From positions 186,001 through 250,000 of the forward strand of contig NZ_FWZU01000001.1 in NCBI RefSeq assembly GCF_900177375.1: 64,000 nt of DNA, in the 5' to 3' direction. Source of the stretch: Desulfovibrio gilichinskyi (GTDB lineage: Bacteria > Desulfobacterota > Desulfovibrionia > Desulfovibrionales > Desulfovibrionaceae). The position numbers and the translations under genes are program-made. Below, in pieces: positions 1 through 64,000 of the stretch. The notes beneath the pieces were generated by a model. It was not told the origin of the DNA. It saw only the letters and a list, made by a program, of their open reading frames with translations, and searched no databases. Numbering within the stretch: the stretch's first letter is position 1; each line of letters opens with the position of its first letter.

Positions 1-2
1 AT

Positions 3-1142
3 TCAGTTTATGCAGAACATAGCTACCCTGTAGCATCAACCGACAAATTCACTCATTGGGCTGTGTCTAACAATACGAAACTTGATTATTACATGAACGT
101 ACTTGAATTGGCTTTTAAGAAAAGAGGCAACTTTTCGGTAGATATAACTTCTTTCGGCTTGACCACGCCCCCCCAATATGCCTCACGAAAGATAGAAAAT
201 ATTTTTGCAATTGGGGTGGGTAATGCCAACGAGTATATAGGCCCGGAAATTGTGGTGGAACAGGGTGAGGGGTCTACAGCATCTAAGCTCGTTTTAACTT
301 CCGCCGGATCAATAGCCGCAAAAATATTTGTTGAAGGCGGACTGAATAATAATATTTTATGTGATGGACAGGATGTTGCGGTTGCAAGCGTTAGTGAAGA
401 AATCGTGGATGGTATAAGCCCGGTTAAGCAGATAATACCAGACATGACGGGTGAAACCACAGACGGATGTACTATAACCGCAAGTAGATCTGATTACGGT
501 CCAGCTTATGCCTGCTGGAAGGTTGGTAAAGCTAATCAACCTTCAAACTCAGATTATTGGCAGGCAAATGGATATCCAACTGATCTAGTTATTGCATTTG
601 ATTCACCTAAAACGATTAGTAAATATTCCTTAATATCAGCCTTTTCATATGTTCAAAACTCGCAAACTTGGGCTTTGTACAAAGGGGCTTCCTTAACAGG
701 TCCGTGGACTTTGTTACATCAACAGGCGGCTGCTTTTACGTGGTCATCCACTGGAGGTGGGACACAGACACTAAACTTTGATCTAGGTGCGTCACACACG
801 GCTAACTACTTCAAACTTAACTGCGGTAATACTGCACAGCATGGATATTCAGGGCTTGGGCGAGTTCGTTTATTTGGTACTGAATCAAAAAAAATGACTA
901 AAACAATCGTTAATCTGGAAACACCACTGGACAAGGTTCCAGCTAAAGTCGCAATTCCAGACTGTTATAGCTTAACACCTGCAGGCTATATCTCTGAACT
1001 CTCTGACGGTAAACTTAAGCTAACTGTGGATAAAATAGAGTTCCCTAATAATGCTAATCTCAAGCAGCTTGCAATGTCTGTACGGTCACCGGAAGATATG
1101 CGCTTTACTGACGGTAAAATTTATATTCAGGAGAAACCATAA
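3..1142 (+). CDS. Phage tail/fibre-like protein, 5' end outside window
   Basis: The reading frame is open from the first bases of the window, so the gene starts upstream; the GTG at 63 is only an internal codon that could be mistaken for a start. The visible 380 residues have no signal peptide or membrane segment. The middle part (about residues 150-295, counting from the window edge) looks like a discoidin/F5-8 type C carbohydrate-binding fold: it has the YWQANGYPTDLVIAF pattern, a SGPW-like turn (TGPWTLLH) and a closing GLGRVRLFG strand. Such domains occur in phage tail fibres and exported adhesins. The stop codon overlaps the next gene's ATG by one base (TAATG), so the two are translationally coupled. 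A tail or fibre protein of a prophage or tailocin is the best guess, by inference from the fold and the small downstream partner; an exported adhesin is the alternative. Confidence 0.5.
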   Translation, partial: SVYAEHSYPVASTDKFTHWAVSNNTKLDYYMNVLELAFKKRGNFSVDITSFGLTTPPQYASRKIENIFAIGVGNANEYIGPEIVVEQGEGSTASKLVLTSAGSIAAKIFVEGGLNNNILCDGQDVAVASVSEEIVDGISPVKQIIPDMTGETTDGCTITASRSDYGPAYACWKVGKANQPSNSDYWQANGYPTDLVIAFDSPKTISKYSLISAFSYVQNSQTWALYKGASLTGPWTLLHQQAAAFTWSSTGGGTQTLNFDLGASHTANYFKLNCGNTAQHGYSGLGRVRLFGTESKKMTKTIVNLETPLDKVPAKVAIPDCYSLTPAGYISELSDGKLKLTVDKIEFPNNANLKQLAMSVRSPEDMRFTDGKIYIQEKP

Positions 1143-1366
1143 TGAGCAAAGTAGTACATAAAGTTGAACAACAGAGCGGTGTTTCAATTCACCGCGAAAT
1201 TCCGGAAATGCGAGGTTCAAAAGATTTTGATACCAGCCAAATAAGCGAAAGGACTCGTGCTGCATGGAAAAAAGTCTGCGTTGATGGAAACGCGACTGTT
1301 GAAGATTACAAGCATGTGTTTGCTTCCATTATGGGCAGCAGCGTCGTCGAAAATATTTTGAAATAA
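1142..1366 (+). CDS. Small conserved-looking protein behind tail gene
   Basis: This is a 74-residue soluble acidic/basic protein whose ATG overlaps the stop of the preceding tail-like gene by one base. I do not recognise the family. It has no membrane segment or cysteine motif; the C-terminal half is predicted helical by eye. A strong terminator follows 18 bases after its stop, so it is the last gene of its transcript. Its position suggests a tail-associated accessory or chaperone-like protein, which is inference from context only. Confidence 0.5.
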   Translation: MSKVVHKVEQQSGVSIHREIPEMRGSKDFDTSQISERTRAAWKKVCVDGNATVEDYKHVFASIMGSSVVENILK

Positions 1367-1384
1367 TACAATAACTTCAGATTA

Positions 1385-1415
1385 CGGGACACTTATTTAA
1401 GTGTCCCGTTTTTTT
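1385..1415 (+). terminator. Rho-independent terminator
   Basis: An 11-bp perfect stem (CGGGACACTTA / TAAGTGTCCCG) with a 2-base loop is followed directly by seven T residues. It closes the tail-like transcript and isolates it from the biotin genes. Confidence 0.9.
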
Positions 1416-1537
1416 ATGATAAAAACGGGGTTGCCATTCTGCGCTATGAAATATATTTTTCTTTTCCCGGTTCGTTTTTTTTAAGTGAGTCAACATATTT
1501 CATACCACTCATCCGAGTAAGCGGAGTTCGGTTTTAT

Positions 1538-2716
1538 ATGATATCAAAATGGTTTAACTTATCTATTGAGACAAAGCTTGCTGAACTTGAAGAAGCTTCT
1601 CTTCTCAGGAAGATTCCTTCCGTTGATAACGGAGCGGAGAAAGAGCTTTCCTTTAAAGGACGTAAACTTTTGAACCTTGCCTCTAACGATTATCTCGGAC
1701 TTGCCTGTGATGATCGTCTCAAATCTGCTTCTATTCAAGCAATACGTGATTATGGAACGGGGGCTGCCGCTTCACGTTTGGTAACCGGTAATTTTAAATT
1801 GTACGAAACTTTGGAGCAGGAATTCGCACAGTTCAAGGAGCAGGATGAGGCTATGCTTTTTTCCTCTGGGTATGCCGCGAATCTGGCGATCATAGACTCA
1901 TTTGCTGACCGTCAAACAGTCGTCTTCTCAGATAAGCTTAATCATGCCAGCATTCTAGACGGGATTAAAATGTCAGGAGCCAAGCACGCTCGTTATCAGC
2001 ATAATGATATTGAACATTTAAAAAAACGTCTTGAATCGTTTAAAGATTCATTAGCTAAAATTTTAATTACTGATACCATTTTCAGCATGGACGGTGACCT
2101 TGCCCATATTGAGGAAATCGCTCAAATTTGCAAATTCTATAACGTGATGCTTGTAGTTGATGAAGCCCACGCTGAGGGTGTATTCGGTGAGGGGAAAGGA
2201 CTTTGCTTTGAACGCAAGGTTTCAGCTCTTGTTGATTTACATATGGGAGCTTTTTCAAAAGCATTCGGCTCGCATGGCGGGATGGTTTCAGGGAATTCTG
2301 ATTTAATATCTTTTCTCAGAAATAAAGGGCGTTCGTTTGTTTTTTCAACAGCTCTTCCCCCTGCTGTTGTCGGGGCCAATCTCGCTTCACTTCGATTGGT
2401 TTCGGCAGATCCTTCTATGGGGGAAAGAGTTCTTGAGAATAGTCGTGATTTGAAAAAATTTCTTGAAAGCGAAGGTTTTGATTGCGGGAACTCTGAAAGC
2501 CAGATTGTTCCGGTTATTTTAGGGTCAAATGCACTGGCATTGCAGGCTCAGGCTTTTCTTCTGGAAGAGGGTATTTATACTGCGGCAATCCGCCCTCCGA
2601 CGGTTCCTATGAATACTGCACGCCTCAGACTTTCACTCCGCGCAGATTTAACCAAAGCCGACATTGAAAAAGTTAAGTATGCTTTTGTCGCCCTTAGAAA
2701 AGAGATTTTATCGTGA
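1538..2716 (+). CDS. bioF: 8-amino-7-oxononanoate synthase
   Basis: This PLP enzyme condenses pimeloyl-ACP (or -CoA) with L-alanine to give 8-amino-7-oxononanoate, the first step of biotin ring assembly, in the cytoplasm. The 392 residues match the usual BioF length. Visible family signatures are NLASNDYLGL near residue 47, GTGAAASRLVTG near 75, the DEAHAEGVFG cofactor-binding Asp/His region near 210, and the PLP lysine in AFSKAFGSHGG near 240. The start at 1538 is the first ATG; a purine-rich AGCGGAG lies 15-20 bases upstream and there is no better site. The last four bases overlap the GTG of the next gene (GTGA), so bioF, the esterase and bioC form one operon. The related enzymes Kbl and SPT share the fold, but the biotin neighbours decide for BioF. 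Confidence 0.95.
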   Translation: MISKWFNLSIETKLAELEEASLLRKIPSVDNGAEKELSFKGRKLLNLASNDYLGLACDDRLKSASIQAIRDYGTGAAASRLVTGNFKLYETLEQEFAQFKEQDEAMLFSSGYAANLAIIDSFADRQTVVFSDKLNHASILDGIKMSGAKHARYQHNDIEHLKKRLESFKDSLAKILITDTIFSMDGDLAHIEEIAQICKFYNVMLVVDEAHAEGVFGEGKGLCFERKVSALVDLHMGAFSKAFGSHGGMVSGNSDLISFLRNKGRSFVFSTALPPAVVGANLASLRLVSADPSMGERVLENSRDLKKFLESEGFDCGNSESQIVPVILGSNALALQAQAFLLEEGIYTAAIRPPTVPMNTARLRLSLRADLTKADIEKVKYAFVALRKEILS

Positions 2717-3312
2717 GTTTAACTTTTATCGGCGGATGGGCAACAGCAAAAGAGCAATATCCTGCTTTAGCCGAATCGGGTGATTTCTTAATTCCTTTCG
2801 TAGGTTTCAGTCCGGAAGAGCTGCCTGATTATCTTACCGGGGGTAAAATCATTGTAGGATGGTCCACAGGGGCGCATATTTTATTGAAAGAATGTTCCCA
2901 TTTATTTTCTATGTATGATCAGGTGATTTTAATAGCTCCGTTTTTGTCTTTTATCGATTCCTTTCCGGAAAGAATCTTAAGGCGTATGATTGCAGGCTTA
3001 CATAAGAATCCGACTACAGTTGTAAATTCTTTTCATAATAATTGTGGTGAGGAATCAGATCTTTCTTTGGTCAGAGAGAATGTCAATGCGCTTATAGAAG
3101 GACTTGAATATCTTATCTGTTCTCGAATCGACTTTGCAGAAGGTCCTTTTTCAGCGAATTTAATACTTGTCCATGGGAATAATGATAAAATTGTCAAAGA
3201 GTCAGCTTTTGATTCTGTTGTGAAGATTCTTCCACAAGCGAAGATTTATAAATCTGAAAGTGGGCATAAAATACCTGAAAGTGAAATAATAAATTTGATT
3301 AAGGGGCTTTAA
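2713..3312 (+). CDS. bioG: Pimeloyl-ACP methyl ester esterase, BioG-like
   Basis: This 199-residue alpha/beta-hydrolase-type protein sits between bioF and bioC, where an esterase is needed to demethylate pimeloyl-ACP methyl ester and release the BioC-protected chain. It has an early GG-W oxyanion-like stretch (FIGGWAT), the nucleophile elbow GWSTGA near residue 50, a candidate acidic residue in LVHGNNDKI near 155, and a late His in SGHKIPES near 188, which together make a plausible Ser-Asp-His triad. Length and the short N-terminus fit BioG (DUF452) better than BioH (about 255 residues). The start is GTG, overlapping the bioF stop by four bases. BioG versus another member of the BioH/BioV group is not settled from sequence alone. 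Confidence 0.75.
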   Translation: MSLTFIGGWATAKEQYPALAESGDFLIPFVGFSPEELPDYLTGGKIIVGWSTGAHILLKECSHLFSMYDQVILIAPFLSFIDSFPERILRRMIAGLHKNPTTVVNSFHNNCGEESDLSLVRENVNALIEGLEYLICSRIDFAEGPFSANLILVHGNNDKIVKESAFDSVVKILPQAKIYKSESGHKIPESEIINLIKGL

Positions 3313-3316
3313 GAGC

Positions 3317-4069
3317 GTGAAAAAGAGGATTAAGCAATGTTTCAGCAAGGCCGCAGCCTGCTATGGTGACGCGGCATCTGTTCAAAAGAAAGTGGCTTTT
3401 CAATGCGCTCAGTATTGCCCTGAAGGACAGTTTAAAAAAGTTTTAGATGTGGGCTCAGGTGTGGGGTTTCTCTTTAGTGAGCTGAAAGATCGAATTGTAT
3501 TTGATTCTTATGTATCGCTGGATCTGGTACACTCAATGCTCATGGAACAGAAAAAATTATCAGTACCGTTATTAGTCGCGGCGGATGGTGAAAATATCCC
3601 TTTACGAGAAGAACAATTTGATTTGCTTGTTAGTTCTTCTGCTATGCAATGGTATTCAAATCCAGAAGAATCCATCCCTGAAAGTTTTAAAATGTTGAAG
3701 CGGGGCGGACGGTTTGCCATCGCTATTTTTGTCAAAGGAACGCTTTGCGAGCTTGCAGATATCAGTTTAAAAACGGGGTTCGGGTCTGTAAAGAATTTAA
3801 AAGATGCTGAATTTTATATGGATGTTATTTCCGGCATTTCAAATATCAGGGTCAGTTTTAGTAGAGCTCGGCACGAAGTATATTTTCCTTCAGTTGTAGA
3901 TTTTTTACGGAATCATAAACGAACTGGCGCAGTCGCCTCAAGCGGGAGTATTTCATGGGGAAAATCGAAATATTTACATTTTATTGAAGAATATGAAAAA
4001 TTTTACGGTGGAGAGCAGGGGATAAGAGCTTCATACGAAGTTCTATTTGCTTCGGGGGAAGCTTTTTAG
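3317..4069 (+). CDS. bioC: Malonyl-ACP O-methyltransferase
   Basis: BioC is the SAM-dependent methyltransferase that caps the malonyl carboxyl so fatty-acid enzymes can build pimelate. The 250 residues have the class I motif I VLDVGSGVGF near residue 42, acidic motif II (SLDLVHSML), and SSSAMQWYSNPEE near 108, where the MQW triplet is a typical BioC signature. The N-terminus (FSKAAACYGDAASVQ) is also a characteristic BioC start. Initiation is at GTG 3317, four bases after the esterase stop. With bioF and the esterase it forms a compact pimelate/biotin cluster; bioA, bioB and bioD are not in this window. Confidence 0.9.
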   Translation: MKKRIKQCFSKAAACYGDAASVQKKVAFQCAQYCPEGQFKKVLDVGSGVGFLFSELKDRIVFDSYVSLDLVHSMLMEQKKLSVPLLVAADGENIPLREEQFDLLVSSSAMQWYSNPEESIPESFKMLKRGGRFAIAIFVKGTLCELADISLKTGFGSVKNLKDAEFYMDVISGISNIRVSFSRARHEVYFPSVVDFLRNHKRTGAVASSGSISWGKSKYLHFIEEYEKFYGGEQGIRASYEVLFASGEAF

Positions 4070-4164
4070 CAGTAACGAGTCGTATGTTGTTTCTTTTTGA
4101 CTTTTAGACTGCTTCGGATGAGTATTCATCAAGTTTTGGATTAATGAATTTTTAGGAGTTATAT

Positions 4165-4845
4165 ATGCTAGTAGGGGATTGGATGACCAAAGAGGTTTTA
4201 ACCCTCGTTCCTGGTGCGCCCATAGAGAGCGCCGTTGAAATGATGAGAGAAGTCGGAATCAGGCAGATTCCGGTTACTGAAGCCTCCGGCCTTGTTGTTG
4301 GAATAGTTTCAGACAGGGATATCCGTGATGCGATGCCTTCAAAGTATTTAGCCGGAGATAGAGCTTCTATTGAAGGTGAAGGGTTGAAGGGGCTTAAGAT
4401 TAAAGATATTATGACTCATGATCCTTTTGTTGTTGCTCCTGATACGTGCATGGAAGTTGCAGCCGGTATTCTGCTTGATAATAAAATTGGAGGGCTTCCG
4501 GTTGTTGATGAGTTCGGACTTGTCGGGATTATCACCGAAGTTGATATCTATAAATTTTTGACAACAGTAACCGGCGTTAATCGCGGTAGTTCTCAATTTG
4601 CTTTTTTGCTGGAAGATTCAGCTTTAGCTCTGGAAGACGTTTTGAGTGACTTGTGGGCAAGAGGTGTCAGGCTTTCGACTGTTATTACCTCTTATGAAGG
4701 GGTTGAGCACGGGCGCAGGCAGGTCTTTATCTGGGTTCAGCGACTTGACGATGCGACAGTAGATTCTTTAGTTGTGCATTTGAAAAAAACGTATGATTTA
4801 AGATACTACGTGCATAAAGGTGAGACATTTAAAATTGAGTTTTAA
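4165..4845 (+). CDS. CBS-pair protein with ACT-like tail
   Basis: This 226-residue soluble protein has two CBS motifs, about residues 5-60 (WMTKEVLTLVPG ... GIVSDRDIRDA) and 78-138 (IMTHDPFVVAPD ... GIITEVDIYKF), followed by an ACT-like regulatory tail from about 150. CBS pairs usually bind adenine nucleotides (AMP, ATP, SAM) and report energy or metabolite status; the target here is unknown. The ATG has a clear AGGAG ribosome binding site 8 bases upstream. It stands alone between bioC and a terminator. It is often annotated as an AcuB-like CBS protein in related organisms; that name would be a guess. Confidence 0.85.
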   Translation: MLVGDWMTKEVLTLVPGAPIESAVEMMREVGIRQIPVTEASGLVVGIVSDRDIRDAMPSKYLAGDRASIEGEGLKGLKIKDIMTHDPFVVAPDTCMEVAAGILLDNKIGGLPVVDEFGLVGIITEVDIYKFLTTVTGVNRGSSQFAFLLEDSALALEDVLSDLWARGVRLSTVITSYEGVEHGRRQVFIWVQRLDDATVDSLVVHLKKTYDLRYYVHKGETFKIEF

Positions 4846-4868
4846 TGTTTTATGTTTAAAGTTTTTTG

Positions 4869-4908
4869 CAAAGCCGATCTTTCCTAAGGTCGGCTTTGTT
4901 TTTTATAA
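4869..4908 (+). terminator. Rho-independent terminator
   Basis: The stem CAAAGCCGA / TCGGCTTTG with a loop of about 12 bases is followed by TTTTTTAT. It ends the CBS-protein transcript. Confidence 0.85.
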
Positions 4909-5051
4909 TACTGGGAAAAAAGACTTATTGGTAATCTGCTTTGATGGGTAGTTTTATGATAAAACAAGTGAACTTTTCTACATAATCTACAGATGATTAC
5001 CGTTATGCAGATAAAATAGTTTTTTTAGTATACGAGTATGAACTGAAAAAA

Positions 5052-5468
5052 TTACAATTTTAATTTTAATTTTTGAGCTTCTTCATAGGTTTGCACATTT
5101 ATCATATTTAAGGTCAGCAGTGCTGATAATAGGTTCATGTTCTTTTCATTTGCAAATTGTGAAGCTGCTGAATACTGGTTAGGGTCTATGTTTTGTTTTT
5201 TCTCAAGCCATGTTTTTAAATCTTGTGTAGCTGATTTTTTTGTCGGTTCTTCTATTTCTGGAGATTGCTCTATTGCATCTCTCTTTAATTCTTCAAGTTT
5301 TCGTTTAAGATCGCGTCTTTGTGTTCTAAGATCTTCTTGCTCAGAATAAAGTAATTTCTCTTTTTCAACCAGTAATTCATTTTTTATATCAAAGTTGCCG
5401 GAAATTTTTTTACATAATGATATTGTAATCAGAGTTGCGAATATGAGAAATACGGTGGTAATAATCAT
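5052..5468 (-). CDS. Membrane-anchored coiled-coil protein
   Basis: Function is not recognised. The protein has one N-terminal membrane helix (about residues 2-18), then a long charged coiled coil (about 30-70, rich in Glu, Lys, Arg and Leu), a Pro/Glu linker, and a C-terminal helical domain. The ATG at 5468 shares one base with the stop of the upstream gene (TGATG); a TTG three bases earlier is less likely as start. With its partner it forms a two-gene minus-strand operon of similarly built proteins, suggesting they form one membrane-associated complex. It resembles small phage-shock-like or envelope scaffold proteins only in overall plan, not in sequence. Confidence 0.6.
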   Translation of the reverse strand: MIITTVFLIFATLITISLCKKISGNFDIKNELLVEKEKLLYSEQEDLRTQRRDLKRKLEELKRDAIEQSPEIEEPTKKSATQDLKTWLEKKQNIDPNQYSAASQFANEKNMNLLSALLTLNMINVQTYEEAQKLKLKL

Positions 5469-5755
5469 CAAAATGACATCTTATAATCGCTTGGTGTAAG
5501 CGGTTTTTCATCTTTAATATCAGCTTTATCGTCAATTATATACTTGGGTTCTGTTATGGAAGATTCAGTTTTGTTAATTTCATCTTCAAGTAAGGATATT
5601 TCATATTTTAAACGATCCATGGATCTGGTCATGTGAGCTTTTTTTAATTCGAAAGCCTTTTTCCGTTGATCATATTTCGCTGTACGTCCAGCATATACAG
5701 AGTAGCAAGTGAAAGCATAAATTATGGTGGCAATAAGAATTATAAGCAGTTCCAT
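5468..5755 (-). CDS. Small membrane coiled-coil protein
   Basis: This 95-residue protein has an N-terminal membrane helix (MELLIILIATIIYAFTCYSV) followed by a basic-acidic coiled coil (about residues 30-65) and a polar tail. The start is placed at ATG 5755 because an AAGGAT ribosome binding site lies 7-8 bases upstream; a longer reading frame to 5800 lacks one. It overlaps the following gene by one base. I do not recognise the family. The shared anchor-plus-coil architecture with the next gene suggests a paired function. Confidence 0.6.
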   Translation of the reverse strand: MELLIILIATIIYAFTCYSVYAGRTAKYDQRKKAFELKKAHMTRSMDRLKYEISLLEDEINKTESSITEPKYIIDDKADIKDEKPLTPSDYKMSF

Positions 5756-5974
5756 TCGGTGTATCCTTACAGGTAATAAACTTTGTGAAGGATAGAACAT
5801 ATGCCTTAAATTTACAAGGATTAATTGTTTTTAACTTGTCAGAATACAGGCCATATTAAATAGTTTTTTTAATAGTAAATCCTGATATTTTGCAACAAAC
5901 CATTTAAATTTTGTATGAAGTGAGTTATAAAATATGAAAGACTAAAAATATCATTGTTGTTTATGAGGTTTAGG

Positions 5975-7129
5975 ATGACGGACACAGAGCTATTTACTGA
6001 TGACGAACTTCTTTTCACAGGGGAAGAAGTTGAAGAACGTCCTGTTAAAAAGGTGAAGCCGTGGCGCGTCCTGATTGTTGATGATGAACCGGATATACAT
6101 ACGATGACCCAAATGGTCCTTGGGGATTTTTCCTTTGAGAGTCGCAAGCTTGAATTCATCAGTGCTTTTACCGGGGAAGACTCTTTAAATATCTTAAAAA
6201 AAGATTTCGAAATAGCAGTTGTTCTTTTAGATGTTGTAATGGAAACAAGTACCGCCGGGTTGGACGTAGCCAGACGTATACGGACTTTTGTAAACAATCC
6301 TTTTGTAAGAATAATTTTAAGAACCGGGCAACCTGGTGTCGCACCTGAGCATAAGGTTATTACTGAACTTGATATCAATGACTACTGGCAGAAAGCAGAA
6401 CTTACCTCGCAGCGTTTAACAACTTCGGTTACAACTGCTTTGAGATCATATCGCGATTTATGTAAGATTGAGCAAAACCGTGTAAGCCTTGCACAACTTG
6501 CAATGTCTGTAGCGCATCAGATCAGAAACAGAACAATGACCATCACCGGTTTTGCTAATCTGGCTACACGTAAACTTGAGCAAGGGTCTGAAATCATAAA
6601 ATATTTAGACACTATCTCTGAGGAGTCAGGAAGACTTGAAGAAGTTGTGGATAGTGTCTCCGACTATGCTTCCATTAATAATTGTGACCATCAGAATTCT
6701 GAAATTTTTCCGCTTCTGGAAGAGGTTGTCGTTGATATTAAAAAATATGCAGCCAGCCTTAATAAAAATATAGAATTTAATATCATACTTAAACATGCTG
6801 TAATAGACGGTCGCCCAGATCTGTTTAAAAAAGCGATTAAAGAATTGCTTAAGAATGCGGTTTCATTCAGTGATGAATCTTCACCTCAAGTGGAACTTGT
6901 TATTCAGGTTGATTCAGAATTGTGTCATATCAAAATTACCGACAACGGGTCAGGAATTGCGGATGTGGACCTTCCATATATTTATGATCCTTTTTTTACT
7001 AAACGACCTGACTCTGTGGGGATGGGCTTAAGCATTGTTCGCAGGATTATAGACGGTTATAATTGGACTCTCGAATTTTCGAAGACTGATGATCAGCAGA
7101 CCGTTTTTTCTTTGATAATACCTATTTGA
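5975..7129 (+). CDS. Receiver-histidine kinase fusion, cytoplasmic
   Basis: This 384-residue signal transduction protein has the domain order inverted relative to classical hybrids: an N-terminal receiver (about residues 25-150, with the acidic pocket VDDEPD and phospho-acceptor Asp in LLDVVMETS), then a histidine kinase. The kinase phospho-His is in MSVAHQIRNRTM near 180; the ATPase has the N box ELLKNAV, the G1 box DNGSGI and the G2 box GMGLSIV. There are no membrane segments, so it senses a cytoplasmic input or is itself driven by another kinase. Start ATG 5975 has GAGG six bases upstream. The receiver is closely paralogous to that of the next gene, 30 bases downstream, and the two are probably co-transcribed. 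Confidence 0.85.
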   Translation: MTDTELFTDDELLFTGEEVEERPVKKVKPWRVLIVDDEPDIHTMTQMVLGDFSFESRKLEFISAFTGEDSLNILKKDFEIAVVLLDVVMETSTAGLDVARRIRTFVNNPFVRIILRTGQPGVAPEHKVITELDINDYWQKAELTSQRLTTSVTTALRSYRDLCKIEQNRVSLAQLAMSVAHQIRNRTMTITGFANLATRKLEQGSEIIKYLDTISEESGRLEEVVDSVSDYASINNCDHQNSEIFPLLEEVVVDIKKYAASLNKNIEFNIILKHAVIDGRPDLFKKAIKELLKNAVSFSDESSPQVELVIQVDSELCHIKITDNGSGIADVDLPYIYDPFFTKRPDSVGMGLSIVRRIIDGYNWTLEFSKTDDQQTVFSLIIPI

Positions 7130-7159
7130 CTTATACTATAATTCATAAGAGAGGGTAAA

Positions 7160-8740
7160 ATGGGTGCAGGTAAGGATCCCGTAAAGGATGATGAAATCTT
7201 CTTTGCGGATGAATCAACTGAAGAGCATAAGGACCCTGTTTTTAAACTGGATAGAAAATGGAAGATACTTATAGTTGATGATGAAAAAGATGTGCACAGT
7301 ACCACTCGTCTTGTATTAGATGATGTTATATTCGAAGGTGGACGCTTAGAGTTTATTAGTGCTTATACCGGTGATGAAGCCCTTGAGATAATGCGTGAGC
7401 ACTCTGATATTGCGGTTATTCTACTTGATGTTGTGATGGAAACAAGTCATGCGGGGCTTGATGTTGTCCGTATCATACGTGAAGAAATGCAGAATAAAAT
7501 GGTCCGGATTATTCTGCGGACAGGTCAACCAGGTCAAGCTCCAGAGCGTAAAGTTATTATTGAATACGACATCAATGATTATAAGCATAAAGGAGAGTTG
7601 ACAGCGCAACGGCTGTTTACTTCTGTTCTCGCAGCCCTGCGTTCGTATAGAGATATTCTTGTAATTGACCAGAACAGAAAAGGCTTAAAGTATATAATTG
7701 AAGCTTCTGGAAGTCTTTTTAAACAGCAATCCATAGGACGCCTTGCACAGGGCGTTCTTACGCAGGTTATTTCGCTTTTAGGGCTTCATGATTCTGTCTA
7801 CATGGATGGAAGTGGTATGGCGGTTTCCAGTTCCGATTCCGACTCTGGGAATATGCGCATTATCGCTTCAACTGGACGGTACGCCGTATGCCGCGATTCT
7901 GTTGAAAATTGTCAGGAAATAACTGAAGAAACCAGACAAAAATTTGATAATATATGTAAAATCGGCCATGGGAAATTTATCGGAGAAGATTATGTAGGTT
8001 ATCTTCCTACGTCACAACAGGGATCCCACTTACTGTTTGTTGAAGGTTGCGGGAAAGAGCGTAGTGAACAGGATGAAGATTTATTGAGAATCTATTCTGA
8101 CAATGTGGGAGTTGCTTTTGACAATATCTATCTGAATCAAGAGGTGTTAGATACCCAGAAAGAAATTGTTCGTGTGCTTGGTGAAGTTGTTGAATTTCGT
8201 TCTAAAGAGACAGCATATCATGTTATCAGGGTGTCGGAAGTTACCCGCATTCTAGCAACGGCTTTGGGGCTTGATCCAACATGCGTCGATGAATTGTATT
8301 ACGCTTCGCCTATGCATGATGTCGGTAAAATCGGGATACCTGATTCAATTTTATTGAAGCCGGGAAGTCTCACTCCTGATGAAATAAAGATTATGAAAAC
8401 TCATACAGAAATCGGATACAGCATACTTAAATCAAGCAAACGAAAACTTTTGAAAACAGCAGCTATTATAGCATATGAGCATCATGAATACTGGGACGGT
8501 TCCGGGTATCCAAGAGGGCTTAAAGGTGAAGAGATAGATATTGCCGGAAGAATTACCTGCATAACCGATGTGTATGATGCTCTCTGCAGTAAGCGTGTTT
8601 ATAAGGATGCATGGGATATAGAAAAAGCTACCGATTTTTTAAAAAAGAATCGGGGAAAGATGTTTGATCCGGCATTGGTTGATTTGTTCTTTGAAAATAT
8701 TGATGCCGTTTTGGAAGTGCAGAAGAAATATCAGGATTAA
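7160..8740 (+). CDS. Response regulator with DUF3369 and HD-GYP domains
   Basis: This predicted cyclic-di-GMP phosphodiesterase is 526 residues long. Its receiver (about residues 30-155) has VDDEKD and LLDVVMETS like its upstream neighbour. A middle region of about 180 residues matches the DUF3369 position seen in this family. The C-terminal HD-GYP domain has HDVGKIGIPD near 390, HTEIGYSIL near 415, HHEYWDGSGYP near 445 and the late D-VYDAL motif, so the metal and GYP residues appear intact. An AGAGAGG ribosome binding site precedes the ATG. The pair probably links a phosphorelay to cyclic-di-GMP turnover and hence to motility or biofilm state; the signal is unknown. Confidence 0.9.
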   Translation: MGAGKDPVKDDEIFFADESTEEHKDPVFKLDRKWKILIVDDEKDVHSTTRLVLDDVIFEGGRLEFISAYTGDEALEIMREHSDIAVILLDVVMETSHAGLDVVRIIREEMQNKMVRIILRTGQPGQAPERKVIIEYDINDYKHKGELTAQRLFTSVLAALRSYRDILVIDQNRKGLKYIIEASGSLFKQQSIGRLAQGVLTQVISLLGLHDSVYMDGSGMAVSSSDSDSGNMRIIASTGRYAVCRDSVENCQEITEETRQKFDNICKIGHGKFIGEDYVGYLPTSQQGSHLLFVEGCGKERSEQDEDLLRIYSDNVGVAFDNIYLNQEVLDTQKEIVRVLGEVVEFRSKETAYHVIRVSEVTRILATALGLDPTCVDELYYASPMHDVGKIGIPDSILLKPGSLTPDEIKIMKTHTEIGYSILKSSKRKLLKTAAIIAYEHHEYWDGSGYPRGLKGEEIDIAGRITCITDVYDALCSKRVYKDAWDIEKATDFLKKNRGKMFDPALVDLFFENIDAVLEVQKKYQD

Positions 8741-8778
8741 GTATTTATATTAGACCCTACTGAAATTAAATCAAAGAG

Positions 8779-8832
8779 AAAGCCCGAAATCATGTACAAA
8801 TATAGTTCATGACTTCGGGCTTTAGTTTTTTC
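8779..8832. terminator. Bidirectional terminator between convergent genes
   Basis: A long stem, AAAGCCCGAAATCATG / CATGACTTCGGGCTTT with one mismatch and a loop of about 13 bases, is followed by AGTTTTTT on the plus strand. On the minus strand it is followed by a weaker TCTCTTTG run. It sits between the HD-GYP gene and plsY, which converge. Confidence 0.8.
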
Positions 8833-8860
8833 AGATATAGACTAACGTTCGTTCGTCAGG

Positions 8861-9445
8861 CTATTTTTTCTTCCATGAATTTTCTTCACCTGTAGCAAGG
8901 CGGCGAATGTTTTCTCTGTGAGTCCAGAACAGGAGCACTGTAAGAATACATCCCAGCAGGATTGCGCCGAAGTTTCCGGTAAGTAAGGCCATAACAGGTA
9001 ATGAGACTGCAAGGGTCAATGATCCCATTGAAACGTAGCCGGAAAGCATAATTACGATTATGCAGAAAACTACTGACCAAAGCGTTGCTGCCGGAGCAAG
9101 AACTAAGAAGGCGCCGATTGTTGTAGCAACTGCTTTACCGCCACGCATATCCAAAAAGATAGAGAAAACGTGACCGATAACTGCTGACAAGGCAACCAGA
9201 GATAAAAACATCCAGTTGTGGCTGTACTGCGATGCCATGAGAACAGGGATAAATCCTTTAGAAATATCTAATATCAGAGCAGCGACCCCGTATTTAAATC
9301 CGCATAAACGAGCTACGTTTGTCGCCCCTGTATTTTTGCTGCCGTGCGTGCGGGGGTCGATGCCGCAGCTTATTTTTGCAACCAAAAGTCCGAAGGGGAG
9401 AGAACCCAGAAAATAAGCGAAGACTAACCAGAATATCCAGAGCAT
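8861..9445 (-). CDS. plsY: Acyl-phosphate:glycerol-3-phosphate acyltransferase
   Basis: PlsY transfers an acyl group from acyl phosphate to glycerol-3-phosphate, the first committed step of phospholipid synthesis, in the inner membrane. The 194-residue protein has five or so hydrophobic helices and the family signatures GSLPFGLLVAK near residue 15, GSKNTGATNVAR near 36 and GHVFSIFLDMRGGKAVAT near 95. Start ATG 9445 is chosen because AAAGGAG lies seven bases upstream; the TTG six bases earlier is not preferred. It lies 37 bases downstream of the RNase II-like gene on the same strand, so the two likely share a transcript. Confidence 0.95.
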   Translation of the reverse strand: MLWIFWLVFAYFLGSLPFGLLVAKISCGIDPRTHGSKNTGATNVARLCGFKYGVAALILDISKGFIPVLMASQYSHNWMFLSLVALSAVIGHVFSIFLDMRGGKAVATTIGAFLVLAPAATLWSVVFCIIVIMLSGYVSMGSLTLAVSLPVMALLTGNFGAILLGCILTVLLFWTHRENIRRLATGEENSWKKK

Positions 9446-9481
9446 GTACAAACTCCTTTAGTTTTAGTTGTTCATTAAAAA

Positions 9482-11545
9482 CTATTCTTCCAAAGCTTCA
9501 ACTACTCTGATCTCATTTGTAAGCGGATCAATCTTGTTGAATCTGATTTGAAATAATTGTCCGGGATAGAGCTTATCACCAAGCATGGGCCGCGGAACTC
9601 TTACATTAATCTGAATTTCAGGCATAGCAAGAGATGTCAGGGGACCGTTATCATCAACAACAGCGGCTGACTGCCATTTCTTTTTGTTTTGTGCGAGGTA
9701 AAGAAGTTTCCAGTACCTTGGTCTGAATCTCTGAATTTTGACCACGGCCTGCAGTCTGTTTTGCAGCGTATCAGCCAGAGCCGTCAGCTCATCACCGGTC
9801 CAAAGAGGGTGTTCTGTCTGTAAATAAGTGCACAGCTGCGCCATATTTATGAAGTCAGCATATCTTCTGAGCGGTGATGAAATGGGACTGTATCCTTTGA
9901 CAGCAAGCGTAGCATGTTTTTTGGGTGTAGTCTCCATCTGCGGAGGGGCCATGTGTCTGACTCTTTGAAAAATTTCGTGCGGCTGCGTTACAATTCCGCT
10001 TAAATCAGAAGGGAGCACTATGTCTTGAGTTCTATAGAGAAGCGGGAATTCATTTTCTTCTGCAAATCTTCCAAGGCCTGAGTTTGCCAGAATCATGAAT
10101 TCGCTGATGATCTGATCTGCTTTCGGAGTATCATCCTTTGAGCTTATGTTTACAGAAACTTTTTCAGGCCAGCCTGTGAGTGAAATGTCAGGCTCAGGTT
10201 TACGGATTACCACTGCGCCGTTTTTAATTCTGCGGGTAATAAGTTTTTCAGACAGCTCAAAAGCCAAGGCCATTTCTTCATCTGTGCCGTCTTCAAGCAT
10301 TTGCTCCACAGCAACATACGTGCTGTTGTCAGCTATTTTTATCCATCCTGTTTTAGGAGAAACGGATATTAAATCCCCCGTGGAGTCCAGTTCAAAAGTT
10401 GTAATCAGAGCAGGGCGTACTTCGCCTGAAAACAGGCTGAAAGCACCGATACCAAGCTCCTCAGGGAGCATGTGACTGGTTCCTTCAGGAAGATATATAC
10501 TGGTGCCTCTGTTAAGAACGGCCAGATCGAGTTTACCTCCGAAATCCCAGTCCATGCACGGGCGGGCCAGAGCTATTGTCAGAGTGTATCCGCCGTCGCA
10601 ATTCTTCTTAAGATTAAAAGCATCGTCAATGTCGCGCGTTGTTGCAGAATCAATGCTGCGCATAAGCATAGGGTATGGCTCTGCGGCTTTTGTTTCTACA
10701 GCTTTGACCAGTCTGGCTATTTCTTCAGTATGGTTGGCTGACCAGCTGTCATCAGGAGTATAGTCTGCTTCATCAAACAGGAAGTTATGATGTGGATATA
10801 CAATTCCCCAGCCTTGGGCCAGTACTAAGGCCAAATGAGGATGGTCAGGGAGTCCTTTTTTTAATGCAATCCACATTTTGTGAGATTTTTCGTCGTCAAT
10901 TCCGGCTATGCGCTCATGAAGAAAATTCTTTAAATATTCAGCTGTTTCATCAGACATATCCGGAATTTGGTCTTTGCTGACAGTGCTGCCGGATTCACGT
11001 GCAGTCCAGATTTTTTTGAAAAGCTCCTGTCCGGCCGTCATGGCTTCTTCGTATCGCTGCTCTTCTGACTGTTGCTGCAAACGGTTTTCAACTTTTTCTT
11101 CAGTATAAATAATAAATTCAGGCGGTTGAAATTTGAAATGAGTTTTTGCCGCAAGCATTGCGCGCCCTATAGCGGAAATTTGATCAGAATCAGGTGCTTC
11201 CCATAATAAACCCGCAAACCATGAAAGAGGTGCTTTTTCAAGCTCGCCTTGCGCAAGGTCCCAGATCTCCATAACATCAAGTCCGGCTTGGATTTCGCCG
11301 CGTTTTTCTTGATGGCTGAGCATCAAATCAAGCATTTCCTGACGAGTTGAGTCGGCAGAATACTGAGGTCCGGTCCATGGCAGAACCCGGGCCGCAGGCA
11401 TTTTAGTTTCTCTTTTATTAATAGTGTAGAGTTTCAGTTTGCCGGACTGTTCTTCCATTACAAATGCAAGCTGGGGCTGGTTGCCGTGCATAAACTCTAC
11501 AATATTTCCGGGTGCGACATAACGCCCGTCAGTGAATAGGGACAT
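9482..11545 (-). CDS. RNase II/R-family 3'-5' exoribonuclease
   Basis: This 687-residue protein has a catalytic RNB domain in its second half. The metal-binding aspartates appear in MRSIDSATTRDIDDAF near residue 295, and later family motifs include the SPLRRYADFINMAQL stretch near 570. The N-terminal part (about 1-270) is not a clear cold-shock domain and is divergent, as in the short RNase II-type proteins of Desulfovibrio and cyanobacteria. It degrades single-stranded RNA from the 3' end with Mg2+. The ATG has a GAAGGAAT ribosome binding site. It probably heads a two-gene operon with plsY. RNase II versus RNase R cannot be settled; the absence of a clear C-terminal S1/basic tail favours a II-like enzyme. 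Confidence 0.85.
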   Translation of the reverse strand: MSLFTDGRYVAPGNIVEFMHGNQPQLAFVMEEQSGKLKLYTINKRETKMPAARVLPWTGPQYSADSTRQEMLDLMLSHQEKRGEIQAGLDVMEIWDLAQGELEKAPLSWFAGLLWEAPDSDQISAIGRAMLAAKTHFKFQPPEFIIYTEEKVENRLQQQSEEQRYEEAMTAGQELFKKIWTARESGSTVSKDQIPDMSDETAEYLKNFLHERIAGIDDEKSHKMWIALKKGLPDHPHLALVLAQGWGIVYPHHNFLFDEADYTPDDSWSANHTEEIARLVKAVETKAAEPYPMLMRSIDSATTRDIDDAFNLKKNCDGGYTLTIALARPCMDWDFGGKLDLAVLNRGTSIYLPEGTSHMLPEELGIGAFSLFSGEVRPALITTFELDSTGDLISVSPKTGWIKIADNSTYVAVEQMLEDGTDEEMALAFELSEKLITRRIKNGAVVIRKPEPDISLTGWPEKVSVNISSKDDTPKADQIISEFMILANSGLGRFAEENEFPLLYRTQDIVLPSDLSGIVTQPHEIFQRVRHMAPPQMETTPKKHATLAVKGYSPISSPLRRYADFINMAQLCTYLQTEHPLWTGDELTALADTLQNRLQAVVKIQRFRPRYWKLLYLAQNKKKWQSAAVVDDNGPLTSLAMPEIQINVRVPRPMLGDKLYPGQLFQIRFNKIDPLTNEIRVVEALEE

Positions 11546-11632
11546 GTAATTCCTTCTTTAAAATTCCCGTCTCAGCCAGATTTCAGCGGTCTTGGAATGT
11601 GACATCTTTGTTGTAATTTATAAATTAAATTG

Positions 11633-11670
11633 AATATCCCGGATACATGTAGAAAGGTATCCGGGATATT
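11633..11670 (-). terminator. Hairpin terminator after AICAR transformylase
   Basis: The perfect 14-bp stem AATATCCCGGATAC / GTATCCGGGATATT has a 10-base loop. On the minus strand it is followed by an A/T-rich but not pure T tract (CAATTTAATTTAT), so it is a moderate terminator at the end of the purH-like gene. Confidence 0.65.
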
Positions 11671-11686
11671 TAGTAAAGTCTGTTTT

Positions 11687-12961
11687 TTAGTGTTTGAAGG
11701 AGCGTTGTCCGGTAAATACCATTGCAACCTGAGGGGTGGATTCGTTAACAGCCTGAATCACTTCATGGTCTCTAATGGAACCGCCTGGCTGAGCTATTGC
11801 GGTTATGCCCTGTGCCATGCAGAGGTCCACACCGTCGCGGAAGGGGAAGAAGCCGTCGGAAACGAGTACAGATCCTATTAGTCCGCCTTTCGCTTCAGCT
11901 GCTTTCTTTTCTATTTCTGCAAGATCTGCTGCTGCCTGTTCGTCTTTCATAGCTTTTAATTTAAGTTCAAAAATAGACATTTTGAATTTTTCAAATGCTA
12001 AAAGGTCAGCATATTTTGTGCGTGCTTTGTTTACAGCCAGTTCAACGCAGCCAACGCGATCCTGCTCGCCTGTGCCGATGGCGGTTGTAACGCCGTCGCG
12101 TGCAAAAATAACAGAGTTTGAAGTTACGCCTGACTCAACAGCCCATGCGAAAAGCAGATCGTCAGCTTCTCCTTTTGTGGGAGTACGAGCTGTGTAACTT
12201 GAACCGTCTTTTTCTGCCACAGCAGGAATGAAGTCTTCTGCACTTAGGATTCTGTTGCGGAATGAGAATTGTAAAACCATACCGCCGTCCATCAGAGATT
12301 TGATGTCTAGGAATGGCTGGCCGACTAGCTTGTCAAGGTCCATGATTCCTGGAATTTGCAGGATGCGCAGGTTCTTGCGCTTCTTTAAAATTTCGAGAGT
12401 ACCTTCTTCAAAAGCCGGAGCGGCGACAACTTCAAAATATGCGCCGTCGATTATTTCTACAGCTTCCATTGTAAGTGGGCGGTTAACAATAATTGCTCCG
12501 CCGAAAGCTGCGATGCGGTCAGACTGAAATGCATTTCTAAGCGCGGTTCCTACGCCTTTTTCAGACCAAGATGCGCCGCAGGGATTATTATGTTTTAAAA
12601 TAATCGCTGCAGGCTTAGCAGTAAGATATTGAAGAATATTCAGTGCATTATCAACGTCTGTAAGATTTGTTTTTCCCGGATGCTTGCCGGCCTGTAGCAT
12701 GTGTTCTTCGGTCAGAGCAGAAACGAGTCCCTGTCCTTCGCCGCGAAATTTAACACCGTCGAATTCTAATCCGCCGGAAACCAGTTCATATAACGCTGCA
12801 GGCTGGTCGGGGTTTTCACCGTAACGCAGTCCTTTCGTTTCCCCTTCGATTTCCCAGGTCCTTTTTTTGAAGGTCAATTCCTGTTTGCCTAAACGAACAG
12901 TCATGTCCGCTGGAAAAGGGTCCTGTGAGAGGGTATTGTACATTTTTTTAAGATCGCTCAT
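11687..12961 (-). CDS. purH: AICAR formyltransferase (PurH C-terminal type)
   Basis: This enzyme formylates AICAR to FAICAR using 10-formyl-tetrahydrofolate, the ninth step of de novo IMP synthesis. The 424 residues correspond to the transformylase half of bifunctional PurH: GLRYGENPDQPA near residue 45 and ILKHNNPCGAS near 120 carry the catalytic Lys-His pair, and DGFFPFRDGVD near 370 and the closing GQRSFKH match the usual C-terminus. The N-terminal IMP cyclohydrolase (MGS-like) domain is absent, so a separate cyclohydrolase must complete the pathway. GGAGAAT precedes the ATG at good spacing. It is monocistronic or nearly so, between the RNase gene and a divergent small gene. No sign of truncation: the short form appears to be a normal lineage feature. 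Confidence 0.9.
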   Translation of the reverse strand: MSDLKKMYNTLSQDPFPADMTVRLGKQELTFKKRTWEIEGETKGLRYGENPDQPAALYELVSGGLEFDGVKFRGEGQGLVSALTEEHMLQAGKHPGKTNLTDVDNALNILQYLTAKPAAIILKHNNPCGASWSEKGVGTALRNAFQSDRIAAFGGAIIVNRPLTMEAVEIIDGAYFEVVAAPAFEEGTLEILKKRKNLRILQIPGIMDLDKLVGQPFLDIKSLMDGGMVLQFSFRNRILSAEDFIPAVAEKDGSSYTARTPTKGEADDLLFAWAVESGVTSNSVIFARDGVTTAIGTGEQDRVGCVELAVNKARTKYADLLAFEKFKMSIFELKLKAMKDEQAAADLAEIEKKAAEAKGGLIGSVLVSDGFFPFRDGVDLCMAQGITAIAQPGGSIRDHEVIQAVNESTPQVAMVFTGQRSFKH

Positions 12962-13135
12962 GGGTATTCTCCTAAGTAATTGCCTTGTGGATGAACGCTA
13001 ATAGCACAGCCTTAACCGACGGGCAATTTTGAATTGCGGTACTACCCCGCTTTTTGTTAGACTGATCCCGTTGCAAGGGATTAAAATTTTATATATTTTT
13101 AATAATTTAGCTTACTACTTTAATCTGGAGAAAAT

Positions 13136-13516
13136 ATGTCTGAAGGTTATATGGAAAAAGCTCTGCTGAAGCTTGCAAAGCAGCTTAACGCTTATGATGA
13201 AGCTTCGTTAACCGAGCTTTGGAACAAATATGAAGCCATTGTTGCTGAATTTGAACCCACTAAAAAATGGGAGGAATCAGCAGTTGTTTTCGGCATGATA
13301 CAGGCTATCAGGCTCAAAAATCAGCTTTTTAATTACCACTGGGCAGATTCGTGCGGTCCTGAAGCCATGTCTCCAAGACCTGACTTTATCCCTATGAAGC
13401 AGGAAGACGATCTTATGAGCAACAAAGGACAAAAGCCTGAATCAGGGGTTGACGCCAGAGACTCCGACAGTAAAAGGCGCAAGGTACTTAGCTTCGGGCC
13501 CAGAAAGGACAGCTAG
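13136..13516 (+). CDS. Uncharacterised 126-residue protein
   Basis: The family is not recognised. It is a soluble, mostly helical protein with a well-composed N-terminal 75 residues and a low-complexity charged tail ending in KRRKVLSFGPRKDS. A TCTGGAG ribosome binding site precedes the ATG by eight bases. Its last 75 bases overlap, on the opposite strand, the end of the lytic transglycosylase gene; both reading frames look genuine, and the tail is the less conserved-looking part. It is divergent from purH and probably shares the promoter region at 12.96-13.13 kb. Confidence 0.7.
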   Translation: MSEGYMEKALLKLAKQLNAYDEASLTELWNKYEAIVAEFEPTKKWEESAVVFGMIQAIRLKNQLFNYHWADSCGPEAMSPRPDFIPMKQEDDLMSNKGQKPESGVDARDSDSKRRKVLSFGPRKDS

Positions 13517-14914
13517 CCCTTTCATTATATAATAATAGTAGCGGATGCTGTCTACATAATCGACGGCCTCGTACCCGCGGGTGTAACCATAACGGGTCAG
13601 GGAATTATACTTCGGCATGGTCAGCAGCGGGAATATCTGTTTTAAAGATCTCCATGTCCCGGGCTGTTTTCCCACATAACCGGCGATATCAATCGCATCA
13701 TAAACGTGCCCTAAGCCCTGATTATAAGCTGCGAGCGCGAAGAACCAGCGGTCCCATCCATGAACATTGCGGTTGTCCAGTTTATCCCACAGGTATTTTA
13801 AGTACTTGGCCCCGGCAGTAATTGACTGTTTGGGGTCAAGCCTACTGCTTATCCCCATGAGACTAACCGTATCTTGAGTTAACTGCATTAATCCTTCAAC
13901 ACCTGTTCTGCTTCTGGCAAGCGGATTAAATCGTGATTCCTGATACATTACTGCCGCTAACAGCAGTGGGTCCATTTCATATTGTTTTGCGGCAGCGATT
14001 ATATATTTTTGATAGTAAGGGAGCCTTTCTTTGATGTCATTGCGTAATGAGTAAAGGGTATAAAAGTCCGTTTCATCAGGAATAAAGCCGAAGTAGAGTT
14101 CCCGCTTATTTTCAAGAGTTCCATTTGTTGTAATAAGATTCCAATAATCTTCACATTTATCGGTTAAACCTTCAACATCGTCACGCCAATACCATCTGTA
14201 TTCAAGGTCGTCTCCGAAGCTGTCAGTCACTCTGAGTTGATGTAAAAACGGTTGCAGAGGTTTAAACGCTCCTGCTTCAACCAGATGAAATCTGAAACTT
14301 TTATCATTTGCCAGTTCAAGCAGCGGTGTTAGGTGATTGGATGTGTCGCTGGTAACAAGGGTCGGTGCGCAGAGAATATCTTTTGAAAGTCTTTTGAAAG
14401 TTTTTATAAGATCAGGATTGTTAGGGGCAAAAACCGCTTGATCGCATAATTCGAAAGGTGTTCTGAGTTCGAATCTTCGGATATTGTGCAACAGTAATGC
14501 AGGGCTGGATTCATAGACAGGTCCGGCTTTAATCGGATTATATTTGTCGAAATCTTCGGGATTAAAACCGCTTGCAAGCATCAGATCAGCTTTTCCGTTT
14601 TCTAGAGCTTCAAAAGCCTTGTTGTGCGTGGGGTAGGGTGTTATTAAAAGCGTTACATTGGCATAATCACTGAATCCGTCAAGGAGCTCCCGGTCAAACC
14701 CCGGTCCCCAAGGCGAAAGCTGTGGGAAGTTTCGTTCAATGTCTACTGCAGCAACGCGGATGAAGGTTGGAAGAGAAATGTCATATTTAAATAAATATAA
14801 AGTTGCTACGATTAAAAAGCACGCTAAATACGCAACAATATTGAATATATGTTGTAAATAGAGAGTGCGTGTGCCTTTTTTGAGGCGATTTAATTTGCTT
14901 AAGTGTATTGACAT
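13442..14914 (-). CDS. mltF: Membrane-bound lytic transglycosylase, MltF type
   Basis: This predicted periplasmic, inner-membrane-anchored murein lyase is about 490 residues. After a membrane helix (about residues 20-40) comes an extracellular-solute-binding-type domain (about 55-290), then a C-terminal SLT domain with the catalytic Glu in AVMYQESRFNPLARS near 330, GLMQLT, and the ALAAYNQGLGHV motif near 400. This two-domain order is that of MltF, which remodels peptidoglycan and is activated allosterically through the binding domain. The start is set at ATG 14914, with AGGA close upstream; a TTG-initiated frame reaches 15001, so the start is uncertain. The 3' end overlaps the convergent small gene by 75 bp. 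Confidence 0.88.
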   Translation of the reverse strand: MSIHLSKLNRLKKGTRTLYLQHIFNIVAYLACFLIVATLYLFKYDISLPTFIRVAAVDIERNFPQLSPWGPGFDRELLDGFSDYANVTLLITPYPTHNKAFEALENGKADLMLASGFNPEDFDKYNPIKAGPVYESSPALLLHNIRRFELRTPFELCDQAVFAPNNPDLIKTFKRLSKDILCAPTLVTSDTSNHLTPLLELANDKSFRFHLVEAGAFKPLQPFLHQLRVTDSFGDDLEYRWYWRDDVEGLTDKCEDYWNLITTNGTLENKRELYFGFIPDETDFYTLYSLRNDIKERLPYYQKYIIAAAKQYEMDPLLLAAVMYQESRFNPLARSRTGVEGLMQLTQDTVSLMGISSRLDPKQSITAGAKYLKYLWDKLDNRNVHGWDRWFFALAAYNQGLGHVYDAIDIAGYVGKQPGTWRSLKQIFPLLTMPKYNSLTRYGYTRGYEAVDYVDSIRYYYYIMKGLAVLSGPEAKYLAPFTVGVSGVNP

Positions 14915-15094
14915 TATCCTAAAAGATTTTTTACGCAAAAAACCCGTCTGCCGTGCAAAATATTTTATTCTCTCTTTCAGGGGGAAATAAAAAGACGGCA
15001 AAACGAATCGTTTTTTTATCTATACGTCAGACACAGTGTTACTATCAAGTCATCAAATTGCAGAAAAATTCTCACGGGTCGGATTTCCGTTTGA

Positions 15095-16402
<1,308 letters not shown>

Positions 16403-16404
16403 TT

Positions 16405-17262
16405 ATGTTTACAGGTATTCAAGAGACTGCTTCACGGCAGAAAATAGTTCTGCCAAGATTTGCCAAGTTGGCTTTGCAGCCTCCTCAATGCCTGCTTATT
16501 GAAGGCGGTTCAGCTGAAGACAGGCATGATATGGCTCGTTATTGGGCCTGTCTGTTAAATTGTGAAAGCGGGGGAACTCCCTGCGGCAATTGCAAACCAT
16601 GTCTGCAAATAGCTGATAACGCTTTTAATGATTTTCTGCTTATTGACCGCTTCGATGAAGACGGTGTTGAAAAGCAGGATATTCCAGTAGATAATGTTCG
16701 CAAGTATTTCCCGGTCTGGGGCCAACCGCCCCACGGCCGGGGAACTCGCGTTACCGTAGTTGAGGAAGCTCAGCACTTAAACGGTAATTCCGCCAATGCT
16801 CTTCTCAAAACTCTCGAAGAACCACGCCCCGGAAATGTCTTTGTACTTACCGCTCCTCAGCGGGAGAGACTGCTTGGAACTTTAGTCTCGCGCAGTTGGG
16901 TCATTACTCTTGCGTGGCCTACTGAAACTCAGAACAGCCCCGAAGTTTCCGACTGGGTAAACGGCATGCTAGGATTCTGGCGTTCCGGTCAAGGTTGGTT
17001 TGCACGAACTTCCGCAAAGGGGGCTCTTGATAAAGAGCAGGCTCTCAAAGTCATCATCGGCTGTCAGCGTGAGCTCCGCAATGCCCTCAAAGATCCTCAA
17101 TTGACGCCTGCCGCCAATGCCCTTTCCGGACTTTTCGATCCCAAAGGGTTACGAAGACTTGATCTGGTTCTCGGCAAGGCTCAGGAAAATCTGAATTACA
17201 ATGTAAATCCGGCATTAGTTCTCGACTGGGTTTGCACCGCCGCAATGCCTCGCAGAAAATAA
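16405..17262 (+). CDS. holB: DNA polymerase III delta-prime subunit
   Basis: This clamp-loader component opens the sliding clamp during replication. The 285-residue protein has an N-terminal AAA+-like region with a degenerate Walker A (IEGGSAEDRHDMAR), as in delta-prime, the four-cysteine zinc module C-ESGGTPCGNCKPC near residue 55, and the sensor/SRC-region equivalent NGNSANALLKTLEEP near 128. The zinc module and LLKTLEEP motif are diagnostic for the HolB/DnaX group; the short length and absent P-loop lysine favour delta-prime. It is translated from ATG 16405 directly after purA. A hairpin lies 38 bases after the stop. Confidence 0.88.
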   Translation: MFTGIQETASRQKIVLPRFAKLALQPPQCLLIEGGSAEDRHDMARYWACLLNCESGGTPCGNCKPCLQIADNAFNDFLLIDRFDEDGVEKQDIPVDNVRKYFPVWGQPPHGRGTRVTVVEEAQHLNGNSANALLKTLEEPRPGNVFVLTAPQRERLLGTLVSRSWVITLAWPTETQNSPEVSDWVNGMLGFWRSGQGWFARTSAKGALDKEQALKVIIGCQRELRNALKDPQLTPAANALSGLFDPKGLRRLDLVLGKAQENLNYNVNPALVLDWVCTAAMPRRK

Positions 17263-17288
17263 TAGTTTTAGGGACCGGGTTTCTTTAA

Positions 17289-17330
17289 GCAAAAAAGAAA
17301 CCCCGATCAGACGAATGGGTCTGACCGGGG
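17289..17330 (-). terminator. Terminator of RNA copy 1
   Basis: The stem CCCCGATCAGAC / GTCTGACCGGGG (17301-17330; one mismatch) is followed on the minus strand by TTTCTTTTTTGC. On the plus strand it is followed by TAAATATAATTTTTTTT, so it may also end the purA-holB transcript. Confidence 0.85.
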
Positions 17331-17709
17331 GTAAATATAATTTTTTTTCGAGTTACTTAGTTACGCGCTTTAAACTCTTAAATCGGTTAAAATCTGTTGT
17401 TTTCCGAGTTAATTCAGAATCCGAATCCGATTTTCACCACTTAAACTGTTTAAATCTGATGTTAGCAAGTTATCCAGATACGCGCATCAACCGCTTTGAG
17501 GGGTTCCATCTCAATAGCTTTGCCGGATTGCCCGGCCGTTTCCAGTCTCTCCGTGGGCCCGAAGAGGAGATTCTAACAGAACTCTCGCAGTAGGATTACC
17601 CCTCGGCTTGAGCTTCTTGAAGCTCGTTTTGGGAATGTGATTTCAACGCTAGGTTCACTCCCGTTGGGGTTAAATGACAACTCCTTCTTTAAGGTAGACT
17701 TCCATCGTT
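17290..17709 (-). ncRNA. Structured RNA, tandem copy 1 (longer form)
   Basis: This non-coding transcript of about 420 nt is predicted on the minus strand. A near-consensus promoter precedes it and an intrinsic terminator ends it. It shares a core of about 185 nt (17490-17677) with a second copy 500 bp away. In RNA sense the core contains: a CAAC-GGGA...GTTG...TTCCC arrangement that can form an H-type pseudoknot (17631-17666); a hairpin GAGCTT/AAGCTC (17610-17625); a long-range stem GAGGGGT (17598-17604) with ACCCCTC (17498-17504); an internal CTCC/GGAG hairpin with a GGGCCC loop; and a GCCGG/CCGGC hairpin near 17522-17536. The extra length relative to copy 2 is an AT-rich 3' extension. No reading frame is conserved between copies. 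The RNA family is not recognised; 6S, tmRNA, RNase P and SRP signatures are not seen. Confidence 0.72.
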
Positions 17710-17715
17710 GACTTT

Positions 17716-17744
17716 AAAATACACATGTTGAGGCGAGTTGTCAA
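17716..17744 (-). promoter_or_regulatory. Sigma-70-type promoter of RNA copy 1
   Basis: Minus-strand TTGACA (17739-17744), exactly 17 bases, then TATTTT (17716-17721). The predicted start is near 17709. Spacing is identical to the promoter of copy 2. Confidence 0.8.
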
Positions 17745-17887
17745 TCAATTAACTGGAATTTTGCAAAATTTTATAACATTTTTAAATTAAATTTAAAAAT
17801 TAATAATATTACAGAGTTATGCTGTGTGATGCTTAAGAAGAATCTATCTGAGTTAATTTTTAACTTTAAAAAACAAAAAATAATTCA

Positions 17888-17927
17888 AAAAATAAACCCC
17901 GACCAGAATATTTCATTCTGATCGGGG
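17888..17927 (-). terminator. Terminator of RNA copy 2
   Basis: The stem CCCCGACCAGAAT / ATTCTGATCGGGG (17897-17927, one mismatch) is followed on the minus strand by TTTATTTTTTG. Its sequence is related to the copy 1 terminator (CCCCGA-CAGA), with base-pair differences on both arms. Confidence 0.88.
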
Positions 17928-18190
17928 TGTTTAAAACTGATTTTTCGAGTTGACTTAAAAAGACACGTTTTAACCGTTTTAGAGGGGTTCCGTCTTTTGC
18001 CGGCCGGATATCCCGGCTGTTCTCATCTCTCCTAGGGCCCACAAAGGAGAGACTAATAGAACTCTCGCGTTTGGCTTACCCCTCAAGTTGAGCCTCTACG
18101 TCAGGCTCGTTATGGGAATTTGATATCAACGCTAAGTTCACTCCCGTTGGGGTTAGATAAAAGCCATTTTTAGTGGCTACCTTTACCTTT
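17889..18190 (-). ncRNA. Structured RNA, tandem copy 2 (shorter form)
   Basis: This non-coding minus-strand RNA of about 300 nt is the homologue of the copy just downstream. The shared core is 17975-18155. The hairpin GAGCCT/AGGCTC (18090-18108) corresponds to GAGCTT/AAGCTC in copy 1, a compensatory base-pair change that supports an RNA role. The long-range stem GAGGGGT (18078-18084) with ACCCCTC (17982-17988) is conserved exactly, as are the AACCCCAACGGGAGTGAAC block and the GCCGG-N5-CCGGC hairpin. The CTCTCCT/AGGAGAG stem and the outer GTTCT/AGAAC pairing are stronger here. A 5' hairpin AGCCA/TGGCT has an analogue in copy 1 with different sequence. It lies downstream of the FMN-dehydrogenase gene on the same strand but has its own promoter. 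Family unknown. Confidence 0.72.
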
Positions 18191-18196
18191 GATTCA

Positions 18197-18225
18197 AATA
18201 TACACTTCGTAAAAAGCTGCGTCAA
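18197..18225 (-). promoter_or_regulatory. Sigma-70-type promoter of RNA copy 2
   Basis: Minus-strand TTGACG (18220-18225), exactly 17 bases, then TATATT (18197-18202). The predicted start is near 18190. It lies just after the stop codon of the upstream dehydrogenase gene. Confidence 0.82.
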
Positions 18226-18280
18226 TATATTCTACTGTTTTGTTATGCACTTTTTTTTAATGATTTAAGCGATGTAGTTG

Positions 18281-19291
18281 TTAACAATATAATGCTGAAA
18301 ATGCTACGGAATCAGCTTTCTGCGTTCCGGTAAGCACCATAGCCTGAGTCAGTTCTGACTTTAATTGATCAATATATTTTTCTGCTCCTTCCTGTAATCC
18401 GCCAATAGTCGCTATTGAGAAAGGGCGGCCTATCATGACGGCATCTGCGCCGAGTGCGAGCATTTTGAATACATCGATTCCTGTTCTTACTCCGCCGTCT
18501 GCCAAAACGCAGCACTGGCCGGCAACAGCTTTTGATATTTCATGTAAAACTTCGGCAGATCCGGGGCAGCAGTCAAGGACGCGTCCACCGTGATTGGATA
18601 CGACGATTCCTTTTGCTCCGGCATCAATAGCCATTTTAGCTTCATCAGGAGTCATTATTCCTTTAAGAATGAAATCAGCATTGACGGATTCAATTATAGT
18701 ACGAAGTTTTTTAACAGATTTAGGAGTAACAGGGCGGCCCATTTTTCTCAGAGTGATGAGTCCGGCTGCATCGATATCCATACCGATGATTTTAGCACCG
18801 GTCTTTTCAGCTTTTTCAAGCTTCATAAACAGTTCTTCATCTTCCCAAGGTTTAATGAAAGGAATTCCATGTCCTTTAACTGCTTCAATAGCAGCGAATC
18901 CGCTTTGGTGAATGAAGTCCGGTACGCCGTCGCCAGTACAGCCGATGATTCCTTTGGCTGCGCAAGCTTTCAGCTTTGCAGAAATGTAATCGAGTTCTTC
19001 TATTTTTCCACCCATATTGAATGAAATTCCGCCGATAGGCGCAGCGATTACAGGAATATCAAGCTTCATTCCCATAACTGTAACGCTGGTATCAGGTTCA
19101 CTGGCATCGTGAATGGTGCGCATGTTAAGTTTAAGATCAGCAAGGGCTTTAACATTGTTTTTAAAGCTTGAAGCTGTACCTAATCCGCCCATTCCGGGCA
19201 CTTCGCCTACGCAGGCATTACCGTTGCATACCGGACAGACCTTGCAAAACCCTTTCATTAATTCTCTGGCATTATCGCGAACTGATTTCAT
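18281..19291 (-). CDS. FMN-dependent alpha-hydroxy-acid dehydrogenase/oxidase
   Basis: This 336-residue member of the LldD/glycolate oxidase FMN family has an N-terminal cysteine cluster (CKVCPVCNGNAC, residues 17-28) that may bind a metal or Fe-S centre; it is typical of the anaerobe subgroup. The barrel has the FMN/substrate motif DAGAKGIVVSNHGGR near 230 with the catalytic His and Arg, LADGGVRTG near 265 and GADAVMIGRP near 285. It probably oxidises an L-2-hydroxyacid such as L-lactate, but the substrate is not determined. An AGGAG site precedes the ATG. It is the third gene of an apparent operon: GntR/FadR regulator, TauE/SafE permease, then this enzyme, with gaps of 15 and 45 bases. Confidence 0.85.
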   Translation of the reverse strand: MKSVRDNARELMKGFCKVCPVCNGNACVGEVPGMGGLGTASSFKNNVKALADLKLNMRTIHDASEPDTSVTVMGMKLDIPVIAAPIGGISFNMGGKIEELDYISAKLKACAAKGIIGCTGDGVPDFIHQSGFAAIEAVKGHGIPFIKPWEDEELFMKLEKAEKTGAKIIGMDIDAAGLITLRKMGRPVTPKSVKKLRTIIESVNADFILKGIMTPDEAKMAIDAGAKGIVVSNHGGRVLDCCPGSAEVLHEISKAVAGQCCVLADGGVRTGIDVFKMLALGADAVMIGRPFSIATIGGLQEGAEKYIDQLKSELTQAMVLTGTQKADSVAFSALYC

Positions 19292-19336
19292 AGTACTTTC
19301 TCCTGAGTTTAAGTGTGCTGGATTGATTAATAAAAT

Positions 19337-20134
19337 TTAAAAAAGACTTATCAACATTTTGGTTGCAACTAATAAAAGAAGAATGGCAAAGATCATTTTA
19401 AGTTTTGCAACAGGCAGGCTGTGTGCAAGCTTTGCGCCATAAGGAGCGGTGAGCATGCTTGTAGATACAATTCCGATCAGGGCTGGAAGGTATACGTATC
19501 CTATGGACCAGCCTGGTAATCCCTGCGCTCCGATTCCTGTCCAAATATATCCGGCGGTTCCTGCCAGTGCAAGCGGAAGTCCTATTGCCGCCGCGGTTCC
19601 GATTGCAGTGTGAATCTGGATATTGCACATGGTCAGAAACGGTACTGAAAGTGTTCCACCGCCGATTCCTACAAGGCTGGACATTGCTCCGATTGCACTT
19701 CCGGCTCCTAGCATTCCCCATTTTTCAGGAACTTGGCGTGAAGCTTTTGGTTTGAGACCTAAAAGCATCTGTGAAGCCACGTAATAAAGAAAGATAACAA
19801 AGATCACCTTAAGAACGTTTGTATTCAAATATGAAGCGAAACATGAGCCTAGAAAAGTACCGATTAAAATGCCGGGGGTGATTGTTTTAAAAATATCCCA
19901 GCGGATGGCTCCGCGTGCGTTGTGTGCACGCATGCTTGAGATGGATGTAAAGATAATCGTCGCAAGAGATGTTCCAAGAGCTACATGCATAAGCTGAGCT
20001 TCCGGTACACCAAGTGGCGGAAGGGCAAAATATAAAATCGGAACGATGACAAGTCCACCGCCAATACCCAGAAGTCCGGCAAGTATTCCGGCAATAGCGC
20101 CAAGAATTACAAAAACCAATAATGTTGTAATCAT
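19337..20134 (-). CDS. TauE/SafE family anion permease
   Basis: This 265-residue inner-membrane protein has seven to eight hydrophobic helices and internal duplication: GIGGGLVIVPIL near residue 24 and GIGGGTLSVPFL near 155 are the paired Gly-rich signatures of the TauE/SafE (DUF81) family. Members move sulfite, sulfoacetate, sulfolactate or other organic anions. Its place between a FadR-type regulator and a hydroxyacid dehydrogenase suggests uptake or export of that enzyme's substrate or product, by inference. In a sulfate reducer a sulfonated hydroxyacid such as sulfolactate is possible but unproven. An AGAGGAATT site precedes the ATG. Confidence 0.88.
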   Translation of the reverse strand: MITTLLVFVILGAIAGILAGLLGIGGGLVIVPILYFALPPLGVPEAQLMHVALGTSLATIIFTSISSMRAHNARGAIRWDIFKTITPGILIGTFLGSCFASYLNTNVLKVIFVIFLYYVASQMLLGLKPKASRQVPEKWGMLGAGSAIGAMSSLVGIGGGTLSVPFLTMCNIQIHTAIGTAAAIGLPLALAGTAGYIWTGIGAQGLPGWSIGYVYLPALIGIVSTSMLTAPYGAKLAHSLPVAKLKMIFAILLLLVATKMLISLF

Positions 20135-20149
20135 GTTTAATTCCTCTTT

Positions 20150-20839
20150 TTAGTCTTCTTTGAATGAGTCAGAGTCTGTCGCAGCAGATTCAACATCTTT
20201 AATATGTTGTCTCATTATTTTAGCTGCTGATTCTGAATCATGCCTTTCGAACGCTTTTAAAAGATCAAAATGTGCTGTCATGGATTTTTTCACTCGTTTT
20301 TTGTTTTGCAAAGGCTGCGAGCGGCTTTCTTTCATTATTTTACTTAAAGCTTCCATCATATCCGGGAAAATGCTGTTGCCACTTGCTACTGCAATCTCGT
20401 GATGGAACTGTTCATCCAGTTTACTGGTATCCTTGCCGGATCTGATAAGTATTTCCTGATTGCAGACAATCACTTTCATCCGGTTCAGTGTTTCATCATC
20501 AATCGAAATGGCCGCTAAAGCCGCAATTTGAGGTTCAATTACTTTTCTGAACTCAAAAATATCACTCAGTCGTTTTTTTTGATCTGCAAACACTTCAGTA
20601 AAGGCTTCAATAATATCCGCGTCGATCCGGTCGCAAATATATGTTCCATCGCCGCGCTTACTTTCAACTAAGTTCTTATGCGTCAGAACTTTTATAGCTT
20701 CACGAACTGAACTGCGCGAAACTTTGAACTTTTCAGCCAAGCTTCTTTCAGAAGGAAGCTTGTCCCCTTGCTGCAATTCACCGGACTTAATCAATTCCAT
20801 GATCTGTTTTGCCACAGATTCATAAACCGGATTTTGCAT
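20150..20839 (-). CDS. GntR/FadR-subfamily transcriptional regulator
   Basis: This 229-residue regulator has an N-terminal winged helix (about 8-70: GDKLPSERSLAEKFKVSRSSVREAIKVL) and a C-terminal all-helical FCD ligand domain with the metal-binding residues in EQFHHEIAVASGN near 143 and HFDLLKAFERHD near 193. FCD regulators such as LldR, GlcC and PdhR sense small carboxylates, often lactate or glycolate. It is the first gene of the operon with the permease and the FMN dehydrogenase. Two operator-like sites lie just upstream (20856-20866 and 20883-20897), so autoregulation is likely. A GGAGAAT site precedes the ATG. Confidence 0.9.
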   Translation of the reverse strand: MQNPVYESVAKQIMELIKSGELQQGDKLPSERSLAEKFKVSRSSVREAIKVLTHKNLVESKRGDGTYICDRIDADIIEAFTEVFADQKKRLSDIFEFRKVIEPQIAALAAISIDDETLNRMKVIVCNQEILIRSGKDTSKLDEQFHHEIAVASGNSIFPDMMEALSKIMKESRSQPLQNKKRVKKSMTAHFDLLKAFERHDSESAAKIMRQHIKDVESAATDSDSFKED

Positions 20840-20855
20840 GTTTATTCTCCATAAG

Positions 20856-20897
20856 CGGTCCTACCAATTTAAGTGTTTGTCAATTGGTCAGACCAAT
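20856..20897. promoter_or_regulatory. FadR-type operator sites
   Basis: ATTGGTCAGACCAAT (20883-20897) is a perfect 7-1-7 palindrome matching the T-N-GT-N3-AC-N-A consensus of FadR-subfamily regulators. A second near-match, TGGTAGGACCG read on the minus strand (20856-20866), starts 17 bases before the regulator's ATG. A TTGACA (20876-20881 region, minus strand) lies between them. Confidence 0.75.
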
Positions 20898-21020
20898 AAC
20901 ATTGTTTCGATAATCAATCAATATGCGAAGTCTGAAAAAAATGAGAAAATCACAATTGAGATATTTCTTTTTACAAAAGGGTATTTGTGCTAAGTAAATA
21001 GGAATTCTCGCCACACGTAA

Positions 21021-21152
21021 GGACTAACTAATCACGCTATTAATGGATCATTTATCAAATCCTTGATGCTTGAAGAATTCACTGTTGCTACTCCATTCAT
21101 AAAACAATTTGAACACTTTTACCCTGAAGCGGCAGCAGATTATTTTTCTTAG
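21021..21152 (+). pseudogene. Short coding remnant (C-terminal fragment)
   Basis: A 43-codon open stretch lacks a start codon at its beginning and ends in TAG at 21150-21152. Its composition looks protein-like (for example EEFTVATPFIKQFEHFYPEA) rather than random AT-rich spacer. It may be the surviving C-terminus of a deleted gene upstream of the AAA+ ATPase. The parent family is not recognised. The rest of 20.9-21.3 kb holds no convincing gene. Confidence 0.3.
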
Positions 21153-21305
21153 ATACAGCGTTGCTGTTGACGTCTGTGAAATCTAATACAGTTCATTAAG
21201 TTCGGAGCGATAGAAGTCCCGGCATCCATAAGAGGAGCACATCAAATATGATATGCTCGTAAATTTTAAAAAATTATAGAGAGTTATTGTAATAGGAGCC
21301 CCAAA

Positions 21306-22385
21306 ATGGAAGATAGAACATTCGAATCGCCAGCACCTGAGGTTTGCGCAAGTAAAATTTTTGAAGTCAGCGGCGCAAAATTTGATGAAGATGTAGTTCT
21401 TGATCTCTGGCAAAAAATCATGCGACATCAGTGGATTATGTCCGAAAAACTTAACCGTGATGTTGGATTCAAGATTGCATGCAACGATTTTCTCGATAAT
21501 ATAGGGACGGGCGACGAGATCGCCACGCATAATCATGAAAAACTTTTATTGCAGCTGGGCGCGCGCACCATCGCTCCAGACATCTGGGACACCATATCTG
21601 ACACCCAGCCGCCTAAGAAATTAATACAAAGGAAAGTCATTCTCCCTTTGGTTGAGGAGGAATTATCTCAGAAACATGGTGTCATTCCGCCTAAAACCAT
21701 CATTTTCTTTGGCCCCCCGGGCACTGGTAAAACATATTTTGCCAAGGCGATTGCCGGAAGGCTGGCGTGGAAGTACTTGGAAATAGTGCCGAGCATGCTC
21801 ATGATAGCCGGTATTGACAAAATCGGAGCGCATTTGCGTGACGTTATGGAAAAGGCCCGTAATTTGGAAGAAGTTGTAATTTTTATTGACGAATTCGAAG
21901 AGCTTGCCACAGAGCGAGATGATGCAAGTCGGATTGACAGGTCGATTACCAATGAGTTTCTCAAGCAGGTTCCACTCATTAAGAGCAATACCAATAAGGT
22001 CTTGCTGGTATGCGCTACTAATTACATCCGTCAACTGGATACCGCTTTGTTGCGGCCCGGACGTTTTGATTGTGTCATTCCGGTTGGAGCTCTTGATGAG
22101 AGTGGACGAGAAACTATTTTGAAATATTATTTGGCAAAGATGAACCCGGGGGTTATCGATTTGAAGCAAATCATAGCCTTGACGGAGAAATATACTCCTG
22201 CTGATATCGAATACCTTTTCCAGATTGTAGCTCAGCATGCCTTTGAAGAAGAGTGCGATACCAGAAGTAATTTTCTGGTAACAACGGATTTTATAGTTCA
22301 GACCATTGCAACATTTAAACCCTCTTTGACTGAAAGCATGATAAAAGAATTCAAGGAGGATATTGTCAAATATTCTCGCAGTTAG
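21306..22385 (+). CDS. AAA+ ATPase, stand-alone
   Basis: This 359-residue cytoplasmic ATPase has an N-terminal region of about 110 residues with WQKIMRHQWIMSEKLNRDV, unlike the usual FtsH or Clp N-domains, followed by one AAA module: Walker A FGPPGTGKTYFAK near 140, Walker B VVIFIDEFEEL near 195, sensor 1 VCATNY near 235, and arginine finger region ALLRPGRFDCV near 248. The AAA sequence is closest in style to the spastin/FtsH/Cdc48 group. No protease domain follows, so it is probably a remodelling ATPase with an unknown client. Ribosome binding is through AGGAGC. It stands alone, between a coding remnant and a terminator; neighbours do not indicate a role. Confidence 0.8.
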   Translation: MEDRTFESPAPEVCASKIFEVSGAKFDEDVVLDLWQKIMRHQWIMSEKLNRDVGFKIACNDFLDNIGTGDEIATHNHEKLLLQLGARTIAPDIWDTISDTQPPKKLIQRKVILPLVEEELSQKHGVIPPKTIIFFGPPGTGKTYFAKAIAGRLAWKYLEIVPSMLMIAGIDKIGAHLRDVMEKARNLEEVVIFIDEFEELATERDDASRIDRSITNEFLKQVPLIKSNTNKVLLVCATNYIRQLDTALLRPGRFDCVIPVGALDESGRETILKYYLAKMNPGVIDLKQIIALTEKYTPADIEYLFQIVAQHAFEEECDTRSNFLVTTDFIVQTIATFKPSLTESMIKEFKEDIVKYSRS

Positions 22386-22424
22386 GTGACCAGACCACGA
22401 ACATATTCAGAAAAAATATGAAAA

Positions 22425-22466
22425 AAGAATTTCCTCATAAATAAATATGAGGAAATTCTTATTAGA
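22425..22466. terminator. Bidirectional terminator
   Basis: The 14-bp stem AAGAATTTCCTCAT / ATGAGGAAATTCTT has an 8-base loop, with T-rich sequence on both strands (TTTTTTC on the minus side). It separates the convergent AAA+ and class V aminotransferase genes. Confidence 0.8.
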
Positions 22467-22491
22467 ATGAGATTCATTATTTTAAATATTG

Positions 22492-24120
22492 TTATGCATA
22501 AGTGCGATAAATAGTATTATTTGCTAATTTACCTTTTTGCATGTTGGAAATAACATCAATTGTAGCTTCAACGACTTGAGTTACGTCATTAGCTGTATTG
22601 CAAAATGTTGGAGATATTCTGATTAAATCATGTCCTAGCACTTTCAAGTTCGCAATGGCCAGTTGATGCTTTTCATATACATTGTTGATCACATTTCCAG
22701 CCTGTACACCCTGTGGACATTTAAATAAAAAGACAGAGCTACGCAAATTATCATCTGTCGTAGGTGTGCTAATCCATTTGTAAGCTTCTTTTTCAGTAAA
22801 ATCTGGATAAATTTTAGGTAGATTTTTGAACAGAGCTTCTTTGGTTTTAGTTCCCAAGTAATGAATTCTTTTTTCAATTTTGGCTGGGGTAACATTAGGG
22901 TGCAGCTTTCCGGTGTGAAATAAAGCTGTCATCCATGTAGCCACAAGAGTAGCATCATTTTGCTGTCCTAAGTATGAAAAACGCTTGGCATTAGGGTCAA
23001 TAACTCCATCTTTTGCCATAAATCCATACTCTTCCGGAGTTTTGATATGTTCATCATATCCCCATTCACTCGGAGTGAAACGCTCAGCGGCATTTGACTT
23101 ATTGTTCATGTACAGCAGGCCGACCATTTTAGGGCCACAGGGCCATTTATGGAAACTTCCGGTTATGCTGTCCACGTCTAAGTCTCCCAGCTTTAGATCT
23201 AATACTCCAAATGTTTGTGCACAATCTGCATGAATATGCATATTTTTATTAATGGCTCTAAGTTCATGAACGATGCGTTCCATAGGCAAAAGCATACCAC
23301 ATTCATTTGACTGCCATGATAAAGTAACAATTTTTGTATTTTTATCTACCGTCTGTTTTAATGCACTTATAATATCATCTTCTGATTTCGGATCGGATGG
23401 CAATATTCCTTTTTTAAGTTCTTCAGCTGATACGGAGTTGGTGAACATTTTAGTTCTCATGATTCGAATTGAATCATCACTCCAGCCCTTGGTAGCTTTG
23501 CGGTATTCCCATGCTTGATAGTTGGTAGGATGATTTACATCCCAGACAACTACATTATCTTTTTCAGGATTAAAAAATTTTGAAGCCATTAAACCATTAT
23601 TAACAAAGTTATTACCCTGAGTAGAATTTGCAACCAAAGCCATCAGATAATCTGCTTCATATTCCTGTTTACCCAGCCCAAGCCAATTTTTGATACCATC
23701 AAGCCCCTTGCTGAGGCTCGCTTCTGCAAGCTCTCCTCTCATAGGAAAGGAAATGTCCTTTTTTAACATATCGCGGACAAGATCTTCCATTTGACTAACC
23801 GGTTTCATAGAGGGGCAAAGGTTTGCTGCATTGACTGAAAGACAGCTATAGTCATCGCGATCAAAGTAATATTCAACCAGTCGATCCCATTGAGCTTCAT
23901 TGTCCGCATCCAATTGATCAGCTTTAAATTTAATGCCTTCTTTTTCCAGCTTATTTATAAGGTCATCGATCTCTTTTAAAGCTTTGACCTGATTTTTACC
24001 TACTTTTTTATTTTCCTCATTTTTTTCTTTATTCCCGGCAAATGCAGTAGAAGAAAGCAACAAGGCTCCGCTTGCACCTAAACTACTTTTTAAAAAGTTA
24101 CGGCGTGTTAAATTACTCAT
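22492..24120 (-). CDS. Tat-exported class V aminotransferase-like PLP enzyme
   Basis: This 542-residue protein has a clear twin-arginine signal (TRRNFLKSSLGASG, then a hydrophobic stretch ending AFA near residue 28). After a charged coiled segment (to about 75) comes a class V aminotransferase fold (isopenicillin N epimerase/cysteine desulfurase-like): QGNNFVNNG near 190, HADCAQTFG near 298 with the cofactor Asp, and the PLP-binding lysine in SITGSFHKWPCG near 318. PLP enzymes fold with cofactor in the cytoplasm, which fits Tat export. The reaction is unknown; epimerase, desulfurase or lyase are options. An AGGAGAG site precedes the ATG. Apparently monocistronic. Confidence 0.85.
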   Translation of the reverse strand: MSNLTRRNFLKSSLGASGALLLSSTAFAGNKEKNEENKKVGKNQVKALKEIDDLINKLEKEGIKFKADQLDADNEAQWDRLVEYYFDRDDYSCLSVNAANLCPSMKPVSQMEDLVRDMLKKDISFPMRGELAEASLSKGLDGIKNWLGLGKQEYEADYLMALVANSTQGNNFVNNGLMASKFFNPEKDNVVVWDVNHPTNYQAWEYRKATKGWSDDSIRIMRTKMFTNSVSAEELKKGILPSDPKSEDDIISALKQTVDKNTKIVTLSWQSNECGMLLPMERIVHELRAINKNMHIHADCAQTFGVLDLKLGDLDVDSITGSFHKWPCGPKMVGLLYMNNKSNAAERFTPSEWGYDEHIKTPEEYGFMAKDGVIDPNAKRFSYLGQQNDATLVATWMTALFHTGKLHPNVTPAKIEKRIHYLGTKTKEALFKNLPKIYPDFTEKEAYKWISTPTTDDNLRSSVFLFKCPQGVQAGNVINNVYEKHQLAIANLKVLGHDLIRISPTFCNTANDVTQVVEATIDVISNMQKGKLANNTIYRTYA

Positions 24121-24200
24121 AATGATCTCTCCTTTTAATAAGGCTGAATGTGTAGTGTTATTTAATTATAACATTAATATCTTTTAAACAGTAACTTATT

Positions 24201-24255
24201 ATAGTTTCCTCATAACGTACACTTGTGTAATCGCGTTGTGAGGAAACTATTTTTA
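24201..24255. repeat. Inverted repeat near csbD-like gene
   Basis: The 12-bp arms ATAGTTTCCTCA / TGAGGAAACTAT are separated by 26 bases. A TTTTT run follows on the plus strand but not on the minus strand where genes lie, so terminator function is uncertain. Confidence 0.5.
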
Positions 24256-24268
24256 TGTGGACCTTAAT

Positions 24269-24448
24269 TTATTTTCCTGCGACTTGTTCGATCTCGCCGG
24301 TTTTCTCCTGAACCTTTCCTTCAAGAATCTCGGCTTTTCCTTTGGCCTGCATTTCGCTGTTATCAATAGCTGCGCCAATAACTTCCTTTACCTTTCCTGA
24401 AGCCTGATGCAGTTTCCCTTTGACCTTATTAACTGTGCTCGATTTCAT
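24269..24448 (-). CDS. CsbD-family stress protein
   Basis: This 59-residue, highly charged, Lys/Glu-rich protein has the CsbD pattern: VNKVKGKLHQASGKVKEV, then a second G-K-A-E-I-L-EGKVQEKTGE repeat. CsbD proteins are general stress proteins of unknown biochemistry, induced by sigma-B or osmotic stress in other bacteria. A GGAGTGACG site lies close upstream of the ATG. It lies 42 bases after a DUF3309-like gene and close to a BON protein on the same strand; this trio recurs as an osmotic/envelope-stress group. Confidence 0.85.
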   Translation of the reverse strand: MKSSTVNKVKGKLHQASGKVKEVIGAAIDNSEMQAKGKAEILEGKVQEKTGEIEQVAGK

Positions 24449-24490
24449 AACGTCACTCCTTGGTGTTAGAGGTTACGATTTTCTAATCGG

Positions 24491-24649
24491 TCACAATCGG
24501 CCGGTAAGAAGCATGATAACGAGGACAATTGTGATTATCCCCAAGATACTTCCCGGAGCATAACCCCACGCGCGGCTGTGCGGCCAGACTGGAATAACTC
24601 CCAGAAACATAAGCACTAAAACGATTATTATGATTGCGCCAAGAGACAT
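24491..24649 (-). CDS. DUF3309-type small membrane protein
   Basis: The protein is 52 residues with two hydrophobic helices (about 4-20 and 33-48) flanking a WPHSRAWGYAP turn; this H-S-R-W-G-Y-P loop is the signature of the small DUF3309 family. The function of the family is unknown; genes often lie with csbD and BON genes. The ATG has a GGAGAATAAT ribosome binding site. It is the middle gene of the minus-strand trio. Confidence 0.8.
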   Translation of the reverse strand: MSLGAIIIIVLVLMFLGVIPVWPHSRAWGYAPGSILGIITIVLVIMLLTGRL

Positions 24650-24724
24650 TATTATTCTCCGTTGTTAAAGAGTTGCTGCAAACAGAGTGCGAGCTTTCGA
24701 TCTGATTCCGTTTTGTGAAATGTT

Positions 24725-25495
24725 TTAACTAATGGTGATGTTGTTGATCACCTTTTTTACGCCATGCACGTCATTAACGAGTTTTTCAGCCAGATCCTTC
24801 TCTGCATTGTTTTTAGCTTCGCCGTTCAGAGTAACGACTCCGTCCTTGGTCACGACGTTTGTTTTCAGTCCGCTAGTCGAGCGGTTATATAATAGAGTCC
24901 CCTTGGCCATGGCAGTGATGGATGCATCGTCAACGGCTTCGCCGACAGACTCAATTATGGATGAGTCCTTGTTCTGTGAGGAAGCCGGAACCGTCATCAT
25001 ATTGTTGACACTTTTGACACCTTCGACATCTTTGGCATACTCTCCCGTCAGGTCCTTCTGGGCGAGGCTTTTTGCTTCGCCGCGCAAGGTGATGACCCCA
25101 CGGTCAGCAGTTACATTAGTCTCGACGGTGTTCACGCTCTCGTGGAATAAAAGAGTGAGCTTGACCTTTGTGATGAGCCATGCGTCCATGCCGGCTGAGG
25201 ATTTTTCCTCTTTCGTTGTCAGTTGGTTATCTACGCTTTTCACTCCTGGCAGTCCCTCAACAGTATCTTTGGCCAGAGACATGTGTGATTTTTCTACAAC
25301 TGTTCCTGTCAGTTTAACGTCACCATCACTGGATGACACTTTAATGTTGTCATTCTTGAGAAAGGTTTTAAACACATAGGTCTGTTTGGCGGAAGACTCG
25401 ATACGGTCATCCGTTGTGGAGGCATAGAGGTTTGCGGTGACAAAAAACATCAAAACCATCACGATCAGGCTTAGAAGATACAGTGCTTTTTTCAT
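24725..25495 (-). CDS. Triple-BON-domain periplasmic protein
   Basis: This 256-residue exported protein has a signal peptide (hydrophobic stretch 5-25, cleavage near NLYAS) and three BON domains at about 35-95, 105-170 and 190-255, each with the V-T-x-G-x-V-LxG core and a GVK-V-N ending. BON domains bind phospholipid or the envelope surface; OsmY is the known relative and protects against osmotic stress. The three repeats resemble one another more than they would by chance, implying internal duplication. It is the first gene of the BON-DUF3309-CsbD trio. The 435 bases upstream to 25931 hold no convincing gene. Confidence 0.88.
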   Translation of the reverse strand: MKKALYLLSLIVMVLMFFVTANLYASTTDDRIESSAKQTYVFKTFLKNDNIKVSSSDGDVKLTGTVVEKSHMSLAKDTVEGLPGVKSVDNQLTTKEEKSSAGMDAWLITKVKLTLLFHESVNTVETNVTADRGVITLRGEAKSLAQKDLTGEYAKDVEGVKSVNNMMTVPASSQNKDSSIIESVGEAVDDASITAMAKGTLLYNRSTSGLKTNVVTKDGVVTLNGEAKNNAEKDLAEKLVNDVHGVKKVINNITIS

Positions 25496-25862
25496 AATAA
25501 ATCCTTACTGGTTAGAAAATCCATACGAAACTTTGATCCATTGTGGTCTAACGTTCTTCGCACATCCAGAGTTGATGGCTCTTTGACGGCGCGAGACCTC
25601 AAAAACAATTTTCTTACAAAACAATATAAATTTTCTGTCGTTGATCTCGTATTAGAGAGTTACAGAGGGGAAAGTAACAGAGTAGGGTCCTGGTGGGCGC
25701 GGTATAGATGCGCGAAAAGGAGTGGGGATGCGAAGTAATCCAATCATTAGAGACTACTGAGATCTGAAGGTCCTTTTACTGTTTTATAATATAGCATGTT
25801 TTATTTGAATAAGCATTATAAATAAAAAATATTATAGTAATCGGATGAAGCTGTACGTAAAA

Positions 25863-25896
25863 AAATCCCCCGCAGAAAAAAATCTGCGGGGGATTT
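25863..25896 (-). terminator. Terminator of M16 peptidase gene
   Basis: The perfect 13-bp stem AAATCCCCCGCAG / CTGCGGGGGATTT with an 8-base loop is followed on the minus strand by a run of T residues. Confidence 0.9.
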
Positions 25897-25931
25897 AAGA
25901 TTAACTTAGTCGCTGATAAACAGTACTTAAA

Positions 25932-28751
25932 CTATGGTTGAACAGTAAGAATATATTTCTTGCTCCAGTCCAGATACTTATTGATAAGCAATCTGATATC
26001 AGCCGCGTTCATTTTTTTAGCTTTTTCAATGATTTTAATATCAAGATCAGGTGCGAATCCTTTAACTATCAGGCTCGCAGATTCACTGCTTCGTGAAAGC
26101 AGACTCTGGTGCTCCTGATAATATTCACCGTTAAGGATATTCTTAGCCCTTTGAATTTCTTTTTCCGGCAGATCTTCCTTGCGCAGCATCGTAACGGTCT
26201 TTTCGAATCCGTCCATTGCCTGTTTTACCTGTTCCGGCTTGGTCCCGATATAGAAGGCCATGAATCCGGTTTTGGGTGCCTGCCAGAGGAAAGCTGTCAC
26301 AGTATAGCCGAGCCCTTGTTTGTCACGCAGATCACGGAATAACAAGCCGCTTTGCCCTGCAAGCGCAGCTCTCAGTAGAGATAGTCCTGCTGTTGCGTCT
26401 TCATCTTCCATTCCCGGAATCGGGAAGATGGCCATAAGATGCGCCTGATTACGGTCCGGCAGAGTCAGTTCAAGTTTGTATTCACTTCCCCATTCCGGAA
26501 CCGGGACAGTTACCAACTTGTTTTTATGAACAAGCGTTGCGTCAAGCTCATGAGCAAAAGCCATGAGAGCGTCTCGGTCATAATCTCCGCATATTGCAAT
26601 GACGAATGGGCGGGACGATTGCTTAGCCCAGAAGTCGCGTATATTCTGCTCGGTAAAACTCATTATTTTCGCAGGTACACCGAGATGGTAATATGAGTAG
26701 TTTCCTTTCTTAAACAGGAACGGGAAGATATTTCTGAAAGCTAAGCTTACAGGGCGGTCTTCTTTGCGTTTAATTGAGGAAACCTGATCCTGTTTTGCAC
26801 GGTCGATTTCTATAGCTGCAAATCTTGGCGCAGTCATAATTTCTTTGATAAGCGGCAGCATGTCCGCCGTGAAGCGTGAAGGGAACTTGGAAGTTATGGA
26901 GAAAACATCGCGTCCGGCGGCAGCCCCGACCGAAGCGGCTCTGTCAGAAATGTAATCTTCAAGTTCTGTTGCATTCATGCTTTCGGTTCCGCGGGTCAAA
27001 CTTTGAGAAACCAGTGCGGATAAACCCTGATCTTCAGCTGTCAGATCGGCATCACCGCCATTCCAATATATGGACATAGCCGTGTAGGGCAATGTCGTAT
27101 CCGGAATGAATACCAGTTTGCTACCGTTTGAAAGTTCAATGGTAGAGGCTTCACCCGGGCCTGAACTAGTACTTATACTTGCCGCTTCTTTCTTTTTCGG
27201 CCAGCTTTTAGCTACTACTTTTTCAAAATCTTTTTCTGTTGCTTTGAATCCTTCCGGCAAAAGCATACATGCGGCCATATTTTCAGGAACAAAGTATTCA
27301 GTATAAAGTTTTTGAAGCTGAGATCTGGTAATATTTTTTGCGTCATAAAGGTAGTTTTCTTCTGCCTGCTGTCCGCCTTCAAAGAATTGGAAGTAGCCAA
27401 GCTTTGAAGCAAGTCCGGAAAGGGTCTCTTTGGTCAGGAATAGCGAGTCTTCAAGATTTAAGGAAACACGTTCCATTTCGCGGTCAGTAAACTGGCTGAA
27501 ATCCATAGTTGACATTTCGGTCATGAGCTCTTTCCAGAACTCTTCTACTTTATCGGCATCAAGTGTTGCAAAAATATACAGCATACCGGACCGCTCAAGA
27601 GTCAGAGAAGATACGGAAATGTTGTCGACCATTCTTTTTTCATATTTAAATTCGCGGTAGAGTTTAGAAGTTTCTCCGCCGCCAAGCAGTTCACAAAGAG
27701 TTTCGAGTCCTGCAACTTTAGCTGAACTCAGACCGGGAATAGGGAATGCTACGCCGATGTACGCTTTGTTCCATTTGCCGGGGATCAGCTTAACAGTAGT
27801 TTTTCCTGTTGCAGGAATTGCAAATTCTACAGGAGGCACTACCTGTTGTGTCGATTTTAAAGAACCGCAAAGTCTTTCAGCTTCAATTGCTACCTTTTGC
27901 GGATCAATTTTACCGACTACACTAAGTAACATTGACTGAGGCTGATAGAGTCTGTCTATGTAAGCATGAATATCTTTGGAAGTAATCTTTTCAACCGTTT
28001 TACGGTAACCTATGATAGGCCACTGATAGCTGTTGCCTTGCCAGACAATTGATTGCAGCGTTTTGAATATTCTGCTTCCCGGATTGTCTTCGCCTCTTTC
28101 AAGCTCGGAAAGGACTACTTCGCGTTCAGACTTAAGTTCGTTGGGGTCTATTTTCGCGTTGAACGCCATGTCCGTTACGATATCCATGCCGAGTTTCCAC
28201 TCTTTCTCAGGCACTTCAACGTAGAAAACTGTGTAATCGAAGCTTGTAGCGGCGTTCATGTCTCCGCCGACAGATTCGATTTCAAGGGCTGTCTGCCCCG
28301 GCGCGCGTTTGTCGGTTCCTTTAAAAACCATATGTTCCAGAAGATGGCTTATACCTGCCTGATCCGGAGTTTCATATGAAGAACCTGCATGTACAAACAA
28401 ACGGACATTCACCAAAGGAAATCTGGTGTCTTCTTTAATAAGGAGAGTCATTCCGTTTTTGAGTTTGATAACGTGCGGACCTTCACCTGATGACAAAGCG
28501 TCAGAAATTTCTTTTTTAAGTTCTTTAACAGCGGAATCTTCAGCCGATTTTGGTGATGAAGACGTTTCCTGAGACATCTTTACGGCAGCGGGTGCCTGTA
28601 AAGCTTCTTGTTTAGAGCTTCTGTCGGTTTTCTCAATCTTGCATCCGGCAACCATTAGCAGTGCTCCGAGAAGAAGGAGAATGATGGGTAGCTTGTCAAA
28701 TCTGAATCCTTTTGCGGTTGTTTTCACCGCTTTTTTTTGATGTGGGAACAT
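25932..28751 (-). CDS. M16-family zinc peptidase lipoprotein
   Basis: This 939-residue protein carries two M16 (insulinase/pitrilysin) halves. After an N-terminal membrane stretch with a lipobox-like end (LLMVAGC, Cys near residue 37), the first half has the inverted zinc motif HLLEHMVFKG near 140 with the downstream Glu (ELERGED region) as third ligand. The second half (from about 540) lacks HxxEH and is the non-catalytic partner, as in two-domain M16B proteins. It should be anchored in the envelope and degrade peptides. Start ATG 28751 has CGGGAG 11 bases upstream; a TTG 24 bases earlier extends the frame. It is divergent from frdC and is transcribed alone, with its own terminator. Confidence 0.9.
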   Translation of the reverse strand: MFPHQKKAVKTTAKGFRFDKLPIILLLLGALLMVAGCKIEKTDRSSKQEALQAPAAVKMSQETSSSPKSAEDSAVKELKKEISDALSSGEGPHVIKLKNGMTLLIKEDTRFPLVNVRLFVHAGSSYETPDQAGISHLLEHMVFKGTDKRAPGQTALEIESVGGDMNAATSFDYTVFYVEVPEKEWKLGMDIVTDMAFNAKIDPNELKSEREVVLSELERGEDNPGSRIFKTLQSIVWQGNSYQWPIIGYRKTVEKITSKDIHAYIDRLYQPQSMLLSVVGKIDPQKVAIEAERLCGSLKSTQQVVPPVEFAIPATGKTTVKLIPGKWNKAYIGVAFPIPGLSSAKVAGLETLCELLGGGETSKLYREFKYEKRMVDNISVSSLTLERSGMLYIFATLDADKVEEFWKELMTEMSTMDFSQFTDREMERVSLNLEDSLFLTKETLSGLASKLGYFQFFEGGQQAEENYLYDAKNITRSQLQKLYTEYFVPENMAACMLLPEGFKATEKDFEKVVAKSWPKKKEAASISTSSGPGEASTIELSNGSKLVFIPDTTLPYTAMSIYWNGGDADLTAEDQGLSALVSQSLTRGTESMNATELEDYISDRAASVGAAAGRDVFSITSKFPSRFTADMLPLIKEIMTAPRFAAIEIDRAKQDQVSSIKRKEDRPVSLAFRNIFPFLFKKGNYSYYHLGVPAKIMSFTEQNIRDFWAKQSSRPFVIAICGDYDRDALMAFAHELDATLVHKNKLVTVPVPEWGSEYKLELTLPDRNQAHLMAIFPIPGMEDEDATAGLSLLRAALAGQSGLLFRDLRDKQGLGYTVTAFLWQAPKTGFMAFYIGTKPEQVKQAMDGFEKTVTMLRKEDLPEKEIQRAKNILNGEYYQEHQSLLSRSSESASLIVKGFAPDLDIKIIEKAKKMNAADIRLLINKYLDWSKKYILTVQP

Positions 28752-29210
28752 GTCTCTTAAACTCCCGTGTGTCAATTCGTTTAGCAGTGCAAGGTGTCCT
28801 GATATCGGGGCAGCCCTGTTTTGTAGTAATTTGTGAAACAGTAAGTAAGCATGAGAGTGAGATAGGTCAACGGAAGTTTCTTTGAGTGATATCTTAAATG
28901 TAAAAAATTAATACGCCTGATCATGAATTTATTGAGTTTTAACATATTTTCATTTTAATCATATAATTTAATAAAATGCAGTTATTACTTATTTAGCATT
29001 TGAGAAGTTTGTTTCTGAGTAATGAATGGACGTTCTGCCGTATGTTTTCGATAAACGCAAAAAAATATATGGTTCATAAAATTAAAAAATGTCCGAAAGT
29101 CCATAGGTTGTCAGGTCGGACTGATTGACAAAACAATCGATGAGAGACATCATCGCGCTCCTAAAATACCAGTTGCGAGGTGTTTTTTACCCACTTAAAC
29201 GGAGGTACTG
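28752..29210. other. Divergent intergenic region, peptidase/frd
   Basis: About 460 AT-rich bases hold no gene that I can support. A GATTG-ACAAAA-CAATC inverted repeat (29123-29138) lies 70-85 bases upstream of frdC and may be a regulator site, for example FNR/CRP-like; the match is not to a specific known motif. Confidence 0.4.
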
Positions 29211-29861
29211 ATGTCTTTAAATTCTAATGGATCAATGAGGAAGGGTGGCAAAAGCGATGCCATTTTGGATTGGCTCCAGATGTTTTCCGGTGTGGCTCTG
29301 ATAATTTTTGTTTTTATGCATATGAGTCTTGTTTCAAGTGTAATCATTAATCCTGATGTTATGGATAAGATTGCAAGCACTTACGAAAAAAATTATATGG
29401 CTCAGATCGGCGGTCCGATTCTTTTCCTGCTTTTCCTTTTTCATTTTTATTTAGCTGCCCGTAAAATCCCTTTCAGGCTCGACGGCCAGAAAACAATATG
29501 GGCTCATGCAAAAATGATGAAGCACAGGGACACATGGCTTTGGATTGTTCAGGTTGTTTCCGCAATGCTTATCCTTGTTATGGGTTCAATTCATATGTGG
29601 GCTGTTTTAAGTGATCTTCCTATCACCGCGGCTCGTTCTGCCGCCAGAGTTCAGTCCGGTCCCTGGTTGTATTTTTATCTGGTGCTTGCACCGCTGGTTA
29701 TTGTGCATGTTGTTGCCGGACTTTACCGCATAGCTGTAAAGTGGGGATTTATCAGAAATGCTCAGCGCGGTAAGCTCAACAGGTTTGCGACAGGTCTTGC
29801 GGTATTTTTTATCTGTATAGGTCTGGCTACGATTGTCCGTTTCATGACCCTGAATGCGTAA
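29211..29861 (+). CDS. frdC: Fumarate reductase cytochrome b subunit
   Basis: This membrane anchor of quinol:fumarate reductase/succinate dehydrogenase is 216 residues with five hydrophobic helices. Conserved histidines, including HMSLVSS near residue 43, LFHFYLAAR near 80, HMWAVL near 126 and IVHVVAGLYR near 166, suggest the di-heme single-subunit type of Wolinella. Menaquinol is oxidised here and electrons pass through FrdB to FrdA. Gene order C-A-B is as in Wolinella. An ACGGAGGT ribosome binding site precedes the ATG at good spacing. It is the first gene of the frdCAB operon (6-base gap to frdA). Confidence 0.92.
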   Translation: MSLNSNGSMRKGGKSDAILDWLQMFSGVALIIFVFMHMSLVSSVIINPDVMDKIASTYEKNYMAQIGGPILFLLFLFHFYLAARKIPFRLDGQKTIWAHAKMMKHRDTWLWIVQVVSAMLILVMGSIHMWAVLSDLPITAARSAARVQSGPWLYFYLVLAPLVIVHVVAGLYRIAVKWGFIRNAQRGKLNRFATGLAVFFICIGLATIVRFMTLNA

Positions 29862-29867
29862 GGGGGC

Positions 29868-31709
29868 TTGATGCAGACTATCTATAAAGATGTACTGATT
29901 ATTGGGGCAGGTCTTGCGGGTGAACGTGCTGCTGCGGAAGCCGCGGGAGCCGGACTTACTGCGGTATGCCTTAGCATCGTCCCTGCCAGACGTTCTCACT
30001 CCGCAGCGGCAATGGGCGGCATGCAGGCGGCTCTTGCTAATAGCGTAATGGGTGAGGGTGACAGCACTGATGTCCACTTTGCAGATACTGTTAAAGGTTC
30101 TGACTGGGGATGTGATCAGGAAGTAGCCCGTCTGTTTGCTGATACTGCTCCTGTTGAAATGCGCCGCCTGTGTGATTGGGGTGTGCCGTGGAACCGAGTT
30201 GTTCCCGGTAAATCCAAATATTTTAAGGGCGGTAAACAGTTTGATAAAGAAGAGAAAGAAGAAAAGCGCGGCCTGATTACAGCCAGAAACTTCGGAGGTA
30301 CTGCCAAATGGCGCACCTGCTACGTTTCTGACGGGACAGGTCATTCTGTTCTTTACACTATGGACAATCGCTGCGCCCAGCTCGGCGTGGAAGTTCATGA
30401 TAAGGTTGAAGCCATCGCACTGATTCAGGACGGCGAAACCTGTTACGGCGCAATTGCCCGTTCTCTTCGTACCGGTGAACTTATAGCTTATGTTTCTAAA
30501 GCTACCATGGTTGCGTCAGGCGGCTTCGGTAAAATATATAAAGCTTCCACAAATGCTGTCATCTGTGATGGAGGGGTACATGGCGCGGTGCTGGATACCG
30601 GCGTTGTACCTCTTGGAAATATGGAAGCGGTACAGTTTCATCCTACAGGGATTGTGCCGACTGATATCCTTGTTACCGAAGGGTGTCGCGGTGACGGCGG
30701 AACTCTGCTTGATGTTAACGAAGAAAGGTTCATGCACATTTATGAACCTGATAAGGCGGAACTTGCTTCACGTGATGTTGTCGCCCGCTGGATGACTTAT
30801 CACATGCGCGAAGGTAAGGGTGTTAAGTCGCCTTACGGTGAACATCTCTGGCTTGATATCCGTCATCTCGGTGAAAAGCATATCACAGGTAAACTCCGCG
30901 AAGTGTACGAAATATGTACCTCGTTTCTGGGAGTTGATCCGATTCATCAGCTTATTCCGGTTCGTCCTACTCAGCATTACAGCATGGGCGGAGTGCGTAC
31001 CAATAAAGATGGAGCGGCATACGGACTTAAAGGTCTGTTCGCGGCGGGGGAAGCTTCCTGTTGGGATATGCACGGGTTTAACCGCCTTGGCGGTAATTCT
31101 CTTGCTGAAACCGTTGTTGCCGGAGGAATTGTCGGACGTAAAATTGTTGAATTCTTAGAAACTTATGAATGTTCCATCCCTACTGCCGCAATCTCGCAGA
31201 CTGCCGCTAAACAGCAGCAGCGCATAAGTGATATAATCAGCGGTAAAAACGGCAACGAAAACGTATACAGAATTCGTGAAGCAATGCAGGACGCACTTGA
31301 TAAAGGCGCGCACGTCTTCCGCACTGAAGAAGGTCTTACAAAATGCGTAACTACGCTTCAGGAAACCTTGCAGCGTGCCAGAAAAGTCGGTCTTCAAACC
31401 GATGGATGCGGCGCAAGTCCTGAACTTTCTGCTGCGCTGAAAATAGAAGGGCAGGTTAAACTTGCTCTGTGTGTTGCTTACGGAGCTTTACAGCGGAAGG
31501 AATCACGCGGAAGTCACAACCGCGAAGATTATCCGGCCCGTAATGACCGTGATTGGCTTACCAGAACTCTTGCTTACTGGAAGAACCCTGATGATGATCT
31601 TCCTACTCTTAAATATGAAGATGCAACACCAAGCTACGAAATCCCTCCGGGAGACCGCGGCTACGGTAAGATGCAGATTATCAGTGCAGACAGTAAGGAG
31701 GACAGTTAG
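29868..31709 (+). CDS. frdA: Fumarate reductase flavoprotein subunit
   Basis: This catalytic subunit with covalent FAD reduces fumarate to succinate (or the reverse). The 613 residues have the N-terminal dinucleotide fold VLIIGAGLAGERAAAEA; the flavinylation motif region RSHSAAAMGGMQAAL near residue 42, containing the His for covalent FAD; the substrate loop QFHPTGIVPT near 255 with the catalytic His/Arg neighbourhood; RPTQHYSMGGVRTN near 365; and GFNRLGGNSLAE near 405. It overlaps no gene and is followed two bases after its stop by the GTG of frdB, so translation is coupled. Confidence 0.96.
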   Translation: MMQTIYKDVLIIGAGLAGERAAAEAAGAGLTAVCLSIVPARRSHSAAAMGGMQAALANSVMGEGDSTDVHFADTVKGSDWGCDQEVARLFADTAPVEMRRLCDWGVPWNRVVPGKSKYFKGGKQFDKEEKEEKRGLITARNFGGTAKWRTCYVSDGTGHSVLYTMDNRCAQLGVEVHDKVEAIALIQDGETCYGAIARSLRTGELIAYVSKATMVASGGFGKIYKASTNAVICDGGVHGAVLDTGVVPLGNMEAVQFHPTGIVPTDILVTEGCRGDGGTLLDVNEERFMHIYEPDKAELASRDVVARWMTYHMREGKGVKSPYGEHLWLDIRHLGEKHITGKLREVYEICTSFLGVDPIHQLIPVRPTQHYSMGGVRTNKDGAAYGLKGLFAAGEASCWDMHGFNRLGGNSLAETVVAGGIVGRKIVEFLETYECSIPTAAISQTAAKQQQRISDIISGKNGNENVYRIREAMQDALDKGAHVFRTEEGLTKCVTTLQETLQRARKVGLQTDGCGASPELSAALKIEGQVKLALCVAYGALQRKESRGSHNREDYPARNDRDWLTRTLAYWKNPDDDLPTLKYEDATPSYEIPPGDRGYGKMQIISADSKEDS

Positions 31710-31711
31710 CC

Positions 31712-32449
31712 GTGGGAAGACAACTCAAGTTTAATATATTCAGATTTAATCCTCAGAATCCTGAATCTGTACCTCATATGGAATCTTTTTCTTTGGATGA
31801 GACTGACAGCATGACGCTTTTTATTGCTTTGAACCGTATCCGTGAAGAACAGGACGGCTCATTGCAGTTTGACTTCTGTTGCCGCGCGGGAATTTGCGGT
31901 TCCTGCGCAATGGTGATTAACGGTAGGCCCGGGCTTGCCTGTCATACAAAGACTAAAGATCTTGATCCTGAGATTACCTTAACTCCTCTTCCTGTTTTTA
32001 AGCTGGTAGGGGATTTGTCGGTTGATACCGGAACATGGTTCAGAGCAATGTACAACAAAGTCGAGTCATGGATTCATACAGATAAAGAGTTTGATCAAGG
32101 CGCAATTGAAGATCCTATGGAAAATGATGTTGCGGAAAGTATTTATGAACTTGACCGTTGCATTGAGTGCGGATGCTGCGTTGCTGCTTGCGGAACAGCG
32201 CGTTTGCGGGATGACTTTATGGGGGCTACAGCTCTTAACCGTTTAGGTCGGTTTATAATCGATCCTCGCGATAAACGTTCGGATAGAGAGTATTTTGAGG
32301 TTATCGGTTCTGACGAAGGAATTTTCGGATGCATGGGGCTGCTTGCCTGTGAAGATGTCTGCCCGAAAAATCTGCCGCTCATGAATCAGCTTAGCTACTT
32401 ACGTCGCAAGATGGGAATTGTAGCAATTAAGCAGATGTTCACTAAGTAA
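31712..32449 (+). CDS. frdB: Fumarate reductase iron-sulfur subunit
   Basis: FrdB links heme b/quinol in FrdC to FAD in FrdA. The 245 residues have an N-terminal plant-type [2Fe-2S] domain (CCRAGICGSCAMVING near residue 55, further Cys near 76) and a C-terminal two-cluster ferredoxin domain: CIECGCCVAACGTARL near 150 and CMGLLACEDVCPKNLP near 206, supplying the [4Fe-4S] and [3Fe-4S] ligands. The start is GTG 31712 with AAGGAGGA about 9 bases upstream, inside the frdA end. A strong terminator follows, closing the operon. Confidence 0.96.
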   Translation: MGRQLKFNIFRFNPQNPESVPHMESFSLDETDSMTLFIALNRIREEQDGSLQFDFCCRAGICGSCAMVINGRPGLACHTKTKDLDPEITLTPLPVFKLVGDLSVDTGTWFRAMYNKVESWIHTDKEFDQGAIEDPMENDVAESIYELDRCIECGCCVAACGTARLRDDFMGATALNRLGRFIIDPRDKRSDREYFEVIGSDEGIFGCMGLLACEDVCPKNLPLMNQLSYLRRKMGIVAIKQMFTK

Positions 32450-32474
32450 AAGTAAGTGCTACAACTTGAATAGT

Positions 32475-32511
32475 AAAAATCCCGACAGGTTGCTCCTGTC
32501 GGGATTTTTAT
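32475..32511. terminator. Bidirectional terminator after frdB
   Basis: AAAAATCCCGACAGG / CCTGTCGGGATTTTT with a 5-base loop gives a perfect 15-bp stem with T-rich arms on both strands; it serves frdB and the convergent DUF3795-like gene. Confidence 0.92.
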
Positions 32512-32555
32512 TTGGAAAACTGAGTATTATTTAAGAGGTCATAATAATTAAATGA

Positions 32556-33011
32556 CTATTTCTGCCAGATGTAAAAATTGCCCCGTTTCTCCATTGCCTT
32601 ATCAATTCCGTTCTTTTTGATTTTTCTGATATTATTTTTCGGCATTTCACCGCAACGCGGTTCCAAAAGAGCAAATTTATCGCATTCGTCTACCTCGGAG
32701 CAATCCCAGCACCCTTCATAATTTTTAGAAATACAGCATTCCATGATTTTGCAGGGTACGCCCGAACAGCCACCGCCTGTGCGACAAGTCTGATTACACT
32801 CAGTTTCAGCTAAGGCCGTTAATACTGTTTCAAATTCTTCATACTTCTTGAACTGTTCACCAAATGGACTTTTGATCTTTGCGTACTTGTCAAACTCAAT
32901 ACTTGTAAGATGATCTTTCAACGATTTAGCATATACACTATATTTGTTTTTGTAGTGAATACAGTCAGGACAAAATATTCCACAATAAGCAGTATTGTTT
33001 TTTGATTTCAT
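32556..33011 (-). CDS. DUF3795-like cysteine-rich protein
   Basis: The family is recognised only as a DUF3795-type small cysteine-rich protein; function is unknown. It is 151 residues with an N-terminal AYCGIFCPDC motif, a C-x3-C-x3-GGCSG-x2-C cluster near 75-88, and C-x4-C-x2-CSEVDEC-like spacing near 92-110, consistent with binding zinc or an Fe-S centre. Start ATG 33011 is chosen because the N-terminal AYCGIFCP is where family members begin; the frame extends to 33056 and would overlap the upstream gene. It lies just downstream of the YigZ-like gene on the same strand. Confidence 0.7.
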   Translation of the reverse strand: MKSKNNTAYCGIFCPDCIHYKNKYSVYAKSLKDHLTSIEFDKYAKIKSPFGEQFKKYEEFETVLTALAETECNQTCRTGGGCSGVPCKIMECCISKNYEGCWDCSEVDECDKFALLEPRCGEMPKNNIRKIKKNGIDKAMEKRGNFYIWQK

Positions 33012-33033
33012 TTTATAACTCTTTCTGTATAGC

Positions 33034-33663
33034 TCAAAGCCAGATATCATTTTCATCGATCATGATTTCTGCTGTACCGTTAGTTTCTTCAATCACAGTC
33101 TTTGTAAAGTTTTCCACCTGATCAGATGGCATGACCAGTGTAAAAGTAATGCCGCTACCGAAGGTTTGATCTTCAATTTCGGCGGAAAATTCATCAAGCA
33201 TACGGCGGAGCAATCCTTCCTGCGCGTAGCTTATATCAAGTGTTACAATGCGCATCGGTACTTTCATTACAACTTTAAGAGACTCTAGCCCTTGCTGTAC
33301 CGCCCCTGAATACGCCCGGACCAATCCACCTGTGCCAAGCAGTATCCCTCCGAAATATCTTGTTACAACCGCTGCAATATCCCCGATTCCGCTTCCTTGC
33401 AGCACTTGCAGCATCGGCTTTCCTGCCGTTCCTTGCGGTTCTCCGTCATCACTCATTCCCATATCACCTGTTTGCGAAGGTCCGGCAATAAACGCGGAGC
33501 AGTGGTGCCGTGCATCAGGAAATTCTTTTTTAATCAATGCAATAAATTCTTTAGCTTCATCACGGCTTTGCACGCGGCGGATGTCGCAAATAAATCTGCT
33601 TTTTTTAATTATTTCTTCTGTGCGCTGAGGAGCTTCAGGCACAGGGTAAGCTTTATTTTCCAT
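33034..33663 (-). CDS. YigZ/IMPACT family protein
   Basis: The 209-residue protein has the UPF0029 N-terminal domain characteristic of YigZ/IMPACT: KKSRFICDIRRVQSRDEAKEFI near residue 19, ARHHCSAFIAG near 53, and the DDGEPQGTAGKPMLQVL signature near 76, followed by VVTRYFGGILLGTGGLVRAYS near 97. A DUF1949-like C-terminal domain completes the protein. The family is linked to translation regulation and ribosome binding, but the bacterial role is poorly defined. The start is the ATG near 33663; no strong ribosome binding site is visible. Confidence 0.9.
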   Translation of the reverse strand: MENKAYPVPEAPQRTEEIIKKSRFICDIRRVQSRDEAKEFIALIKKEFPDARHHCSAFIAGPSQTGDMGMSDDGEPQGTAGKPMLQVLQGSGIGDIAAVVTRYFGGILLGTGGLVRAYSGAVQQGLESLKVVMKVPMRIVTLDISYAQEGLLRRMLDEFSAEIEDQTFGSGITFTLVMPSDQVENFTKTVIEETNGTAEIMIDENDIWL

Positions 33664-33766
33664 GGCGTAATATAATATTGATTTATTTAGTGTATGAATA
33701 AAACTAAGTTTTAACTGATTCTTCGCTGATACTTTAAGACTCTTTTAATTTAAAGCTATTTTTGAC

Positions 33767-33795
33767 TTGACTTATTAATAGTAATAGTTACTATT
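33767..33795 (+). promoter_or_regulatory. Promoter with overlapping palindrome
   Basis: TTGACT (33767-33772), 16 bases, TACTAT (33789-33794). The perfect inverted repeat AATAGTAA-tag-TTACTATT (33777-33795) overlaps the spacer and -10 element, a layout expected for a repressor site. It lies 50 bases upstream of the 114-residue gene. Confidence 0.55.
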
Positions 33796-33844
33796 TAATC
33801 AAGGTAGATGGAAAACGAGCTAAATTGATAATAAGGAGAAAGTC

Positions 33845-34189
33845 ATGGGAAGCCTAAGCGAATATAGAAACTGGGACATAGATTGGGAAATGACTCCGGA
33901 AGATGCCGTGATGTTATATTTGGAGTGGGGTAACCATCCTTGGGATAGTAAGTTTACCCCGGTAACGTCTAAGAATGACTATACAAACTATTTCACCGTT
34001 TATATGTGGGATGACAGGCCGAGAGTCCTTTTTGTCCGCAGAAATTCGGAAGAAGCCCGCGAGCTTTTAAGTATTGATCTGCCTAAGGATATTGCAGAAA
34101 GATTCAGAAAGTCTGTCAGCGGACTAAAGGGTAATTATCCTATTAATGCAGAAGTCAGAGAATGGATTGAAAATCAAATGAATAATTAG
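33845..34189 (+). CDS. Uncharacterised acidic 114-residue protein
   Basis: This small soluble protein is rich in Trp and acidic residues (WDIDWEMTPEDAVMLYLEWGNHPW near the start). It resembles a small conserved Desulfovibrio protein group (possibly the DVU0772 family, from memory only). No membrane segment or metal motif is visible. A AAGGAGAAA ribosome binding site sits at ideal spacing and a promoter with a palindromic operator-like site lies upstream, suggesting strong and regulated expression. A terminator follows, so it is monocistronic. Confidence 0.7.
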   Translation: MGSLSEYRNWDIDWEMTPEDAVMLYLEWGNHPWDSKFTPVTSKNDYTNYFTVYMWDDRPRVLFVRRNSEEARELLSIDLPKDIAERFRKSVSGLKGNYPINAEVREWIENQMNN

Positions 34190-34217
34190 CTCCCATCTCC
34201 TTATTACCTCGCCTCAG

Positions 34218-34248
34218 AAAGGGAGAGCGGTTACGCCGCTCTCCCTTT
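34218..34248. terminator. Terminator-like hairpin
   Basis: AAAGGGAGAGCGG / CCGCTCTCCCTTT has a 5-base loop and a 13-bp perfect stem, but only CACTT follows instead of a T run; possibly T-independent or a stability element. Confidence 0.7.
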
Positions 34249-34367
34249 CACTTAAAATGGCATATATATTCTTAGAATTGTCTGGCAAAACATCTTCTCT
34301 ATGTGCTAATACTTTAATAGTGGACTTTATAAACTAAAAAATACTTTTTACTTAAAGGAGAAACCTT

Positions 34368-34943
34368 ATGAAATGTGAAAGAACCAAGTATTGCAGCAGG
34401 TTTATTTTAGTTACTGTTATTTTGTTTGCTTTTTTTGTTTCCGGCTGCGCTAAAAAAAATGTTCCGCTTAAAGCTACAATTACAGTTGCTGAAGTAGAAA
34501 ATGCGCAGAAACAGTGGGCTGATATGCTTATTGAAGTTGGAAAGATTCATTCTGAAAAGGGAGATTATAAAGCTGCCGCTCAAAATCTGATCAATCAACT
34601 TTATGCATATAATTATGAAAAAGGTGTAGTTTTATTCAAGCCGACCAAGGCAAAAATTCATCCATATCGTAAGACAGTTGAAGGAGCTCTTTCTTATTTC
34701 GTAGGTGAAAATCCAGAATTCAGTGAAGACACAGGTTTCGCTTTAGCTCCATGGGTTGATATAAAGTTTAAAAATGATGAAATGTATATGCACGGCGATA
34801 TGGCTATAGCGATGGGTGAATACTTTTTTACCGATGCAAAAGGTAATATGGCAAAGGTTGAATATACATTCGGATATATAAAGGATGCCAACGGTGCTTT
34901 GAAAATTGTTCTGCACCATTCATCACTTCCGTATCAGGGTTAA
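34368..34943 (+). CDS. Predicted lipoprotein, 191 residues
   Basis: The family is not recognised. The N-terminus is a lipoprotein signal (positive n-region, hydrophobic stretch, lipobox VSGC near residue 28). The mature part is a compact alpha/beta domain with aromatic-rich beta strands (for example FALAPWVDIKF) that resembles phosphoribosyl-AMP cyclohydrolase-associated or NTF2-like domains only loosely. AAAGGAGAAA precedes the ATG. Monocistronic, with a hairpin about 70 bases after the stop. Confidence 0.65.
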   Translation: MKCERTKYCSRFILVTVILFAFFVSGCAKKNVPLKATITVAEVENAQKQWADMLIEVGKIHSEKGDYKAAAQNLINQLYAYNYEKGVVLFKPTKAKIHPYRKTVEGALSYFVGENPEFSEDTGFALAPWVDIKFKNDEMYMHGDMAIAMGEYFFTDAKGNMAKVEYTFGYIKDANGALKIVLHHSSLPYQG

Positions 34944-35015
34944 TTTATTACCGAACACGATTAGCAAGAAACGTATTTAGCAGTTTAAACTACTTATAGT
35001 CAGTAATAGAAAAGC

Positions 35016-35050
35016 AAAATGCACCTGTATTTTATATATAGGTGCATTTT
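35016..35050 (+). terminator. Hairpin terminator
   Basis: AAAATGCACCT / AGGTGCATTTT has a 13-base loop. A short T run is included in the descending arm. It ends the lipoprotein transcript. Confidence 0.7.
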
Positions 35051-35232
35051 GTCGCTTGTGTTCCTAAAAAAAATAAGTAGGATATTTATTCGATTGATTA
35101 TTGAATCTAAATATTTATTTAACTACATAAAATTGCTGACAATTCTTTCGGGAGCAGTTTCTGAAAGGCATGAGCTGGGGTTCTGGAATACATGCTTTAG
35201 ATTGCGGCGTTATGATTTTTAAGGAGGCTCGG

Positions 35233-36423
35233 ATGCCTGTTAAATTTGCCGATCGGATGTCTACTGTCCACAGATCTTTCATTCGCGAAATACTTAAAGT
35301 AACAGAAGATACATCTATTATTTCTTTTGCTGGCGGTTTGCCGAATCCTGAACTGTTCCCTGTTTCAGAATTAGAAGCTGCGGCTGTGGCTGTTTTACAA
35401 GAAGCAGGTCCTCAGTCTTTACAGTATTCAACTACAGAAGGTTATCTTCCTTTGCGTAAGTACATTGCTGCCCGCTATAAGGAAAAGAAAGGAATTGAAG
35501 TTGATGCTGATGAAATCATCATTACTACCGGATCACAGCAGTGCCTTGATCTGCTGGGTAAAGTTTTCATTGATGCCGGAGATAAAGTTATAATTGAACG
35601 CCCAGGCTATCTTGGAGCAATTCAATCTTTTTCAATGTTTCAGGCTGAATTTATAACTGTAGGTCTTGAAGATGACGGTCCTGATCTTAAAGAGCTTGAA
35701 GCCGCTTTAGACCAAGACAATGTTAAAATGTTTTATGCTGTTACAAATTTCCAAAATCCTTCAGGTCTTACCTATAGCGATGCAAAGAGAGCTGCTGTAG
35801 CTAAACTTATGAAGGGACGTGATACAATTTTTGTTGAAGATGATCCTTATGGAGAACTTCGCTTTAAGGGTGAATCTCATCCTCCTGTAGTCAGAGGATA
35901 TCTTGATGAAGGAGGTATTCTGCTGGGTTCATTCTCCAAGGTTGCGGCCCCGGGGTTCAGGCTCGGCTGGATAGTTTGCGGCGGCGAAACCCGCGATAAA
36001 CTTATTATAGCCAAGCAGGCTTCAGACCTTCATACAAGTACTTTTAATCAGCATCTCGTTTACAGATATGTTACGGATAATGTTCTGGATGATCATATCG
36101 AAAAAATCAGGGCTCGTTATGGTAAACAAAGAGATGTTATGGTTGAGAGTATTAAAAAATATTTCCCGGCCGAAGTTAAAGTTACTGAACCTGAAGGCGG
36201 AATGTTTTTGTGGGTGACTCTTCCGGAATCTTCATCTGCCATGGACTTTTTCGATGAAGCAATAAAAAATAAAGTTGCTTTTGTTCCCGGACGTCCTTTC
36301 TATGTTGATGGAAGCGGTGAAAATACTCTTCGTCTCAATTTTTCAAACTCAGACGAAGAACGCATTGTCGAAGGGATTAAACGCTTGGGAACAGGCTTAA
36401 AGAACTTCATCGCCAAGGCTTAA
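35233..36423 (+). CDS. PLP-dependent class I/II aminotransferase
   Basis: This 396-residue fold-type I aminotransferase is of the 2-aminoadipate/aromatic/valine-pyruvate (MocR C-domain-like) subgroup. It has SFAGGLPNPELFP near residue 34, TTGSQQCLDLLGKVF near 100, NFQNPSGLTY near 175 (Asn contacting PLP), DDPYGELRF near 208 and the PLP lysine in GSFSKVAAPGFRLGW near 240. Substrate cannot be fixed from sequence; this subgroup transfers amino groups from 2-aminoadipate, branched-chain or aromatic amino acids to 2-oxoglutarate. The start is ATG 35233 because AAGGAGG lies seven bases upstream; a longer frame from 35170 lacks a site. No winged-helix domain, so not a MocR regulator. Confidence 0.9.
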   Translation: MPVKFADRMSTVHRSFIREILKVTEDTSIISFAGGLPNPELFPVSELEAAAVAVLQEAGPQSLQYSTTEGYLPLRKYIAARYKEKKGIEVDADEIIITTGSQQCLDLLGKVFIDAGDKVIIERPGYLGAIQSFSMFQAEFITVGLEDDGPDLKELEAALDQDNVKMFYAVTNFQNPSGLTYSDAKRAAVAKLMKGRDTIFVEDDPYGELRFKGESHPPVVRGYLDEGGILLGSFSKVAAPGFRLGWIVCGGETRDKLIIAKQASDLHTSTFNQHLVYRYVTDNVLDDHIEKIRARYGKQRDVMVESIKKYFPAEVKVTEPEGGMFLWVTLPESSSAMDFFDEAIKNKVAFVPGRPFYVDGSGENTLRLNFSNSDEERIVEGIKRLGTGLKNFIAKA

Positions 36424-36448
36424 TATTCAGGTGATAATGTTTTTTTTT

Positions 36449-36482
36449 GAGGAGGTGCAGGTTACTTAATCTGCACCTCCTC
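36449..36482. repeat. GC-rich inverted repeat after aminotransferase
   Basis: GAGGAGGTGCAG / CTGCACCTCCTC has a 10-base loop. There is no T run downstream on the plus strand, so it may act by another termination mode or as an mRNA-stability hairpin. Confidence 0.6.
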
Positions 36483-36584
36483 TTGCATTTATGTCTTAAA
36501 GTGATTAATTCCTAAGCCAAAGACAAACCCCTTCTAATAATATCGTTTTAGAAGTTATGTTAATCATAAACCAGAGGATCGATC

Positions 36585-38291
36585 ATGTCAGAACATGTAG
36601 TTGTCATAGGTGCTGTTGCGCTTGGGCCTAAAGCGGCTTGCCGTTTTAAACGACTCAGACAGGATGCTAAGGTCATTCTCATCGATAGAGATGATGTATT
36701 TTCTTACGGCGGTTGCGGAATACCTTATTTTGTTTCCGGTGATGTTTCTGAATCAAGTGCTCTTCGTACCACCGCTTTTCACATGGTAAGGGATGAACCA
36801 TTTTTTAAAGATATCAAAGGTGTTGATGTCCTTTCCAGCACGGAAGCCACCAAAATAGACCGTGATAAAAAACAGGTTCATATTACGAACTTGAAGACCG
36901 GCGAAAAGAGTGTGCTTGATTACGATAAACTCGTAATCGGAACCGGAGCTACCCCACGAAAATTAAACCTTCCCGGCGAAGAACTGGAAAATGTGTATTG
37001 TGTAGGCAATATGCATGATGCTGAAAAAATTAAACAAGGCATCACCGAAGGCAAGTTTAATAAAGCAGTCGTTGTGGGAGCCGGGTTTATCGGCCTTGAA
37101 ATGGCGGAAGCTTTTTCTGATATGTGGGGAATTGAAACAACTGTTGTTGAAATATTTAATCAGATTTTACCCCGCGTAGTAAGCCCCGTAATTGCGAAGA
37201 TGGGGCAGAATCATATGACAGAGCAGGGTGTTGCATTTAAACTCGGTCAGACGGTTACCCGTATTGAAGGTAACGGTAAAGTTGAACGGGTTGTAACCTC
37301 TGACGGCACAATAGAAGCTGATCTAGTAATCATTTCAGCAGGTGTTATTCCTAATGACAAGCTTGCACGCGAATGCGGACTTGATTGCAGTGAACGCGGT
37401 GGAATTCTTGTTGATGAAACCATGCGCACTTCTGATCCTGATATTTTTTCAGGCGGTGACTGCGTTGTAATCAAAAATGCTGTAGATGATTCTCCGTTCT
37501 TCCTGCCCATGGGGTCTATGGCAAATAGGCAGGGCCGCATTATCGGCAGCAATCTTGCCGGGCGTAATGATAAATTCCCAGCCGCAGCAGGTTCATTTGT
37601 CGTTAAATTATTTGAAAAGTCTATTGCAGGAACCGGTTTCAGTCTCGGCTCTGCTAAACAGGCCGGATTTGATGCTATCAGCGTAATGCTTATTATGGCA
37701 GACAGAGCACACTTTTATCCTGTTAAGGATATGATGACTCTTGAAATGATCGTTGATAAAGCCACCCGTCGTGTGCTCGGACTGCAAGGTTTTGCTTCAA
37801 GCGGCGATGCAATGGTCGGCCGTATCAATGCCGTAGCCGGTTTGATGAAATTTAAACCTACAGTTGAAGATATCAGTAATCTTGAGGTTGCATACTCACC
37901 ACCGTTTGCTTCCGCAATGGACGTTCTAAATGCTATAGCAAATATGGCTGATAATGCCCTCGCAGGGCTGAATCACGGGCATGGTCCTGATACTTTTGCG
38001 CAGTACTGGGCGGACCGTGAATGCGGTGATTATTGCTTCCTTGATGTCCGCGAACATGCTGATGCTGAGCCGTTCCTGGAAAAATATCCTGAGCATTGGC
38101 ATAACATTCCGCAGGGTGAAATACCTGCTCGTTTTGAAGAACTTCCTAAAGATAAAAAAATTGTTCTTGTCTGCAATACAGGTGGACGCTCTTATGAAGC
38201 GCAGGTAATGCTTGACGGTTTAGGCTTTGATCAGGTGCTCAACACTCAGGGCGGAATGGCTGTAATTAAAGCTTGGGGTGTTGATATTTAG
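36585..38291 (+). CDS. CoA-disulfide-reductase-like flavoprotein with rhodanese domain
   Basis: This 568-residue FAD/NAD(P)H oxidoreductase has the N-terminal FAD fold VVIGAVALGPKAA, with an unusual AVALG in place of GxGxxG; the active-site Cys in FSYGGCGIPYF near residue 43; NADH-binding VVVGAGFIGLEMAEA near 165; and GGDCVVI near 290. A C-terminal rhodanese domain (about 465-565) carries the catalytic Cys in LVCNTGGRSYEA near 528. The domain pair is that of CoA-disulfide reductase/NADH:polysulfide-like enzymes (CoADR-RHD), which reduce persulfides or CoA disulfides. In a sulfate reducer this fits sulfane-sulfur handling. It has a GAGGATCG ribosome binding site and is monocistronic. Confidence 0.88.
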   Translation: MSEHVVVIGAVALGPKAACRFKRLRQDAKVILIDRDDVFSYGGCGIPYFVSGDVSESSALRTTAFHMVRDEPFFKDIKGVDVLSSTEATKIDRDKKQVHITNLKTGEKSVLDYDKLVIGTGATPRKLNLPGEELENVYCVGNMHDAEKIKQGITEGKFNKAVVVGAGFIGLEMAEAFSDMWGIETTVVEIFNQILPRVVSPVIAKMGQNHMTEQGVAFKLGQTVTRIEGNGKVERVVTSDGTIEADLVIISAGVIPNDKLARECGLDCSERGGILVDETMRTSDPDIFSGGDCVVIKNAVDDSPFFLPMGSMANRQGRIIGSNLAGRNDKFPAAAGSFVVKLFEKSIAGTGFSLGSAKQAGFDAISVMLIMADRAHFYPVKDMMTLEMIVDKATRRVLGLQGFASSGDAMVGRINAVAGLMKFKPTVEDISNLEVAYSPPFASAMDVLNAIANMADNALAGLNHGHGPDTFAQYWADRECGDYCFLDVREHADAEPFLEKYPEHWHNIPQGEIPARFEELPKDKKIVLVCNTGGRSYEAQVMLDGLGFDQVLNTQGGMAVIKAWGVDI

Positions 38292-38349
38292 CAATATCCG
38301 CATTGCGGATGTGTTAATTTCAGGATGAGATCATCCCTCAGTTACTATT

Positions 38350-38400
38350 AAGGTTCAAGATCTGATTTGCAAAAAAAGTTTAGATCTTGAACCTTTTTTT
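38350..38400 (+). terminator. Terminator of flavoprotein gene
   Basis: AAGGTTCAAGATCT / AGATCTTGAACCTT has a loop of about 18 bases and is followed by a run of seven T residues. Confidence 0.85.
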
Positions 38401-38567
38401 GCTATAATTTATGCGTTTTCATTATCAGTAATTTGATGACACTTAGTAGCTGTTTATTATGCATTCATTATTGCTATGCATTTCTATTTGGTATAATGTA
38501 TAAACAATACTGCTGGTTTAGTTTTTTCTAATTTAGTTTTAATCATGAACGGTTGAAGAGAGGGATT

Positions 38568-38963
38568 ATGAGGTTTCTAATTATTGATGACGACGAAACC
38601 GTCCACATGTACCTGACGCAGCTGTTAGAACCATATGCTCGCTGTGAAACTGTTTTTAACGGTACAGAGGCTATAGAAGCTTTTAAGAAGGCTGTTAAGG
38701 ACAATGATCCTTTTGATACTGTTTTTATGGATATCCTGATGCCGGAAATGGATGGACACGCTGCTACGAAAAAGCTTCGTGACCTTGAAAATGAATTGGG
38801 GATTCAAGGTCCTGATGAGTTTAAGCTAGTCATGATCACTTCTCTGAATGATACTAAAAACGTGAGTCAGGCTTTTTTTAGAGGTTACGCAAGCTGTTAT
38901 ATAGTGAAGCCTTTCAGCAAGGTCAGGGTGCTAAATGAACTTCGCGAAAATAATATTCTATAG
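38568..38963 (+). CDS. Stand-alone response regulator receiver
   Basis: This 131-residue single-domain receiver (CheY-like) has the acidic pair IIDDDE near residue 5, phospho-acceptor Asp in VFMDILMPEMDG near 55, conserved Thr/Ser in VMITSLND near 91 and Lys in YIVKPFSKV near 113. No output domain follows, so it acts by protein contact in a phosphorelay. Start ATG 38568 has GAGAGGG six bases upstream; the upstream TTG at 38553 is not preferred. No kinase gene adjoins it. Confidence 0.9.
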   Translation: MRFLIIDDDETVHMYLTQLLEPYARCETVFNGTEAIEAFKKAVKDNDPFDTVFMDILMPEMDGHAATKKLRDLENELGIQGPDEFKLVMITSLNDTKNVSQAFFRGYASCYIVKPFSKVRVLNELRENNIL

Positions 38964-38986
38964 CTTGAAAGAGTATTAAGATTTTG

Positions 38987-39021
38987 AAAGTGCATCCGGA
39001 TATTACGTGTGCACTTTTTTT
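38987..39021 (+). terminator. Terminator of receiver gene
   Basis: AAAGTGCA / TGCACTTT with a loop of about 15 bases is followed by TTTTTG. Confidence 0.75.
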
Positions 39022-39153
39022 GTGCTGAATATATCGATTTATTAAGATGGTCAGTTCGCTTTGTGTGAGCTGTCAATTGAAGCAGTAATGGGTACATGTT
39101 CATTCCCATTATTGATTGAGCTAAAATGTGTTTTTCTGATTAGGAGATTAGTA

Positions 39154-39540
39154 ATGTCAGCAAAAAAGATTACCACGTTCTTTATATGTGCAGTAATGGT
39201 TTTGTCACTTTCAGGATGTGCCGCCGTTTTACTCGGCGGAGCAGCAGCGGGAGGAACATACGTATATGTGGCCGGTCAGGCTAAACGTCAATATAATTCA
39301 AGCTTAAGCTCTACTTATACCGCAACAATTAAAGCGTGCAAGGGACTTGGTTTAAAGATTGAAAGTAATAAAAAAAGGTTAAGTGATGCCTCGATCAAGG
39401 CCCGTGATGTTGATACAACTGTATACATAAGTTTGGAAAGTGTCTCATCCAAGACTACGAATGTTTCAGTCAGGTATGGTATGCTGGGAGATGAACAGGC
39501 TTCAGCTAAAATTCTATCTGCAATAAACAGTAATTTTTAG
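39154..39540 (+). CDS. DUF3568-type lipoprotein
   Basis: This 128-residue lipoprotein has signal MSAKKITTFFICAVMVLSLSGC with lipobox LSGC at about 19-22, then a Gly/Ala-rich segment (LLGGAAAGGTYVYVAGQ) and a small alpha/beta domain. The AGQAKRQYNSSLSSTYTATIKACKGLGL pattern matches DUF3568-type proteins, whose function is unknown. Start ATG 39154 is preceded by TAGGAG; an upstream frame to 39061 does not have a site. Monocistronic. Confidence 0.75.
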   Translation: MSAKKITTFFICAVMVLSLSGCAAVLLGGAAAGGTYVYVAGQAKRQYNSSLSSTYTATIKACKGLGLKIESNKKRLSDASIKARDVDTTVYISLESVSSKTTNVSVRYGMLGDEQASAKILSAINSNF

Positions 39541-39574
39541 CTTCTCTGAATTTTTATAAATACAACAAAGATTA

Positions 39575-39620
39575 AAAAAATCCCCCCTTTTGAATTTAAT
39601 TGTCAAAAGGGGGGATTTTC
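39575..39620. terminator. Bidirectional terminator
   Basis: AAAATCCCCCCTTTTGA / TCAAAAGGGGGGATTTT has a 9-base loop; both sides are T-rich on their respective strands (minus strand TTTTTTTAATC). It serves the DUF3568 gene and the convergent small gene. Confidence 0.88.
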
Positions 39621-39670
39621 TCTTAATTGAGATAGTTCACAGGTAATTTGTTGTCGAATTTCATCCATAT

Positions 39671-39865
39671 CTATTTACTGCTCCTTGCTGATTCCATTTG
39701 ATGAAAATCAGCTCCCATAATATTTGCACGGTCATCTTGATGAACATTCCAGTTTTCACTGTTAAGTGTAAATAGTTCACAATTTTTTGGTACTTCTTTG
39801 ATCTTCTGATCCTTTTTAATGATGATTTTGGGTTTTGGATACGAGGTTGTTTTGCTCTTTTTCAT
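39671..39865 (-). CDS. Small basic protein, 64 residues
   Basis: The family is not recognised. It is a strongly basic N-terminus (KKSKTTSYPKPKIIIKKDQK) followed by a more polar tail. The ATG has a TGAGGGTAG ribosome binding site. Codon composition looks normal, and the 39575-39620 terminator follows at convergent position, which supports it as a real gene, but a short spurious frame cannot be excluded. Confidence 0.45.
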   Translation of the reverse strand: MKKSKTTSYPKPKIIIKKDQKIKEVPKNCELFTLNSENWNVHQDDRANIMGADFHQMESARSSK

Positions 39866-40076
39866 ACTACCCTCATTTGTTGGATGGTTAGTTAGATGCA
39901 GTTACAATATAACTCTTCAGAGAGGGCAGAACAACATCTATTTTATTTAAATTTGAATGAAATCAGGATCTGATTGTAATATATAAGTAAATAATCATAT
40001 TTTGTATAACTGGATAAAATAACTATACAAAGTATAAAGTAAAATAAAAATTAATAATTACAGTCAGTTTTAACTA

Positions 40077-41111
40077 TTACTTTTTATTACTTTTTCCCAT
40101 CTCAAACATCATCAGAATTGTACGTTGCATCGGTGAGTAGTTGTCATCTGAAATTATATAGATAAAAGTCCTGCCATCGTCTGTTGTTATGGTGTCCAAA
40201 CCTTCAAAGTTGTCCAATGGCAGCAAGCCGTGAAGCTCAATAAGTTGTTTCGGGAGGAGCTTTGTTCCGGATTTAAATTCTGGTTTTTTAATAATACAAA
40301 GCCTTATTTTTAATGAAACAGGTTTTATAAAGCTGCGTTCAAGTGTAAGAATGTCGCCTCCAGGAAGAGTCGCAACTGAAGTCGGTCTATAGTCCGGTTG
40401 TCTCTGGTACTCCATTTCTATCCAGTCCTTATCAATTCCCACAGCCGCATATGATGGTTTTTCATAGTCTGTTTCACCTTCAGCTATTAATAAAATTCTG
40501 CCGTCAGGTAGTAATGTTATGGATTCAATCCCACCATTTTTAGGCAGTTCTTTCATATGTTCAGGCTGACTCATTCTGGAAGGTGTGCCTGAAAGCTCAA
40601 ATAGATTTGAAGATTTGTATTTGTTGATCCTGTGCCTGCGTTCAAAAGCTACCAGAAATCCGGATCCCGGGGCTCTGCTTAATGCTTCTGCGTCGGCATT
40701 ATATTTTGAGCTGAGAGTTTTTCCTTCGATGCTTAAAAGTTGCCCAAGTTGTGCCTCAGGTTTAATCCCGATTAAAAATTCATTATTATTGTATATCATT
40801 TCCCCTTTCACCCAAAATCCCATATCTGAAACAGCTAAAAAAGATTTTCGATCTTTGCTGACCAGCATATCGGACAGCCCTCCAAAAGCAGGGTGAACGC
40901 ATTCCAGAATTATTGCCCCTTTATATTTTAAGCCTGCAACGTTTAAATCGACATGATCTGTCTCATGGGGGCCAACTTGCTTTGAAGTGAGTTTTATATC
41001 AATCGGATTGCTCTTTGGCTGCTCCGGCTTATTAAGTTTTGCAGAAACTCCAAAAGTCAGTGATATTAGCATGCAGGCTGTTATTATTAGAAATATTATT
41101 GTTTTCTTCAT
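40077..41111 (-). CDS. Exported phytase-esterase-like protein
   Basis: This 344-residue protein has a signal peptide (hydrophobic stretch 4-22, cleavage near VSA) and a beta-propeller-like body. Motifs such as FGGLSDMLVSKDRKSFLAVSDMG near residue 70, GIESITLLPDGRILLIAEG near 193, and DNFEGLDTI near 305 fit the 'esterase-like activity of phytase' family (DUF/PF13449). The reaction in vivo is unknown. An AGGAGAACC site precedes the ATG. It is divergent from the sensor kinase gene; the 178-base gap is the shared upstream region. Confidence 0.82.
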   Translation of the reverse strand: MKKTIIFLIITACMLISLTFGVSAKLNKPEQPKSNPIDIKLTSKQVGPHETDHVDLNVAGLKYKGAIILECVHPAFGGLSDMLVSKDRKSFLAVSDMGFWVKGEMIYNNNEFLIGIKPEAQLGQLLSIEGKTLSSKYNADAEALSRAPGSGFLVAFERRHRINKYKSSNLFELSGTPSRMSQPEHMKELPKNGGIESITLLPDGRILLIAEGETDYEKPSYAAVGIDKDWIEMEYQRQPDYRPTSVATLPGGDILTLERSFIKPVSLKIRLCIIKKPEFKSGTKLLPKQLIELHGLLPLDNFEGLDTITTDDGRTFIYIISDDNYSPMQRTILMMFEMGKSNKK

Positions 41112-41289
41112 TGGTTCTCCTGTAATTGAGATGGCTCAATCGTTATCATGCAAATGATGCGAATGTATAGGATGGTAATTGCGGTATAGTTCTTGTATAG
41201 TAGGAAAAGTTGGGTTTGATGCTTTAAATTTTAATTTTAAACCAAAAATAGCTGTTTTTAATATACAGATAAACTGGAGAGCAAAACAA

Positions 41290-43938
41290 GTGAGATATTT
41301 CGTCTCTGCATTTGCACTAATAATCATAATATTTTCGTCAACATTTTCTATGGCGGAAATCGAGAAGAAAAATGTCCTTTTTCTTAATTCATATCAAAAC
41401 GGCTACGCATGGTCAGATGATATTTTAGCCGGAATCAGAGAAGTTTTTCGCGATAGTAATATTAATATCGATCTGCATATTGAATATATGGATACGAAAC
41501 GTTTTAAAGGGGACGAATTTACGGAAATTCTTCATTCGTATTACGCATTTAAGTATAAAAATTACAAGTTGTCAGCCATTGTTGTTTCAGATAACGCTGC
41601 GCTGAATTTTATGCTGAAATATAAGGATAGTTTTTTCCCTGAAGTTCCGGTGATTTTCTGTGGTATTAATGATTTTAAGCCGGAACTTATTGCTGGCTTA
41701 GACAATTACGGCGGAGTTCTTGAAAATCCTGATATTGCTGCCAATGTCAATCTTGCACTTAAATTTAATCCAGATGTTAAAAAGATTACTGTTGTCGGAG
41801 ATAATTCTGTTACTTCGCGAGCAATCGTTCATCAGATTGAAAACGCTGCACCATTATTTGCCGGGCGGCTGACTTTTGAATATTGGAATGATCTTACGTT
41901 GTCTGAACTGCTTAGAAAATCTAGGGCAATGGGCCGTGATAATATCCTCCTCTTTACGCCTTTTTACAAAGGAGCTCACGGCGAACTTTATTCCGCAGAA
42001 GAAGTACTTCAGATAATATCGGACAATTCTCCTGTCATGGTTTTCAGCGTATGGGAGTTTCTTCTCGGGCATGGGATAGTTGGAGGTAAGCTTCTTTCCG
42101 GCCAAGATCAGGGACGGCAGGCAGCTAAAATGGCTGTTGAAGTTTTAAAAACAGGTAAGATACCAAAAGAAAGAGTAATTATGGGCACAAGTGAGTACTT
42201 TATGTTTGATTATAAGGTACTAAAAAAATTTCACATTAAAGAAAGTCTGTTGCCTGAAGACAGTGTTCTTATAAATGGCCCGGATTACTTTTATAAGCTG
42301 AACAAACAGGTTTTTTGGACTATCATTGTTTCGTTGTTTGCACTTAGTATTACTCTAATCTTTTTAGTTATTTCTATTTTGCAGCGCAGAAAAGTTGAAA
42401 AAAGAATAACGGCTCAATTGTCTTTTCAGGAAATTCTTATGGATACCATACCTCTGCAAATTTGCTGGAAAGACAAAAAGCAGCGGTATTTAGGAGCAAA
42501 CAGATCATTTACAGATTTCTTTGAAATGGGTTCGCCGTCGGCAATTATCGGATTGGATGATTTTATACTTAAGCCTGACGAGGAATTTGCAAAGGAATCA
42601 GCCAAATGGGATCAACAAGTTATCGAAACTGGCAATCAGCGGTTGCGTATCAGCTGGGCAATGTCTCGTGAAGGTGGTGACCCTGTCTGGCTGGAAATCA
42701 ATAGAGTTCCGCTTTATAACGAAAAAGGTGATGTTGTCGGTACTCTTTCTACCGCTCAGGATGTCACACGCAGAGTCAACCTTGAAAAGCAGCTTCTTCA
42801 GTCGCAAAAAATGGAAGCAATAGGAACACTTGCGGGTGGTATTGCGCATGATTTCAACAATATTCTTACTTCCATCATCAATTCCATTGAACTTGCGATG
42901 AATGACGTGAAAGAAGGAACCCTAACGTGGAAGGATCTGGACCGCGCGGTAAAAGCCGCTCAACGCGGAAGCCGTGTCGTTAAACAGATTCTGACCTTCA
43001 GCCGTCCTTCACAGGAAGGTATCAAGCCAACTGATATTAGTGATGTTGTTCGTGAAACGGTCGATTTTATTAAGGCTTCATTACCAAGAAATATCATGGT
43101 CACTGCGAATATACCTGAAGATGCACCTTTGATCATGGCTGACCCTACTCAGATTCATCAGGTCATAATGAATCTGTGCACCAACTCCTTTCAATCGTTG
43201 AGGGATAGCGGCGGGCAAATTGAAGTTTCTCTTAGAACCGTAGATGTTGAAGATGAACAAGGTCAGTTTATGCGTGTTAAGCCCGGGAAATATATAGAGT
43301 TAGAAATTTCTGATAACGGGCCTGGAATTCCTGTTGAAATATTGGATAAGATTTTTGATCCATTTTTTACAACCAAGGGTAAAGCAGAGGGAACCGGTCT
43401 TGGACTTGCTGTTGTGCATGGTTTAATCAAAGGACATGGCGGCGGTGTGACTGTAAACAGTCTGCCAGACGTTAAAACAAGTTTTGAAATATATCTGCCT
43501 GTTACGGGACAGCTTAGAAATGTGGATAATACGAGCTATGGTCCCTTGCATCTTGGTCAGGAAAGTATACTTTTTGTTGAGGATGATGAAGATCAGCTTG
43601 AAACAACTCCTAGAATCTTAGAAAGTCTCGGATATACTGTTACTGCACTTTCATCACCTGCTGAGGCATTCAGGCAGGTTAGTGTCGCCCCTGATAAATT
43701 TGATTTAATTATAACTGACTATGATATGCCGGAAACAAACGGTTTGGATCTTGCCAAAGATATTCAAAATATTGCACCGACAATACCTGTTCTCATTGTA
43801 TCAGGTAGACGAAATTTTTTAAATGTTGCTTCTGAAGTTAAAAATGTCAGGAAAGTTCTGATGAAACCATATAGTAAAAATATAATTGCAGACGCTATTA
43901 GAGAAGTTCTGTTGTCCACGGAGAAAATTGATGGGTAG
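41290..43938 (+). CDS. Hybrid sensor histidine kinase of lactate-operon two-component pair
   Basis: This inner-membrane kinase of 882 residues has, in order: signal/TM segment (about 3-22); a periplasmic ABC-substrate-binding-type sensor domain (30-350: [14 protein letters not shown] ... [16 protein letters not shown]); TM (about 370-390); PAS (about 395-510); HisKA with phospho-His in [13 protein letters not shown] near 537; HATPase with N box and [18 protein letters not shown]; and a C-terminal receiver with Asp in [13 protein letters not shown]. The GTG start at 41290 is preceded by CTGGAG. The gene overlaps the sigma-54 activator by 8 bases, so the pair is co-translated. By position it corresponds to the kinase next to the D. 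vulgaris lactate operon; the ligand is possibly a carboxylate (inference). Confidence 0.9.
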
Positions 43939-45397
43939 AATTCTTATAATAGACGATGATGTACAGGTTTGTGAAACAATTCAAAGTCTTATCGTTAGGT
44001 CGGGCCATGAAGGAGATTACGCGCAAACATTATCTCGCGGAATGGATAAAGTTGAAACCGGAATTTTTGATCTCGTTTTTTTAGATATATCTTTGCCTGA
44101 CGGTAATGGTTTAGATTTTCTGTCACGCATAAAGGAATCGTCCGGGCAGCCTGAAGTCATTATTCTTACCGGTAAGGGGGATGATGATGGAGCAGAGCTC
44201 GCGATTCAGGGCGGAGCATGGGATTTTCTTGTAAAGCCGTCTTCTATTAAACAGATATCGCTTTCTATGAGCAGGGCACTGGCTTTTCATGCTGAAAAGA
44301 AAAACAGAGCTCAGTTAGTTGCGCTTAATTTAGATGATATTGTCGGTAAAAGCCCCGAAATAAAAAGCTGTTATGATCTTATAGCCCATGCGTCCGGATC
44401 TGATGCAAACGTGTTGATCACGGGCGAAACCGGGACAGGTAAGGAACTTTTTGCACGTACAATTCATGATAATTCAAGACGTGCCAAAAATAATTTTGTT
44501 GTGGTGGATTGTGCCTCTCTAACTGAAAATCTGGTCGAAAGTACTTTATTCGGGCATAAGAAAGGATCATTTACAGGTGCGCAGGCGGATCACAAGGGGC
44601 TTATTCATTTAGCGGATAAGGGCACGCTGGTACTTGATGAAGTAGGGGAGATGTCCCTTTCGGTGCAAAAATCTTTTTTGCGTGTGTTACAGGAAAGAAC
44701 TTATCGTCCGGTCGGTGAAAATAAAGAATTCAAAAGTGATTTCAGATTAATAGCTGCTACGAATAGAGATCTCGAAGCAATGGTTGCCAAAGGAGAATTT
44801 CGTCAGGATCTTTTATACCGCATTCAGACTATTCATATAATTTTACCGCCGCTTAGATCAAGAAGCGGAGATATCCGTGAGCTTACTGATTTTTATCTGC
44901 GGAGGCTTCGCACTCAGTATGGAGTACCGCCTAAAGTTGCAAATTCTGATTTTTATGATGTTTTAGATAATTATGAATGGCCGGGTAACGTTCGCCAGCT
45001 GTTCAATGTCGTAGAGCAGGCTTTTGTTGCAAGCGGTAGCGGGAATACCATTTATGCTATGCATCTATCAGATAATTTGCGAATCAAAATGGCAAAATCT
45101 AACCTTAAAAAAACTGAATCCTCTCTAAGTGCAGGTTCTGATAGTCTTGACGAGAATCTAGCACAAGAGGCTGGAAAAAATGATGGATCTATTGAATCCA
45201 CAGTTTCAGCAGCGGCTTCAGATCTTTTTTCAAGTGAATTGCCCTCACTGAAAATATTTAAAGGTCTTGCGGAAAAGAAATACCTTGAAGAACTGTTACG
45301 CAGGTATCATGGTGAAATTTCTGTAATCTTGGATGTTTCAGGGCTTTCGCGCTCACATTTCTATGCTTTGCTCAAAAAATATGAAATCAGTTATTAA
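43931..45397 (+). CDS. NtrC-family sigma-54 activator (lactate operon)
   Basis: This 488-residue sigma-54-dependent response regulator has a receiver (about 1-120, phospho-acceptor in LVFLDISLPDGNG), the AAA+ domain with Walker A GETGTGKELFA near 162, the sigma-54-contact loop KKGSFTGAQ near 212, Walker B GTLVLDEVGEM near 230, and a C-terminal Fis-type helix-turn-helix (VSGLSRSHFYALLKKYEI). ATG 43931 lies inside the end of the kinase gene (ATGGGTAG overlap). Its likely target is the adjacent lactate operon, since the intergenic region has a sigma-54-like promoter and palindromic repeats. In D. vulgaris, the regulator at this locus has been reported to control the lactate operon (recalled, not checked). 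Confidence 0.93.
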   Translation: MGRILIIDDDVQVCETIQSLIVRSGHEGDYAQTLSRGMDKVETGIFDLVFLDISLPDGNGLDFLSRIKESSGQPEVIILTGKGDDDGAELAIQGGAWDFLVKPSSIKQISLSMSRALAFHAEKKNRAQLVALNLDDIVGKSPEIKSCYDLIAHASGSDANVLITGETGTGKELFARTIHDNSRRAKNNFVVVDCASLTENLVESTLFGHKKGSFTGAQADHKGLIHLADKGTLVLDEVGEMSLSVQKSFLRVLQERTYRPVGENKEFKSDFRLIAATNRDLEAMVAKGEFRQDLLYRIQTIHIILPPLRSRSGDIRELTDFYLRRLRTQYGVPPKVANSDFYDVLDNYEWPGNVRQLFNVVEQAFVASGSGNTIYAMHLSDNLRIKMAKSNLKKTESSLSAGSDSLDENLAQEAGKNDGSIESTVSAAASDLFSSELPSLKIFKGLAEKKYLEELLRRYHGEISVILDVSGLSRSHFYALLKKYEISY

Positions 45398-45429
45398 TTG
45401 TTAATTGTGAAATATAATTAGATTCTTAG

Positions 45430-45594
45430 CTGTCTGTTTTTTAGGATTTGCCCCTGTCTTGTTTTTAGGACAGGGGTTTTTATGTTTTTTTATAGCTGTT
45501 TACAAAATCAAATAATAATGTTTTATGTCATTTCTGCATTATTCGGGGAGTTTTATTTTGTGAAAATCAGCTCTCAGTCTGTTTTTTAGGACAG
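45430..45594 (+). repeat. Three CTGTC...GGACAG repeats, candidate activator sites
   Basis: Repeat A CTGTCTGTTTTTTAGGA (45430-45446), repeat B CTGTCTTGTTTTTAGGACAG (45454-45473) and repeat C CAGTCTGTTTTTTAGGACAG (45575-45594) share TCT-GTTTTTTAGGA cores with palindromic ends. They lie 85-260 bases upstream of the -24/-12 element, the usual distance for sigma-54 enhancers. Repeat B is also embedded in a terminator-like hairpin (CCCCTGTC / GACAGGGG then TTTTTAT) after the activator gene. Confidence 0.7.
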
Positions 45595-45647
45595 TTGTTG
45601 ATGAGTTATTACTGTTTTAAGAGTAAATTGTATGTAACTATTTGATT

Positions 45648-45672
45648 TGTAACACTTTTAATAGATGTTACA
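45648..45672. promoter_or_regulatory. TGTAACA-N11-TGTTACA inverted repeat
   Basis: Perfect 7-bp arms (45648-45654 and 45666-45672) end five bases before the sigma-54-like element. A partial TGTAACT copy lies at 45633-45639. It could be a second regulator's site or an activator/repressor site overlapping the promoter. Confidence 0.6.
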
Positions 45673-45675
45673 GGT

Positions 45676-45692
45676 TTGGCACAAAACTTGAG
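45676..45692 (+). promoter_or_regulatory. Sigma-54-like promoter of lactate operon
   Basis: TTGGCAC-AAAAC-TTGAG has the correct GG (-24) to -12 spacing of TGGCAC-N5-TTGCW, with a TTGA in place of TTGC at -12. It lies about 100 bases upstream of the PFOR ATG and directly behind a sigma-54 activator gene. Confidence 0.7.
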
Positions 45693-45782
45693 TATAGCTT
45701 TGGTTGAGTATTCAATCTTATGCCTGCATTCAGGCTCAAAACAAAGTCTAAACTCGATGAGGTTGTTTAATTAAATCTCTAA

Positions 45783-49319
<3,537 letters not shown>

Positions 49320-49329
49320 AAGCCTCATT

Positions 49330-49371
49330 GCTTGCGGGTGGACCTCAGTCCGCCCGCAAGCTCCTTTTTTT
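49330..49371 (+). terminator. Intercistronic terminator/attenuator
   Basis: GCTTGCGGG-TGGAC / GTCCG-CCCGCAAGC forms a long GC-rich stem, followed by TCCTTTTTTTC. It separates por from the permease within the same cluster, probably causing partial termination. Confidence 0.8.
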
Positions 49372-49523
49372 CTGTGAAGTTGAAGGTGCTTCGCAGGATT
49401 ATAAGGGAGGAGTCAGTCAAAAGACTTTAAAAATTGAAATCTTATTGCGCAAATGTGGTCCGATGAAATTGTTTCATCGAAGCGTAATAACAAACTTGGA
49501 TTTTTTCTGCTTAAGGAGAAAAC

Positions 49524-51236
49524 ATGTCTGTAGGAATTCTCGCTCTCGTAGCACTCGTCCCGATTGCTCTCGCTTTGATCTTGATGGTAGGAATGCGCTG
49601 GCCTGCGACTAAAGCAATGCCAGTTGCTTGGTTGTCTGCTGTTGTCGGTGCTGTTGCTGTATGGAATCTGCCTGCCGCTTATGTCGCAGCACTTACTGTT
49701 CAGGGCCTTATTACCGCTATCGGTATTCTTATTATCGTATTCGGTGCAATTCTTATTTTGTACACACTTCAGTACAGTGGCGGTATGGAAACCATTCAGC
49801 ACGGTTTTCAAAACATCAGCCGTGACCGTCGTATTCAGGTTTTGATTATCGGTTACTTGTTCGCTGCATTTATTGAAGGTGCCGCTGGTTTCGGTACACC
49901 AGCAGCTTTGGCAGCTCCTTTGCTCTTAAGCCTAGGTTTCCCTCCTCTTGCTGCAGTTGTTATGTGTCTGGTTTTCAACTCATTCCCGGTAACATTCGGT
50001 GCTGTTGGTACTCCTGTTATTCTGGGTATGAAATATCTGACCACACTTGTTGACGCAGCTGTTCTTGCTTCTGCTCCTGGTGTAAACTTCCATTCAATGG
50101 AGATGTTTGATAAAATCGTTGGTCAGTGGTCAACTATCATGCATCTTCCTATGATTTACATTCTTCCTTTGTTCATGCTCGGTTTCATGACTCGTTTCTT
50201 CGGTCAGAACAAGAGCTGGAGCGAAGGCTTTGCAGCTTGGAAATTTTCATTATTCGTTTCAACTGTTTTCGCAGTTCCTTACCTTTTCACCGCATGGTTT
50301 GTCGGACCTGAATTCCCATCACTCATCGGTGGTCTTGTAGGTCTCGGTCTTGCGATTGTAGGTGCTAAAAAAGGTTTCTGTGTTCCTGAAAAAATATGGG
50401 ATTTCGGTCCTTCCTCCACTTGGGATGCCGAATGGACTGGTACTGTTTCAGCTGAAAACTCTACTGAATTCAAGGCTCATATGAGTCAGGCTCGTGCTTG
50501 GGCTCCTTATATCCTTATCGGTATCATTCTCGTTATTACTCGTATTCCTGACCTCGGACTTAAAGGTCTGCTTGCAGGTGTATCTATTCCTTTCAAAAAC
50601 ATTCTCGGTTTTTCAAGTGTTAATGCTTCCATTCAGTATCTTTACCTTCCAGGTACTATTCCTTTTGCTCTTGTTGCTATTCTTACTATCTTCATTCACA
50701 AGATGCCTAGCGACAAAGCCGCAAAAGCATGGAAAGAAGCTATCGCAAAGATGAAGAACCCAACAATTGCGTTGTTCTTCTCCGTTGCTCTGGTTTCCAT
50801 TTTCCGTGGTTCCGGTATTGCTGATGCAGCACTTAACCCTCACAACTACTTGTCTATGCCTCTTGCATTGGCAGACGCTGTTTCCGGTCTTGCCGGTCAG
50901 ACATGGCCTATGTTCGCATCATTTGTCGGTGGACTCGGTTCATTTATCACTGGTTCAAACACTGTTTCCGACCTTCTGTTTGCTGAATTCCAGTGGGGCG
51001 TAGCTTCAAGCCTTAATATGTCTCATCAGATTATTGTTTCTGCTCAGGCCGTTGGTGGAGCTATGGGTAACATGATCTGTATTCACAACATTGTTGCAGG
51101 TTGTGCTGTTGTTGGACTTTCAGGTATGGAAGGTGCTATCCTCAAGCGTACTGTATGGCCTTTCCTTCTTTATGGTCTGATTGTAGGTGTTGTCGCATCT
51201 CTCATGACCTTCGTCTTCTTACCTCACCTGTTCTAA
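49524..51236 (+). CDS. lctP: L-lactate permease (LctP family)
   Basis: This 570-residue inner-membrane carrier of the LctP/LldP family has 12 or more hydrophobic segments. Family motifs are [13 protein letters not shown] near residue 28, [15 protein letters not shown] near 77, [25 protein letters not shown] near 113, [12 protein letters not shown] near 160, and [14 protein letters not shown]-type near 470 (here [15 protein letters not shown]). It imports lactate (possibly glycolate) with protons. AAGGAGAAA precedes the ATG at ideal spacing. Position between por and the FAD-linked dehydrogenase supports lactate as substrate. Confidence 0.95.
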
Positions 51237-51247
51237 TTTGTTTTAAT

Positions 51248-51275
51248 ACCCGGCCGGAGATATCTCCGGCCGGGT
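51248..51275. repeat. 28-bp perfect palindrome between permease and dehydrogenase
   Basis: ACCCGGCCGGAGAT / ATCTCCGGCCGGGT is a perfect 28-base palindrome lying 9 bases after the permease stop. There is no T run on the plus strand (TAAAAAAAC follows), so it is more likely an mRNA 3'-end stabiliser than a terminator. Confidence 0.6.
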
Positions 51276-51339
51276 TAAAAAAACAAATAGAAAAGGTTAA
51301 TTATATACTTATAAAGATTTTAAGACAGGAGCTAACTTA

Positions 51340-52725
51340 ATGTCCAATGCAAAACTGGCAAAAGAATTTGAAAAAATAGTCGGAGCTGGAGGCGTTCTGC
51401 ATACAGAATCAGACCTGCATTCATATTCTTACGATTCAGCGGTCCTTAATCCTGCTGTTCCTTCACTTGTTATTAAGCCGACTACAACAGCACAGCTTGG
51501 ACCAGTTACGAGACTTTGTAACGAACATGGCCTTCCTATGACTGTTCGCGGCGCTGGAACCAATCTTTCCGGTGGAACTATTCCTCACCCTGGCGGAGTA
51601 GTAGTTCTTACCAACGGCCTTAATAAAATTCTGGAAATCAACGAAGAAGATCTATACGCAGTTGTTGAACCAGGTGTTGTTACTGCACAATTTGCAGCAG
51701 AAGTCGCAAAACGCGGTCTTTTTTACCCTCCAGATCCAGGTAGTCAGGCTGTTTCAACTCTCGGTGGTAACGTTGCAGAAAATGCTGGCGGTCTTCGCGG
51801 CCTTAAATACGGCGTTACTAAAGATTACGTTATGGGAATTGATTTCTTCGATGTTAACGGTGACCTCATTAAATCAGGATCACGCACAGTCAAATGCGTA
51901 ACAGGTTACAATCTCGGCGGACTTATGGTCGCTTCTGAAGGAACTCTCGGAGTTTTCAGCAACATTATCTTTAAACTAGTTCCTCCTCCAAAAGCTTCTA
52001 AAGCTATGATGGCTGTTTTCGACGATATTGATAAAGCTTCCGAAACTGTTGCAGCAATTATTGCAAACCATATTGTTCCTTGTACTCTTGAACTTCTTGA
52101 CCACGTAAGTATCAAATATGTTGAAGCTTTCACTAAAGCAGGTCTTCCAACTGAAGCTCAGGCCATTCTTTTGATTGAAGTTGACGGTCATCCTGCTGAA
52201 GTTGCTGATGATGCTGAAAAGGTTGTTAATATCTGTAATAAAATCGGAGCTACTTCAGTTCATGCTGCTGAAACCGCAGAAGAACGTGAAAGCCTCTGGT
52301 TTGCTCGTCGTAATGCACTTCCTGCTCTTGCACGTGCACGGCCTACAACTGTACTTGAAGATGCAACTGTTCCACGCAGCCAGATCCCTGCAATGATCCG
52401 CGGCGTGAACAAAATTGCTGAAAAATATAATATTGCTATCGGAACCTTCGGTCATGCCGGTGACGGTAATCTTCATCCTACAATCCTTTGTGATAAGAGA
52501 GATAAGGAAGAATTCCATCGCGTAGAAGAAGCTGTTAATGAAATCTTCGAAGTAGCACTTTCACTTAAAGGAACCCTCTCAGGTGAGCACGGAATCGGAA
52601 TGGCTAAATCCAAATGGATGGTGAAGGAAACTTCACAGGCTACTCTTGATTACTCTTTGCGTATGAAGAGAGCCATCGATCCTAAGGGAATTCTTAATCC
52701 CGGCAAAATCATCGAGGTTAGCTAA
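51340..52725 (+). CDS. FAD-linked lactate/glycolate dehydrogenase (GlcD-like)
   Basis: This 461-residue FAD-binding-4/oxidase-C family enzyme (GlcD/D-LDH type) has the FAD-binding TVRGAGTNLSGGTIP near residue 68, the GGNVAENAGGLRG motif near 150, and the oxidase C-terminal signature GTFGHAGDGNLHPTIL near 370. It is the flavin subunit; electrons leave through the Fe-S protein encoded immediately downstream (stop and ATG are adjacent, with no gap). It should oxidise D-lactate (or glycolate) to pyruvate, feeding PFOR. GACAGGAGC precedes the ATG. Confidence 0.92.
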   Translation: MSNAKLAKEFEKIVGAGGVLHTESDLHSYSYDSAVLNPAVPSLVIKPTTTAQLGPVTRLCNEHGLPMTVRGAGTNLSGGTIPHPGGVVVLTNGLNKILEINEEDLYAVVEPGVVTAQFAAEVAKRGLFYPPDPGSQAVSTLGGNVAENAGGLRGLKYGVTKDYVMGIDFFDVNGDLIKSGSRTVKCVTGYNLGGLMVASEGTLGVFSNIIFKLVPPPKASKAMMAVFDDIDKASETVAAIIANHIVPCTLELLDHVSIKYVEAFTKAGLPTEAQAILLIEVDGHPAEVADDAEKVVNICNKIGATSVHAAETAEERESLWFARRNALPALARARPTTVLEDATVPRSQIPAMIRGVNKIAEKYNIAIGTFGHAGDGNLHPTILCDKRDKEEFHRVEEAVNEIFEVALSLKGTLSGEHGIGMAKSKWMVKETSQATLDYSLRMKRAIDPKGILNPGKIIEVS

Positions 52726-54024
52726 ATGTCTGACGTTCAAAAATTAGCTAAACAACTCATGGAGTTGGACGACCAGATGGTCGCCTGTATGAAGTGTGGT
52801 ATGTGTCAGGCTGTTTGCCCTGTTTTTGCCGAAACCATGCAGGAAGCTGACGTAACACGTGGTAAGATTGCTCTTCTAGAGAAACTTGCACATGAATTGA
52901 TTACTGACCCTGATCAGGTTAATGAAAAACTTAACAGATGTCTGCTTTGCGGATCATGCGCTGCGAACTGTCCAAGCGGTGTTAAGATCATGGACATCTT
53001 TATTAAAGCACGCGTTATTGTAACAACTTATAAAGGTTTGTCCTCAACTAAAAAGTTGATATTTAAAGGACTCTTGACCCGTCCTAAGTTGTTCAATTTC
53101 CTGACCGATATGAGCGCGAAGTTTCAGGGACCATTTGAAAAAGTTGCTGACAAAGCAGCCGGAACCTCGAGCTGTGCTCTTTTAAACCCTATTATCGGTG
53201 AGCGTCATTTTATGCCGCTTTCCAAGCGTCCTTTCAGAAAAGATTACCCAAGTGTTGATACACCACGCGGAGCCAGCGGCCTTAAGGTTGCTTTCTTCCC
53301 CGGATGTGTTGTTGATAAAATGTTCCCTCATGTGGGACATGCAGTAATGGACGTCCTCAAATATCATGGCGTTGGAGTTTTCCTGCCTAAAGGACAGTCC
53401 TGCTGCGGAATTCCTACTTTGGCTTCCGGAGATCAGGAATCTTTTGTGACGCTGATGAAGCAGAATGTTCAAGCTTTTGAAGACGGCACATTTGATTATC
53501 TCGTTACTCCATGCGCAACTTGTACTTCGACTATAAAAGAAACATGGCTTAAAATGGTAGACGATGAAGATCCTATTTTCAAAGAAAAAGTTAAGGATCT
53601 TGCTGATAAAGCTATGGATATAAGTGCGTTTTTAGTTGATGTTGTCGGAGTAAGCTTAACAGCAGAGCAGGGCAGTGGTGATAAAGTCGTGACATATCAT
53701 GACCCTTGTCATCTTGCCAAATCTCTTAAAGTTACTGCTCAGCCACGTTCACTGCTTAAAACGAACGGCAAATATGAGTTTAAAGAAATGAACGAAGCCA
53801 ATCGCTGTTGTGGTAGCGGTGGTAGTTTTACTCTTTATCATTACGACCTGTCTAAAAGCATTGGTCAGCGTAAAGCTGCAAATGTAAGAGCTGTCGGCGC
53901 AGACGTTGTCACAACTTCATGTCCTGCATGTATGATGCAGCTCGGTGATATGCTGTCGCAGTCCGGTGGTGGAATTGAAGTTAAGCATGTTATTGAAATT
54001 TATGCAGATGCATTGAAAAAATAG
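52726..54024 (+). CDS. Fe-S/CCG protein, partner of lactate dehydrogenase
   Basis: This 432-residue protein has two [4Fe-4S] motifs (CMKCGMCQAVCPVF near residue 19; CLLCGSCAANCPSG near 70) and two C-terminal CCG domains (FFPGCV...CCGIP near 190-228; DPCHLAKS...CCGSGG near 325-365), the architecture of GlcF/GlpC/LutA-like subunits. It probably carries electrons from the upstream flavoprotein to menaquinone or a periplasmic/cytoplasmic acceptor. The ATG immediately follows the preceding stop codon. An inverted repeat of 12 bp (54029-54064) follows its stop. Confidence 0.9.
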   Translation: MSDVQKLAKQLMELDDQMVACMKCGMCQAVCPVFAETMQEADVTRGKIALLEKLAHELITDPDQVNEKLNRCLLCGSCAANCPSGVKIMDIFIKARVIVTTYKGLSSTKKLIFKGLLTRPKLFNFLTDMSAKFQGPFEKVADKAAGTSSCALLNPIIGERHFMPLSKRPFRKDYPSVDTPRGASGLKVAFFPGCVVDKMFPHVGHAVMDVLKYHGVGVFLPKGQSCCGIPTLASGDQESFVTLMKQNVQAFEDGTFDYLVTPCATCTSTIKETWLKMVDDEDPIFKEKVKDLADKAMDISAFLVDVVGVSLTAEQGSGDKVVTYHDPCHLAKSLKVTAQPRSLLKTNGKYEFKEMNEANRCCGSGGSFTLYHYDLSKSIGQRKAANVRAVGADVVTTSCPACMMQLGDMLSQSGGGIEVKHVIEIYADALKK

Positions 54025-54028
54025 TTTA

Positions 54029-54064
54029 AAGTAGTCCAGATCTGAAAAACGGTCTGGACTACTT
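54029..54064. repeat. Inverted repeat after Fe-S gene
   Basis: AAGTAGTCCAGA / TCTGGACTACTT has a 12-base loop and no T run downstream. It is one of several unusual intercistronic hairpins in this operon. Confidence 0.55.
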
Positions 54065-54222
54065 AACAAAAAACCGCTTTTATGGAGTGGTTGGATTTTA
54101 TCGGGTATGTAGGAAAGTAAAGTTACTTCCGGCCCGTTTGGCTATCATGTTGAACAGTGCGGGTATTGTCTGATCCGGAAAACAGATACCCAACCCCCCG
54201 CACGACACACAGGAGTTTTCCA

Positions 54223-56340
54223 GTGTCTAATAATTTGTATATTACTGCCACCGAAGAGAAAAGCGGTAAATCTGCTATCGCTTTGGGCGTAATGCAATTG
54301 CTACTTAGAGACATACAAAATGTCGCTATTTTCAGGCCTATTATCAATGATAATCAGACTGGCTCTCGCGACCATGATATCAATCTTTTGATGAGTTATT
54401 TTAATCTTGATATCAATTATGAGGACACCTACGCTTACACTCTTAAAGAGGCTAGAGAGCTGATAAACAGTGGTAAACATTCACTGTTGCTCGAAAACAT
54501 TCTGAATAAATACAGTAAGCTTGAAGAAAAATTCGATTTTGTCCTTTGTGAAGGAACCGATTTTCAGGGAAAAGACCAGAACTTTGAGTTTGATATCAAC
54601 GCGGAAATAGCCGCTAACCTCAGTTGTCCGGTTTTGCTTGTTGCAAACGGCAGAGGAAAAACCACAGAAGATATCATTGCTTCAACCCAGCTTGTTATTG
54701 ATGCTTTGGAAGACAAGGGCGTAGATACCGTTGCTGCTATAATCAACAGAATTTCAGCAACTACGACAGAAATGACTGAAATCGTTTCCGGCATCAAGAG
54801 TAATACAAGATGTGCTCAGGACCTGCTTGTTTACGGTATTGCTGAAGACGAAAGTCTCGGTAACCCGAGCATGAATGATGTCCGTAAATGGCTCGACGCT
54901 TCTGTTCTTTACGGTCACGGCAGACTTGATACTCTCGTAGACGACTACGTTATCGCTGCTATGCGTATCGGTAACTTTCTGGAATATATCGAAGCCGGAA
55001 GCCTGATTATTACACCCGGTGACCGTTCCGATATCATTTTGAGCAGTCTTGCATCAAGACTTTCTACTTCATTTCCAGATATTTCCGGTATTCTTCTTAC
55101 CGGAGGTTTGCAGCCCAGCCCTAGCGTGCACAGGTTGATTGAAGGGTGGACCGGAGTACCGATTCCTATCCTTTCCGTAAATTCTAATACTTACCGCACT
55201 ACTCAGATTCTGAGCGAACTTTACGGACGTATTGATCCTGAAGACCAGCGTAAAACAGCTTCTGCACTTGGAACATTTGAAGCACATGTTGATTCAAATG
55301 AACTCAGACATCGCCTTGTTTCTACAAAATCAGATAAAGTTACTCCTAAAATGTTCGAGTACAAACTGGTTCAGAAAGCAAAAGCACACAAGCAGTGTAT
55401 TGTTCTACCTGAAGGTACTGCTGAAAGGGTTCTGCGCGCAGCGGATATTCTTACCCGTCGCGGCGTAGCTGATATCGTTCTTATCGGTAAAGCTGATGAA
55501 GTCGGTTCTAAGATTTCTGCTCTCGGTCTTGATATGAATAATGTCAGAATCCTTGACCCTGAATCTTCTCCTCAGTTTGCAAGTTATTGCGAAACTTATT
55601 TTAAACTTCGCGAGCATAAAGGTATCCGTATGTCGGATGCTAAAGACAGAATGCTTGATCCTACCTATTTCGGTTCCATGATGGTCCATATGGGTGATGC
55701 AGACGGAATGGTTTCAGGTTCTATCACAACAACTGCGCAGACAATCCGTCCTGCTTTTGAGTTCATCAAAACAAAACCGGGAGCATCCATTGTCTCCAGT
55801 GTTTTCCTGATGTGTTTGAAAGACCGCGTTCTTGTTTTCGGAGACTGCGCTGTCAACCCCAATCCTAATGCTGAACAGCTGGCTGAGATCGCTCTCAGTT
55901 CCGCTCAGACTGCACGTATTTTCGGTGTTGAACCTAGAGTTGCTCTGCTTTCATACTCAACAGGTCAGTCCGGTAAAGGTGCTGATGTTGATAAAGTTAA
56001 AGAAGCCGTACGCATTGCGAAAGAACGTGCTCCTGAACTTCTGATTGAAGGACCTTTACAGTACGACGCCGCAATTGATCCAACTGTTGCAAAAACAAAA
56101 CTTCCGGACAGTCAGGTAGCAGGACGCGCAACAGTGTTCATCTTCCCTGATCTTAACACCGGAAACAACACATACAAAGCTGTACAGCGTTCAGCTGAAC
56201 AGTCGGTAGCAATCGGGCCTATTTTACAGGGGCTTAACAAGCCGGTTAACGATCTTTCCAGAGGATGTACTGTCCCTGATATCGTTAACACTGTTGCTAT
56301 CACCGCAATTCAAGCTCAGGCAGAAAAAGGACTTATTTAA
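54223..56340 (+). CDS. pta: Phosphate acetyltransferase, long form
   Basis: Pta converts acetyl-CoA and phosphate to acetyl phosphate. This long form (about 705 residues) has an N-terminal BioD/DRTGG regulatory part (YITATEEKSGKSAIALG near 5; ILLTGGLQPS near 270) and a C-terminal PTA_PTB catalytic domain (VLPEGTAERVLRAADIL near 370; GMVSGSITTTAQTIRPAF near 485; SYSTGQSGKGADVDKVKEA near 580). The start is GTG 54223 with AGGAG eight bases upstream; the frame extends to 54157 but without a site. The stop overlaps the ackA ATG by one base (TAATG). Confidence 0.95.
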   Translation: MSNNLYITATEEKSGKSAIALGVMQLLLRDIQNVAIFRPIINDNQTGSRDHDINLLMSYFNLDINYEDTYAYTLKEARELINSGKHSLLLENILNKYSKLEEKFDFVLCEGTDFQGKDQNFEFDINAEIAANLSCPVLLVANGRGKTTEDIIASTQLVIDALEDKGVDTVAAIINRISATTTEMTEIVSGIKSNTRCAQDLLVYGIAEDESLGNPSMNDVRKWLDASVLYGHGRLDTLVDDYVIAAMRIGNFLEYIEAGSLIITPGDRSDIILSSLASRLSTSFPDISGILLTGGLQPSPSVHRLIEGWTGVPIPILSVNSNTYRTTQILSELYGRIDPEDQRKTASALGTFEAHVDSNELRHRLVSTKSDKVTPKMFEYKLVQKAKAHKQCIVLPEGTAERVLRAADILTRRGVADIVLIGKADEVGSKISALGLDMNNVRILDPESSPQFASYCETYFKLREHKGIRMSDAKDRMLDPTYFGSMMVHMGDADGMVSGSITTTAQTIRPAFEFIKTKPGASIVSSVFLMCLKDRVLVFGDCAVNPNPNAEQLAEIALSSAQTARIFGVEPRVALLSYSTGQSGKGADVDKVKEAVRIAKERAPELLIEGPLQYDAAIDPTVAKTKLPDSQVAGRATVFIFPDLNTGNNTYKAVQRSAEQSVAIGPILQGLNKPVNDLSRGCTVPDIVNTVAITAIQAQAEKGLI

Positions 56341-57548
56341 TGAAGATATTAGTAATTAACGCAGGCAGTTCATCCATCAAATATCAGCTTCTTGATATGG
56401 AAGCTGGAAAACCTCTTGCTTCAGGTATTGTAGAACGTATCGGCGACGATATGGGTAGCCTTACTCACAAAGCATTTATGGGAACTCCTAAAGAGTTCAA
56501 AGAATCTATTGAATGCCCATTCCCTACTCATAAAGAAGGAATGCACGAAGTTGTCAGACTTCTTACCGACCCTGAAAAAGGTGTTATCAAAGATAGTTCT
56601 GAAATTGCCGGAATCGGTCATAGAATCGTTCACGGTGGCGAACTTTTCTCAACTCCTGTTGAAGTTACTGCAGAAGTTCTTCAGGGAATCAGAGATGTTA
56701 TTCCTTTGGCTCCATTGCACAACCCCGGTCATGTTATCGGGATTGAAGTTGCAACGGAACTTTTTCCAGGTGTAAGACAGGTTGTCGTTTTTGACACTGC
56801 TTTCCATCAGACAATGGAACCTAAAGCATTCATGTACGGTATTCCTTACGAATATTACGAAGAGTTCGGTCTTCGTCGTTACGGCGCACATGGAACTTCT
56901 CATAAATATGTTGCTCGTGAAGCCGCTAAAGTTCTCGGTAAACCTCTTGAAGAGTGCAATCTTGTTACTGTTCACCTTGGTAACGGAGCTTCGCTTTCCG
57001 CTGTTAAAAACGGAAAATGCATAGATACTTCCATGGGACTCACTCCTCTTGGCGGTATCATCATGGGAACACGCTGCGGCGATATCGACCCAGCCGTTGT
57101 CGGTTTTATCTCTGAGAAAAAAGGCATGAGTGCGGCTGACGTTGTTAAAATGCTTACCAACGAAAGCGGACTTAAAGGTATTTGCGGTTCTAACGATCTT
57201 CGCGATATTCATGCCCGCATTGAAAAGGGTGACGAACGCGCAGAATTGGCTCTTGATATGGCAACTCATAGAGTTCGTCAGTTCATAGGCTCTTACTTCT
57301 TCGAACTCGGCAAAGTAGATGCAATCATCTTCACAGCCGGAATCGGTGAAAATGATCCTGTTTACAGAGCTAAATCCTGTTCAGATCTCGAAAACTTCGG
57401 AATTGTCATGGATTCTGACAAAAACTTGAACTGGGATAGAACCCCATCTGCAATCAGTGCCGATAGCAGTCCTGTTAAAGTTTTAGTCATTGCAACAAAT
57501 GAAGAGCTCGAAATTGCTAACGATACTGTTGCAGTTCTTGGATTGTAG
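56340..57548 (+). CDS. ackA: Acetate kinase
   Basis: AckA transfers phosphate from acetyl phosphate to ADP, giving acetate and ATP, the substrate-level ATP step of lactate oxidation. The 402 residues have the N-terminal VINAGSSSIKYQL, the catalytic region HRIVHGG near 90, VFDTAFHQTM near 145, RRYGAHGTSHKYVA near 178, HLGNGASLSA near 210 and the FTAGIGENDPVYR motif near 330. Translation is coupled to pta. A hairpin-rich 218-base gap follows before the next gene. Confidence 0.97.
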   Translation: MKILVINAGSSSIKYQLLDMEAGKPLASGIVERIGDDMGSLTHKAFMGTPKEFKESIECPFPTHKEGMHEVVRLLTDPEKGVIKDSSEIAGIGHRIVHGGELFSTPVEVTAEVLQGIRDVIPLAPLHNPGHVIGIEVATELFPGVRQVVVFDTAFHQTMEPKAFMYGIPYEYYEEFGLRRYGAHGTSHKYVAREAAKVLGKPLEECNLVTVHLGNGASLSAVKNGKCIDTSMGLTPLGGIIMGTRCGDIDPAVVGFISEKKGMSAADVVKMLTNESGLKGICGSNDLRDIHARIEKGDERAELALDMATHRVRQFIGSYFFELGKVDAIIFTAGIGENDPVYRAKSCSDLENFGIVMDSDKNLNWDRTPSAISADSSPVKVLVIATNEELEIANDTVAVLGL

Positions 57549-57611
57549 CAGATAATATTAGAATAAATCCGGTGTGTGGAGTGAATCTGCGCACCGGAGT
57601 AGTTGTAAGGT

Positions 57612-57641
57612 TCGGGCCGTTCCGCTTGTGGAACGACCCGA
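57612..57641. repeat. Hairpin-rich gap between ackA and LUD gene
   Basis: TCGGGCCGTTCC / GGAACGACCCGA forms an imperfect stem. A second possible stem (CCGGTG/GCACCGG) lies just upstream near 57570-57600. No coding frame is convincing here. Confidence 0.45.
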
Positions 57642-57766
57642 TTAACATACCCCAGATCAGACTGTGGAAGGGCTGAGTGCTGCAATCGAGTGGAATCGAC
57701 GCTGTATTACTCTGGGATTGCCAATGGATATTACAAAGTAGTGTACCCTTTGACCGTGGAGAAAAA

Positions 57767-58393
57767 ATGACAGTCGATAATGGAAATGTCAAACTTTTCA
57801 CTGAAAAAGCTGGAATAGCGTCTGCCGTTGTTTCAGAAGTGTCCTCTCTTGAAGAGGCGTTTCAGTATACAATTGATCTTTGTGGCAAGAAAGAAGCTTG
57901 TAAACTTCTTGTCTCAGGCTGCGAAGAAGGTCTTTCTTCTAAAGCCGGTGAACTTTGCGAAGCAAAAATCGGAAAAACCATAGCCGCGCCTGCTTTAAGC
58001 AAAAAACAGTTTTCTTCTCTGGAAAAACTCTGTTCAGAGAATGGTTTTGTTCTATTAAAAGACGGAATGCGTAAACACCTTGGTGGAATTGACATCGGTT
58101 TTTCCTTTGTCGATCACGGTATCGCTGAAACAGGTACTCTTGTGCTTAACTGCCGCAGTGAAGAATTGAGAATTGCAACTATGGTCAGTGAAATTCATGT
58201 TGTCGTTCTTCCTAAATCTAAGATTGTAGCTGATTCTTATGACTTGGAATCTTTTATGGAAGAATGCATGAAAAAGGCTGATTACACATCTTTTATTACC
58301 GGACCAAGCCGTACAGCGGATATTGAACGTGTTCTTGCTATAGGTGTACATGGACCGCTGGAACTTCATATTCTTCTTCTGGAGGGCGTATAA
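57767..58393 (+). CDS. LutC/LldG-type lactate utilization protein
   Basis: This LUD-domain protein of 208 residues belongs to the LutC/LldG side of the LldEFG/LutABC lactate oxidation system, with SFVDHGIAETGTLVLN near residue 110 and HVVVLPKSKIV near 145 as visible family motifs; FITGPSRTADIE near 180 is the conserved LUD ending. Its role in the complex is structural or cofactor-linked rather than clearly catalytic. Start ATG 57767 has GTGGAG 5-8 bases upstream; a longer frame to 57677 lacks a site. The stop codon overlaps the next ATG by one base (TAATG). Confidence 0.88.
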   Translation: MTVDNGNVKLFTEKAGIASAVVSEVSSLEEAFQYTIDLCGKKEACKLLVSGCEEGLSSKAGELCEAKIGKTIAAPALSKKQFSSLEKLCSENGFVLLKDGMRKHLGGIDIGFSFVDHGIAETGTLVLNCRSEELRIATMVSEIHVVVLPKSKIVADSYDLESFMEECMKKADYTSFITGPSRTADIERVLAIGVHGPLELHILLLEGV

Positions 58394-60549
58394 TGCAGGA
58401 CGCGACTAGCTTTAAAGAGTACAAAGATCAGATCGATGAGGCTTTAGGGAATGACTTTTTGCGCACCGCAATGGATAAATTTGCCATTGCTTACCGCACC
58501 GGCAGAGCCAATGCTTTTGCAAGTATCGACGATAAGGCATTAATAAAAGAAATCGCTGATGCAAAGGATTGTGCTGCTCAGAATATTGATGCACTTTATG
58601 CTCAGTTCAAAGAAGAAGCTGAAAAGAAAGGTGCTGTCGTTCATTTAGCTAAAGATGCCCAAGAAGCAAATGAAATAATCGGACGTATTGCTCTTGCAGA
58701 AAAATGTAAGACTATAGTTAAGTCTAAATCTATGACTGCTGAGGAAACTCTTCTCAACCATCATCTGGAAGATCTCAATCTTCAGGTTATTGAGACTGAC
58801 CTTGGTGAATGGATTATTCAGCTTCGTCATGAAGGCCCAAGCCACATGGTTATGCCTGCTATTCATCTTTCCCGCCATCAAGTAAGTGATTTATTTACTG
58901 ATGTTACCGGTAAAAAACAGGATGACGACATTCAGAAGCTTGTAAAAGTTGCTCGCCGTGAACTTCGCCAGAAATTCACGGAAGCTGATATGGGTATTTC
59001 CGGCGGTAACTTCGCAATTGCCAAATCAGGAACAGTAGGTATCGTTACTAATGAAGGTAACGCAAGGCTCGTTACAACATTACCTCGTGTTCATGTTGCT
59101 CTGATGGGACTTGATAAACTCACACCTAATTTGCATGACGCTTTGCGTGTTCTGAAAGCTCTGCCTCGTAATGCAACAGGTCAGGCTATCACATCTTATG
59201 TTACCTGGGTAACCGGTGCTAACGAGTGTGCAACTGCTGAAGACAGCACAAAGAAAGTTCACTTTGTCTTCCTTGACAATGGCAGACGCGCTCTTGCAAA
59301 AGATCCTCTATTTTCTCAGGTTCTGCGCTGCGTACGTTGCGGTGCATGTGCCAATGTCTGTCCGGTTTATCGCATGGTCGGTGGACATAAGATGGGTCAT
59401 ATCTATATCGGAGCTATCGGCCTCATTCTCACGTACTTCTTCCATGGAACTGATAAAGCTAAAAACCTTGTTCAGAACTGTATTAACTGCGGAGCCTGTA
59501 AAGAAATTTGCGCAGGCGGAATAGATCTTCCAGGCCTGATCAAAGAAATTCACGCTAGAATTCAGGACGAAGAAGGCCATCCTCTTACTTCTGCATTGCT
59601 CGGTAAGATGATGAAAAATCGTAAACTGTTCCACAAATTCCTGCGCATTGCAAAACATGCTCAGAAACCTGTGGCAGGTAAAGATGGATTCATCCGTCAC
59701 CTTCCAATGATATTTGCTCCTAATCATGACTTCAGAGCTCTCCCGACCGTTGCTAAGGTTCCTTTCCGCGATATGTGGGATAAAGTTAAACCTGCAAAGG
59801 TTGCTAATCCTAAGCATAAAGTAGCTATCTTCTCCGGCTGTGTGCAGGATTTCGTTTATCCTGAGCAGTCTGTAGCCACAGTTGAAAGTATGAGAGGAAA
59901 GGATATCGCTCTTGAGTTCCCTATGGATCAATCCTGCTGTGGACTTCCTTTGCAGATGATGGGTGAAAAAGAAGCATGTAAAGATGTCGCAATTCAGAAT
60001 ATGGAAGCTTTCGAAAATTCTGACTGTGAATACATTTTGACCATGTGTGCTTCCTGTGCATCGCACCTCAAGCACAACTATCCTAAAATGCTTGGACATG
60101 ATCCTAAATACGCGATTCGCGTTCAGGAATTTGCTGATAAAGTTATCGATTACAGTTCCTTTATGAATGATGTTGTCGGTGTCAGTGAAGATGACTTCCT
60201 TGATTCAAAAGGTAAAAAAGTCACTTATCATGCACCTTGTCACCTTTGCAGAGGGCTTGAAGTAAAAGACGCTCCTCGTGAGTTGATGGTTAAAGCCGGA
60301 CTAGACTACATCGAATGTGCTGAAGAAGAAGTCTGTTGTGGATTTGGCGGAACATATTCAGTTAAGTTCCCTAAAGTTTCTGCACAGCTGCTTGCTAAGA
60401 AAATGAATAATATCAAAGAAACCGGCGCAGATATTCTGCTTACTGACTGTCCAGGTTGCGTTATGCAGCTTCGTGGTGGTGCTAAGAAGAATGGACTTAA
60501 TGTTGAAGTTCACCACATATCTGAACTGATATCTGAACGTAGAAAATAG
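58393..60549 (+). CDS. LutB-LutA-like fusion, Fe-S lactate utilization protein
   Basis: This 718-residue protein combines a LUD domain (about 70-300, with GISGGNFAIAKSGTVGIVTNEGN near 195), a two-cluster ferredoxin region (CVRCGACANVCPVYRM near 313; CINCGACKEICAGGI near 363), and two C-terminal CCG domains (IFSGCVQDF...CCGLP near 480-520; HAPCHLCRG...CCGFGG near 615-655). This is the LldF/LutB part joined to a LldE/LutA-type CCG part, so LutC plus this protein replace the three-gene LutABC set for L-lactate oxidation. It is the last gene of the operon; a strong hairpin follows. Confidence 0.9.
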   Translation: MQDATSFKEYKDQIDEALGNDFLRTAMDKFAIAYRTGRANAFASIDDKALIKEIADAKDCAAQNIDALYAQFKEEAEKKGAVVHLAKDAQEANEIIGRIALAEKCKTIVKSKSMTAEETLLNHHLEDLNLQVIETDLGEWIIQLRHEGPSHMVMPAIHLSRHQVSDLFTDVTGKKQDDDIQKLVKVARRELRQKFTEADMGISGGNFAIAKSGTVGIVTNEGNARLVTTLPRVHVALMGLDKLTPNLHDALRVLKALPRNATGQAITSYVTWVTGANECATAEDSTKKVHFVFLDNGRRALAKDPLFSQVLRCVRCGACANVCPVYRMVGGHKMGHIYIGAIGLILTYFFHGTDKAKNLVQNCINCGACKEICAGGIDLPGLIKEIHARIQDEEGHPLTSALLGKMMKNRKLFHKFLRIAKHAQKPVAGKDGFIRHLPMIFAPNHDFRALPTVAKVPFRDMWDKVKPAKVANPKHKVAIFSGCVQDFVYPEQSVATVESMRGKDIALEFPMDQSCCGLPLQMMGEKEACKDVAIQNMEAFENSDCEYILTMCASCASHLKHNYPKMLGHDPKYAIRVQEFADKVIDYSSFMNDVVGVSEDDFLDSKGKKVTYHAPCHLCRGLEVKDAPRELMVKAGLDYIECAEEEVCCGFGGTYSVKFPKVSAQLLAKKMNNIKETGADILLTDCPGCVMQLRGGAKKNGLNVEVHHISELISERRK

Positions 60550-60559
60550 TTAATACAAC

Positions 60560-60597
60560 AAATCAGCTGCCACGCTAAAAGCGTGGCAGCTGATTTT
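60560..60597 (+). terminator. Terminator of lactate operon
   Basis: AAATCAGCTGCCACGCT / AGCGTGGCAGCTGATTT has a 3-base loop and a 17-bp perfect stem, then TTAT. Confidence 0.88.
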
Positions 60598-60599
60598 AT

Positions 60600-60736
60600 A
60601 AAAATTTTATAGTTGCGGCATGTAAATAACATTGCCTCCTTATCCGGTACTTTCACCTCGCAACTGAAATAAATCGGTTACCTGTCGCACTGCTCAGGCT
60701 TTTCCATTCGCTCGCCCGATGGAAAAGCCTTTTTTT
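60600..60736 (+). ncRNA. Possible small RNA between operon and chemoreceptor
   Basis: A 137-base stretch between two terminators ends in a very strong intrinsic terminator (AGGCTTTTCCAT / ATGGAAAAGCCT, 60696-60730, then seven T residues), although no gene ends there. The body contains C-rich unpaired-looking segments (TGCCTCCTTATCC, TTTCACCTCGC) complementary to ribosome binding sites. No promoter is clear. A processed 3'-UTR RNA of the lactate operon is the alternative. Confidence 0.35.
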
Positions 60737-60933
60737 AAATAAAAACTAGGGAATATTTATTATATAATTGTAATTATATTATGGACATTATTTTAAGATT
60801 TATTTTGCTACTCCATAATCTTTTTAAGAACTATTTTTTTTTGGATTATTACTATAAAATTAGCTAACGTATTATCTACATTTTCAATTTAATATGGCTC
60901 TGTTCTAAAGTTAGATAGTATAAGGAGAATGAC

Positions 60934-62739
60934 ATGTTAAAAAATTTATCAATCGGTGGCAGATTTCTTGTACTGCTAGTAATTATGTTTTTATTTATAA
61001 TCTTGAGTGGTGCAATGTTTTTTATTCAGACTCAGGATATTTCTGAATACGGAGTTGATGAGATTCAAAAGGTTATGCTCACTGAGGAGAAAGCTAAAAT
61101 TGAGGTTGCAACTAAAACCATTGCATTATCGCTTGGAGAAGAGTTGCAAGGTGTTCCCTCTCTTGATGAAAAAATAGAATTTATAAGAAAAGCAATTGAT
61201 AAAATAAGATTTGAAAAAGATAAATCAGGATATTTCTTTGTTTACAAAGGAACAGTTAATGTCGCTTTGCCAACAAAAAAGGAAGCGCAAGGAAAGGATT
61301 TAGGAAAAGTTAAAGACAAAAACGGAGTATTATTTGTTCAGGAATTAAACCGTGCCGCTCAGGGCGGAGGCGGGTTTGTAACATATGTTTTTGATAAACC
61401 AGGAAAAGGTATTCAGCCTAAATTAGGCTATGCAGAAATGATTCCGGGCACTGATATGTGGATTGGAACAGGTGTCTACATTGATAACATTGAAGAAGCT
61501 AAAGCCAGTATCAGTGGTGTGATGATAAGCCAGGCTGAATCTGGTACTATTAGAATTGCGCTTGTCATCGGGGCTGTTTTAGTCTTTTTTGTTTTACCAC
61601 TTTGTTTGTTCATGACTCGTTCTGTTGTTCACCCGCTTAATGAAGCAACCGATGCCGCAACTAAAGTTGCTTCCGGTGATCTTGGCGTAAAACTGAGTCC
61701 TAAAGGTAGAAATGAAATTTCTACTTTACAGAATGCGTTAAATTCTATGGTTGTTACTCTTTCATCTAATCTTAAAGATATTGAAGCGAAGAGCGCAGAA
61801 GCTGCAGAGCAGACCCGTGTCGCCAAGTTGGCAGCCAAGGAAGCGAACGAAGCTCGTGCTGCAGCTGAAGGTGCGAAGAAAGAAGGGATGCTTGCCGCTG
61901 CTACCAAGCTTGAATCTGTTTTGCATAATATTGTAGATATTTCAAAAAATGTTGAAAAGAGCACTCATGAAATAATGACCGGAAGTGATTTTCAAAAGCA
62001 GTGTATTGCGGAAACAGCCGCAGCAATGGAAGAGATGACAGCTACTGTTCTTGAAGTTGCCAGAAATGCTTCTGAAACGAATAAAGACACTGAAGATACA
62101 AAAAATAAAGCATCTGAAGGACAGCAGGTTGTTCAAGGGACCATCGAGTCCATGGTCGGTATTCAACAGCAGACAAATGACCTTGGTGAGTTGATGGATA
62201 AACTTAATACTCAATCAACTGATATTGGAAATGTTATCGGTGTAATTAACGATATTGCCGACCAGACCAATTTGCTGGCTCTCAATGCTGCAATTGAGGC
62301 TGCAAGAGCCGGAGAAGCCGGGCGCGGTTTCGCGGTCGTAGCTGACGAAGTTCGTAAGCTGGCGGAAAAAACTATTGGCGCAACAGACGAAGTTGAGAAA
62401 AGTATCGCTTTGATTCAGCAACTGGCTAAGCAGAATATTTTAGGTATGCAAAGCGCAGTTGAAGCAATCAGCGGAGCCACAGACCATTCAAGGGCTTCAG
62501 GGACCGTTCTTGCAGAAATTGTTAAACTTGCCGGTAACGCTGCTGGACAGGTCCAGTCTATAGCCACAGCAGCGGAAGAGCAGTCTGCAACGTCCGAAGA
62601 AATTAACCGAAGTATAGCTGAGATTGACTCTATGACTGAGGATAATGCTAAAAACAGTATGCGTGCAGCAGAGGCCGCAAAGGATCTTTCCGGTGAAGTT
62701 GACGCACTAGTTGCTCTTGTTGAAGAATTACGTAAGTAA
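60934..62739 (+). CDS. Methyl-accepting chemotaxis protein, sCache type
   Basis: This 601-residue chemoreceptor has a TM helix at about 8-30; a periplasmic single-Cache domain (about 35-195, with [21 protein letters not shown] near 95 and [16 protein letters not shown] near 170); a second TM (about 203-225); HAMP (225-280); and a cytoplasmic signalling domain with the hairpin tip [36 protein letters not shown] near 450. It lacks a CheR-binding pentapeptide at the C-terminus. Cache domains bind small carboxylates or amino acids. AAGGAGAAT precedes the ATG. A close paralogue lies 600 bases downstream. Confidence 0.94.
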
Positions 62740-62844
62740 TTATGAAATATTTTTTTTGAGTGTATTGGCACTCAAAAGAGCAAGGGCAAATAGGTGAGCG
62801 GTTGTTTTTAGTACTGACGTAGTAATCAATTAAGGGAGAATTCA

Positions 62845-63147
62845 GTGATTAAGCATATTGTTATGTGGACCTTGAAGGATGAGGCTGAAGGCGGAACTTC
62901 CGCTGAAAATGGAATCAAGATGAAACAAATTCTTGAAAATCTGTCTGGCAAAATAGATGAATTAAAACATATTGAAGTTAGTGTAGATGTTTTTGCAGCG
63001 ATTCCTGACTGCAACGTAGTTCTTTATTCAGAATTTGAAACAAAAGATGATCTTGATGCTTATCAGGTACATCCGCTTCATCAGGCATGTGTTGCTTTCA
63101 TAAAGCAGGTTGTCGCATCAAGAAATGTTATAGATTATGTGATTTAA
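62845..63147 (+). CDS. Dabb-family alpha-beta barrel protein
   Basis: This 100-residue dimeric alpha/beta-barrel-type protein has the N-terminal IKHIVMWTLKDEAEG strand-helix, a VSVDVFAAIPDCNVVLYSEF region near 47, and the YQVHPLHQACVAFIKQV helix near 72, typical of the stress-responsive A/B barrel (Dabb) family. Function in bacteria is mostly unknown. Initiation is at GTG 62845 with AGGGAG nine bases upstream. It lies between two chemoreceptor genes; a terminator follows. Confidence 0.85.
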   Translation: MIKHIVMWTLKDEAEGGTSAENGIKMKQILENLSGKIDELKHIEVSVDVFAAIPDCNVVLYSEFETKDDLDAYQVHPLHQACVAFIKQVVASRNVIDYVI

Positions 63148-63168
63148 GTAATTATAAATTTGATTTTT

Positions 63169-63217
63169 AAGAGCTGGGAGTTAAATAACTTCCAGCTCTT
63201 TTTTTTGTATATTTTTT
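63169..63217 (+). terminator. Terminator of Dabb gene
   Basis: AAGAGCTGG-A / T-CCAGCTCTT has a loop of about 13 bases and is followed by a run of eight T residues. Confidence 0.88.
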
Positions 63218-63333
63218 TTAAATAACTATGACAAAGCAATACTGTCGTGTATAGTTATAGTACGTATTGGTGTAAGGTCTGTAATTTAATCAGATTGGTT
63301 ATGGTAATGTAATTTTTTATAGGGGAGGATCCT

Positions 63334-64000
63334 ATGCTGAAAAATCTTTCTATCGGATCCCGGTTTTTTCTATTGCTTTCATTGATGGTAGTGTTTGTGA
63401 TTGTCACCGGAGTTCTTTTTCTAGGAGCTATCCGCGAGATCACAGCATACGGAGTAAGTGAGACTCAAAATGTCATGCTTGAAGACCAGAAAGAGAAGCT
63501 TCACGTTGCAATTGAAAGTATGGCCTTATCAATGGGGCAAGAATTAAAGGTTCTTAAGAGTGAAGATGAACAGTTGGAGTTCATCCGTTCCGCAGTAGAT
63601 CCTGTCAGGTATGAAAAAGATAATTCCGGCTACTTTTTTGTATATAAGGGTACTGTAAATATGGCAATGCCCCCCAATAAATCCTTGCAAGGTAAGGATT
63701 TAAGCGGATTAAAGGATCAGAACGGACTTTTCCTTATTCGGGAGTTAGCCGATGCTGCTCAAAATGGAGGAGGCTTTGTTACTTATTATTTTGAAAAGCC
63801 GGGATCTGGAGTTCAACCGAAGATCAGTTATGCACAGATGATTCCAGGAACAGACATGTGGATCGGGACAGGAGTGTACTTAGATAACATTGATATTGAA
63901 AAGGCGCGCATTAGCGGCGTGATGAATGAAAGCGCTAATTCTATTACCATGAAAATCGTAATAGGGGCCAGCGTGGTTTTTTTATTATTAATATTACCAT
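63334..64000 (+). CDS. Second sCache chemoreceptor, 3' end outside window
   Basis: This chemoreceptor is open to the end of the window, so about 222 residues are visible. ATG 63334 has GGGGAGG eight bases upstream. The N-terminus MLKNLSIG, the TM helix, and the Cache domain ([17 protein letters not shown] near residue 95; [16 protein letters not shown] near 170) are closely paralogous to the chemoreceptor at 60.9 kb; differences concentrate around the first half of the Cache domain. HAMP and signalling domains would follow beyond the edge. The two arose by tandem duplication and probably sense related ligands. Confidence 0.92.
   Translation, partial: MLKNLSIGSRFFLLLSLMVVFVIVTGVLFLGAIREITAYGVSETQNVMLEDQKEKLHVAIESMALSMGQELKVLKSEDEQLEFIRSAVDPVRYEKDNSGYFFVYKGTVNMAMPPNKSLQGKDLSGLKDQNGLFLIRELADAAQNGGGFVTYYFEKPGSGVQPKISYAQMIPGTDMWIGTGVYLDNIDIEKARISGVMNESANSITMKIVIGASVVFLLLILP

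Follow-up and report, generated by a model that had tools for sequence, protein, structure and literature searches.

The described systems that come closest to the locus analysed here are 6S RNA, which is a single long bulged hairpin; the CsrB/RsmZ RNAs, which carry repeated units within one molecule and differ in unit and core from the element described below; and OLE, ROOL and GOLLD, which are stand-alone structured bacterial RNAs, much larger and from other lineages. According to the available part of one report, in OLE, ROOL and GOLLD symmetric kissing loops connect one copy to another, with a GGCC palindrome in one of the three (PMC12286853). The retroviral dimer initiation loop, as described in the available part of PMC7357161, has a hairpin loop whose GC-rich palindrome of six bases is flanked by conserved purines on both sides. 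Among the non-coding RNAs of a related sulfate reducer, 18 Rfam families are reported in the available part of PMC11124144, and that of PMC2864571 lists three delta-Proteobacteria motifs with Rfam numbers.

We analysed a window of 64 kb, meaning the whole stretch of DNA under study. In it, a gap of about 1 kb between holB, which belongs to the DNA polymerase III delta subunit family by Pfam, and an FMN-dependent dehydrogenase gene holds two minus-strand copies, A and B, of one element. Their cores (175 and 176 nt, respectively) share 80% identity across 154 nt by BLAST, and no third copy was found elsewhere in the window's genome, either by BLAST or with R1, a covariance model built from 22 copies of the element. 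In window coordinates, the parts are the following:

18220..18225, minus strand: -35 hexamer TTGACG of copy A (TTGAC precedes the core in 23/23 copies)
18197..18202, minus strand: -10 hexamer TATATT of copy A, with a putative RNA start near 18190
18157..18196, minus strand: leader of copy A, with the 5' hairpin AGCCA/TGGCT
17982..18156, minus strand: core of copy A, 175 nt, matched by R1 at C1:203982-204156 with 165.1 bits; hairpins PA and P2 are followed by P1, which encloses P3b/P3 and P4
18035..18040, minus strand: palindromic loop GGGCCC of hairpin P3 in copy A
17929..17981, minus strand: tail of copy A, with a single repeat unit
17896..17928, minus strand: intrinsic terminator of copy A
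17739..17744, minus strand: -35 hexamer TTGACA of copy B
17716..17721, minus strand: -10 hexamer TATTTT of copy B, with a putative RNA start near 17709
17674..17715, minus strand: leader of copy B, with a weak 5' hairpin
17498..17673, minus strand: core of copy B, 176 nt, matched by R1 at C1:203498-203673 with 178.4 bits
17555..17560, minus strand: palindromic loop GGGCCC of hairpin P3 in copy B
17331..17497, minus strand: tail of copy B, in which the profile finds two repeat units
17301..17330, minus strand: intrinsic terminator of copy B

Each copy is very probably a stand-alone structured RNA gene, and the predicted transcripts of about 300 nt (A) and 410 nt (B) would each start from a sigma-70-type promoter and end at their own terminator. 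The original prediction had assigned a promoter TTGAC(A/G)-17-TAT(A/T)TT, a shared core and an intrinsic terminator to each copy. All of these were recovered, with the promoters at a near-constant place in the copies of relatives and a core of about 175 nt. Its tandem pair likewise stands in the window, whereas across the genus only 6/17 genomes are paired and 11/17 carry a single copy. The 5' hairpin, the GGGCCC loop, a 5' segment that can compete with P1, and the repeat tail are additional features that it had not described. In copy B, a 14-nt inverted repeat (86%) links the -35 region (17735-17748) with the leader (17670-17683) and might allow the promoter to be covered by the leader or by a protein; no such repeat is listed for copy A.

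Compared with the described systems, the element resembles 6S RNA in that it also stands alone and has a core of roughly 180 nt, but its predicted fold is multibranched. Moreover, the 6S model (RF00013) has a single hit per genome in 11/11 genomes of the genus, always away from the element; in G000 it lies on contig C5, while the element is on C1, in line with the earlier denial of a 6S identity. With OLE, ROOL and GOLLD the element shares the character of a stand-alone structured bacterial RNA, and the palindromic loops that join copies there may do so here; a repeat tail like that of the element does not feature in the available part of PMC12286853, and the three families are absent from both the gathering-score and the permissive Rfam matches. 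The retroviral dimer initiation loop belongs to an unrelated RNA and is alike in manner of working only; where it has conserved purines (PMC7357161, available part), the element has a pyrimidine before the palindrome in 18/23 copies. As in CsrB/RsmZ, the repeated units within one RNA would make titration possible, but GGA is only slightly raised (4-12 per RNA; 159 in 23 RNAs against about 133 expected at 1/64, counted irrespective of loop position).

The original prediction had recognised no known family at this site. Indeed, Rfam 15 at gathering score gave 0 matches in the 64-kb window and in the loci of four relatives, and a permissive search of 17240-18300 returned nothing but scattered families that scored far under the cut-off. 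None of the delta-Proteobacteria motifs in the available part of PMC2864571 matched the window, Desulfovibrio is not mentioned in the available text of RNA-discovery papers including that one, and we found no prior report of the element in the open-licence literature. Orphan structured bacterial RNAs are already known as a kind, and what lacks an Rfam match is this particular family, with its loop palindrome and variable repeat tail.

The element is present in 17/17 examined genomes of the window's genus, six with the tandem pair and 11 with a single copy, giving 23 copies (for G008 and G010, the count comes solely from BLAST and the profile applied to their loci). A BLAST query covering part of copy B yielded E < 1e-10 in 16/17 genomes and nothing better than E 0.0085 in the 41 genomes of the order that were searched from outside the genus; the copy of the 17th, G002, was picked up by R1 at 76.6 bits. 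The covariance-model search of the order that had been proposed with the original prediction matched the element convincingly in one genus only. With R1 on 219 genomes from 47 genera, all 15 drawn genomes of the genus matched, and the one match outside it (L047, 17.1 bits) looks by eye like coding DNA. R2, a model that includes the G002 copy (out of register in two helices), matched convincingly in those 15 alone out of 218 genomes of the order (46 genera) and reached at most 17.8 bits elsewhere. Among 395 genomes of the phylum, R2 matched convincingly only in the window's own genome; the runner-up reached 23.1 bits with E 0.0023 per genome, of which about one is expected by chance among 395. 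The weak model matches outside the genus look like chance, judging from the two that were inspected, L047 being coding-like by eye and L105 patchy. At the sensitivity used, the element thus looks limited to one genus, and since the model searches score only 7-12 candidates per genome, more diverged relatives may be missed.

Searches guided by neighbouring genes and by sequence patterns gave a similar picture. The FMN-dehydrogenase gene lies no more than about 1.5 kb from the element in 14/17 genomes and holB in 8/17, while one genome has neither at that distance; in four genomes (L004, L005, L006 and L007) a gene other than holB adjoins copy B. The FMN-dehydrogenase protein was matched in 23/31 genomes, one being G002, and some of the matches in other genera were only 47-57% identical. 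Of the 25 FMN-dehydrogenase loci obtained with flanks of about 1.5 kb, 24 come from other genera, and at these R1 found nothing credible (one match of 7.7 bits) and R2 nothing at E <=1. A pattern scan of genome contigs returned 26 loci: R1, applied to 13 of them, matched only L096 and L101, both records of the same genus, and R2 gave nothing above 8.2 bits on the remaining 13. Two nhmmer matches were dropped before all counts, L019, which by eye reads as enolase coding sequence, and L022, by eye a long inverted repeat; a pattern match on a viral contig, L120, gave no model match at the pattern site. The L022 inverted repeat (L022:1467-1690; G051, another genus), which by eye includes a GCCGG-type hairpin, could itself be a separate repeat element.

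In a tree of the copies, the B copies form one group (96/94) and ten single copies another (96/97), whereas the A copies need two changes. This suggests, without proving it, that the duplication is older than the split of the six tandem-pair genomes.

The core features recur in relatives: hairpins PA and P2, followed by P1 (GAGGGG/CCCCUC) enclosing P3b/P3 and P4, with TTGA within the PA loop of every copy. A protein-coding gene was rejected, and the original prediction was right to see no conserved reading frame: no frame of the core is stop-free in more than 4/23 copies, and the cores, 169-182 nt long, are spread over all three length classes modulo 3. Most stem pairs are invariant within the 22 close copies. 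In the structure drawn for these, 95.7% of pairs are standard; shuffles give 94.9%, and slid partners 36-53%. Four pairs are changed on both sides in these copies, a number reached by 8/500 shuffles, while further pair types are no better than in shuffles (316/500) and RNAalifold gives no covariation support (term +0.01). Single-sequence folding beats shuffles by a modest margin only, with z -1.87 and -2.01 for the window copies and -1.50 for G002; the case for structure rests on comparing copies. The core sequence is also conserved beyond what the stems require.

Strict covariation is contributed mainly by G002 together with P2, P3b and the terminator. The G002 copy replaces GTGA/TCAC by TGCG/CGCA in PA, CTCC/GGAG by CTGA/TCAG in P3, GTTCT and its partner by GTCTC/GGGAC in P3b, and GCCG/CGGC by ACCG/CGGT in P4 (its strands were entered in the helix table by hand). 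Despite these new stem letters, it preserves the promoter, the closing helix, the GGGCCC loop and the terminator, and its own minimum-energy fold, computed without the relatives, holds P1, P2, P3, P3b, P4 and PA. The paired change GAGCTT/AAGCTC versus GAGCCT/AGGCTC, which had been read as selection on RNA structure, is real, and so are terminator differences that keep pairing: 98.7% of terminator stem pairs are kept, where 1000 shuffles average 86.1% and peak at 92.5%, for 19/23 copies with stems trimmed by hand to 12 bp and G005A, G005B, G003 and G002 left out. Leader hairpins and terminators were picked as best-pairing stems and so pair by construction, and the shuffle control covers the terminators only. 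The leader hairpin varies in its letters by lineage (AGCCA/TGGCT, AGTCA/TGACT, GTTGT/GCAAC, ACCGG/CCGGT), and G009B is the one copy of 23 whose stem stays at 4/5 pairs. Overall, homologues preserve pairs rather than codons, which supports the earlier view of an undescribed, duplicated structured RNA.

Scans of the locus found four promoter-like sites, compared to 2.5 (sd 1.6) in shuffles, and four terminator-like sites, compared to 1.0 (sd 1.1), so that any single site is weak evidence. What counts for the promoters is instead their constant place across copies. TTGAC lies upstream of the core in all 23, and the distance between the two equals the promoter length plus 40-43 nt in 22/23, the exception being G015 with a leader of 59 nt. 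At a spacing of 17 nt, which was set in advance by script, the hexamer past TTGAC reads TA...T in 22/23 copies and GATAAA in G002. In the latter genome, a separate terminator-like hairpin is seen by eye between the FMN-dehydrogenase gene and the RNA promoter (L046:1360-1390). Taken together, we are highly confident that the element is a real structured RNA family, and one that is presumably expressed.

The P3 loop hexamer is GGGCCC in 22/23 copies and GGGCCT in G013A, while its flanks and the loop length vary; the chance of a hexamer being a palindrome is 1 in 64. A pyrimidine precedes it in 18 copies, namely T for A copies and C for both B copies and the remaining single copies; in five (G001, G002, G012, G014 and G015) the preceding base is A. 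The element thus has a conserved self-complementary apical loop, as kissing-loop homodimer RNAs do, and as a plain duplex GGGCCC paired with itself is worth -12.5 kcal/mol. In the energy model, the mean unpaired probability of the hexamer exceeds 0.5 in 14/23 copies; in the other nine, namely 8 of the 11 single-copy genomes and G007A, it is predicted to pair elsewhere.

Downstream of the core, tail units of 44-48 nt are arranged around ACGCGT, each consisting of a short hairpin-like stretch (AAC..GTT arms) plus this motif, and number from 0 to 8 by copy. Counted by nhmmer at E < 0.01, three genomes having supplied the seed of the profile, there are none in G002, 0-1 in A copies, two in B copies, and, among single copies, 2-4 in eight genomes, five in G014 and eight in G012. 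As G002 lacks tail repeats, membership of the family does not depend on a tail. Tandem Repeats Finder reported a period of 44 with 6 copies in G012 and no tail repeat in G014 or the window. A G012 tail query against G000, G012 and G014 found nothing off the locus at E < 0.01, in a search insensitive enough to miss the window's own tails. The greatly expanded tails of G012 (L010:1665-2035, 8 units) and G014 (L016:1674-2000, 5 units) represent natural tail-length variants.

We propose, as a possible explanation of the whole that we hold to be somewhat short of even odds, that the element is a stand-alone structured RNA acting as a trans-acting scaffold with a loop dimer and a tail array. Action in trans is suggested because each copy ends in a terminator of its own and no gene intervenes between this and the core. 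The P3 hairpin would present GGGCCC, and two copies may pair loop to loop, as A-A, B-B or A-B; such pairing is our first guess because the conserved loop hexamer is self-complementary and natural RNAs kiss symmetrically. Against it speak the predicted exposure of the hexamer in just 14/23 copies, the 1-in-64 odds of a chance palindrome and the preceding pyrimidine in 18/23 copies, unlike the purine-flanked retroviral loop. The tail units would serve as repeated binding sites for a protein or RNA partner, with tail length setting the valency, and opening and closing of the core could be due to the 5' segment that competes with closing helix P1. Dimer pairing together with tail binding is, as a mechanism, rather doubtful. 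That the family represents a new class of RNA, with RNA-only dimers through GGGCCC loops, a partner number set by the tail and mixed A/B dimers, we consider unlikely.

The repetition of the tail unit, with its AAC..GTT arms and ACGCGT, up to eight times is also what would be expected of titration RNAs. A monomeric RNA whose core and tail bind or titrate a protein in the manner of 6S or CsrB, with the loop as a protein site, would in addition fit the sequence conservation of the core beyond stem needs and the slight rise in GGA (159 versus about 133). As the RNA is not 6S by model and the GGA excess is small, we see this as a tentative alternative, within which a CsrA-type role is not favoured.

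A different use of the core is suggested by its central strand: GAGGGG(U) may pair either with 5' ACCCC/CCCUC or with 3' CCCCUC, toggling upon signal binding. Since the 5' segment can pair with the central strand, to the exclusion of P1, in 23/23 copies, such a two-state fold is a serious rival to the loop dimer. At least five contiguous Watson-Crick pairs are available on both sides in every copy, with the 5' segment in two registers, and the 5' pairing appears in the predicted lowest-energy folds of several single-copy relatives. However, runs of C and of G will pair in any case, the pair count is an uncontrolled one, and the RNA runs into a terminator, with no gene seen downstream in the same transcript. 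As an account of the element, a conformational switch seems to us quite unlikely.

Long rigid cores such as this are unusual in seed-pairing RNAs. This speaks against a regulator that base-pairs in trans with messenger RNAs through exposed conserved segments (the UUGA of the PA loop, CGCGAGAG and the tail units), as does the search for Hfq (PF17209), which was found in 0/5 genomes of the genus searched, while control rings turned up in 5/14 named genomes. Its own promoter and terminator and the divergence of the A and B copies, as seen in paralogous small RNAs, would suit such a regulator, which we judge improbable all the same. A functionless remnant, selfish repeat or silent locus, to which the tandem duplication, the variable repeats and the restriction to a single genus might point, is very improbable, given that 17/17 genomes retain the element with promoter, stems and terminator intact and that copy B has no plasmid or phage match, for which reason a plasmid or phage element was also rejected.

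There are few structured RNAs in bacteria whose role is unknown. Functional RNA oligomers, in turn, are rarely observed in nature, according to the available part of PMC7357161. The element described here is small, with a core of about 175 nt, is duplicated in six genomes and occurs in a genus whose five Hfq-searched genomes gave no match. Its natural tail-length variants make both dimerisation and valency directly testable.
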